A DNA stretch of 37,648 nt from Nitrososphaerota archaeon. GTDB lineage: Archaea > Thermoproteota > Nitrososphaeria > Nitrososphaerales > Nitrosopumilaceae. Shown here piece by piece: positions 1 through 37,648 of this stretch. Every line of letters begins with the position of its first letter. The stretch's first letter is position 1. A model generated the notes under the pieces. That model was given only the letters and a program-made list of their open reading frames with translations. It did no database searches and was not told the DNA's origin. Position numbers and translations under genes: made by a program. The stretch is taken from contig JACZTB010000014.1 of NCBI GenBank assembly GCA_022573895.1, positions 1 to 37,648 of the forward strand, given 5' to 3'.

Positions 1-615
1 TTGAGTATCTGTTGGAACTGAAGGGAACATTTGACCTGCAGAACTCTCTGCAACAGCAGCAGCCTCTTTTAGAATATTCTCTGATTCTGCGTTAGTAGTT
101 TCATCAACTCCAAATGTTGCATCGCCTAAGAAACTTTCTGACATAAAGCCTCCAAGCATTTCTGCCATTTGACCAATTTCTTGCTCAGCTCCAGGCATTA
201 TTTTCCCAAGAGATGATTTTAGATTTTTCATCAAGCCCATTGTTGGCATCATTGCTACTACAGTATCTCCAAGATCACTGCATGTAGTTAGCCGTAACTC
301 AATTTGCTCTAATGCTATTCTAGCACTACTCAAAATTTTTGTAACTTTTCTTATCTCTGCTAATTCATTTCCAAGAACCTTGCTGGTTTGTGTATCATGT
401 TTTTGTGTTGCCTCTACTATTCTCTTAAATAATTTTGCATCACGTTCTTGTAAGTTTGTTAGCATCGAGTCTAATTTCTGAATTTGTACTTGTAATTTTT
501 TAATTGCATTCGAAATTCTTGGTTTTAATGGTCCTTTAGGCTTGATAGAATCGTTAATTTTTTCAGCAATACCTGGTTTTGGTTGTTTTGACCATTTACT
601 AGATAGATTAGACAT
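1..615 (-). CDS. cdvB: CdvB-like ESCRT-III (Snf7 family) protein, partial
   Basis: Reading the minus strand from the ATG at 615 gives 205 uninterrupted codons that run off the left edge, so the C-terminus is missing. The protein starts MSNLSSKWSK, then has a basic helical stretch (about residues 26-60, with KPKGPLKPRISNAIKKLQ) followed by a long helix rich in charged residues and an acidic, Met-rich second half (GLMKNLKSSLGKIMPG, then EIGQMAEMLGGFM). A basic first hairpin followed by acidic helices is the ESCRT-III/Snf7 pattern, and in these archaea such proteins form the polymers of the Cdv cell-division machinery together with CdvA and the ATPase CdvC. Thaumarchaea carry several CdvB paralogues; because the C-terminal tail (which would show a CdvC-binding motif or winged helix) is outside the window, I cannot say which one this is. 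It is transcribed away from the neighbouring gene at 817. Confidence 0.82.
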   Translation of the reverse strand, partial: MSNLSSKWSKQPKPGIAEKINDSIKPKGPLKPRISNAIKKLQVQIQKLDSMLTNLQERDAKLFKRIVEATQKHDTQTSKVLGNELAEIRKVTKILSSARIALEQIELRLTTCSDLGDTVVAMMPTMGLMKNLKSSLGKIMPGAEQEIGQMAEMLGGFMSESFLGDATFGVDETTNAESENILKEAAAVAESSAGQMFPSVPTDTQ

Positions 616-816
616 CAAACTCGATTTTAGAAAATGTACTTAATTTTAGGGGTGAATATTGATTTACAGTTGATAAAATTTTACTAACAAAAACTAGGCA
701 TAAGGGTGGTTTTTCTTCAAGGCTCTATAAAGTAGAAATTTTGTCATTTTAGTAAAAAAATAGTCAGAAAAAATCTATTTAGACATTTTTTATAATGGAA
801 TTTACAATCTGTTTAA

Positions 817-1248
817 ATGAATAAAAAAATTGTAATGATTTCCACGGTTGTGATAATTACAATTTTTGTAGTAATTTTTTTGTTAAATACATCTGAGAAA
901 AATACTAATATTATATTTCACGTAACTCTTGCAGATCCTGACTTGTACATTAATGGAGTCTATACTGATACATTTACTATTGACGGAGGAGAATATTCTT
1001 TTAGATTTGTTCCAAATGGAAGCAGCCCAGAGATTTTATCAATTACATTAGATGGAGATAATTTTGATTTTTCTGAAGATTTTAAACTTGAAAGTACCTC
1101 ACATCAAATGGAAACCTCTGAGTATTTTACATGGAAATATAATGGCCAAAAAATTATTTTGGTTTCTGAGATGCAAGAAATTGACATAATTATCAACCCA
1201 AATGGAAATGTAATAGGCTCTGTATCTGTAGATATTTTAGTAAATTAA
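817..1248 (+). CDS. Small exported or membrane-anchored protein, unknown function
   Basis: A 143-residue protein with two lysines followed by a strongly hydrophobic helix (residues about 5-23, IVMISTVVIITIFVVIFLL), which should act as a signal anchor. The remainder is predicted outside the membrane and looks like a beta-rich domain (many alternating Ile/Val/Thr and Phe residues, repeated DGG/DGDN turns, C-terminal IDIIINPNGNVIGSVSVDIL). No cysteine lipobox is seen. A TATA-like ttataat lies at about 789-795, roughly 22 bases before the ATG, which suits a transcript with almost no leader. It stands alone on this strand and ends two bases before the candidate RNA at 1251. I do not recognise a family. 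Confidence 0.7.
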   Translation: MNKKIVMISTVVIITIFVVIFLLNTSEKNTNIIFHVTLADPDLYINGVYTDTFTIDGGEYSFRFVPNGSSPEILSITLDGDNFDFSEDFKLESTSHQMETSEYFTWKYNGQKIILVSEMQEIDIIINPNGNVIGSVSVDILVN

Positions 1249-1250
1249 GA

Positions 1251-1378
1251 GGCGTATACCCCTTAACTGCAGAACTCTGAGAGATTTCCTCTCGTAGTCA
1301 GATCATTATATCGTCTGATTGCCTTTATTGTTCCGCGGGGCTACGCAGTTTTAGTCGATAGGAATTATATCCTTCGGC
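1251..1378. ncRNA. Candidate structured RNA (unassigned)
   Basis: This gene-free stretch is about 45% G+C by my count, against roughly 25-30% in the flanking non-coding DNA, and it folds well. GCGUA (1252-1256) plus CCCC (1259-1262) pair with GGGG (1337-1340) plus UACGC (1342-1346) to close a domain. Inside are two hairpins: GAGAG/CUCUC (1279-1283 with 1289-1293) and AGUCAGA/UCUGAUU (1296-1302 with 1314-1320). A third hairpin, CG-AGGA/UCCU-CG (1356-1376), follows. AACUGC (1265-1270) is also perfectly complementary to GCAGUU (1345-1350), which would compete with the closing stem at 1345-1346. It does not fit tRNA, 5S, SRP or RNase P RNA signatures that I know. The strand is uncertain: it could be a structured 3' tail of the 817 gene or a separate RNA on either strand. 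The 135 bases after it, up to 1513, are very AT-rich and hold nothing I can name. Confidence 0.45.
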
Positions 1379-1513
1379 ATTAATTATTATAGTAACTATA
1401 ACTATTTAACATTTCATATAATATATTACAAAATTTTATAATATTTTATAAAATATTTTATGTCTATTTTGATATATTTAATCGATAAATTACAGATTTT
1501 TATGTAAAAAATA

Positions 1514-1802
1514 TTGAGATTGTCTGAAAGAGTTACATTAGCAACTGACGAAAGTTGTAGAATTGAATTTACTACAGCAAAAATTTTGTCAGAAAAAGGA
1601 GAAACAGTTGTGATTACAGTAAAGGACCCAGAGCGATTAGAAAAATCAACATTAAAGATTCCTAATGCAATTGGCATGTTTCTGACATTAGAAGTGATGT
1701 AAAAATGATGTGAATTAAACAGTTGAGAAATTTAGCAAGTTGGATATTCCTGTAAATAATGCTGCAATACTTTCAGTAGATGAGGGAGAATCAATAAAAT
1801 GA
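1514..1802 (+). pseudogene. Decayed short-chain dehydrogenase/reductase (N-terminal half)
   Basis: Frame one from the TTG at 1514 encodes 62 residues that line up with the start of an SDR: LATDESCRIE sits where the TGxxxGIG nucleotide-binding turn should be, followed by TAKILSEKGETVVITVKDPE and RLEKSTLKIPNAIG, as in many SDRs. All three motif glycines are changed to Asp, Arg and Glu, each explainable by a single G-to-A change. The homology then jumps frame: DIRSDVKMM is read from 1684, and VEKFSKLDIPVNNAAI from 1722, matching the SDR segment with the NNAG motif, before a stop at 1800-1802. So there are two frame changes and no trace of the catalytic YxxxK half. The first frame alone could be called a 62-residue gene, but the second fragment makes decay the better reading. 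A different, intact SDR lies at 33893. Confidence 0.65.
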
Positions 1803-1839
1803 ATTCACATAAATGTAATACATCACTGGAGATGAGAAT

Positions 1840-2049
1840 ATGATGAAAGACAGAAAGGCAAAAGCTAAGTTGATAATACTTTTAGGAGGTATTTGGATAA
1901 TGGTTACATTGCCATTACCATGGTTAGTAAACAATCCACTGGTTTCAGAATCACAGTTTTACACCATTCTTGCTATCATAGGAGTTATATCAATACCATT
2001 TATTGTTCTAGGAGTTGCATGGACATTAAAACCCGAACTTGCAAATTAG
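1840..2049 (+). CDS. Small two-helix membrane protein
   Basis: A 69-residue protein beginning with two methionines and a lysine-rich stretch (MMKDRKAKAK), then two hydrophobic segments, about residues 11-30 and 40-62, separated by a short polar turn with the sequence WLVNNPLVSESQ. The positive N-terminus suggests that both ends face the cytoplasm. It is followed without a gap by the phosphatase gene, whose start overlaps or closely follows its stop, so the two may be co-transcribed. The family is not recognised; small proteins of this form are common in thaumarchaea. Confidence 0.6.
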   Translation: MMKDRKAKAKLIILLGGIWIMVTLPLPWLVNNPLVSESQFYTILAIIGVISIPFIVLGVAWTLKPELAN

Positions 2050-2059
2050 GAAATTTCAT

Positions 2060-2875
2060 TTGAAAGATATTCCTATAGCTGATAAGATTCCTGAATTAGA
2101 TATTGCTATCAAGGCTGCAAAAGAAGCAGGAGATAAAATTTTAGAGATTTATCAGAGAGATTTTAGAATATCTAAAAAAAATGACGATTCTCCAATTACA
2201 GAAGCTGATCTTGAGAGTAACAAAATCATTAAAGAAATTCTCTCACAAACAAAACATACAATTTTGTCTGAAGAAGACAACGACGATCAAAATCGATTAT
2301 TAAAGGATATAATTTGGATTATAGATCCGCTTGATGGAACTTCTGATTTTATTGATAAGACAGGTGAATTTACAGTTATGATTGCGTTGATAAAAAACAA
2401 GAAACCAATTCTTGGAGTTATTGGTTGGCCTACAGAAAAAATATTCTTTGTTGCACAAAAAGGATGTGGAGCATTTAGATATTCAAATGGTGAGTGGAAG
2501 AAAATATCTGTAACAACACTATCAGAACTTTCAAAGTGTAGAGTAATTGGATCAAGACACCATTTATCAGATAAAGAAAAATTATTTATCAAAAAATTAG
2601 GTATTCAAGATTTTACGAGTATAGGCAGTTCATTAAAAGTTGGAAAGATCAGCTCAGGAGAAGCTGAGATATACATCACAACCACAAACAAAATGAAGGA
2701 ATGGGATTCAGCTGCGTCTTATTGTATTATTTCAGAAGCAGGAGGAAAAATGACAGATATGTTAGGCAATGATATTACATACAATAACAAGCAAGTTTTT
2801 CACCAAAATGGAATTTTAGTGACAAACGGATTAATTCATAATAAAATAATTAAAGAATTTAGAAAATTAGAGTAG
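2060..2875 (+). CDS. cysQ: Inositol-monophosphatase family enzyme, probable PAP (3'(2'),5'-bisphosphate) phosphatase
   Basis: The protein carries the metal-binding motifs of the IMPase/CysQ superfamily: SEEDNDD (about residues 70-76), DPLDGTSDF (89-97) and EWDSAAS (214-220). These bind two or three Mg2+ ions for phosphate removal. Length, about 271 residues, is normal for the family. IMPase, fructose-bisphosphatase and PAP phosphatase activities share these motifs, so the substrate is inferred: the gene ends overlapping, tail to tail, with APS kinase, whose product PAPS yields PAP, and PAP is the CysQ substrate. There is no ATG. I chose the TTG at 2060 because AGGA lies eight bases before it; a TTG at 2039, inside the previous gene, is the alternative and would add seven residues. 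Confidence 0.85.
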   Translation: MKDIPIADKIPELDIAIKAAKEAGDKILEIYQRDFRISKKNDDSPITEADLESNKIIKEILSQTKHTILSEEDNDDQNRLLKDIIWIIDPLDGTSDFIDKTGEFTVMIALIKNKKPILGVIGWPTEKIFFVAQKGCGAFRYSNGEWKKISVTTLSELSKCRVIGSRHHLSDKEKLFIKKLGIQDFTSIGSSLKVGKISSGEAEIYITTTNKMKEWDSAASYCIISEAGGKMTDMLGNDITYNNKQVFHQNGILVTNGLIHNKIIKEFRKLE

Positions 2876-3382
2876 GTGTCTTCCTTTAAGAAAGTCCTTT
2901 ACTTTGTTTGAACTATCTAAAAGTGGTTCATGTTCTGTATCAATTACTAAATCTGCATTTTCTGGAGCTTCATAAGGATCATCAATTCCTGTAAATCCTT
3001 TAATTTCACCTTTTCTTGCCTTAGCATACATGCCTTTGACATCTCTTTCTTCACATTTTTCAACTGAACACTTTACAAAACATTCAGCAAACTGATCACC
3101 TGCATTAATAATCTCTCTTGCACTTTTTCTATTCTCAATGTATGGTGAAACTAAAGACACTACACTTGAAACGCCATGATTTAGCAAAAGCTTTGCCAAA
3201 TAAGCAACTTTTTTGTTGTGTTCATCACGTCCTGCTTTTGAAAAGTCTTTTGGTGAGAACCATTCCCTTAGTTCATCACCATCAAGCATTGCCAAATTTG
3301 GAATATCTTTTTGCAAATCTTTTACAATTGTGGTCTTACCTGAACAAGGAAGACCAGTCATCCAAAGAACAAAAGGTTTCAT
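2867..3382 (-). CDS. cysC: Adenylylsulfate (APS) kinase
   Basis: 171 residues, close to the usual length of a stand-alone CysC. The P-loop GLPCSGKTT lies at residues 10-18, followed by DGDELREWFS (34-43), which corresponds to the conserved DGD substrate motif. Near the C-terminus, KARKGEIKGFTGIDDPYEAP is the typical APS-binding lid. The enzyme phosphorylates APS with ATP to give PAPS, in the cytoplasm. It is convergent with and overlaps the phosphatase gene by nine bases, so both halves of a PAPS/PAP cycle sit together although they are not in one operon. The start is the ATG at 3380-3382. I saw no ATP sulfurylase in the window. Confidence 0.93.
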   Translation of the reverse strand: MKPFVLWMTGLPCSGKTTIVKDLQKDIPNLAMLDGDELREWFSPKDFSKAGRDEHNKKVAYLAKLLLNHGVSSVVSLVSPYIENRKSAREIINAGDQFAECFVKCSVEKCEERDVKGMYAKARKGEIKGFTGIDDPYEAPENADLVIDTEHEPLLDSSNKVKDFLKGRHLL

Positions 3383-3419
3383 AAATCAAAATTCCTCAAA
3401 TGCCAATAAAGAGCTTACG

Positions 3420-3962
3420 TTAATTTTGAAACCAAGGTTGGTTCTCTAGATATTCAATCTCTTTAATCATATCTTCCATCTTTTTTGAAATTGTCATAAC
3501 TGATTTAAATTGCTCATACATCTCAAATTCTTCTTCTTTTGAGAGTACTTCTGATTCGGCTTTATCAAAAAAGTTTTCTTCTTTGTTTTTATGGTCCATC
3601 AAAAATATTGAATATGTTTTTAGATACCTTGCAACAGGTTCTCTTGCATCTTCTCCTTTTTTCCATCTTTTAAGATGTTTTTTGATTTGTAGTGCAATCC
3701 TTCTAGAAAACTCATGTTCTATTAACAAGCCTCTGATTTCTTGTTTAAGATGATCATAGCTGGCAACACAAGGAAAATAGGAATCTTCTTCTCTTGAATA
3801 ATGAATAGAGTCTAAGAATTCATCTATAACTAATGAAATTTTATCTATATCAGATAAAGGAATATTTTTTCCCGCATAAAGATCTGTATAACACTTTATG
3901 ATTACATTCTCCAAGCGTTTAATCTGCTTGTGATCCTTACGTAATTCATCTGTAGCACTCAA
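3420..3962 (-). CDS. Hemerythrin-like HHE cation-binding protein
   Basis: A fully helical 180-residue protein with the histidine and glutamate ligands of a hemerythrin four-helix bundle: H11 (RKDHKQ), H54 and E58 in IHYSREED, H83 in LIEHEFSRR, and H124 with E128 in DHKNKEENFF. Such domains bind a di-iron centre and sense or store oxygen, or handle iron and redox or nitric oxide stress. There is no signal peptide and no membrane segment, so it should be cytoplasmic. A single HHE domain makes up about residues 1-140; the remainder is a charged helix ending in PWFQN. It is divergent from the antiporter at 4080, with a perfect inverted repeat directly upstream. The exact role is unknown. Confidence 0.85.
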   Translation of the reverse strand: MSATDELRKDHKQIKRLENVIIKCYTDLYAGKNIPLSDIDKISLVIDEFLDSIHYSREEDSYFPCVASYDHLKQEIRGLLIEHEFSRRIALQIKKHLKRWKKGEDAREPVARYLKTYSIFLMDHKNKEENFFDKAESEVLSKEEEFEMYEQFKSVMTISKKMEDMIKEIEYLENQPWFQN

Positions 3963-3978
3963 GTATGAAAAATGTGTA

Positions 3979-4013
3979 ATAGTTGATTTTATGTGTATCT
4001 AAAAATCAACTAT
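3979..4013. promoter_or_regulatory. Perfect 12-bp inverted repeat between divergent genes
   Basis: ATAGTTGATTTT (3979-3990) and its exact reverse complement AAAATCAACTAT (4002-4013) are separated by 11 bases. The element begins 17 bases upstream of the hemerythrin start (minus strand) and lies 67 bases upstream of the antiporter start (plus strand). A dimeric regulator site is the simplest reading; a transcript hairpin is possible. No intergenic sequence of similar quality was seen at neighbouring genes. Confidence 0.55.
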
Positions 4014-4079
4014 GGAGCTTAAAATTAACAAACAAATCCAGTTTAACTTTTATCCACACACGTTTACATTCAGGCATTA

Positions 4080-5459
4080 ATGAATCCCATAATTTTGTCT
4101 GTTTTGAATTTAATTAGAGAACAAACTGGCGAGGTGTTTTCATTATCTGATTTTGAACCAAGTTTGATTTTGGACAAAATTGCAGAGCTACAAAGTTCTA
4201 TAGCAACATTATCTATTCAAGATGGGCCAATTGCTTCTGCTCATGTAATATTACTTGCAGCAGGAGTGGTAATTTTTCTTGGAGTTGCAGGAGAAGCATT
4301 CTTCAAAAAAACAGGAATTCCAGATGTAGCATTTTTGATGATTTTTGGAGTAATTATAGGACCTGTTCTTGGAATTATTCAACCAGAAGCTGTTATCGAA
4401 GTAGTACCATATTTTGCGGCACTTGCATTGATAATTATCATGTTTGATGGTGGATTACACCTAGACATCAAACATATTGTAAAAACTGCACACTTTTCTG
4501 TAACACTAGCTATTCTTGGTTTTATTTTATCAGTTGTAATCATTACACTTGCTACTCATTATGCATTAGGTTGGCTGTGGTTAGAGAGTATTTTGTTAGC
4601 TACAATTGTAGGTGGAAGTAGTTCCGCAATTGTTTTTGGCCTTGTCAGAAATATCAAAATTTCAGAAGAAATCAAATCAATGCTAAGTTTTGAATCCGCA
4701 CTAACTGATATTCTAGCCATGATTGTTGCATTCATATTATTTGAAGCAGTGCTTATAGGACATTTTGATTTACAAACATTGCAAGAAACCCTTGGAAGAG
4801 CAGTTGTTGTAGGTTTGGTTCTTGGATTTGGGGTCGGAATCCCTTGGATGTATTTTTCAACAAAGCTTGGAAATGCTCAACACGCATACATGCTTACATT
4901 AGGAATCTTGTTTGTTTTGTTCTTCTTGGCAAACTCATTTGGAGAATCAGGAGCTCTAATAGCACTGGTATTTGGTTTAATGCTTGGAAACAAACGCCAC
5001 CTCTCACGAATACTCAGATTTAAACTGCCAAAGATCGAGACGGACGATCCAACACATAATCAACTAACATTTTTGGTAAGAACATTCTTCTTTGTGTTTG
5101 TTGGGTTAATGGCAAGTTTTGGACAAATAGAATATATTGTATTTGGAGTTTTGATCACAATTGCTGTTTACTTGGGAAGAATATTTGTTGGTAAGATAAC
5201 TCTAACAAAGAGATTTTCCAAATTAGATAGAGCAGTGACAAACTCAATGATTCCTAGAGGATTAGCTGCAGCAGTACTTGCTACATATCCAATTACCATG
5301 GGTTTACCAAATGCAGAAGCATATTCACAAATCATATTCTTTATCATTTTAACATCAGTAATTATTACAACAATTGGATTAGGAAAATCAAAGAATATTC
5401 CACCACCTGAACCAGTTGAGGGGGGATTTGTTGAAAAACCACCTAAGGATTCAGAGTAG
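4080..5459 (+). CDS. Cation/proton antiporter, CPA1 (NhaP-like) family
   Basis: 459 residues with about 12 hydrophobic segments between residues 57 and 440, preceded by a polar 50-residue N-terminal region and followed by a proline-rich, charged cytoplasmic tail (IPPPEPVEGGFVEKPPKDSE). Family marks include GPVLGI near residue 97, FDGGLHLD near 121, ESALTD near 203 (the acidic pair of the ion-binding site) and RGLAAAVLA near 393. It should exchange Na+ or K+ for H+ across the cell membrane and so regulate pH or salt. Family members with other ions exist, so specificity is not assigned. The gene is divergent from the hemerythrin gene and its stop codon directly abuts the small ORF at 5460. Confidence 0.9.
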   Translation: MNPIILSVLNLIREQTGEVFSLSDFEPSLILDKIAELQSSIATLSIQDGPIASAHVILLAAGVVIFLGVAGEAFFKKTGIPDVAFLMIFGVIIGPVLGIIQPEAVIEVVPYFAALALIIIMFDGGLHLDIKHIVKTAHFSVTLAILGFILSVVIITLATHYALGWLWLESILLATIVGGSSSAIVFGLVRNIKISEEIKSMLSFESALTDILAMIVAFILFEAVLIGHFDLQTLQETLGRAVVVGLVLGFGVGIPWMYFSTKLGNAQHAYMLTLGILFVLFFLANSFGESGALIALVFGLMLGNKRHLSRILRFKLPKIETDDPTHNQLTFLVRTFFFVFVGLMASFGQIEYIVFGVLITIAVYLGRIFVGKITLTKRFSKLDRAVTNSMIPRGLAAAVLATYPITMGLPNAEAYSQIIFFIILTSVIITTIGLGKSKNIPPPEPVEGGFVEKPPKDSE

Positions 5460-5660
5460 ATGAATAATTTACCATTTCTACGCGTTCCTTATATGCAAAA
5501 TTTCTTTATAGATTTTATGGTAGAAATTCCAGCAATTTCAAAAAAAGAAAATTTGTTTTCTGAAGAAAAACTATCTTGGAGAGACATTCAGGGATTAAGT
5601 TGGACATTAGAAGAACATAGTTTTGAATTAAATGACAAATTATCTACAAGTGTAAGTTAG
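5460..5660 (+). CDS. Small protein of unknown function
   Basis: The frame opens on the base after the antiporter stop and encodes 66 residues without membrane segments; the C-terminal half is polar and acidic. An internal ATG at 5517 would give a 47-residue protein beginning MVEIPAISKK. That start lies about 24 bases after a TATA-like ttatatgc (5489-5496), the spacing expected of a leaderless archaeal transcript, so the shorter form is at least as likely as one translated together with the antiporter. Convergent with the TFB gene at 5675. No recognised family; it could be spurious. Confidence 0.45.
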   Translation: MNNLPFLRVPYMQNFFIDFMVEIPAISKKENLFSEEKLSWRDIQGLSWTLEEHSFELNDKLSTSVS

Positions 5661-5674
5661 ATTATTTTTTTAAA

Positions 5675-6580
5675 TTATAGATCAAGTGTTTCTTTGAGAC
5701 CCTTGTATCTATTTCTGATAGTTACTTCGGTAACATTTGCGGCTTCGGCAATATCACGTTGAGTTTTATCTTCACCATTTCTGACACAAGATAGGTACAA
5801 TGCTGCAGCTGCTAGTCCCATTGGATCTTTTCCTGCAGAAACTTCATTTTCTTGTGCTTTTTTTAGTACTTTAATAGCAAACCTTTTTGTTTTTTCAGCA
5901 ATTCCTATTTTGCTTGCAATCCTTGCAACACATTGGACTGAATCAGTTACGGGCATCTTCAAGTCAAGTTCTTTAACTAGTAATCTATAACATCTCGCAA
6001 TATCTTTTCTTTTAATGTTACCAGCTTCTTCTACATCTTTTAGATTTCTTGGCGTTTCAGTATCACGACAAGCAGCATAAAGTGCTGCTGCCATTAGGGC
6101 TGAAATAGAACGACCTCTAACAAGTCCTTTTTCAAGTGCTTTTCTGTAAAGATAAGCTGCTTTTTCAATTACTGCATCAGAAATAGCTAGTTTGTCTTTT
6201 AGTCTATTTAATTCACTAAATGCTTGTCGAAAGTTTCTATCTACTGGTTCATGAACTTGACTTCTACTGTCCCAAGTTCTTAGTCTTTCAATTGTGCTTT
6301 TCATAGTTGCTGAAAGTGGTCTACCAGAAGCATCTTTGTTTATAGGATTGATGATTGTTGCAAGACCCATATCATGCATTGTTAACGATGTTGGTGCACC
6401 AGCTCTCGCTCTATCTCCATGTTCATCTTGAGAAAATGATCTCCATTCTGGGCCAGACTCTTGTAATTTTTCAGTAATTACAAATCCACATTTGGAGCAA
6501 AACATTTCTCCTGATTCATTGTCAGTAACGAATTTTCCCTGTGCACATCTTGGGCACAATTCATTTGTTTTATTTACCAT
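5675..6580 (-). CDS. tfb: Transcription initiation factor TFB (TFIIB homologue)
   Basis: A canonical 301-residue TFB. The N-terminal zinc ribbon has C9-x2-C12 and C28-x2-C31. The B-reader/linker region contains EWRSFSQDE and GAPTSLTMHDMGLATII, and two cyclin-fold repeats follow (about residues 110-200 and 205-298), the second ending in the helix-turn-helix that reads the BRE element (VTEVTIRNRYKGLKETLDL). It recruits RNA polymerase to TBP-bound promoters. A second, more divergent TFB lies at 8519. The start is an ATG at 6578-6580. It is preceded by an unrelated gene in the same direction but a 164-bp gap with a hairpin separates them, so it probably has its own promoter. Confidence 0.96.
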   Translation of the reverse strand: MVNKTNELCPRCAQGKFVTDNESGEMFCSKCGFVITEKLQESGPEWRSFSQDEHGDRARAGAPTSLTMHDMGLATIINPINKDASGRPLSATMKSTIERLRTWDSRSQVHEPVDRNFRQAFSELNRLKDKLAISDAVIEKAAYLYRKALEKGLVRGRSISALMAAALYAACRDTETPRNLKDVEEAGNIKRKDIARCYRLLVKELDLKMPVTDSVQCVARIASKIGIAEKTKRFAIKVLKKAQENEVSAGKDPMGLAAAALYLSCVRNGEDKTQRDIAEAANVTEVTIRNRYKGLKETLDL

Positions 6581-6714
6581 TCACGAGTCTAGGTTCCTCG
6601 TTATTTGGTATTTATTAATCAACAACTTTTTTCTTCAAATTTCTAGGCAGATTTAAGCCCAATAATAACACAAAATAGTTTTTGTGTGGTAATTCAAGAT
6701 ATGAAGTATGAAAT

Positions 6715-6741
6715 CAACCATTAATCTAACGATTAATGTTG
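6715..6741. terminator. Hairpin after the 6745 gene
   Basis: CATTAATC (6719-6726) and GATTAATG (6731-6738) form a perfect 8-bp stem with a TAAC loop, lengthened by CAA/TTG past one bulged base. It starts a few bases beyond the stop of the minus-strand gene at 6745 and sits between that gene and TFB. The run of T expected of an archaeal terminator is weak on this side, so a protein-binding palindrome is also possible. Confidence 0.35.
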
Positions 6742-6744
6742 AAA

Positions 6745-7044
6745 CTAAGATTCTAGTTTTTCTTTAATTGTTTGAATGTATTTTTTGTTGTATTCATTGA
6801 ATAGTTTAATTTTGTTTTGCGCCAAAGCCATAGCACCTGGTCTACTATTCACATGTTTTTCGGTAATTTTTTGTTGTTCTAAAAGCTTCTCAAGATTCTC
6901 CTTTGATTGGAATTCAAGTTCTGCAAGTAAAATTGCAAGTTCTTTTTCGAGAATATTTTTGGTGTCAGGAATTTCAGGCGGTTTAGCACCAATGATTTCT
7001 TTGGTTGTAATTTTACCAAATATTTTTTTGTCTAATTCTAGCAA
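6745..7044 (-). CDS. Small helical protein, unknown function
   Basis: 99 residues, mostly charged helix (Lys/Glu-rich; residues about 28-95), with a short N-terminal beta-like part ending in GAKPPEIPD. No cysteine, no membrane helix and no signal peptide. The start used is TTG at 7042-7044, as no ATG is available upstream. The DNA downstream carries a hairpin that may end the transcript. The function is not recognised; a coiled-coil interaction partner is a guess only. Confidence 0.6.
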   Translation of the reverse strand: MLELDKKIFGKITTKEIIGAKPPEIPDTKNILEKELAILLAELEFQSKENLEKLLEQQKITEKHVNSRPGAMALAQNKIKLFNEYNKKYIQTIKEKLES

Positions 7045-7163
7045 TAATAGAAAGTAGAATTCGTGTTATAAATTCGATTTTATTTTAAAAGAGTTTACAA
7101 AAGAATTTTAATTATGCCTAAGAAGTAAATGTCTACTTATAAGAAATCAACACATGTAAAATT

Positions 7164-7436
7164 ATGGTAATTCCAAGTGACGTTGAAGAATTTGTTGAAA
7201 AGCACATCAAGTTAATGATTTCCCAAACTGAAACATATCTACCTTTTATTAAAGTTGTATTTCCTTACTCAAACAATGTAGCTGATAGCGTTTACAATCT
7301 AATTATCGGCAGTGCATTATCTGTATTTGTCAATCAATTTGCAATTAAGATGAAAAATCCAACTGTAGAAGATTTTACAGACTTTGGAAAGATTGCTCTT
7401 AAATATAGAGATCAGATTGATCAGTTTTTTAAATAG
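7164..7436 (+). CDS. Conserved-looking small protein, unknown function
   Basis: A 90-residue protein with an ATG start, predicted to be mainly helical, with a moderately hydrophobic centre (NLIIGSALSVFVNQFAIKM, about residues 46-64) that is probably a buried helix, since it contains polar residues. The rest is acidic at the N-terminus (PSDVEEFVEKH) and ends DQIDQFFK. It stops exactly where the convergent gene at 7437 stops. No family recognised. Confidence 0.6.
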   Translation: MVIPSDVEEFVEKHIKLMISQTETYLPFIKVVFPYSNNVADSVYNLIIGSALSVFVNQFAIKMKNPTVEDFTDFGKIALKYRDQIDQFFK

Positions 7437-7667
7437 TCAAGCCAATTCACCTAAAAAATGAACAGTATCATTAGTTACAACAACGGTTCTGTCTTTTGGA
7501 ACGCGATATAGTTTTTTTAAGCCACTAGCAGATTGAACGATAAGTTTTGAAAATGGATCTTTGAGCGATTTGTAAAGAATTCCTTTATCACTTACTGATT
7601 GAGACCAGTAAGTCCCTTGTACAAAAGAAATTGTTTGAAATTTTACAACTTGGTACGAATAAACCAT
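7437..7667 (-). CDS. Small protein, unknown function
   Basis: 76 residues from an ATG at 7665-7667. The composition (alternating Val/Thr/Ser, Tyr and Lys; no long helix) suggests a small beta-rich fold. The C-terminal part, KKLYRVPKDRTVVVTNDTVH, is basic and could bind nucleic acid, but this is only a composition argument. It is tail to tail with the gene at 7164 with no spacing. Confidence 0.5.
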   Translation of the reverse strand: MVYSYQVVKFQTISFVQGTYWSQSVSDKGILYKSLKDPFSKLIVQSASGLKKLYRVPKDRTVVVTNDTVHFLGELA

Positions 7668-8150
7668 TTCTTATTAATTAGTAATAATTGAACTCATTAA
7701 GGATTTTCCTTTAATTAGTGCTATAATGGATAATTCAATATTTTCAACAACATTGTTCGCAAGTGTTCCATAGTAATTGTTCTTAGGAAGATACTTGAAT
7801 CAAGTACAAATGCAGATATGGTAATAAGCAAGTCACAGAATCTTGTAACAGGAAAAAGAAAATATTTCCTATCAAGATTCCATTGTTGTAACACTGTCAA
7901 AATGCCCCGATAACATTGATAAATAATGTATTGAAAAATAAAGGAGATTCAGTAACTTTCTGTCTTAGAAATGCTTCAAGTACAGATCCTACAGGAAAAA
8001 CAAATTCCAAATTATTAATCTGTATCCTATACATAAACAGATGTAATTAGTGCCTATACGGAGTATTATTCTTCAATTTGTAACTCTAACTTCCATTATA
8101 ATCAAAGAAAAAATATACAGTTTTTATAGCCTCAACATTATTCCTGACTA
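7668..8150. other. Gene-free stretch with short broken reading frames
   Basis: No frame on either strand is convincing here. On the plus strand several short protein-like pieces occur in different frames: MDNSIFSTTLFASVP from about 7726, SSTNADMVISKSQNLVTGKR from about 7799, and KNKGDSVTFCLRNASSTDPT from about 7935. The change of frame from piece to piece, with normal codon composition in each, looks like an old decayed gene, but I cannot name its family. The last 60 bases are AT-rich and probably hold the promoter of the gene at 8151. Confidence 0.35.
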
Positions 8151-8342
8151 ATGAATATACAACTTAGATGTGAAGACTATGGTTTCGAGTGTAAATTCGC
8201 TTTAGATGAAGAAAACACTATTGGGTTAATCAAAAAATTAAGAGATCATTTTGAAGAGGCACATGGAATTGATTATACAGTAGAAGTAGTTACCCAAATG
8301 ATTACAAATCGTGGACATTCTTTAGAATCAATAAAGAAGTAG
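8151..8342 (+). CDS. DUF1059 family small protein
   Basis: 63 residues with the DUF1059 pattern: C7 (IQLRCEDYG), C14 (FECKF), then a helix with H33 and H38 in HFEEAHGID, and a C-terminal helix. The spacing of two Cys and two His suggests a zinc- or metal-binding site. Members are widespread in archaea and actinobacteria and have no established function. It stands alone, between the gene-free region and the second TFB gene, with about 175 AT-rich bases behind it. Confidence 0.8.
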   Translation: MNIQLRCEDYGFECKFALDEENTIGLIKKLRDHFEEAHGIDYTVEVVTQMITNRGHSLESIKK

Positions 8343-8518
8343 TTTTCAAGGAAATTATTCTTTCTTTTTAACGTTTATTAAAATGTGTATTGTATAATAA
8401 ACAGAAATTTTATTTTTAAAAAAATTTGAGGAATTTTTTGTTTACAAAGTTCAGTTTTAATAATAAAATTGCCTAAAACAATTTATTTTTATTTTAGAAA
8501 CACCACTAATAGTTAATA

Positions 8519-9436
8519 GTGGTAGTAAATTATTCTAGTGATTATGATGTTAAGTGTCAACTTGATACTTGCAAAACTTACCCCGTAATAACAGATTCTG
8601 ATAGAGGAGAAATTGTTTGTGGGGGATGCGGTCTTATTCTAGTGCAAAACATAGCTGACACATATGAAAGCAATGGTTACACTCTGGAAAGTTTTATGAA
8701 GCAAGCAAGAACAGGTTCTGCTACATCACTAACAATGTATGACAAAGGACTATCAACTGTAATTGGTGCCAACAAAGATTTTTCTGGAAACGCATTACCT
8801 AGAAAAACAAAATATGAATTCAATAGACTACGAACCTGGGATCAGAGAAGCAAATCAAAAAATACTGCTACCTTAAGTAAGGCATTTACTTTGCTTCATG
8901 GAATGAAAACAAAGTTAGGAATTCCAGATAATGCCGTAGAGCGTGCAGCCTATATTTACAGAAAAATAGTTAGTGCGAAACTAACTAGAGGGAGAACAAT
9001 GACATCATTAATCTCAGCCTCTTTGTACGCAGCATGTAGAGAAAATAACATTCCAAGAACGTTAGATGATATTGCAAATGCTGGAAATGTTGAAAGAAGA
9101 ACACTTTCCCGAGATTTGAGAACTATAATCAGAAAGCTTGAATTAAATCTAAATCAATATGATACTGCTTCATTTATCTCAAAGATTTCAAATAATATGA
9201 ACCTGAAAGAAAAGACCAAACGTGACGCATTTGAGATACTAAAGCGTTGTGAAAAAGCGGAGATTACTGCTGGAAAGCATCCTGTAGCACAAGCTGCTGC
9301 TTCATTGTATGTCTCATGTATAATGAACGGTGAAAAAATTAGTCAAAAGAAATTTTCGGCAGAATCTGGAATAAGTGATGTTACAATAAGAAATAGAGTT
9401 GTCTTAATTAAGAAAACATTAAAACTGGCAGAGTAG
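8519..9436 (+). CDS. tfb: Second, divergent transcription factor TFB
   Basis: 305 residues with the TFB layout: a zinc-ribbon region with C13, C18, C34 and C37, a B-reader-like segment (RTGSATSLTMYDKGLSTVIG), and two cyclin repeats ending in a helix-turn-helix (SGISDVTIRNRVVLIKKTLK). It aligns along its length with the TFB at 5675 but differs in notable ways: the first cysteine pair is spaced by four residues instead of two, the proline of CPxC is missing, and the linker lacks the EWRSF block. Additional TFBs are known to direct alternative promoter sets in archaea, so a specialised role is inferred. The start is a GTG at 8519; there is no ATG nearby. Confidence 0.93.
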   Translation: MVVNYSSDYDVKCQLDTCKTYPVITDSDRGEIVCGGCGLILVQNIADTYESNGYTLESFMKQARTGSATSLTMYDKGLSTVIGANKDFSGNALPRKTKYEFNRLRTWDQRSKSKNTATLSKAFTLLHGMKTKLGIPDNAVERAAYIYRKIVSAKLTRGRTMTSLISASLYAACRENNIPRTLDDIANAGNVERRTLSRDLRTIIRKLELNLNQYDTASFISKISNNMNLKEKTKRDAFEILKRCEKAEITAGKHPVAQAAASLYVSCIMNGEKISQKKFSAESGISDVTIRNRVVLIKKTLKLAE

Positions 9437-9451
9437 ACTAATCAAAAAAAT

Positions 9452-9470
9452 CCTACAAGTTAATTGTAGG
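9452..9470. terminator. Hairpin between convergent genes
   Basis: CCTACAA (9452-9458) and TTGTAGG (9464-9470) form a perfect 7-bp stem with a five-base loop. It lies 15 bases after the TFB stop and overlaps the last codons of the convergent gene at 9453, so it could act on both transcripts. Confidence 0.4.
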
Positions 9471-9890
9471 AGAAAATATTTTTTCAAATAACATATCTTT
9501 AAATTTATTTACCAAATCCATTATTACTCGAACCTGCTCCATTGTTATTTCTTTAAGACTTTTAATAATATCATCAAGTTGTGATATTTCAGTTTGTAAT
9601 CTTAACTTTTCATTTTTTAAAGTTGATATCTGTCCTTTAAGATTGGTATTTTGTTGTTTTAGTTTATCGTTTTCTTCAGTTAATCGTTGTATTTTTTCTG
9701 ATTCAGTATCTTTTGGGAATGGTTCAGGTACAGGATCAGGATCAGGTAATCGAATTGGTTCCGGCTCTGGAGTAGGTTCTGGAATTTCTGGTGGTTTTGG
9801 CTCTTGCTCAGTTTCAAATGCCACCGTAAATTGTAAGGAACTAACTAAAAGAAGTATAACAATTAAACCAAAAATAAAATTGGTTTCCAT
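9453..9890 (-). CDS. Exported proline-rich coiled-coil protein
   Basis: 145 residues. A signal peptide covers residues 1-24 (hydrophobic FGLIVILLLVSSLQFTVAF). After it comes a Pro/Glu/Asp-rich spacer of about 35 residues with repeated PEP and PDP units, then a leucine-spaced coiled coil (about 65-118, TEENDKLKQQNTNLKGQI and following), and a short helical tail. The structure suggests a surface or pseudoperiplasmic protein held away from the membrane by an extended stalk. No enzyme motif and no cysteine. The function is unknown. Confidence 0.7.
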   Translation of the reverse strand: METNFIFGLIVILLLVSSLQFTVAFETEQEPKPPEIPEPTPEPEPIRLPDPDPVPEPFPKDTESEKIQRLTEENDKLKQQNTNLKGQISTLKNEKLRLQTEISQLDDIIKSLKEITMEQVRVIMDLVNKFKDMLFEKIFSPTINL

Positions 9891-9966
9891 TTTATAATTT
9901 CACAAAAGTATTAGAACAATATTGTATATGAATATGATTACAAACTTCTAAGAATGAAAAAGAAGG

Positions 9967-10185
9967 TTATTTGAAGAAATCAAACTCTTGATCTCTTTTT
10001 TGTTTTGGAAGATCATTCATAACAGCTTGGACAACTTCGTTGTGATTATATGTTAGATGTCTTAGAAATTTTGCAGATTCGTCGGCTCTTGTCTTTGCAT
10101 CAGCAAACAACATTTCAGGGCTACTCAGTTCAGCCATTATCGTATTACATTCTTGGCATGGTTGAAAGTCAAGATATAGTTTCAT
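9967..10185 (-). CDS. Small CxxC protein, unknown function
   Basis: 72 residues with C10-x2-C13 (PCQECN) and, 30 residues on, H43-x4-H48 in RHLTYNHNE, a spacing that would allow a zinc-bound fold. The rest is charged helix. It lies 35 bases beyond the stop of cdc48 and reads in the same direction, so it might be the last gene of the hsp20-cdc48 transcript. No family recognised. Confidence 0.55.
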   Translation of the reverse strand: MKLYLDFQPCQECNTIMAELSSPEMLFADAKTRADESAKFLRHLTYNHNEVVQAVMNDLPKQKRDQEFDFFK

Positions 10186-10220
10186 TGTTTTACGTCATTT
10201 TCCTTGGTATTTAGACTATT

Positions 10221-12356
10221 TTACGGATTGGTAAGCAGTGCCTCTTTTTTTCGAGGCTTTACCTTATCAACTGCATCAATTAGATCTTGTTGAGTTATCT
10301 TGATGTCTTTGACATTTTGAGACTTGCCACTAACATATCTCTTCAGAGCTGTTATTGCTGCTCTGTTTGTAACTGCAGCAATCTCTGCACCACTGAAATC
10401 ATCTGTTAATTCTACGAGTTTTGTAATGTTAACGTCATTTACAAGTGGCTTCTTTTTGGTATGAATTTTAAAGATGTGTTGTCTTCCTTTGGCATCAGGA
10501 TTAGGAACTTCGATAATCCTATCAAATCTGCCTGGTCTTAGCAGTGCCTCATCTACAAGATCTAATCTATTTGTTGCACCAATTATCAAGACATTGTGTA
10601 GTTCTTCAAGTCCATCAATCTCAGTTAGAATTTGAGAGACTACATTTTCTGAAACATGTGATCCTGAGTTTCCATTACCTCTTCGTGGAACAAGTGCATC
10701 AATCTCATCTAAGAAGATAATACATGGTGCTGCCTGTCGTGCTTTTCTGAAAATTTCTCTGACTCCTTTTTCAGATTCACCAACCCACTTTGAGAGTAGT
10801 TCAGGGCCTTTAATGTTGATAAAGTTAGACTCGGTCATTTTTGCGAGTGCTTTTGCAATTAGAGTTTTACCAGTTCCAGTTGGACCGTGGAGTAAAATTC
10901 CCTTTACAGTTTCTACATTAACATAATCAAAAGCTTCTTTGTGTTTTATAGGCCATTCAACTGCCTCGCGAAGTTCTTCTTTTAATTGATCCAGACCGCC
11001 AACATCATCCCAACTGACATTTGGAATTTGGACTTGGACCTCTCTAAGTGCACTTGGTCTTACTTCTTTCAATGCATCTCTAAAGTCTTCACTAGTAATC
11101 TGGATCTTTTGAAGAATTTCTGAAGAAACTTTTTCTTCATCAAGATCAATCTCTGGAAGAATTCTACGAAGTGATCTCATAGCAGCTTCTTTAGATAATG
11201 CTTCCAGATCAGCTCCTACAAATCCATGTGTAATCTTTGAGATTTGTTTAAAATCTACTTTTTCATCAATTGGCATGCCACGTGTATGAATTAAGAGAAT
11301 CTCTAATCTTTCCTGATCATCAGGAATTCCAATTTCAATTTCTCGATCAAATCTGCCGGGTCTTCTAAGTGCAGGATCAATCGAGTCTGGTCTATTTGTA
11401 GCTGCAATCACTACAACCTTTCCTCTAGACTTCATGCCATCCATCAATGTCAAAAGTTGAGAAACTATTCTCTTCTCGACATCACCTGACACTTCATCTC
11501 TCTTTGGAGCAATAGAATCAATCTCATCAATGAAAATAATGCTAGGTGAGTTATCTTCAGCTTGTGTGAAGATTTCTCTTAGTTTCTCTTCGCTTTCCCC
11601 GTAGTACTTACTCATAATTTCAGGACCGCTAAGTGAGATAAAGTGAGCATTAGTTTCTCCTGCAACTGCTTTTGCAAGTAGAGTCTTTCCTGTACCTGGT
11701 GGACCATACAGTAAGACACCTTTTGGTGCCTCTACGCCTATTTTGTCAAACAACTCTGGATGTCTCATGGGTAATTCAACCATTTCGCGGATCTTTAGAA
11801 TCTCATTTTTTAGGCCTCCAAGTTCATCATATGTTATTCTTGGTACAGATGCATCAACTGCTTTTGTCATTGCTCCAAGTTTGAAGACTGTCTTCTCAGT
11901 AACAATAACTGGTTTTGATGGCTTGGTACTAGTTACAATAAACTGAACTCTACTTCCCATCTGTGTGTTTAGAGATATTGAATCTCCTGTTGTAAAGACA
12001 TGATTAAGATAGTTGTAAATCATGTATTCTTGTAATCCTTCTGCTGTGATCTTTTCAGTTGGAGATAATACAATCTGTTCAGCGTTTGCAGTTTCAACGG
12101 ATTTTAATGAAATTTTATCGCCAATTCCAGCTCCGATATTTTGTCTAGTTATTCCATCTATTTTGATAACTCCTGCTCCATATTCTTCAGTGGTACCTGG
12201 CCAGAGTTTAACATGTGTTTTTTTATTGTATGTTAATTCTAGAATTTGACCGGTGCTCCATTTTTGATCCTCAATTATTTTAGGATCAACAATTGCCCTA
12301 CCTCTTCCAACATGTTGTTGTGGAATTTCATCTATTTTTAAAACAAGTTTAGTCAT
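10221..12356 (-). CDS. cdc48: Cdc48/p97/VCP-type AAA+ ATPase
   Basis: 711 residues with the classical order: N-domain (1-165, double-psi barrel and four-stranded part), D1 AAA module with Walker A GPPGTGKT (218-225) and Walker B FIDEID (275-280), and D2 with GPTGTGKT (491-498) and FLDEID (548-553); the arginine-finger regions RRPGRFDRE and LRPGRFDR are intact. The hexamer unfolds proteins for degradation or remodelling. The C-terminus ends KEALLTNP, without the HbYX tail that docks on proteasomes in some homologues. A strong ribosome-binding site, GAGGTGA (12361-12367), lies four bases before the ATG. It follows hsp20 by 27 bases, so they are almost certainly one operon. Confidence 0.96.
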
Positions 12357-12383
12357 ATTATCACCTCAAAAAATAAGGGGGGT

Positions 12384-12875
12384 TTATTCAACCTCCACTG
12401 TTTTACCTTTTGGTTTTTCTTCAACTATCTTAAAGATCAGTTGTAAAATTCCGTTTTTGTAAGAAGCCTTTGCAGAGTTTTCATCAACTTTGTGTTGTAG
12501 TGAAATTTTTACGTGGTACTTCTTTTTGTCATGTTCTGCAGAAATATCTACAATATTGTTTTCTACAACAATTTTAACATCAGCCTTTTCAACTCCTGGC
12601 ATCTCAGCTATGAGTTTTACAACCTTTTCTTTTTCATCGACAATTGTGTCTACAATTGGCTCTCTTGTATCAGAAATTGGAAGTTGACCTAGTTTGACAT
12701 TTCCATATTCTTTTACAACAGGTTTTCCGTCTGGACCAACAGTCATTGTATAACCGTAATAATATGGACCAGAACTATTTTCTTTGGATTCCTCAAAGAT
12801 GTCATCTGTGTTAAAAAAAGAGCTTGACACGCTTCTGAAGATTCTATCAAATTCACTATCAAAGAACATTGTCAT
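12384..12875 (-). CDS. hsp20: Small heat-shock protein, Hsp20/alpha-crystallin family
   Basis: 163 residues. The alpha-crystallin domain lies in about 70-160: DTIVDEKEKVVKLIAEMPGV is the typical first strands, then KADVKIVVENNIVDISAEHD and a final strand pair including ASYKNGILQLIFK, which carries the conserved GxL-type signature. The N-terminal arm (1-69) has phenylalanines and a Gly/Tyr-rich stretch (GPYYYGYTMTVGPDGKP). Such proteins hold unfolding clients in the cytoplasm without ATP. With the downstream Cdc48 it forms a two-gene quality-control unit. Two starts are possible, MTM at 12875 or the second methionine at 12869. Confidence 0.93.
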   Translation of the reverse strand: MTMFFDSEFDRIFRSVSSSFFNTDDIFEESKENSSGPYYYGYTMTVGPDGKPVVKEYGNVKLGQLPISDTREPIVDTIVDEKEKVVKLIAEMPGVEKADVKIVVENNIVDISAEHDKKKYHVKISLQHKVDENSAKASYKNGILQLIFKIVEEKPKGKTVEVE

Positions 12876-12978
12876 ATTAATCTACTATATGTAATATATA
12901 TGACATTATATAAATATTACTGAGATTTTTTTGATTTCTTACATAATCCTATTATAACTGACACAATATAATAATTTT
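12876..12978. promoter_or_regulatory. Divergent promoter region of hsp20-cdc48 and the ACT-domain gene
   Basis: The 103 bases are strongly AT-rich. On the minus strand a TATA-like tttatata lies about 30 bases before the hsp20 ATG. On the plus strand cctattata lies about 30 bases before the ATG at 12979. Both genes would have short leaders. No heat-shock operator known to me is visible. Confidence 0.45.
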
Positions 12979-13644
12979 ATGAGAGTTTCAAACATGTCTG
13001 TACCTGAGGTTGTAAGGGAAATTATTACCAGAAATCGTTCGATTTATGATTGTATGAAGATGGATATGATAAACTATACAGCATTGGCAGTAAAGATTCA
13101 ACCAGAGATTGAGAAGATTCTAGGAAATTCTGTTAATCTCAATACGGTGGTAGTTGCAATAAAACGATATGCAGATTCATTTGAAACTAAAGAAGAGATC
13201 AAAGAAGAACCAGTTTTGAGAAATGCTAGATTGTCCTTAACTGATGGAATTATGGATATTAAATTTTCAATAAAGGATTCAAATGAAATTGATCCTATTA
13301 CAATTTTAAATAAATTCTCCAAGATAACAAACAATTACGAGTTTTTTAGATTGTCTGATTCTTTTAGATTTCTAACAGAAGATATGGAAGACATAAGACA
13401 GATTTTCAGAAATGTTTCAAACAAAGATAATATATTTAGTACGGGTCTTGCAAAGATTAGAATCTCAATACCCACATCTCAGAATCAAACAGATGTGGTT
13501 TCTTATGTTGCTGATGTATTACATACCAATGGAATTGAGTTAGAAAATGCATTTTTCAGCCAAGACAGCATCACTATCATTCTACATGAAAAGGATTCAT
13601 CAAGGGCATATGATATCTTACATTCAGATATTATGAGAACCTAA
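12979..13644 (+). CDS. ACT-domain-containing regulatory protein
   Basis: 221 residues. The N-terminal 65 residues look like a helical, DNA-binding-like region (SVPEVVREIITRNRSIYDCM, then YTALAVKIQPEIEKIL). The C-terminal part (about 155-218) resembles an ACT domain: GLAKIRISIP, then a helix with VVSYVADVLHTNGIELENAF, then a strand SITIILHEKDSSRAYDIL. ACT domains bind small ligands, often amino acids. Thaumarchaea have many such proteins of unknown target. A second methionine at residue 6 or 7 is also a possible start. It is divergent from hsp20. Enzymatic motifs are absent; a ligand-sensing regulator is the inference. Confidence 0.7.
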   Translation: MRVSNMSVPEVVREIITRNRSIYDCMKMDMINYTALAVKIQPEIEKILGNSVNLNTVVVAIKRYADSFETKEEIKEEPVLRNARLSLTDGIMDIKFSIKDSNEIDPITILNKFSKITNNYEFFRLSDSFRFLTEDMEDIRQIFRNVSNKDNIFSTGLAKIRISIPTSQNQTDVVSYVADVLHTNGIELENAFFSQDSITIILHEKDSSRAYDILHSDIMRT

Positions 13645-13755
13645 CAATCCTGTTATTTTAGTGAAAATTTTTCTTATAGCATATATTCACCCAATCTGTG
13701 AAAAGGGTACAATTGGCTAGAAATAAGAAGAAAGTAGATGATGTTTGGTAAAATT

Positions 13756-15276
13756 CTATTTCATTAATTGTTTTTTAATTTTATAGATGATTATTGTTGG
13801 CGCTACAAAATACATCCCGATGTTCATTAAAATTATTCCAATTCCATAAGATAATATTTCTTCTTCAGAATCAATTTCTGCATAGTTTAGAATCGACAAC
13901 GTAGATAGCATTGGAGTAATTGAGAGTTTTACAACTTCTTTGAAAACTGGGTGTTCACGTTCCAAATCAGCAATTGTTGGTGAAAATAAGTAATAGAGTT
14001 GATTAAATCCTGTCATAAATGTAGTTCCAGATTCTGTTGATAAAATAGTATTATCCCTAAGCTCTCTAAGTTGTTGAACTTGTAATGCTAGTTCAGAGCC
14101 AAAGGTGGCCGTTGCAATTAAACACCCACCTCCTTCTTCAACAGAATCATTTATCGAGATATTTTTGGATAATATTTCAATGGAATCAATTGTTTCTTCA
14201 AATCTTGGAAGTTGAGAATCAAAGTCATCTACGCCGTTGGTGTATGCAAATGTGTAATATTTTTCGGCACCATAAAGCAAAATTTCTTTATATTTTACAT
14301 TAATTTTTTCATTATTAGATAAAAAAAGTCCTTCTGCGTTAATTACATATGCCTGATTACCATTGACAGTTGTCTTTTCCTGTGTAATTATCTTAAAATC
14401 TACTGATTCTATTACTTTCATTAATGTTTCAAGCTTTTCAGAGATAAGATCATCTAGAGTTCTTTGATTAGTTTGTTGAACTGTTAACGAAATTACTGGA
14501 TTCACCGCTCCTACTTTTGGTCCTACTGCAACTACATCAGGGGTAACTTCTTGTGTTTTAGCAGGTTCTTGTAACAACCAACCTTCAGGTACGCTAAATG
14601 AAATTCCATGTTCAGTGCTTTCATATTTCTGATTACCGGTTGAGGGGGTTATGGGGGATTGTGTACGTTCAGGTTCTGATAATTCAAGAAGATTTGAAAC
14701 CTCAGAACGATTAACAATTGTTACTTTAGTAATTTTGACTTGTTCAGGATTTTTGGGTTTATCACTTACTCCTGTTTGAACTGCTGCAATTTTATCAAGT
14801 GTTTCAAAACTTTCGTCAGTTACAATTCTACCAAATACTGTATATTGTTCATCAAGAAAGTTAGAATCCTTGTGAATTATGAAAAATTGAGAACCTGCAC
14901 TGTTTGGATCAGCTGATCTTGCCATTGAAATAATTCCACGAACATGTTTAATTGTACTAAATTCTGCATCTAATCTTTTGTCTGGACCTCCTTGTCCCCA
15001 AGTACTTGGATCACCATCAATTGTATTTGGATCGCCTCCCTGAATCATAAATCCGGGAATTATTCTGTGAAAGATAGTTCCATCATAAAATCCTGATTCA
15101 ACTAGTCTAATAAAATTATCAACATGATTTGGCGCGTCCTCAGTAAAAAACTCAATCACAATAGTTCCAAGATTTGTTTCCAAGATGATTAATTTTTCAT
15201 CATATTGAGCAAATGTTTGGTTTGCAAAACCAACTAAAAGTAGTGAAACTGCAATCACTAAAAATATCTTATTCAA
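13756..15276 (-). CDS. Exported cyclophilin-type peptidyl-prolyl isomerase with C-terminal CFI-box-like anchor
   Basis: 506 residues in four parts. Residues 1-23 are a signal peptide. About 28-195 is a cyclophilin domain: FTEDAPNHVDNFIRLVESGF, then IFHRIIPGFMIQGGD, SAGSQFFI and FGRIV; the catalytic arginine (HRIIPGF) and the GSQFFI motif are intact. About 217-370 is a PsbP/DcrB-like beta domain (YESTEHGISFSVPEGWLL). From about 385 comes GGCLIATATFGSELALQ followed by two hydrophobic stretches, as in the CFI-box C-terminal domain shared by many thaumarchaeal surface proteins, and a basic tail (KIKKQLMK). It should act as a folding catalyst on the outside of the membrane. The start is TTG (15274-15276); no better one exists. 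Confidence 0.88.
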   Translation of the reverse strand: MNKIFLVIAVSLLLVGFANQTFAQYDEKLIILETNLGTIVIEFFTEDAPNHVDNFIRLVESGFYDGTIFHRIIPGFMIQGGDPNTIDGDPSTWGQGGPDKRLDAEFSTIKHVRGIISMARSADPNSAGSQFFIIHKDSNFLDEQYTVFGRIVTDESFETLDKIAAVQTGVSDKPKNPEQVKITKVTIVNRSEVSNLLELSEPERTQSPITPSTGNQKYESTEHGISFSVPEGWLLQEPAKTQEVTPDVVAVGPKVGAVNPVISLTVQQTNQRTLDDLISEKLETLMKVIESVDFKIITQEKTTVNGNQAYVINAEGLFLSNNEKINVKYKEILLYGAEKYYTFAYTNGVDDFDSQLPRFEETIDSIEILSKNISINDSVEEGGGCLIATATFGSELALQVQQLRELRDNTILSTESGTTFMTGFNQLYYLFSPTIADLEREHPVFKEVVKLSITPMLSTLSILNYAEIDSEEEILSYGIGIILMNIGMYFVAPTIIIYKIKKQLMK

Positions 15277-15349
15277 CGGTTTTTGACAAATTGGCTTCCT
15301 TAAAAGCCAACTGTGTTAGTTTTTAATAAAGCTAAATAAATCAAGCGAC

Positions 15350-15841
15350 ATGCAATCTGATGAGAAGATTCAGGCACATTTAGTTTCGGTATGGAGAGAA
15401 TCTAAAAAGTTCTTTTCAATTGGTGGAAAAGAGGGGATGTTAATGTTGACTGACAAACACTTGATGTTTGTACACAAGACAGAATCTAGGATGAAGTGGT
15501 GGAAGGCTATTACTCAAAGACAGGTGATTAATTTTATCAAATCAAAGAATACAATGATTCGTCATGATGGCTATAATGAAGAAGAACTAATGTATGATTT
15601 GGAAAATAAGAAAAATATTGAAGTAGCATTTGACGATATTTCCAGTATTAGTTATGAAGAAAAGGTTTGGGGAAGTGTATTACTATTAGAATATAAAAAA
15701 AATGGAAAGCAAGAAAAATTTCAATATGCAATAGCACAAGATTGGGTCAAATATCCCATAAAAGAGCCTACAAAATACATGAAAGTAGATTGGAAACCTT
15801 TTGTGCAATATATTAAAGACAGACAAATATTTACAAAGTAA
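15350..15841 (+). CDS. Unknown protein, possible PH-like fold
   Basis: 163 residues, soluble, rich in Lys, Trp and aromatic residues. The alternating pattern (KKFFSIGGKEGMLMLTDKHL, then FVHKTESRMKWWKAI, and SVLLLEYKKNGKQEKFQYAI) suggests a mostly beta barrel closed by a helix (KPFVQYIKDRQIF), as in PH-like or GRAM-like domains, but that is only a pattern resemblance. It ends two bases before cbiE and reads in the same direction, so they are probably co-transcribed; this gives no functional clue because its relation to cobalamin synthesis is not known. Confidence 0.7.
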   Translation: MQSDEKIQAHLVSVWRESKKFFSIGGKEGMLMLTDKHLMFVHKTESRMKWWKAITQRQVINFIKSKNTMIRHDGYNEEELMYDLENKKNIEVAFDDISSISYEEKVWGSVLLLEYKKNGKQEKFQYAIAQDWVKYPIKEPTKYMKVDWKPFVQYIKDRQIFTK

Positions 15842-15843
15842 AA

Positions 15844-16560
15844 TTGGGAAAAGTTTATGCTGTTGGTGTTGGTCCAGGTTCACCAAAATATGTAACTGAA
15901 ATTGTAAAAGAGATTCTTCAAAAGTGTGATGTTGTGATTGGTTACAAATACACACTAAAAACAATAGAGGATTTGACTGAAGGAAAAGAGATCTATGAAA
16001 TTACCATGAAAGATCAGGAAGAAACTTACCAAAAAATTCTTTCTAAACTTGGTGACAGAATACTGGTAATTCCATTTACTGGAGATGTAAATTTTTCCGA
16101 GTCAGAAGTTGTGGATAGACTAATAGAAATTTTTGATAAAGTTGAAATTGTTCCTGGTATCAGTTCAATTCAAGTTGCTGCTTCAAGAGCCCAAGTTCCT
16201 GTTGATAAATCCAAAGTAATTACTATGCATGTTACAACCTCGATTGAAGATAAGAAATTAGAATTGCAAAAGGCGTTAATTGATGGTTTTAGTGTGATTT
16301 TAGTTCCAAGACCTTGGCAAAAACAACCAGACAAGCACTTTATGCCTTCAGAGATAGCCATTTATCTTCGAGAACATGGTTTTGATACTGTTAAAATGAA
16401 AGTTCATGTTTTTGAGGCAATAACAACGGAAAATGAAACTAGTTTTGTAGGAACTGTAAAAGATTTGGAAGGAAAAGAATTTTCTGATTTGTCTGTAATG
16501 GTGTTTAATCAGAAAAGTTTGGATTCATACATGAATTATAGATGGCAGTGGGAAAACTAA
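15844..16560 (+). CDS. cbiE: Cobalt-precorrin-7 C5-methyltransferase (CbiE-like)
   Basis: 238 residues with the tetrapyrrole methylase fold: GVGPGSPKYVT at the N-terminus (S-adenosylmethionine loop), DVVIGYKYTL, a middle region with IPFTGDVNFSES, and IVPGISSIQVAASRAQVP, which is the family's substrate-binding PGIS motif. The enzyme methylates a corrin precursor in B12 synthesis, and ammonia-oxidising archaea are known B12 producers. Other precorrin methylases share these motifs; the CbiE call rests on overall likeness, including the VPRPWQKQPDKHFMPSEIA region. The start is TTG at 15844, two bases after the previous stop. The end overlaps the 3' end of the frameshifted gene on the other strand. 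Confidence 0.83.
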   Translation: MGKVYAVGVGPGSPKYVTEIVKEILQKCDVVIGYKYTLKTIEDLTEGKEIYEITMKDQEETYQKILSKLGDRILVIPFTGDVNFSESEVVDRLIEIFDKVEIVPGISSIQVAASRAQVPVDKSKVITMHVTTSIEDKKLELQKALIDGFSVILVPRPWQKQPDKHFMPSEIAIYLREHGFDTVKMKVHVFEAITTENETSFVGTVKDLEGKEFSDLSVMVFNQKSLDSYMNYRWQWEN

Positions 16561-17484
16561 TTACCCAAGTTTTGTCCTTGGCCAAAAATCAAACTGTCGG
16601 AATTTGGAAAGACATATGCGACAATTTTCATCCATGGGTAATCAGGATCATATAGTCTGTAAAATCCCATCATCAAATGTTATACTGACTGATTCTCCTG
16701 GAGCAAATTCTCCAGTTAAAATTCTTCCGTCTGGTGTAAATGGATTATGGCGATCATTGTTTTCTTTTCCACTAAGAATACTATGAGATACTATATCATC
16801 ATTCACTATTGTGATGGTAGTACCGGGTTCTACAGAAATTCTATCTTGTGAGAAATATCTCAATCTAAGTGAATCATATGCATTTTGTGTTGCTGAAGCC
16901 TGCTCTCTGATTTCACTGAGTTGAATGTAACTACTTACAATTCCCTGTGTAGAAGAGCCTCTAAGAATGTAAATTGTAAGATCGTTTGATTCTTCAGATA
17001 TTGTTGGTGTTGTGTTAATTTTTGTAAGTGTAGTTAATTTTGTTGTGTAAATTACTTTGTAAGTATCATCAGGTGTTGTAATTCTGCCGGTAAAACTATA
17101 AACTGACGCGTCTTTACTTTCTTCAATGAGTCTTCCAAAGAAGTTAATTGAGGTATCAAATCCTTTTGAACTTTCAATGTCTCCATTAATCCTAATGTAA
17201 CGGCCTTCACGTAAAAATTTTCCTTCCAAGTTAGAGATAAAAAATTCCTCATCGTCTAATGTAATAAAACCATCTTCTGTCAGGAAGTTAATTGTACTTC
17301 CATGTTGTTGTTGAGAAGACAAACCTAGATCAATTTCTGAAATTCTAATTATATCTTCAGTTACTGCAAATCCAAAGCCTTCTAAAAGAAATGCCTGGTT
17401 CTCAGAAATTTCAGCAAATGATTCATTGATAAAATATCCTGATAAGACGACAAGTAATACTAATAGTGCTATAGCTGCCTTCAT
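16557..17484 (-). pseudogene. Exported cupredoxin-like protein with a one-base frameshift
   Basis: The open frame covers 278 residues (stop at 16648): a signal peptide (1-24), a beta-rich domain, and a C-terminal cupredoxin-like region with TTITIVNDDIVSHSILSG and GEFAPGESVSITFDDG. It then ends in an unrelated ILQTI. In another frame the sequence continues directly as FYRLYDPDYPWMKIVAYVFP and about 15 more residues to a stop at 16557-16559. Removing one C from the CCC at 16666-16668 (GGG on the coding strand) rejoins the two exactly as DDGFYRLYDPDYPW. The 928-base span leaves remainder one on division by three, as expected of one inserted base. A real lesion and a sequencing error are equally possible. 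A full copper-ligand set is not evident. The restored end overlaps cbiE by four bases. Confidence 0.75.
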
Positions 17485-17651
17485 GATAGATTTGTCTTCT
17501 AATTTGGTTTATAATTTACTACTAAATTATTTTAGATTAACCCCATACTAAATATAAACATGAAAATCATGTATAGATACTGTAATAATTATAGCAACTT
17601 AGATTCTAAACTTATCTATACGCTTAAGTTCAAAATTATCTAGCAAAATTT

Positions 17652-17867
17652 ATGGATATTTATCAAAGAAGAGTACCTATTATTTTGATAATTATACTTG
17701 TGGGGATTCTCATATTGCAATATGTGACTAGTGAACAAAACATTGGTAAATTGATAGATTTTGAAACATGTGAATTATACATTAAAGATTCTCAAATTAG
17801 CATCAAGCAATACTTGAATGAATATGATTCTAAATGTCTAGAAATGAAAAAACTCGCTTCGCCATAA
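17652..17867 (+). CDS. Small membrane-anchored protein with two cysteines
   Basis: 71 residues: a short basic N-terminus (MDIYQRRVP), one hydrophobic helix (about 9-26, IILIIILVGILILQYV), then a 45-residue polar part with two cysteines (FETCELY and DSKCLEM). The polar part should lie outside the cell, where the two cysteines could form a disulfide. The 165 bases before it are very AT-rich and are likely the promoters of this gene and its divergent neighbour. Family unknown. Confidence 0.55.
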   Translation: MDIYQRRVPIILIIILVGILILQYVTSEQNIGKLIDFETCELYIKDSQISIKQYLNEYDSKCLEMKKLASP

Positions 17868-18002
17868 TAGATTCCCACAAACTGAAGAAAGAGTATTTTT
17901 TAAAATACAAAAAAACTTGTAAACTCTATTAGTCTTCATTAGAAATTTGAATGAATGGTAAATTTTTGATTAATTAGGTAAATTCGTTAGTAATTCTAAA
18001 AA

Positions 18003-18560
18003 TTAGAAATCGGACAACTTGGAGCCTGCTTCTTGGACTAGTTCTATCATGTAAAATTCAAGATATCCTCCTACTAAAAGGAAAGCCAACACAATTCCAA
18101 TTTCGATGACTGTTGGTTTGATGAGTAATCTAAGTTTAGTTTTTTTGATGATTGCTCGAATTAGAATAAAACTTCTAGAGATGCCCAAAGAGTATGCAAA
18201 AACTTCCATCAAACCAAATGGTGATAAGAAAAGAATTGAAAGGGGGGGAATATCTGCTATTTCAGGAACAATGGTGGCTATTGCAGCTAAAGCAAATCCC
18301 GTAGACCAAGCAGAGAACATCCCCCATACAATTCCAAACCCAGGAATAAACATCGGTAGTGCAATTGTTGTGTTGTGTACAAATATTCCAAATGCATCAA
18401 TATCTAAAACTAGGTCTTCAAATTCAGCCATGAAGGCATTTGCTTCTTCCTCATTTACAGAAGACATGGAGCCTATCTGAAAGACGACAGCAAAAATTGC
18501 TAAAAATATAAAAAATGTAATTATTCTAATTTTAAACATACTGCCTTCCTTTTTAAACAA
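18003..18560 (-). CDS. SpoIIM/DUF95-like integral membrane protein
   Basis: 185 residues with about four hydrophobic segments: 10-30, 60-95, 105-135 and 150-180. Family likeness is in NTTIALPMFIPGFGIVWGMF, the following Ala/Gly-rich helix, and LSILFLSPFGLMEVFAYSLG, which match the pattern of SpoIIM/DUF95 proteins (N-terminal loop, then NN/NT and HGxxE-like positions; here PFGLMEVFA). The molecular role of archaeal members is unknown. There are two possible starts: the ATG at 18560 (MFKKEGSMFK) or the methionine at residue 8. It is divergent from the polymerase gene, only 42 bases away. Confidence 0.78.
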   Translation of the reverse strand: MFKKEGSMFKIRIITFFIFLAIFAVVFQIGSMSSVNEEEANAFMAEFEDLVLDIDAFGIFVHNTTIALPMFIPGFGIVWGMFSAWSTGFALAAIATIVPEIADIPPLSILFLSPFGLMEVFAYSLGISRSFILIRAIIKKTKLRLLIKPTVIEIGIVLAFLLVGGYLEFYMIELVQEAGSKLSDF

Positions 18561-18602
18561 TATTTGAGGGTTCGGTGTTGAGCGCAGATTTAATTAAACC
18601 AG

Positions 18603-20063
18603 ATGATATTTTTCGATATGAAAAAGGAGCTTACCTTTGCGTTAAATTATGCATTAAACAAAGGATTCCAAATTCATCCAGATGCTTTTAAAATTTTAGA
18701 AAATGTGGATGTCAAAAAATTAGAGAAGATCATAAAGGAAATAGTTAGAGAAAAGACCAAACAGAAGTTATTTCAGATTAACCAAGATGATTTGGAGACA
18801 TATCTTGGAATTAAAGAGGATCCAACATTAAAAAGTGAAATTATAGTATTGTTTGATCCTACCACTAAGATAACAACGGGTGAGGGGGTTGACGGTTATA
18901 ATGCCTTGTTTTCAAGTCGTTTTAACAAACTCAAAAAAATAATTTTAGATAGACCAGAAGCGAGAAAGCTCAAATCCATAGCATTTGTAAAAACCGCAAA
19001 AACAGAAGATGATATGTATGTGTGTGGTCTTATCACTACAAGAAATACTGAGAGAAATATTACAAAGTTAGTTCTAGAGGATCCATCAGGCTCATTTGAG
19101 GGAATTGTTTTTGATGATGAGTTACAGAAGACTGTAGGTTCTCTTCTAACTGATCAGTTTGTTATGGTAAGGGTAGGTTTAGGAAAGAATTCAGGATTTG
19201 TTATCAAGGATTTGATTTTACCAGATATTCCGGATCAGCATATCAATAAATCAGAAACTGAAGTATATGCTGTTTTTCTTTCAGATCTACATATTGGAAG
19301 TAAGTACTTTATGGAAGAGGAATTTATGGAATTTGTCTCGTGGTTATCAAGTCCGGATCCAGTTGCAAGAAAAATTCGTTTTGTCCTAATTGGTGGAGAT
19401 GTAGTAGATGGAGTTGGAATATACCCAAATCAGGAAAAAGAGTTGGTTTGTTTAACCATTGAGGAGCAACTAAAAAAAGCAGAAAGTTTGATTGATAAGA
19501 TTCCAAAAAATGTAAAGGTCATAATAATGCCTGGAAACCACGATCCAGGAAGAAGGGCTCTCCCCCAGCCGGCTATACCAAAAAAATACAATTCAAGTTT
19601 GTGGGAAATGGAAAATGTAGTTATGGTTGGAAATCCAGCTGTGGTTTCATTGAATGGTGTAAAGGTAATGATGTTTCATGGACAAAGTATTGATGATATT
19701 GTAAAGACCACACCTGGTCTAAGTTATAACAAACCAACAAACGTGATGAAACATCTTCTCAGGGCAAGGCATTTAAGTCCAATTTATGGTCGTCAAACAC
19801 CCATAGCACCTGAGATGGAGGATCTTTTAGTAATTGAGAATATTCCAGATATCTTTCATGTAGGCCATGTTCACAGAGCAGAATTGGATATGTATAAAGG
19901 AATTTTACTTGTAAATTCCGGTTCGTGGCAAAGACAAACACCTTTTCAGGCTAGTGTTGGAATGACCCCAAACCCAGGAATAGCAATCATGGTAAATTTA
20001 AAGACCTTCCAAGTCTTCCATCAAAATTATAATTCAAATTCAGAGAATATCTTGCAAAATTGA
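18603..20063 (+). CDS. dp1: DNA polymerase D small subunit (DP1)
   Basis: 486 residues. The N-terminal helical region (1-75) is followed by an OB-fold (about 85-205, including LEDPSGSFEGIVF) and a calcineurin-like phosphoesterase domain (220-470). The nuclease motifs are all present: SDLHIG (227-232), GGDVVDG (264-270), GNHDPGRR (311-318), FHGQS (358-362) and GHVHRA (421-426), so the 3'-5' proofreading exonuclease should be active. DP1 and DP2 (24318) make the main replicative polymerase in these archaea. The gene overlaps the convergent cdc6 by 24 bases and is near the probable origin. Confidence 0.97.
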   Translation: MIFFDMKKELTFALNYALNKGFQIHPDAFKILENVDVKKLEKIIKEIVREKTKQKLFQINQDDLETYLGIKEDPTLKSEIIVLFDPTTKITTGEGVDGYNALFSSRFNKLKKIILDRPEARKLKSIAFVKTAKTEDDMYVCGLITTRNTERNITKLVLEDPSGSFEGIVFDDELQKTVGSLLTDQFVMVRVGLGKNSGFVIKDLILPDIPDQHINKSETEVYAVFLSDLHIGSKYFMEEEFMEFVSWLSSPDPVARKIRFVLIGGDVVDGVGIYPNQEKELVCLTIEEQLKKAESLIDKIPKNVKVIIMPGNHDPGRRALPQPAIPKKYNSSLWEMENVVMVGNPAVVSLNGVKVMMFHGQSIDDIVKTTPGLSYNKPTNVMKHLLRARHLSPIYGRQTPIAPEMEDLLVIENIPDIFHVGHVHRAELDMYKGILLVNSGSWQRQTPFQASVGMTPNPGIAIMVNLKTFQVFHQNYNSNSENILQN

Positions 20064-21251
20064 TGCTTCTGGACTTTCTTTAAAGGCCTTTTTTACAATT
20101 TCAGATGTGGTTTCAAGTTTGAATTTTTTTGTAGTCCCATGAGTGCCTTGATTGACAATTCTTCCACTAATAATTCCAAGTTGATCAATTTCACTTAACA
20201 TTTGTGTGACTCGTCTATTGGTAAGTTCATCATGACCAATTCTCTTACAGAGATTTTTGTACGATAAGTAAATCTCGCCAGTGGAGGAACCGTTTGCTCT
20301 CATAATTGCAAGAATAACCAATTTTTTGTGGGGGGGAAATCCTTTAAGAGTAGTTTTCACTAACTGTTCTTCTATTTTTTCATAAGCTTCTCTAACATGT
20401 TTATCGGTAACTTTTTTTGATTGTTGCCGATCGGCAATTTCACCTGCTTTAAGAAGTAAATTAATTGCCCTACGAGCATCGCCGTGTTCTCTTGCTGCAT
20501 ATCTTGCACATAGATCTATAGCAGGTTTCTCAACAGAATTTTCTACAAAGGCTTCATTGACCCTCTCCTGAAGGATCGTTTCAATTTGTTGAACATTATA
20601 ATTTACAAAAATAATTTCCTCCTCACCAAGACTGCTAATAACTCTAGGATCAAGATGGTCTTTGAATGTCAAATCGTTTGAAATTCCTACTAAAGTTATG
20701 GAGCCTTGTTCCAGACGCTCGTTTGCTCTTGTAAGTTGATATAATATGTCATTACCTGTTTTTTGTGCCTGTTTGGCAAGATGATCAATTTCATCAATTA
20801 CAAAAATTGTGTTAAGTCTTTCTTGATTAATTTTATTAAGAATTCTTTTGAAGACCTCACTTATTGCTAGGCCAGTTGCAGGTAATTCTTTATCATTAAG
20901 ACCTAGTTGTTTGCCTAGGCTTATTATCAATCCGTAAATTGCGGTTTCGTTTTTGCTGTTAGTATATGCAATTTTAATTGGGAAGTTTGATTTTTCAACT
21001 CTTTTTTCAATATTTTCAATTACTTTTTTAATCACTAATGTTTTGCCGGTTCCAGGTTCCCCATAGAGTAAAAGGTTGGATGGCCTAGATTGATTTATGA
21101 TTGGCGATAAAGATTGGGTAACTTGTTCCTGTTCAGAGGTTCTATATTGTATAGTTTTAGGGATGTAATCTAATTTTAAAATCTCTCTATTTTTCAGAAT
21201 AGATTCTCCAGCTTCTACTGCATCAAGTATTCTATCTATTGGGTCAGACAT
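20040..21251 (-). CDS. cdc6: Replication initiator Orc1/Cdc6
   Basis: 403 residues from the ATG at 21251 (a GTG two codons upstream at 21257 is possible). AAA+ motifs: YGEPGTGKT (63-71) and VIDEIDHL (151-158). Sensor-1 is in ITLVGISNDL, sensor-2 in EHGDARRAINLLLKAG. The C-terminal winged helix (about 315-400) includes NRRVTQMLSEIDQLGIISGR. It binds origin recognition boxes and loads the MCM helicase. The gene is transcribed away from a 490-base intergenic region holding such boxes, the usual arrangement of initiator next to origin. It is the only Orc1/Cdc6 in the window. It shares a 24-base tail overlap with the DP1 gene. Confidence 0.97.
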   Translation of the reverse strand: MSDPIDRILDAVEAGESILKNREILKLDYIPKTIQYRTSEQEQVTQSLSPIINQSRPSNLLLYGEPGTGKTLVIKKVIENIEKRVEKSNFPIKIAYTNSKNETAIYGLIISLGKQLGLNDKELPATGLAISEVFKRILNKINQERLNTIFVIDEIDHLAKQAQKTGNDILYQLTRANERLEQGSITLVGISNDLTFKDHLDPRVISSLGEEEIIFVNYNVQQIETILQERVNEAFVENSVEKPAIDLCARYAAREHGDARRAINLLLKAGEIADRQQSKKVTDKHVREAYEKIEEQLVKTTLKGFPPHKKLVILAIMRANGSSTGEIYLSYKNLCKRIGHDELTNRRVTQMLSEIDQLGIISGRIVNQGTHGTTKKFKLETTSEIVKKAFKESPEASILQDIL

Positions 21252-21335
21252 ACTCACACACCTTTGTTTCCTACTAATAATATCATAACCATATGTGAAT
21301 TAAGAGAGTAAAGAAGAGAATAGTAACTCTAGTTT

Positions 21336-21395
21336 AGTTTATAATTAATTATTTTTAGTTATTTTTTGATTTTCAAAAAAAAAAAATATAAAAAA
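21336..21395. other. AT-rich duplex-unwinding candidate
   Basis: About 60 bases of nearly pure A/T, with long A and T runs, lying between the cdc6 start and the weak origin box. Such tracts melt first at archaeal and bacterial origins. The position beside ORB-like elements supports this reading, but any AT-rich promoter would look similar. Confidence 0.5.
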
Positions 21396-21397
21396 AC

Positions 21398-21420
21398 ACA
21401 GAGTGGAAAGGTTGGTGTGT
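21398..21420 (+). repeat. Weak (mini) origin recognition box
   Basis: AGAGTGGAAAGGTTGGTGTG shares the GAGTGGAAA core of the two strong boxes but in the opposite orientation and with a degenerate G-rich side (GGTTGG instead of AAGGGGG). Inverted boxes flanking an unwinding zone are usual in archaeal origins. Confidence 0.6.
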
Positions 21421-21499
21421 GAGTTTAGATGAAATTTCCTTTCAGGTTAACACTTTGTTAATTTTCTGTTAAGGAATTTTCCAAAAAAGGCCATTATGA

Positions 21500-21525
21500 C
21501 CCCCTTATTTCCACTCCAGGCGTTA
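21500..21525 (-). repeat. Origin recognition box 1
   Basis: CCCCCTTATTTCCACTCC followed by AGGCGTTA; read on the minus strand it gives CCTGGAGTGGAAATAAGGGG, very near the archaeal ORB consensus with its G-string and TGGAAA core. It differs from box 2 at one base over the first 24 positions. Confidence 0.85.
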
Positions 21526-21561
21526 AGATTGATGTTAACGCTGTGAACATACAAAAACTAA

Positions 21562-21587
21562 CCCCCTTGTTTCCACTCCAGGCGTAA
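21562..21587 (-). repeat. Origin recognition box 2
   Basis: CCCCCTTGTTTCCACTCC followed by AGGCGTAA. It has the same orientation as box 1 and begins 62 bases after it, close to six helical turns, so both boxes face the same side of the DNA. Confidence 0.85.
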
Positions 21588-21742
21588 GAATTTCCTTATT
21601 TGTGGTGATTATGTATGATGTGTTGTTAACGATAAAAATATGGTTAGGCACAACTTAGGCAGTCAATCTTAACAAACTACCTAGTTAACAAACATTCTCG
21701 GATCAATTGAATTGTTAACATCTGATCCTCAAGATCTTAAAG

Positions 21743-22129
21743 ATGGTTAAAAAACGTATTCGAATAGATATGGAGGACTCTGATGGTGCACGCTACGACA
21801 TAAAAATAGAGGGCAATGTTACCAGGGAAAAGATTCTTAAAATATTTGAAATGATGGATTTGATGAATATTGAGGAAGAACAAGAAGCAACCAATATGGA
21901 CTCGGTAGGCTCAAAAATTTGGCATGTTGTAGACAAGTTCTTCCCTGTAGGTGAATTTACCTCCACAAAGATACTTGAAAAATATGAAGACGAATTCAAC
22001 GAACCAGTAAAACTTAGTGTAATATCCACCTATTTGTCACGATTTTCATCAAAAGGTAGAATTGATAGAGTTAGAACAGGTCGTGAATGGACCTATCAAA
22101 CCATTAAGATTAGTCAAAAACAGCGATAA
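21743..22129 (+). CDS. Winged-helix protein next to the origin
   Basis: 128 residues. The first 35 residues (KKRIRIDMEDSDGARYDIKI and on) form a beta-rich start; the C-terminal half (about 55-122) has the shape of a winged helix: a helix with SKIWHVVDKFFP, a second helix TSTKILEKYED, a recognition helix LSVISTYLSRFSSKGRIDRV and a wing with RTGREWTYQTI. The protein is basic in the last 40 residues. Its promoter region is the origin itself, with repeated GTTAAC motifs just ahead of its start, which makes it a candidate origin-binding or replication-linked regulator. I know no characterised homologue. Confidence 0.75.
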   Translation: MVKKRIRIDMEDSDGARYDIKIEGNVTREKILKIFEMMDLMNIEEEQEATNMDSVGSKIWHVVDKFFPVGEFTSTKILEKYEDEFNEPVKLSVISTYLSRFSSKGRIDRVRTGREWTYQTIKISQKQR

Positions 22130-22133
22130 CTAG

Positions 22134-22295
22134 TCAAGAAATAGTAATTTTTCTAATAATTAACCGGTCGTTTACAAGAATTAACTTAACATATTCACCT
22201 TTTTGAATATCCATGTACTTTCTAAACTGTTTAGGAATGGAAATTGTTCCAGCTGAAGTGATTTTTACCAAAACTTCATTTTCTTGAACAGACAT
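22134..22295 (-). CDS. SpoVT-AbrB domain DNA-binding protein, 53 residues
   Basis: The minus-strand frame from ATG 22295 to TGA 22134 encodes 53 residues: VLVKITSAGTISIPKQFRKY then MDIQKGEYVKLILVNDRLII. This is the swapped-hairpin AbrB fold (TSAG-TISIPKQFR is the signature). Such small proteins are DNA-binding dimers, in archaea often regulators or antitoxins. I see no toxin partner. A TATA-like attatatata lies about 25 bases upstream of the ATG (22316-22326), giving a leaderless transcript. It is tail to tail with the winged-helix gene, four bases apart. Confidence 0.85.
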   Translation of the reverse strand: MSVQENEVLVKITSAGTISIPKQFRKYMDIQKGEYVKLILVNDRLIIRKITIS

Positions 22296-22408
22296 ATAAT
22301 TACTATAATTTAATAATATATATAATTAATAAATAATAAAAATTAGGTTGTTTTCCTAAAATTTTGGATTAAAGAAAAAAACCTGTTCCAAAAACCTGAA
22401 GAAATTTC

Positions 22409-23011
22409 TTATGTGATTATAGGGTTAGTTTGAATTTCATCAACCTTTGTTTTTCCTTTTTCAGTTATTGAATAAGTATATGGTTTGGTTTCTGTATTCC
22501 TTTCAACAAAACCATCTTCAAATAATTTTTTCATTAATCGTGATGTATGCTCCCTACTTCTCTTTAATGTGATTTGTATGTCACGTGATGTCATAGCTTT
22601 GTTTGTGATTAGATGCAATACATGACCTATTGGGCTTGTATAATCTGAGCTAGAAACACTAGGCGTAGAAATTGGTTCTTCAGGCACAACTTCAGAATGA
22701 TTAACATCTACAACTTGTGTTTCATGTGATTCATTCTTTGCTAACTTCTCTAAGAATTGTTTTAATTCCAAATTAGGGTCATCTGATTTTTGTTCAATTC
22801 CTTGTATTTCTATAGCGTCAAGACGTATTTTCATATCAATTAACTGCCTTTCATAATACTCTAAACGCTCAGATTGTGATACATCAATCATTTCATTCCT
22901 AGATTTTATGAATGGACGTGCTTTATAGAATACATACAACCCGACTAAACCAACTAAGAATGCTAAAATCACACCCAAAATCACTTCAGGATCAGGAATT
23001 TCTACTAACAT
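22409..23011 (-). CDS. Membrane-anchored winged-helix transcription regulator
   Basis: About 200 residues (ATG at 23011; a GTG one codon upstream is also possible). One membrane helix at about 10-29 (VILGVILAFLVGLVGLYVFY), a coiled coil at about 44-72, a Ser/Pro/Glu-rich linker (75-128), then a MarR/ArsR-like winged helix at about 129-192: GHVLHLITNKAMTSRDIQ, a recognition helix in SREHTSRLMKKLFEDGF and the wing ERNTETKPYTYSITEKGKTK. The layout places the DNA-binding domain in the cytoplasm, tied to the membrane. An inverted repeat and a series of ATCACA/TGTGAT motifs precede the gene, so it may regulate itself. Confidence 0.8.
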   Translation of the reverse strand: MLVEIPDPEVILGVILAFLVGLVGLYVFYKARPFIKSRNEMIDVSQSERLEYYERQLIDMKIRLDAIEIQGIEQKSDDPNLELKQFLEKLAKNESHETQVVDVNHSEVVPEEPISTPSVSSSDYTSPIGHVLHLITNKAMTSRDIQITLKRSREHTSRLMKKLFEDGFVERNTETKPYTYSITEKGKTKVDEIQTNPIIT

Positions 23012-23025
23012 CACAAATTTTCTAT

Positions 23026-23059
23026 CAATGTTGTGATTTATTGTGATTGAGCAACATTG
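23026..23059. promoter_or_regulatory. Inverted repeat upstream of the membrane-anchored regulator
   Basis: CAATGTTG (23026-23033) and CAACATTG (23052-23059) are exact reverse complements, 18 bases apart. Between and around them TGTGAT or its complement ATCACA occurs repeatedly (for instance at 23032, 23042, 23106 and 23117). The cluster lies within about 110 bases of the start of the winged-helix gene at 23011 and ahead of the gene at 23488. An operator is the obvious reading. Confidence 0.5.
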
Positions 23060-23125
23060 TTTTACACTTTAGATTAACGTCGTCACAACAACTTGACTTA
23101 CTTTTGACCAAAATCATCACAAACA

Positions 23126-23488
23126 TCACATGTTACATGCCTTTCGAATAGTCATATCTATCACATTAGTGATCTGCTCTTCTCTTTCTGGGAAGACATC
23201 ACTATCATTCATCACACGGACATACTCTGAAAGTTTGGATATCACATCAATGTCATCAGGTAATAAAATACCTAGACCGTGTAAAAGAATGATTGAATAG
23301 AATAACCCGATTAATTTTTCTCTTGATTGCCCAACTTGTCTGTAGTAGGCTCCTTTTGTTATAGAAAATTTAGTTTCCAAAAGATCCTTCTGATTTAAAA
23401 TAATTTCAATTTGTCGTTCAGTAAATAGTGATTTTTTGATAATTTGACGAATAATATTGTTAAAATTAGACTCTTGAAACTCTGGCAT
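23126..23488 (-). CDS. Helical protein, unknown function
   Basis: 120 residues, wholly alpha-helical by composition, with no membrane segment other than the mildly hydrophobic LIGLFYSIILLHGLGILL (about 59-76), probably a core helix. Residues 22-52 (FTERQIEIILNQKDLLETKF, then SITKGAYYRQVGQSREKL) look like a helix-turn-helix of the kind found in transcription factors, beginning with the TERQIEIIL phrase typical of LuxR-type helices, but this may be chance. Two cysteines are absent; one sits in the last residues (KACNM). It is in the same direction as the membrane-anchored regulator and 110 bases from it. Confidence 0.55.
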   Translation of the reverse strand: MPEFQESNFNNIIRQIIKKSLFTERQIEIILNQKDLLETKFSITKGAYYRQVGQSREKLIGLFYSIILLHGLGILLPDDIDVISKLSEYVRVMNDSDVFPEREEQITNVIDMTIRKACNM

Positions 23489-23555
23489 AGCTATACAAAT
23501 CTGTATACCACATTACAATTAAACTTTAAAGAGGAGTCATCTACAATTCCCCACT

Positions 23556-24305
23556 ATGACTGGAAAAGTTGAATCGTTCCTAAAATCCGAACTAAAAAAG
23601 AAAAACACATTGTTGTTCGTGTTGATCGATTCTGAAGTATCGCATTTAGAGGCATCAAGCAAACTTGCCAGAGATGTTGAAAAAATTGGTGCTTCTGCAA
23701 TCTTGGTTGGAGGCTCTTCTGTCACTGATCAGATTGAGATGGCCCAAGTGGTTAAAGGCATTAAAAAAGGCATCAAAATACCAATAATCTTGTTTCCTGG
23801 GAATGTTACTGGTGTTGTACCGGATGCTGACGCAATCCTATTCAGCTCACTAATGAACTCAGAGAATCCATACTTTATTACACAAGCACAAGCATTGGGA
23901 GCCCCAAGTGTTCTTAAGTTTGGCTTAGAGCCACTTCCTACTGCTTATTTGGTGATAGGAGAGGGAACCTCTGCCTGGTTTGTTGGTTCAGCACGAGGAA
24001 TTCCATTTGAAAAACCAAAAATTGCCGCTGCATATGCCCTTGCTGCTCAATTTCTTGGTATGAGATTTGTATATTTAGAAGCAGGCTCTGGGGCAAAAAC
24101 TAATGTTACTTCAGAGATGATTCAGACGGTAAGGCGTACTTTTAATGGATTTTTGATAGTAGGAGGAGGAATTAAAGACATGAAAACTGCTCAGAGTTTG
24201 GCCAAAGCAGGAGCTGACGCATTGGTTATTGGAACATTCCTTGAAAAAGGAGGAAGTATCAAAAAACTTGAAGAAATAGCAAAAGCAATTCAAAGAAGTA
24301 AGTAG
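23556..24305 (+). CDS. Geranylgeranylglyceryl phosphate synthase
   Basis: 249 residues of the PcrB/GGGPS family, a TIM barrel. Marks: LIDSEVSHLEASSKLARDVE near the N-terminus, ILVGGSSVTD (substrate phosphate region), IILFPGNVTGVVPDADAILF, YLEAGSGAKTNV and FLIVGGGIKDMKTAQSLAKA. The enzyme joins geranylgeranyl diphosphate to sn-glycerol-1-phosphate, the first committed step of archaeal ether lipids. It ends 12 bases before the polymerase gene and is likely in one operon with it. The start is ATG 23556. Confidence 0.96.
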   Translation: MTGKVESFLKSELKKKNTLLFVLIDSEVSHLEASSKLARDVEKIGASAILVGGSSVTDQIEMAQVVKGIKKGIKIPIILFPGNVTGVVPDADAILFSSLMNSENPYFITQAQALGAPSVLKFGLEPLPTAYLVIGEGTSAWFVGSARGIPFEKPKIAAAYALAAQFLGMRFVYLEAGSGAKTNVTSEMIQTVRRTFNGFLIVGGGIKDMKTAQSLAKAGADALVIGTFLEKGGSIKKLEEIAKAIQRSK

Positions 24306-24317
24306 TAGAATTGTATT

Positions 24318-27300
24318 ATGTTTGAAAATAATACAATTTCTCGAATTAGTGACATTAACATGCCTGATTATTATCGTGATTACTACTCAAATCTCTCAAC
24401 TGAAACAATTTCCATCTTTGAGAAAGCAGCAGAGGCAAAATCAAGTTTGGTTGACTCTTCAGGTGTAATCGAGCCAAAGATCGCATTCGATTTAGCAGAT
24501 CGGGTCTCCAAAATGCACGAAATTGATATTGCTGAACCGCTTAGGGAATTACTAAAGAAAAATGGAAAGGAGATTTCTGCACTAATTCTATCAAAGAAAA
24601 TTGCCCTCGGCAAATACACTCCTTCTAATGCGTCCTTAGAAGAAAGACTTGATCTTGCAGTTCGGGTCGGGCTGGCTATTGTTACCGAAGGAGTAACCAT
24701 CGCACCTTTACAGGGAATTAATGAAGTAAAAATAAAGAAAAATAAAGACGGCACTGAATATCTTTCAGTTTCTATTGCAGGACCCATGCGTTCTGCAGGA
24801 GGAACAGAATCTGCTGTAACAATGCTAATTGCAGACCATGTTAGAAAGGCAGTTGGACTATCAAAGTACCAAGCTAATTCCTTTGATGACGAAACAGGGA
24901 GATTTGTTGAGGAATTGCGAATCTATGAAAGAGAGGCTGGCAGCTTTCAATTTCATATCTTAGATGAAGATATCGAACATGTCATTTCTAACCTTCCAGT
25001 AGAACTAGATGGAGTAGATACAGATCCATTTGAGGTTGTAAATCACAAATCTATGGCTCGTATCAAAACTGATAGGGTCAGAGGAGGCGCTTTACGTGTC
25101 TTAAATGACGGATTGATTGGAAGATCTAAAAAACTTCTCAAAAGGATCGAGTTGTACAATCTAGATGGTTGGGAATGGCTTAATGATCTTAAAGGCGTAA
25201 TTCAAACAAGTGAAAATCAGGAAGACGCAGCTACCAAAAGAATGCGTGAAGTAATTACGGGCAGGTCGGTCTTATCTATGCCTAATAAGTTAGGTGGGTT
25301 TCGATTAAGATATGGAAGAGCATGTAATACAGGCTTTGCGGCAGTTGGGGTCCATCCAGCACTTGCTGAAATTTTGAATCATACCATAGTTGTTGGAACA
25401 CAGATTAAAATTGATATTCCAGGAAAAGCGGCAACTATTGCCTTTGTTGATTCCATTGAAACTCCGACAGTTCGTCTGAAAAATGGTAATGTTGTAAAGA
25501 TTAGAGATGTTAAACATGGATTAGAAATCAAAAATGAAATTGAAAAAATCCTACATTTAGGCGATATTCTAATTTCATTTGGAGACTTTCTTGAAAACAA
25601 CGCTCAACTTATTCCCTCAGGATATGTTGAGGAATTTTGGATAGAGGAACTAAAACAAAAAATTCAAAAATATGAGCCTGATGATCAATATCTAAAACAA
25701 TTTCTGACCAGAATACCCACAATGGATGAAGCATTGAAAATTTCTCTTGATTTTCAAATTCCACTTCATCCACACTATCTGTATTACTGGGATAAAATCT
25801 CACCAGAAGAACTTGGCCAACTTTTAGAACCAAAAAAAATCAACGAGACATCTATCGAATACTCGACTCAAATTAAAAAAATTCTCGAAAAATTAGGTGT
25901 ACCTCATAAAGTTGAAAATGAAATTATAGAATTAGAAAATCTAGAGGCAAAAATTTTCTTCAATTTATTGTTTAGAGAAAAACTAATAATTAGTAATTTA
26001 CCAGTTCCACAAATTCTAACAAAATCATCGGGGATTCGAATTAAGAACAAATTCTCAACCTCTATCTGGGTTCGAATTGGAAGACCTGAAAAAGCAGCTG
26101 CTAGGCAAATGAAACCCCCGACACATATCTTATTTCCAATTAGCGACAAAGGAGGACCTACTAGAGATCTTCTAAAGGCATCAAGAAATGAACACTTCTT
26201 TACTAACTTATTCAACAGGCATTGCATCCAATGTGATGAACCTTCTATAGGCATAAGGTGTACCAAATGCGGTACTAAGACGACAATTTTCTATAGGTGT
26301 CCTAACTGTAGAGATGTCCTCAATGAACCAAATTGCGAAAAATGTAAACGGAAAGCATCAACTTACTCCTACAAGGAATTTCCACTAAAAGCGAGACTAG
26401 CATTAGCTCAAGAAAAGATGGGCTTGCGTGTAAAAGAACCATTCAAAGGCGTCAAAGAGCTAATTAATCAAGATAGAATTGCTGAACCTCTAGAAAAGGG
26501 GCTTGTACGTCAAAACTTTGGACTTACAGTCTTTAAAGATGGGACTGTCAGATTTGATGCAACAAATTCTCCATTAACTCAATTCAAACCATCATGGATT
26601 GGAACATCGATAGAGAAACTAAAGGATCTCGGATATTCTCACGACATTGATGGAAACCCCCTTGTAAACTCGGATCAAATTGTTGAACTTCGTATGCAAG
26701 ATGTGATAATTCCTTATGATAGTGGAAATTATCTAGTTTCTACCTGTAAATACATTGATACTCTTTTAGACAAGTTCTATGAAAAATCTCCATTTTACAA
26801 CGTTAAGAATTCGGACGATCTAATTGGTCATCTAATAATTGGTTTAGCCCCACATACTTCTGTTGGAATTGTAGGGCGAATCATTGGGTATACTGAAACC
26901 CATGTTTGTTTTGCAACTCCAAACTGGCATTCTGCGAAAAGGAGAGACGCTGACGGTGATGCTGATTCTATCATGCTTCTAATGGATAGCCTACTTAATT
27001 TCTCAAGACAGTTTCTTTCTGATAGAATAGGTGGATTAATGGATGCCCCATTACTTATTCAACCTCTTGTTTTACCACATGAATCTCAATCACAGGCACA
27101 CAATCTTGAAGTAACAAAGTCACTTCCTTTAGAATTCTTTGAATCCACATTTCAACAGATCAAAGCATCAGATGTTACATCTGTAGAAATTATTAAATCA
27201 CGCCTTGAAACTGAAAGACAGTTTTACGATTATTTCTTTACACATTCAACTTCATCTCTAACCACTTCAAAATCCCGTAGTGCCTACTCTACGCTTGGTT

Positions 27301-27695
27301 CCATGCTTGACAAATTTGATATGCAAATGAGAAATGCTGAATTAATTGATGTGGTAAACCCTTCAGAAATTGTTTCACATGTCATTTCAACACACCTTGT
27401 TCCAGATATTATGGGAAATCTTAGGGCATACGCTAGACAAAACTTTAGGTGTACTGGTTGTGGAAAATCATTTCGCCGAATGCCTTTAATTCAAACATGT
27501 AACTGTGGCCATAAACTAATTGCTACAATTACCAGAGGCTCTGTAGTAAAATATCTAAAACTTGCAAAAAGACTTGTTGACAAATATGATGTTGGTGAAT
27601 ATCAAAGAGGAAGAATTTATGCTCTATCAGATGAAATTGAATTGGTATTTGGTAAGAGTCAAGGCGATCAATCACTTCTGACTGATTACGCCTAG
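24318..27695 (+). CDS. dp2: DNA polymerase D large subunit (DP2)
   Basis: 1125 residues, normal for an intein-free DP2. The N-terminal region has the family block SIAGPMRSAGGTESAVTMLI. A zinc-ribbon region spans about residues 635-680 (several CxxC pairs: HCIQC, RCTKC, RCPNC, NCEKC). The catalytic aspartate motif is RRDADGDADS (about 874-883), where the four aspartates of the known NADCDGDED site are kept. A second zinc element near the C-terminus has CTGCG and TCNCG. It pairs with DP1 (18603). The gene lies 12 bases after GGGP synthase and ends two bases before the convergent glyA. Confidence 0.97.
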   Translation: MFENNTISRISDINMPDYYRDYYSNLSTETISIFEKAAEAKSSLVDSSGVIEPKIAFDLADRVSKMHEIDIAEPLRELLKKNGKEISALILSKKIALGKYTPSNASLEERLDLAVRVGLAIVTEGVTIAPLQGINEVKIKKNKDGTEYLSVSIAGPMRSAGGTESAVTMLIADHVRKAVGLSKYQANSFDDETGRFVEELRIYEREAGSFQFHILDEDIEHVISNLPVELDGVDTDPFEVVNHKSMARIKTDRVRGGALRVLNDGLIGRSKKLLKRIELYNLDGWEWLNDLKGVIQTSENQEDAATKRMREVITGRSVLSMPNKLGGFRLRYGRACNTGFAAVGVHPALAEILNHTIVVGTQIKIDIPGKAATIAFVDSIETPTVRLKNGNVVKIRDVKHGLEIKNEIEKILHLGDILISFGDFLENNAQLIPSGYVEEFWIEELKQKIQKYEPDDQYLKQFLTRIPTMDEALKISLDFQIPLHPHYLYYWDKISPEELGQLLEPKKINETSIEYSTQIKKILEKLGVPHKVENEIIELENLEAKIFFNLLFREKLIISNLPVPQILTKSSGIRIKNKFSTSIWVRIGRPEKAAARQMKPPTHILFPISDKGGPTRDLLKASRNEHFFTNLFNRHCIQCDEPSIGIRCTKCGTKTTIFYRCPNCRDVLNEPNCEKCKRKASTYSYKEFPLKARLALAQEKMGLRVKEPFKGVKELINQDRIAEPLEKGLVRQNFGLTVFKDGTVRFDATNSPLTQFKPSWIGTSIEKLKDLGYSHDIDGNPLVNSDQIVELRMQDVIIPYDSGNYLVSTCKYIDTLLDKFYEKSPFYNVKNSDDLIGHLIIGLAPHTSVGIVGRIIGYTETHVCFATPNWHSAKRRDADGDADSIMLLMDSLLNFSRQFLSDRIGGLMDAPLLIQPLVLPHESQSQAHNLEVTKSLPLEFFESTFQQIKASDVTSVEIIKSRLETERQFYDYFFTHSTSSLTTSKSRSAYSTLGSMLDKFDMQMRNAELIDVVNPSEIVSHVISTHLVPDIMGNLRAYARQNFRCTGCGKSFRRMPLIQTCNCGHKLIATITRGSVVKYLKLAKRLVDKYDVGEYQRGRIYALSDEIELVFGKSQGDQSLLTDYA

Positions 27696-27697
27696 GG

Positions 27698-29020
27698 TTA
27701 TCTCAGTTTGACGTATTCATAGGCACCCAACTTATTATCAAAACAGAATTTGACTTTTTGATAGTTTTTTCTCAAAGCCTTAACTTTTTTAAGTATCTTC
27801 TTTGGGTCCTTTTTCTCAATAACTACTTGTTTAATGAGAGATGCAATTTCCTGCATCTCACTTTTTTTCATTCCAAGTCGTGTAATTTCAGAAACTCCTA
27901 ATCTAATTCCACTTGGATGAAAATAGTTTCTTCCTGCCTTAATATCGCCTGGAATGAGCTGTCTGTTTACAATAATATTAGCTTTTTCTAAATCCGCTTC
28001 TACTTTTCCACCATCAGAATAATCTAAAACATTAACTGCAATCTGGTGTGATTTTGTAAATCCTCTTTTCTCTCCTAATACCTTGAATCCAATCTCACTC
28101 AAAGCCTCTGCAAACGACTTAGCATTTTTAATGACCTTATCTGCATAGTCTTTTCCAAACTCTAAAGCTTCTGTAAAAGCAACTGCTTTTCCAGCCATGT
28201 GATGAATGTGATGGTTACTTGTAAGACCCGGGAAGGTTGCTTTTTTGATAATCTCTTCATCTCTTTCAAAACCTAAAACAAGTCCTCCTTGAGGTCCAAA
28301 CAAGGTCTTGTGAGTACTCATAGTCATTGTATCTGCACCCTCACGTAGAGGATCTTGGAATTTTCCACCAGCAATTAATCCAGCAACATGAGCTGCATCA
28401 TAGTTAATGTGCATATCATAACTCTTTAGAAAATCTGATAATTCTTTGATAGGATGTGGAAATAAGAATAATGAACTGCCAAACATTGCCATCTTTGGAA
28501 GACGACCGTCTTTTTTCAGAACCTTGACTTTCTCTTTTGTCTTATCAACATCAATTGTCATTTCCTCAGCATCAAACGGATAGAACTCTATCTCTAATCC
28601 ATGAACTAGACCAGCAGTTCCAAAATGCTCCTTTTTACCATGTGAAATATGTCCACCTGCAGGAATAGAAGGTGCCAGCATTACATTACCTGGATTGGTA
28701 AAAGCAGAATACACTACAAGATTTGCAACAACTCCTGAAATTGGTCTTACATCAGCAAATTTTGCTTTGTATAATTTTTTGGCTAATTTCATGCATTCAA
28801 ACTCAACATCATCAATGTAGACACAGCCAGCATACACCCTCTCCCCAGGCCAACCTTCAGCATACCTGTTTCCAAAATCTGAAATTATAGCTTCTCGAAC
28901 AGCAGGGCTTGGAATATTTTCACTTGCTATTAATGGAATACAATTTTCAAACCACTTGTGATGTTGCTTTAATTTTGTGAAAATTTTATTGTAAGATTCT
29001 TTATTCGGTGATTTGACCAT
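27698..29020 (-). CDS. glyA: Serine hydroxymethyltransferase
   Basis: 440 residues from the ATG at 29020 (a TTG at 29029 would add three). GlyA marks: NRYAEGWPGERVYAG, the GGHISHG substrate region, NYDAAHVAGLIAGG and the PLP-binding lysine in MSTHKTLFGPQGG. The C-terminal part contains HPSGIRLGVSEITRLGMKKS. The enzyme interconverts serine and glycine with a one-carbon carrier (methanopterin- or folate-type). It is convergent with DP2, stopping within three bases of it, and divergent from the thermosome gene. Confidence 0.96.
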   Translation of the reverse strand: MVKSPNKESYNKIFTKLKQHHKWFENCIPLIASENIPSPAVREAIISDFGNRYAEGWPGERVYAGCVYIDDVEFECMKLAKKLYKAKFADVRPISGVVANLVVYSAFTNPGNVMLAPSIPAGGHISHGKKEHFGTAGLVHGLEIEFYPFDAEEMTIDVDKTKEKVKVLKKDGRLPKMAMFGSSLFLFPHPIKELSDFLKSYDMHINYDAAHVAGLIAGGKFQDPLREGADTMTMSTHKTLFGPQGGLVLGFERDEEIIKKATFPGLTSNHHIHHMAGKAVAFTEALEFGKDYADKVIKNAKSFAEALSEIGFKVLGEKRGFTKSHQIAVNVLDYSDGGKVEADLEKANIIVNRQLIPGDIKAGRNYFHPSGIRLGVSEITRLGMKKSEMQEIASLIKQVVIEKKDPKKILKKVKALRKNYQKVKFCFDNKLGAYEYVKLR

Positions 29021-29085
29021 ATTCTGCAACTAGATTTTCCCAGTTTAAAAACATCAATACTTTGTCCAAATTACACCTGATCTGC

Positions 29086-29100
29086 AAGGTATAAAAGGGG
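29086..29100 (+). promoter_or_regulatory. Thermosome promoter (BRE/TATA)
   Basis: AAGGTATAAAAGGGG contains a textbook archaeal TATA box (TATAAAAG, from 29090) with a purine-rich BRE just ahead. The ATG at 29121 is 31 bases downstream of the TATA start, so transcription should begin only a few bases before the start codon. It is the cleanest core promoter I see in the window, in keeping with strong chaperonin expression. Confidence 0.8.
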
Positions 29101-29120
29101 AATCTAGATTTTCTGCATCT

Positions 29121-30830
29121 ATGGGTGTGCAAGCTACTTCTAAAGGTACTATGCCAGTTATATTGCTAAAAGAAGGCAGTACAGAAACCAAAGGCCGAGA
29201 CGCACAGAAGAATAACATTGCTGCATGCAAAATTATTGCTGAAATTGTTCGAACCAGCCTAGGTCCGCGAGGCATGGATAAAATGCTAGTTGATTCCTTA
29301 GGAGATGTTACTATCACAAATGATGGCGCAACTATCCTAAAAGAAATTGATGTTCAACATCCTGCAGCCAAAATGCTGGTTGAAATTGCTAAAACTACAG
29401 ACAATGAAGTTGGAGATGGTACAACTTCAGCAGTTGTCTTAGCAGGTGCTTTACTTGAAAACGCTGAATTATTACTTGACCAAAACGTTCATCCAACAAT
29501 TATTGTTGATGGTTACAGAAAAGCTGCAAAAAAGACAAAACAGTTTCTTGAAAGCATTGCTGACCAAATTTCTGCAAACGATAAAAACATTCTAACTAAA
29601 ATTGCAAAAACCTCAATGCAAACTAAACTTGTTAGAAGAGATTCTGATCAACTTGCAGAAATTGTTGTCAAGTCTGTTCTTGCTGTTTCAGAAAAAGAAG
29701 GTGAGATCTATAATGTTGACATTGATGATGTTAAGGTAGAAAAGAAAGCTGGAGGCTCTATCAAAGATTCGAAGATTATCCAAGGTATCGTTCTTGACAA
29801 AGAGATTGTTCATGGAGGTATGCCTCACAAAGTTACTGAAGCTAAAATTGCACTAATTAATACCGCATTAGAAATTAGTAAGACTGAAACTGATGCAAAA
29901 ATTAACATTTCAAATCCTCAACAACTTAAAGCATTTCTAGATGAAGAAAATAGAATGTTAAAGACAATGGTTGACAAAGTCATTGGGTCTGGCGCAAATG
30001 TCGTTTTTTGCCAAAAAGGAATTGATGATATGGCACAACATTATCTAGCAAAGGCTGAAATTATTGCAGTTCGAAGAATTAAAGAAAGTGATCTTACAAA
30101 ACTTGCAAGAGCAACAGGTGCCAGGATTGTTACAAATCTTGATGATCTTTTTGAAAAAGATTTAGGTAATGCAGACATTGTCGAAGAAAGGAAAATTGAA
30201 GAAGATAAATGGGTATTTGTAGAAGGCTGTAAACACCCAAAATCAGTTACCTTACTTCTTCGTGGAGGCTCACAGAGAGTAGTTGATGAAGTTGAACGCT
30301 CTGTTCATGATGCACTAATGGTTGTTAAAGATGTAATGGAAAAGCCATCAATTGTTGCAGGTGGCGGTGCTCCTGAAACATTTGCTGCAACAAAAATAAG
30401 AAGCTGGGCAAAATCTCTAGAAGGAAGAGAACAATTAGCTGCAGAAAAATTTGCTGATGCTTTAGAATCAATCCCATTAGCGCTTTCTGAAAATGCTGGA
30501 ATGGATCCAATTGATACGCTTACAACTCTTCGCTCAAAACAACAAAAAGGAGAAAAATGGACTGGAATTGATGTTATGAAAGGAAAGATTGCTAATATGA
30601 AATCAAGTGATATCATTGAACCACTTGTAGTTAAACTTCAAGTTGTATCAGCAGCTGCCGAAGCTGCATGTATGATTCTAAGAATTGATGATGTAATTGC
30701 TACCCAAAAATCTTCAGGTGGCCCCCCACCTGGTGGAGGAGAAGGTGGCATGCCAGGTGGCATGCCTGGAATGGGTGGTGGCATGCCTGGAATGGGTGGT
30801 GGCATGCCTGACATGGGCGGAATGATGTAA
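29121..30830 (+). CDS. ths: Thermosome (group II chaperonin) subunit
   Basis: 569 residues with the usual CCT/thermosome marks: [13 protein letters not shown] (45-57), VTITNDGAT (63-71), [14 protein letters not shown] (96-109) and, in the last third, GGGAPE. The apical region contains the lid-forming insertion typical of group II chaperonins. The C-terminus is a Gly/Met-rich tail made of repeated GMPGMGG units. Eight- or nine-subunit double rings fold proteins with ATP. Whether it forms homo- or hetero-oligomers cannot be told; related genomes usually have more than one subunit gene. A strong promoter precedes it. Confidence 0.97.
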
Positions 30831-30886
30831 ATCATTTTGAAAAATTTCTTCAAAAGTTTATTTTATAACTACATTTACGAACAGCA

Positions 30887-31165
30887 TTGAATAAAACGTC
30901 ATCCAAAGTTCTTACAGGTTTCAAATACATTTACCTAGTTGCATTTTTTGCATTACTTGCTGGATTATTTTATCCGTTAATTACTAACACAAGCTTTGTA
31001 GGTGTGATAACTGGAGTTTTGATATTATTTGTGGGTCTTACTGGTGGGGTTTTACTGTATAGAGCTGCTACATCTGAGAATAGGCGAGGTATTTTTTTAG
31101 GAGGAGGTTTTACTCTGATGGCAATTTCATTATACTATATCTTTCAACTTACTGGAAGAGTCTAA
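30887..31165 (+). CDS. Small membrane protein with three helices
   Basis: 92 residues; hydrophobic segments at about 14-32 (YLVAFFALLAGLFYPLI), 38-58 (VGVITGVLILFVGLTGGVLL) and 72-90. The N-terminus is basic. There is no ATG nearby; a TTG at 30887 is the best start. The C-terminus overlaps the end of the convergent glutamine synthetase by four bases. The gene follows the thermosome by 56 bases and could be read through from it. Unknown family. Confidence 0.65.
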   Translation: MNKTSSKVLTGFKYIYLVAFFALLAGLFYPLITNTSFVGVITGVLILFVGLTGGVLLYRAATSENRRGIFLGGGFTLMAISLYYIFQLTGRV

Positions 31166-32622
31166 ACATCAAAGTATAGATAAAATTCATGCGGATGTGG
31201 CCTAATGGCTATTTCACGTTGATCTCTTCTTTCTAATTCTATTATCTTATCAGTTACATCATTAATGAAAATAGGACTAAGAAATTTTCTGTCACTCTCT
31301 AACTCATCTAATGCTTCGCCAAGACTTTTTGGAAGAACACCTATACCCCTTTTAACTCTGTCCGATCTAGTCATCCTGAAGATGTCCTCACGTATAAGAT
31401 CTCCAGGATCCATCTTCTTTTTGATTCCATCCATTCCAGCTGCTGCAACTGCAGCAAAAACGAGATATGGATTACCTGAAGGATCAGGGGCTCTAAACTC
31501 TAGTCTCTTTAGGTAAGCGTATCCTTTTCCTTTGAGATGTTTTGGAACTCTGACAATAGCAGAACGGTTTCCTGAACTCCATGCAATATATGCTGGAGCT
31601 TCATATCCGGGCACAAGTCTATGGTATGAATTAGTTGTAGGATTGCAAATTGCTGATAATCCTTTGGCATGATTAAGGATTCCACCACAAAAGTATCTTG
31701 CAGTTTGACTTAATTCAATCTCATCATCTGGATCAAAAAATATGTTTTCCGTTCCTTTCCATAAACTAACATTAACATGCATTCCAGAACCTGCATCCAT
31801 CGCAATTGGTTTTGGCATCATAGTTGCAACCTTTCCATATTTCTGCGCAATATTTCTGATAACATACTTGTAGGTCTGCGCTGAATCTGCAGCATTTGTC
31901 AGAAGATCGTATCTGATATCAATCTCACATTGTCCTGCAGTTGCAACTTCGTGGTGATGATTATCACATAATATTCCAAAATTCTTTCCCAGAACACTCA
32001 CGCATTCATTTCTGTATGGTGTAAGAGTGTCTGATGGTGTACTAGGATAGTATCCTTCTTGTAAGCCCATTGGATATCCATCTCCTTCTTGACTCCATGG
32101 AGCTTCTTTTGATTCGATTGAATAAGACTGTCCTTTGTATGGTGTTAGAACATCCCAATGTACCTTATCAAAAACAAAGAATTCCACCTCTGGACCCCAT
32201 GTACTAAAATCAAATCCCTGAGACTTGATGTATTCTTCAGCTTTTTGAGCAATTCCTCTAGGATCTCTTGATAATCTTCCTCTATCTTCTCCCCAAAAAA
32301 TATCACAAAGAAGTCTAGCTGTTTTGTTTTCAGTCATCCAAGGAATTATTGCAAATGAATTTGGGTCTGGTTTTAGAAGTAGATCTGAATCATTAATTTC
32401 AGTAAAGCCGACAATTGATGAACCATCCAATTTAGGTAATCCATCTCTCATTTGTTCAGGGGTAAACATGTTAGTTGAAATTGTTGTATGATGAAAATGA
32501 CCTGTAAGACCGGTAAATTGTAGATCGATGAACTGAATGTCCTCATGTTGAATCTTGGAGAAAACTTCATCAGGTGAATATGTAACTTGGATTGCTTTTC
32601 CATGACTAACTTTATAGGGCAA
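31162..32622 (-). CDS. glnA: Glutamine synthetase, type I
   Basis: 486 residues. Type I marks: EINDSDLLLKPDPNSFAIIP, WGPEVEFFVFDK (metal ligands), the DAGSGMHVNVSLW block (ATP/metal site), and the glutamate-binding GFEAPAYIAWSSGNRS-like segment (here PGYEAPAYIAWSSGNRS). The enzyme condenses ammonium and glutamate with ATP; in an ammonia oxidiser it is the assimilation route. The start is TTG at 32620-32622; no ATG suits. The gene is convergent with a small membrane gene and divergent from GINS at 32677. Confidence 0.95.
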   Translation of the reverse strand: MPYKVSHGKAIQVTYSPDEVFSKIQHEDIQFIDLQFTGLTGHFHHTTISTNMFTPEQMRDGLPKLDGSSIVGFTEINDSDLLLKPDPNSFAIIPWMTENKTARLLCDIFWGEDRGRLSRDPRGIAQKAEEYIKSQGFDFSTWGPEVEFFVFDKVHWDVLTPYKGQSYSIESKEAPWSQEGDGYPMGLQEGYYPSTPSDTLTPYRNECVSVLGKNFGILCDNHHHEVATAGQCEIDIRYDLLTNAADSAQTYKYVIRNIAQKYGKVATMMPKPIAMDAGSGMHVNVSLWKGTENIFFDPDDEIELSQTARYFCGGILNHAKGLSAICNPTTNSYHRLVPGYEAPAYIAWSSGNRSAIVRVPKHLKGKGYAYLKRLEFRAPDPSGNPYLVFAAVAAAGMDGIKKKMDPGDLIREDIFRMTRSDRVKRGIGVLPKSLGEALDELESDRKFLSPIFINDVTDKIIELERRDQREIAIRPHPHEFYLYFDV

Positions 32623-32676
32623 TTTTTTACTTCAATCAAACACAAATACACGCACCATTTAAGGATTAGGTAAGGA

Positions 32677-33234
32677 ATGTCTGAATCAAATCAAATCGAT
32701 ATCAATTCTTTACATCATACAGTTTTACAAGAAACTGAAAATGATTCTATACTAGAAATCGATCCAAATTTTTACAGGAACCTCTCTGACTTTATTGGAA
32801 ATTTAAAAAAACAAGAATTTGATGGTGTAGAAAGTAAAATCAAAGATGCTTTGATAGAAATGGCGACTGAACTAACATCATTACTGATACATATTAGAAT
32901 AGAAAAAATTTCAAAATCTAAAGATATTCAATTTGAAAATCTTTTAGATGAAGAAAAATTCATTTTGGATTCACAAGAGGAACAAAGAGAGAGGATTGAA
33001 ATGATTCTTTCTGCAACAATTAATGGAAAGTCAAAATTCCTAGAATCATTAGCTCAAAATCATAAAACAAAGAGAATTGTCATTAGGTTTCTTAAAGAAG
33101 TAGGAGAAATTGTAGGTGCTGATCTTGAAAAATATGGTCCTTTCAAAACTGAAGATATTGCTACAATTCCATATGAAAATGCTCAGGCTTTAATTGCTAA
33201 AAAAGCTGCAACTAAAATTCGTTGGGATGATTAG
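32677..33234 (+). CDS. GINS complex subunit (Gins15/Gins51 type)
   Basis: 185 residues. The helical A domain (about 20-125) contains NFYRNLSDFIGNLKKQEFD and ALIEMATELTSLLIHIRIEK, as in archaeal Gins51/15, and the small C-terminal B domain (about 130-183) has RIVIRFLKEVGEIVGAD, YGPFKTEDIATIPYENAQAL. A then B is the order in Gins51/15, opposite to Gins23. GINS joins the MCM helicase and GAN/Cdc45 in the replisome. The gene lies divergent from glnA, with about 54 bases between, and is 5 kb from the polymerase DP2 gene. Confidence 0.85.
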   Translation: MSESNQIDINSLHHTVLQETENDSILEIDPNFYRNLSDFIGNLKKQEFDGVESKIKDALIEMATELTSLLIHIRIEKISKSKDIQFENLLDEEKFILDSQEEQRERIEMILSATINGKSKFLESLAQNHKTKRIVIRFLKEVGEIVGADLEKYGPFKTEDIATIPYENAQALIAKKAATKIRWDD

Positions 33235-33267
33235 ATAAAAATTACACCTGTTTTATTTTCATATTAC

Positions 33268-33552
33268 ATGTCTCACACAGGTGTTGAAGTATTTGATTTT
33301 TTATTAATTTCAATTTATCCAGTATTTGGAATTCTTGCTATTGAACTTTTAAGCAGATTAATCAAAGCCCCAAAATGGATTAAACTATGGGTACAAGCAG
33401 CTGTGTCAATTGGTTTCGGAATTTACTATTGGTTTATTTTGCCTGCACCACAAAATTTCCCATTAACTGCACTGGTGATGTTCGTACTTGGTATTGCTCT
33501 AATTTATCAAGGCAGACGTGCAAAAATTTCTCCTGAAAAGAGTCCTTATTGA
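33268..33552 (+). CDS. Small membrane protein
   Basis: 94 residues with three hydrophobic segments at about 9-29 (FDFLLISIYPVFGILAIELL), 40-57 and 63-81, and a basic C-terminus (QGRRAKISPEKSPY). It follows GINS by 33 bases in the same direction and may share its transcript. It ends three bases before the convergent AN1 gene. No family assigned. Confidence 0.65.
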   Translation: MSHTGVEVFDFLLISIYPVFGILAIELLSRLIKAPKWIKLWVQAAVSIGFGIYYWFILPAPQNFPLTALVMFVLGIALIYQGRRAKISPEKSPY

Positions 33553-33554
33553 TT

Positions 33555-33791
33555 TTAAGATCTTCTAAAAATTCGTTTAAAAATATTTGGCTTGTTTGGT
33601 CCTCCATCTCGTATGACTTTTCCCTCACCAAATTTTTTTGCTCTAATTAGACTAAGTTTTACACATCTATGCTCTTCTGGAAGTCTATGTTCTGCACAAA
33701 ATGGATCCTTACAATAATTGCAATGGAAGGGAAAATCTGTCAAATCTCCACAATAAGCACATTTTTCAGATAACACAACTTGATTAATCAT
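33555..33791 (-). CDS. AN1-type zinc-finger protein
   Basis: 78 residues with a complete AN1 pattern: C11-x2-C14, C24-x2-C27, C32-x2-H35 and H41-x-C43 (KCAYCGDLTDFPFHCNYC, then DPFCAEHRLPEEHRC). The rest is basic (KPNIFKRIFRRS). AN1 fingers bind two zinc ions; in eukaryotes they occur in ubiquitin- and stress-related proteins, and small stand-alone versions are common in archaea, with unknown partners. Single copy here. Confidence 0.92.
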   Translation of the reverse strand: MINQVVLSEKCAYCGDLTDFPFHCNYCKDPFCAEHRLPEEHRCVKLSLIRAKKFGEGKVIRDGGPNKPNIFKRIFRRS

Positions 33792-33892
33792 TTTTCTTTT
33801 AATAAAGTTGCCAGTAATTTTCTTGAAACTTGGAATTTTTAACGTCTAAACATTTTTACGATGTTGAAATAAAGTGCGTTTAAGTAATTTAG

Positions 33893-34633
33893 ATGATTAA
33901 AGATAAAGTAGCAATAATAACGGGAGCTAGTAGCGGCATAGGATATGCTACTGCTTTGACACTATCGAAAGCAGGTGCAAAAGTTGCTATAGGTGCTAGA
34001 AGAGTTGACAGATTAGAAGAACTCGCAAAAAAGATCTCCACTGATGGCGGAGAAGTATTTTACCAAAAATTAGATGTTACACAAAGATTAGAATGTGAAA
34101 ATTTTGCTAAAGCAGTTTTAGAAAAATGGGGATCCATTGACATTCTTGTAAATAACGCCGGGCTGATGCCTTTGAGTCTATTTAAAAGTCTCAAGGTAGA
34201 TGAATGGGATCAAATGATTGATGTGAATATTAAAGGTGTATTATATTGCACTGCATCAGTAATTTTACATATGAAAGAAAAAAAATCTGGCCACATTATA
34301 AATATCTCATCTGTTGCTGGAAGAATTGTTTTCCCAACTGGTAGTGTTTATTGTGCAACAAAACATGCAATTGCAGCATTTAGTGAGGGATTAAGACAAG
34401 AATTTAGTGCACGTTCTAACATTCGAGTAACTAGTATTGAACCTGGAGTTGTAGCAACAGAACTCACTGATACAATTACTGATGAATCTTTGCAAGGATT
34501 TATTGAAAATACAAAAAAAATGGAAACATTACAAGCGAAAGATATTGCAAATGCAATTTTGTATGCAGTTGAATCTCCGTCTCACGTTAATGTAAATGAA
34601 GTTTTGATAAGACCTACAGCACAAGACCGCTAA
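33893..34633 (+). CDS. Short-chain dehydrogenase/reductase (SDR)
   Basis: 246 residues, a classical SDR: TGASSGIG (10-17) for the dinucleotide, NNAG (87-90), serine in NISSVAG (137-143) and the catalytic pair Y153-x3-K157 in VYCATKHA. Basic residues after the second strand (GARRVDR) suggest NADP(H). Overall most like the YdfG/oxidoreductase group, but the substrate cannot be told from sequence. It is followed after a single base by the flavoprotein gene, so the two form a tight operon. Unlike the remnant at 1514 it is intact. Confidence 0.93.
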   Translation: MIKDKVAIITGASSGIGYATALTLSKAGAKVAIGARRVDRLEELAKKISTDGGEVFYQKLDVTQRLECENFAKAVLEKWGSIDILVNNAGLMPLSLFKSLKVDEWDQMIDVNIKGVLYCTASVILHMKEKKSGHIINISSVAGRIVFPTGSVYCATKHAIAAFSEGLRQEFSARSNIRVTSIEPGVVATELTDTITDESLQGFIENTKKMETLQAKDIANAILYAVESPSHVNVNEVLIRPTAQDR

Positions 34634-34634
34634 G

Positions 34635-35783
34635 TTGGCAAACATTCCACATGTTGTAATTTTAGGAGGAGGTTTTGGTGGCCTTTCTACTGCCAATGAA
34701 TTGAGAAATTCATTATCTACTTCACAAGTAAAAATCACTATAATAGACAAAAAAGATTGGTTTATGGTAGGATTTGCAAAATTATGGATAATTAATGGAA
34801 CTCGAACTTTTGAAAACTCTATTGGTTCGTTAAATGAGCTACCAAAAAAAGAAATCAATTTCATTAAAGATGAAATCCTAGCAATTGATCTTCAAAACAG
34901 AAATGTAAAAATTACATCTCAGAACATCTCCTATGATTTTCTAATAATTTCCATGGGTGCTATTTTAGCTCCTCAAAAAATTCCAGGATTAATTGAAAAC
35001 GGGTTCAATCTGTATGATCATAATCATCTCTCAGACATTCATGATAGACTTGAGAGTATGGAATCTGGAAAAATTGCAATATCAATAATGGGGATGCCTT
35101 ACAAATGTCCCCCTGCACCGTTTGAGGCTAGTTTGCTAATAGATTCCATGCTTAGAAAAAGAGGAATACGTGATTCTGTACAAATTGACTTTTACAGTCC
35201 TGCTCCTATAACCTTGCCAGCAGCTGGTCCTGAAGTAAGTAAACAAATTCTTGATTTAGTAAATTCTGAGAATATAACTTTTCATAATTCTTGCAAAATA
35301 AAATCTGTTGAACCCAAAAAATTAATTTTTGAAAATAGTGAAGCTGATTTTGATTTACTTTTGGCTGTTCCACCACATATTGCTCCAAAAGTAATCTATG
35401 ATTCCGGATTAGCAAAAGAATCAGGATTTATCCCAATAGACCGAGACTGTAAAACACCTTTTGAAAATGTCTTTGCTATAGGTGATGTTACCAGCTTATC
35501 AGTTACTAAAACTATGGCCGTTCCAAAAGCAGGAGTTTTTGCAGAAGGAGAAGGTATTACAGTTGCAAAAAATATTATTTCAGAAATTCAATCTAAAAAA
35601 GAATTTAAATTATTTGACGGAAAAGGTGGGTGTTTTATAGAATCAGGTAGAGATACGGCATCTATTCTTGAGGTTGACATGTTTTCAAATTCAAAACCTT
35701 CTACAAAACTTACAGAATCAACTTCTGATAATCTTTCTAAAAAACTAGAATTTGAAAAAGAAAGATTATCAAAATGGTTATAA
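34635..35783 (+). CDS. FAD-dependent pyridine nucleotide-disulfide family oxidoreductase (SQR/FCSD-like)
   Basis: 382 residues. The FAD-binding Rossmann motif is VVILGGGFGGLSTANEL (7-23), and the second FAD contact is FAIGDVTSL (about 280-288). A cysteine in MPYKCPPAPFEAS (about residue 158) sits where sulfide:quinone reductases and flavocytochrome c sulfide dehydrogenases have an active cysteine; a further one occurs in KGGCFIESG. The usual second redox cysteine is not evident, so sulfide oxidation is not assured; an NDH-2-like or generic quinone role is possible. The TTG start at 34635 lies one base after the SDR stop. The end overlaps the convergent gene by six bases. Confidence 0.82.
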   Translation: MANIPHVVILGGGFGGLSTANELRNSLSTSQVKITIIDKKDWFMVGFAKLWIINGTRTFENSIGSLNELPKKEINFIKDEILAIDLQNRNVKITSQNISYDFLIISMGAILAPQKIPGLIENGFNLYDHNHLSDIHDRLESMESGKIAISIMGMPYKCPPAPFEASLLIDSMLRKRGIRDSVQIDFYSPAPITLPAAGPEVSKQILDLVNSENITFHNSCKIKSVEPKKLIFENSEADFDLLLAVPPHIAPKVIYDSGLAKESGFIPIDRDCKTPFENVFAIGDVTSLSVTKTMAVPKAGVFAEGEGITVAKNIISEIQSKKEFKLFDGKGGCFIESGRDTASILEVDMFSNSKPSTKLTESTSDNLSKKLEFEKERLSKWL

Positions 35784-36002
35784 TTTATTCTCCTTATCTT
35801 TCCCTTTTGAAAGATGTTCTAAGATAGCCCTCATTTCAACAGCTAAATCTTGTGGGTTATTTGATAATTCTAATTTTTCTGGAAGTTTATTTTTAAAATC
35901 ATCATCTTCAAGATCAATTCTTCTTTTTTGAATACAGTCTAAGTGATCTTGATCAGTAGCAGAAATCTTGTGACAAATGTTACAAATCTTCATAATTCTC
36001 AT
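35778..36002 (-). CDS. Small zinc-finger-like protein
   Basis: 74 residues with C7-x2-C10 (KICNICHK) and H20-x2-C23 (DQDHLDC), a plausible zinc site, followed by an acidic helix and a C-terminal basic-acidic stretch (HLSKGKDKENKL). Two starts are possible: residue 1 or the methionine at residue 4. No recognised family. It is convergent with the flavoprotein gene. Confidence 0.6.
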   Translation of the reverse strand: MRIMKICNICHKISATDQDHLDCIQKRRIDLEDDDFKNKLPEKLELSNNPQDLAVEMRAILEHLSKGKDKENKL

Positions 36003-36049
36003 TAATCAATACGACAATTTAATAATTTCATTTTGTGCCTGTGAGGCAA

Positions 36050-36123
36050 GGGATCGTCGTCTAGCTTGGTATGATACTAGTCTGGGGGACTAGTGGTCGC
36101 AGGTTCAAATCCTGCCGATCCCA
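36050..36123 (+). tRNA. tRNA-Pro (GGG anticodon)
   Basis: The acceptor stem is GGGATCG with CGATCCC (36050-36056 and 36116-36122), discriminator A at 36123, no encoded CCA. The anticodon stem CTAGT/ACTAG encloses the seven-base loop CTGGGGG, so the anticodon is GGG, reading CCC/CCU proline codons. The T arm is GCAGG-TTCAAAT-CCTGC. The D arm (GTCTAGC with GATA) has the short stem seen in proline tRNAs. No intron. A TATA-like tttaata lies about 30 bases ahead. Confidence 0.95.
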
Positions 36124-36300
36124 TTTTGGTTAACTCCAACAAAATTAATCACGAAAACAGTTCATGTCTTATAGGATTTGAAATTTAAGGAGTATTGAAC
36201 TAAAACAACAAGACCCTTTGACGGCTTTGAAGTAATTGTACAAAATTCGGTACCATTCCTACGTAATTGTTATATTAAATTCCTTCAATCAGTCAGTATA

Positions 36301-37648
36301 ATGAGTATCAGTATTAGTAGTATTTTTCTTATGTCAGTTCTAGTTCTAGGTTTTGCTAGTTATCCCCCATTATTACCAAATTCTGAAAATAGTGTTGATG
36401 CCATTAATGATTTACAGCTACAATTAGCTAGTGTAGCCTTTGCTCAAGAAGCGGAAACAGAAGACGGAACGGAAGATGGTACAGAGGAATTAGATATACC
36501 CGAAATTGAGGATGAGACCGATCTCAAAGTTCAAGCAAAAATAATTGGAGACCAGTCAAGGGTAAAGGTCAAAAAAGAATTTTCAACATTAACTATTGAT
36601 AGAACAGCTTTAATTGATGAGATAATAGCAGAGTTTGCTCTAAGCAGAGGTGATGCAGATGCAGCTCTGAAATTAGAAATCGAAGAGGACGAGGGGCTTA
36701 GTGAAAGATTCAGAGTACAAGCTAGAGTAGATGATGGCGTCGCAGAAGTCAGAATAGAACTCAAGTTTGTTTTGGATACAACTGACAGAAACGATATTCT
36801 AGATGCAATTGTTTCAATGACGCAGCTTTCGATTGAACAAATAGATGAAGTTCTTGATTTTGAAGCAGAAGATACTGATGAAGAGGAAGTAGAAACCACA
36901 ATCAATCAAGTTACTGTTTCAAATCTGAGTCAGGATGTTTCAAATTTTGTAGATGAATCATGGGTTTTGTTTGAGCAACAAGGAGTGGAGACAAAAGCTG
37001 TCATCCAAGACTGTCGAGATGCCATGAGAGATGCACTCCCCTCAGAACGACAAGATGTTAGACAAGACTGTAGAGATAATCTAAATGCAATTAGAGATTC
37101 CTACAAAGTGCTCAGACAAACTTACAAAGATACATTCAAAGAATTTAGGGAAAACATGAAGGTTCTCATCAAAGAATCTAGAGGACAAGAAATTAATCAA
37201 GCCGAAAAAGCTGCAGCACTAGCTAATATCGAATCGTTATCTCAGAATGAAGACAAACGAGAGAAAATTAAAGAACTTCAACAACAGATGAGAGAAGAAA
37301 CTAAAAAAGAAAAAAAGGAACTTCGTGAACAAATGAAAAAGGATCGTGAAATCGCTAGAGAGATGATGAAGGATGAAAGAGAAGCAATGAAAGAAGCAAT
37401 GAAGGATCAAAGAGAAGCAGAAAGAGAAGCAATGAAGGATCAAAAAGAGATGATGCAAAAAGAACGTGAGACACTCAGAGATGCTGAAGATGTAGCAAAA
37501 GCTGAAGAAGAAGCAGCTGAAGATGTAGCAAAAGCTGAAGAAGAAGCAGCTGAAGATGTAGCAAAAGCTGAAGAAGAAGCAGCTGAAGATGTAGCAAAAG
37601 CTGAAGAAGAAGCAGCTGAAGATGTAGCAAAAATGGAAAAAGCAATAG
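36301..37648 (+). CDS. Long exported coiled-coil protein, partial
   Basis: The frame opens at ATG 36301 and runs out of the window after 449 codons. Residues 1-45 hold a signal peptide (hydrophobic SSIFLMSVLVLGFASYPPLL, with a likely cut near FAQE). Next comes an acidic stretch (about 47-65, ETEDGTEDGTEELDIPEIED), a beta-rich domain (70-190), then from about 240 a region with two QDCRD motifs, and a long Lys/Glu/Arg-rich coiled coil from about 275 onward. The far end is made of identical 11-residue repeats, AEDVAKAEEEA. TATA-like ttatattaaa at about 36268-36277 suits a short leader. It is probably a surface protein; the function is unknown. Confidence 0.75.
   Translation, partial: MSISISSIFLMSVLVLGFASYPPLLPNSENSVDAINDLQLQLASVAFAQEAETEDGTEDGTEELDIPEIEDETDLKVQAKIIGDQSRVKVKKEFSTLTIDRTALIDEIIAEFALSRGDADAALKLEIEEDEGLSERFRVQARVDDGVAEVRIELKFVLDTTDRNDILDAIVSMTQLSIEQIDEVLDFEAEDTDEEEVETTINQVTVSNLSQDVSNFVDESWVLFEQQGVETKAVIQDCRDAMRDALPSERQDVRQDCRDNLNAIRDSYKVLRQTYKDTFKEFRENMKVLIKESRGQEINQAEKAAALANIESLSQNEDKREKIKELQQQMREETKKEKKELREQMKKDREIAREMMKDEREAMKEAMKDQREAEREAMKDQKEMMQKERETLRDAEDVAKAEEEAAEDVAKAEEEAAEDVAKAEEEAAEDVAKAEEEAAEDVAKMEKAI
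37483..37632 (+). repeat. Perfect 33-bp tandem repeats inside the coiled-coil gene
   Basis: Four complete 33-bp units (37483-37515, 37516-37548, 37549-37581, 37582-37614) and an 18-base partial unit are identical at every base, including silent positions. Each codes for 11 residues, three helical turns, so any change in number keeps the frame and the coiled-coil register. The identity points to recent slippage or unequal recombination. Confidence 0.95.

Follow-up and report, generated by a model that had tools for sequence, protein, structure and literature searches.

To our knowledge, origin firing is little understood in archaea beyond Sulfolobus, Pyrococcus, and the haloarchaea. In N. maritimus, one origin has been mapped (Pelve et al. 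2013, as given in PMC4010727); it has been located by the "ORB repeats" that precede the cdc gene (PMC5797428). At Sulfolobus oriC1, inverted ORBs stand around an AT-rich element together with a conserved non-ORB motif, an arrangement like the one described below (PMC12141716). The 2025 paper on the Sulfolobus protein UBP draws a parallel with IHF and Fis at E. coli oriC and closes with the question of whether more distant lineages, too, have comparable proteins at their origins (PMC12141716). The locus we analyzed corresponds to that of N. maritimus, with the same ORBs upstream of a single cdc6, and its origin is therefore known in kind from the N. maritimus mapping. New here are an array of TGTTAAC sites, its TGTGAA form, the co-segregation of this array with the ORBs, and a link to residue 93 of a neighboring winged-helix (wHTH) protein. 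We searched the open-access literature and met no description of the array in either form, of a layout with four boxes, or of a wHTH origin factor.

The window, meaning the whole stretch of DNA analyzed, is contig C18 (37,648 nucleotides) from a 1.80 Mb draft genome that comprises 92 contigs. Its gene content and its relatives assign it to the Nitrosopumilus family; the named loci retrieved with its Orc1 come from Nitrosopumilaceae and marine group I thaumarchaeotes. In it, the orc1/cdc6 initiator gene (20040-21257, minus strand) faces the wHTH gene (21743-22129, plus strand) across a 485-bp intergenic interval, 21258-21742, that contains the ORBs. The 405-aa orc1 ORF, whose ATG start is probably near 21251, matched Pfam Cdc6_lid (4.5e-25) and Cdc6_C (5.8e-20) as well as TIGR02928 (363 bits), and was the only Orc1/Cdc6 match in the whole genome. 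Convergent with it lies the gene for the DNA polymerase D small subunit, DP1 (18603-20063, plus strand; Pfam DNA_pol_E_B, 1.6e-23), and DP2 follows at 24318-27695. Both PolD subunits, orc1, and the wHTH gene thus fall inside ~9 kb around the origin (18603-27695). Two further minus-strand genes are found nearby: a short unlisted ORF directly downstream of the wHTH gene (22150-22300) with an AbrB/SpoVT-type DNA-binding look (MSVQENEVLVKITSAGTISIPKQFRKYM...), and a second winged-helix protein with an HTH_27/TrmB-like C-terminus (22409-23014).

We compared this locus with those of more than 100 relatives, referred to by anonymous family labels (f1, f2, and so on). Among them are G044, a relative from the same genus, and G059, a closed relative. 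ORB spacing was surveyed in 73 orc1-wHTH intergenics, with the window and G044 counted in, and column conservation and hexamer counts were taken from 35 aligned origins, which are diverse f1 intergenics. The outgroup families, f20 to f64, belong to other classes of the same phylum and look like Bathyarchaeia and relatives.

The sequence-only reading had described two ORB-like boxes 62 bases apart with a single difference over 24 bases, and our searches bore this out. Box c (21499-21523, plus strand; CCCCCTTATTTCCACTCCAGGCGT at 21500-21523) and box d (21561-21585, plus strand; CCCCCTTGTTTCCACTCCAGGCGT at 21562-21585) lie 62 bp apart on the same strand with one mismatch over 24 bases. They are the sole matches in the window at ≤3 mismatches, with 0 expected in shuffles, and the 18-base ORB core, searched forward at the same threshold, occurred only in c and d in the whole 1.80 Mb genome. 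Scored with a matrix built from other families' boxes, the window boxes reached 27.8 vs. a best shuffle score of 4.2. The reverse strand of box c reads CCTGGAGTGGAAATAAGGGGGT and that of other families TTTCCACTGGAG, in agreement with the common archaeal ORB consensus, TCCA[CG]T[TG]GAAA[TC][GA]AAGGGGT (PMC4164010).

Alignment with the same region in relatives, proposed earlier as a check, found the ORBs conserved at this locus, with the tandem pair spaced 61 or 62 bp apart in 70 of the 73 intergenics. The DNA between the two boxes diverges although the spacing stays. Most other families of the class keep about 59-64 bp: 59-62 bp in f2, f3, one f4, f6, f7, f8, f11, f12, and f13, and 59 bp in three of the four f17 lineages, with 61 in the other. 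The spacing was 64 bp in f10, 61-68 bp in f16 (67-68 included), and 44 bp in f5. A matrix scan found no tandem pair in f14, f15, or the outgroup families, which mostly retain a(+), b(-), and c(+) of the boxes described here. Because it is kept across families, the spacing is a real constraint in the class. The suggestion that the pair sits in helical phase therefore stands as far as constrained spacing goes, although f16 also has spacings of 67-68 bp.

Two weaker boxes complete the layout. The inverted weak box previously noticed near 21398, beside an AT tract, is box b (~21397-21418, minus strand; AGAGTGGAAAnnnnGGTGTG / AGAGTGGAAAGGTTGGTGTG), and it proved to be well conserved: almost every column of its core is ≥90-95% identical across the 35 aligned origins, its regex matched in 48/73 origins, and its f3 counterpart scores 16-24 at the corresponding place. 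Box a (21258-21279, plus strand; ACACCTTTGTTTCC...), which abuts the orc1 start, is a fourth box that is weaker still than b and was absent from the sequence-only reading. Its ACACACC and TTTC columns are kept in the 35 origins, and a clear box stands at this position in f3, f10, f13, f15, and f17. The box order is thus a(+), AT tract, b(-), c(+), d(+), with a and b weak in this genome. Since box a is direct and lies at the orc1 start, the boxes on the two sides of the AT tract (21338-21397; 93% AT) face in opposite directions, as they do at Sulfolobus oriC1 (PMC12141716), and the tract is a probable unwinding element.

From these features, we regard the interval 21258-21742 as almost certainly the single chromosomal replication origin (oriC). 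The sequence-only reading had called it a replication origin, and this is strongly upheld: orc1 is single, the ORBs occur at no second genomic site, the layout is kept throughout the class, and N. maritimus has just one mapped origin. The origin of G044 has the same layout as the window and aligned throughout. Nucleotide skew, sampled over about a quarter of each of the two closed genomes, was noisier. In G059, mean GC/AT skew was ~+0.04/+0.04 on the left arm of the ORB site and ~-0.02/-0.04 on the right, with much noise; in G044, it was ~0.00/+0.03 on the left and ~-0.02/-0.04 on the right, with large scatter. The arms are opposite in direction but the scatter is large, so skew lends the origin slight support, and we dropped GC skew as a proof of origin because the noise was too high in both genomes.

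Interleaved with the ORBs is an array of short sites. Between b and c (21447-21472) are TTAACA at 21447 and TGTTAA at 21456 and 21467, in steps of 9-11 bp. Between c and d (21522-21547) are a half-site GTTAA at 21522, TGTTAAC at 21533, and TGTGAA at 21542, all kept in the 35 aligned origins. Toward the wHTH gene (21624-21720) are TGTTAAC at 21624, TTAACA at 21669, GTTAACA at 21684, and TGTTAACA at 21713. GTTAAC alone occurs five times in the 485-bp intergenic interval vs. 0.25 expected, with a maximum of two in 500 shuffles. The GTTAAC/TTAACA motifs reported by the sequence-only reading are therefore real, but they are not confined to the wHTH side as it had them, since the ORBs have such sites on both sides as well as between them. 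The GCGTTAA/TTAACGC palindrome that it had also singled out does occur, but no other genome shares its GC ends and the relatives retain only GGCGTTAAG...TGTTAAC at this place in the 35 aligned origins; we accordingly rejected the palindrome as a functional element.

The array also recurs at this locus in relatives. TGTTAA is the most over-represented hexamer in the 35 f1 intergenics (315 vs. 29.6 expected, present in 35/35), and its sites occupy fixed places: three between b and c, two or three between c and d, and four toward the wHTH gene. Across 400-bp stretches of the window, 14 overlapping motif hits fell at the origin vs. ≤3 elsewhere. Within 400 kb sampled from G059, where single hexamers occur about once per kb, the origin was the top motif cluster, and dense irregular clusters were found only there. 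The only rival dense cluster in those 400 kb was a 24-bp tandem repeat carrying TGTTAAC (L257, G059 C1:6575-6911), and its even spacing looks like that of a repeat array or a repetitive gene rather than of an origin. No motif cluster above 3 per 300 bp was found in 400 kb sampled from G044.

Across other families, the array takes one of two forms. TGTTAA arrays occur in f2, f3, f5, f13, f15, and f17; none was found in f4, f6-f8, f10-f12, f14, or most of f16. In the 16 regions from families without a TGTTAA array, the top hexamer was TGTGAA (72 vs. 5.6 expected). Of 20 outgroup regions fetched, we treated 17 as origin-linked (16 with the wHTH gene beside orc1 and one with it 3.4 kb away), and TGTGAA was again the top hexamer (76 vs. 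7.2 expected, 17/17).

The wHTH gene encodes the candidate array-binding protein, of 128 aa with a recognition helix at ~91-103 that includes V93. Orthologues were found in 222/250 genomes of the class and 185/300 genomes sampled across the phylum. Of 46 class genomes examined, over 17 families, 41 have the gene on the orc1 contig at a distance of ≤3 kb, and in the remaining five, the two genes are on separate contigs of draft assemblies. Outside the class, both genes could be placed in 25 genomes, and in 17 of these they adjoin or lie no more than 3.4 kb apart; in f27, f32, f47, and f22, they are unlinked. An alignment-based AlphaFold model (mean pLDDT 77), which replaced a single-sequence fold (pLDDT 39), has an N-terminal beta-hairpin and helix followed by a C-terminal winged helix, and the C-terminal part is basic (pI 9.6). 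Foldseek returned winged helices of the BlaI/MecI, ArsR, and Fur types as weak, generic neighbors (E > 0.005), and no counterpart for the N-terminal hairpin. The protein passes no Pfam cut-off, the BlaI/MecI family (PF03965) scoring 17.9 bits vs. a gathering score of 22.6. A PDB search with the single sequence found no relative, one with a profile gave weak regulator hits only, with no UBP chain named among them, and a PHROGs search gave no match.

Genomes in which these genes have been rearranged help to determine what the array belongs to. Where the wHTH gene is elsewhere (~2.8 kb away in f2; also in f27, f32, and f47), the ORBs and the array precede orc1, and no array was found upstream of the wHTH genes in these four families. 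In f57, the ORBs and the array instead precede the wHTH gene, with orc1 at a distance of 3.4 kb. In f9 and f16, the wHTH gene is on the strand of orc1, and either an ORB (f9) or a tandem pair (f16) stands with the array upstream of it. Where the wHTH gene is flipped upstream of orc1 in these families (L171-L172, L168, and L174 in f16; L151 in f9), further ORBs lie between the genes. Neither ORBs nor array was found upstream of orc1 in f22 (L215-L217), in which the wHTH gene is present but unlinked, and the origin of these genomes may be located elsewhere. The rearranged genomes thus keep the array with the ORBs and not with either gene, indicating that it travels with the ORBs and is very likely an origin element rather than part of either gene's promoter. 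If the array were instead a transcriptional operator of the divergent orc1/wHTH promoters, with wHTH as an autoregulatory BlaI/MecI-like repressor and the sites lacking a replication role, one could account for sites that extend to the wHTH start, the weak, sub-threshold Penicillinase_R similarity, and the BlaI/MecI fold neighbors. But in all rearranged cases the array goes where the ORBs go, some of its sites lie between them, unlinked wHTH genes have no upstream array, and neither does orc1 in f57, all of which makes this explanation quite improbable. Of its narrower forms, an operator of the wHTH gene alone was rejected because unlinked wHTH genes carry none upstream, and an operator of the orc1 promoter alone is disfavored by f57 and f16. 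It is exceedingly unlikely that the whole site is merely a conserved orc1 regulatory region and no origin; the weak skew signal in relatives would agree with this, but the ORBs fit the family consensus and sit away from orc1 in f57, orc1 is single, the layout fits an archaeal oriC, and N. maritimus has its single mapped origin.

Taking the array as an origin element, which protein reads it can be judged in part from covariation. Residue 93 immediately precedes the I/V-STYL of the recognition helix in wHTH. In 25 of 27 lineages, V/I/L/M/A93 is paired with TGTTAA and T93 with TGTGAA. Exceptions are f9 and one f20 (V/A93 with TGTGAA) and one f15 (T93 with TGTTAA). On the Orc1 tree, the motif class changes four times and the residue class five, and independent evolution on this tree gave such covariation by chance in 0 to 3 per 10,000 simulations (p ~2e-4), or about 0.03 after correction for 125 columns, with the residue grouping chosen post hoc. 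Our expectation for the outgroup was written down before the regions were fetched, and TGTGAA then proved to be their top hexamer, as given above. T93 was found in 15 of the 17 origin-linked wHTHs and A93 in two, of which f29 has a TGTTAA-rich array and f20 does not, a result that largely reflects one ancestral state. Contacts between aliphatic side chains and the methyl group of thymine are familiar, so the direction of the motif switch is plausible. Residue 93 was the best-associated wHTH column in the 70-odd set, but column 125 (13 residue types) outscores it in the 27-genome set, and in a control on Orc1, columns 324 (gappy) and 103 associate with the motif switch about as well. Because these columns associate too, the covariation supports, but does not prove, wHTH reading the array. 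The array could also be bound by another factor, such as Orc1, MCM, or an unlinked UBP-like nucleoid protein, with wHTH as a conserved neighbor. This would suit the two Orc1 columns, the families in which wHTH is unlinked, and the discovery of UBP as a nucleoid protein with chromosome-wide sites (PMC12141716). Still, we find it unlikely: Orc1 already has the ORBs, whose core does not switch with the array, the wHTH adjacency survives strand inversions (f9 and f16), and residue 93 stands at the start of the recognition helix. Together, this covariation and the adjacency to orc1 lead us to favor wHTH as the probable binder of the array, judging from sequence comparisons.

Our preferred account, to which we give a probability of roughly 0.63, is thus an oriC with Orc1 on the ORBs and a second protein, likeliest wHTH, on the array. 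Orc1/Cdc6 from the adjacent gene would bind the direct pair c and d at its fixed 61-62 bp, and would also bind the weaker boxes that flank the AT tract, b (inverted) and a (direct). ORB-bound Orc1 would then recruit MCM. Such binding and recruitment are expected from the behavior of the family, on an ORB anatomy that we observe directly. The wHTH product would occupy the TGTTAAC sites that surround and separate the ORBs. There it would serve as a factor devoted to origin architecture or activation, and could shape the origin or help helicase activation, as UBP does at the Sulfolobus ucm (PMC12141716). The earlier suggestion of a second origin-binding protein gains from the conservation of the array, its co-segregation with the ORBs, synteny, and the covariation of motif and residue 93, and such a protein appears likely on these sequence-based grounds. 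In its broadest form, our proposal is that a winged-helix protein dedicated to the origin since the common ancestor of Nitrososphaeria and the related outgroup classes, and a counterpart of UBP, binds an ORB-interleaved TGT[T/G]AAC array, with position 93 setting T (aliphatic) or G (threonine) through at least three joint changes; we hold the odds of this to be slightly better than even.

As a UBP counterpart, wHTH would be of similarly small size (128 aa vs. 111 aa) but would differ in several respects (PMC12141716). The Sulfolobus ucm is a single 11-bp site, whereas the window has ~8-10 sites. The nucleoid protein UBP has a saddle shape and >300 sites, whereas wHTH is a predicted winged helix encoded at the origin, and UBP is a recent acquisition of Sulfolobales/Desulfurococcales, whereas wHTH is found in Nitrososphaeria and outgroup families (PMC12141716). 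Sulfolobus WhiP at oriC3 is, like wHTH, a winged-helix protein whose gene adjoins the origin that is its presumed target (PMC4010727, PMC5333045). Compared by description, however, WhiP alone initiates replication at an origin that lacks ORBs, whereas the window has ORBs and Orc1, and wHTH would be an accessory. E. coli oriC, with IHF and Fis, also interleaves initiator boxes with sites for a second, architectural protein, as here, although the proteins are unrelated. The E. coli initiator is DnaA, and the helicase is loaded on single strands. If our account is true, the closing question of PMC12141716 would be answered by wHTH as a distant lineage's counterpart of UBP, with a concrete candidate protein, its DNA sites, and matched variant specificities in the class that contains the ammonia-oxidising archaea.
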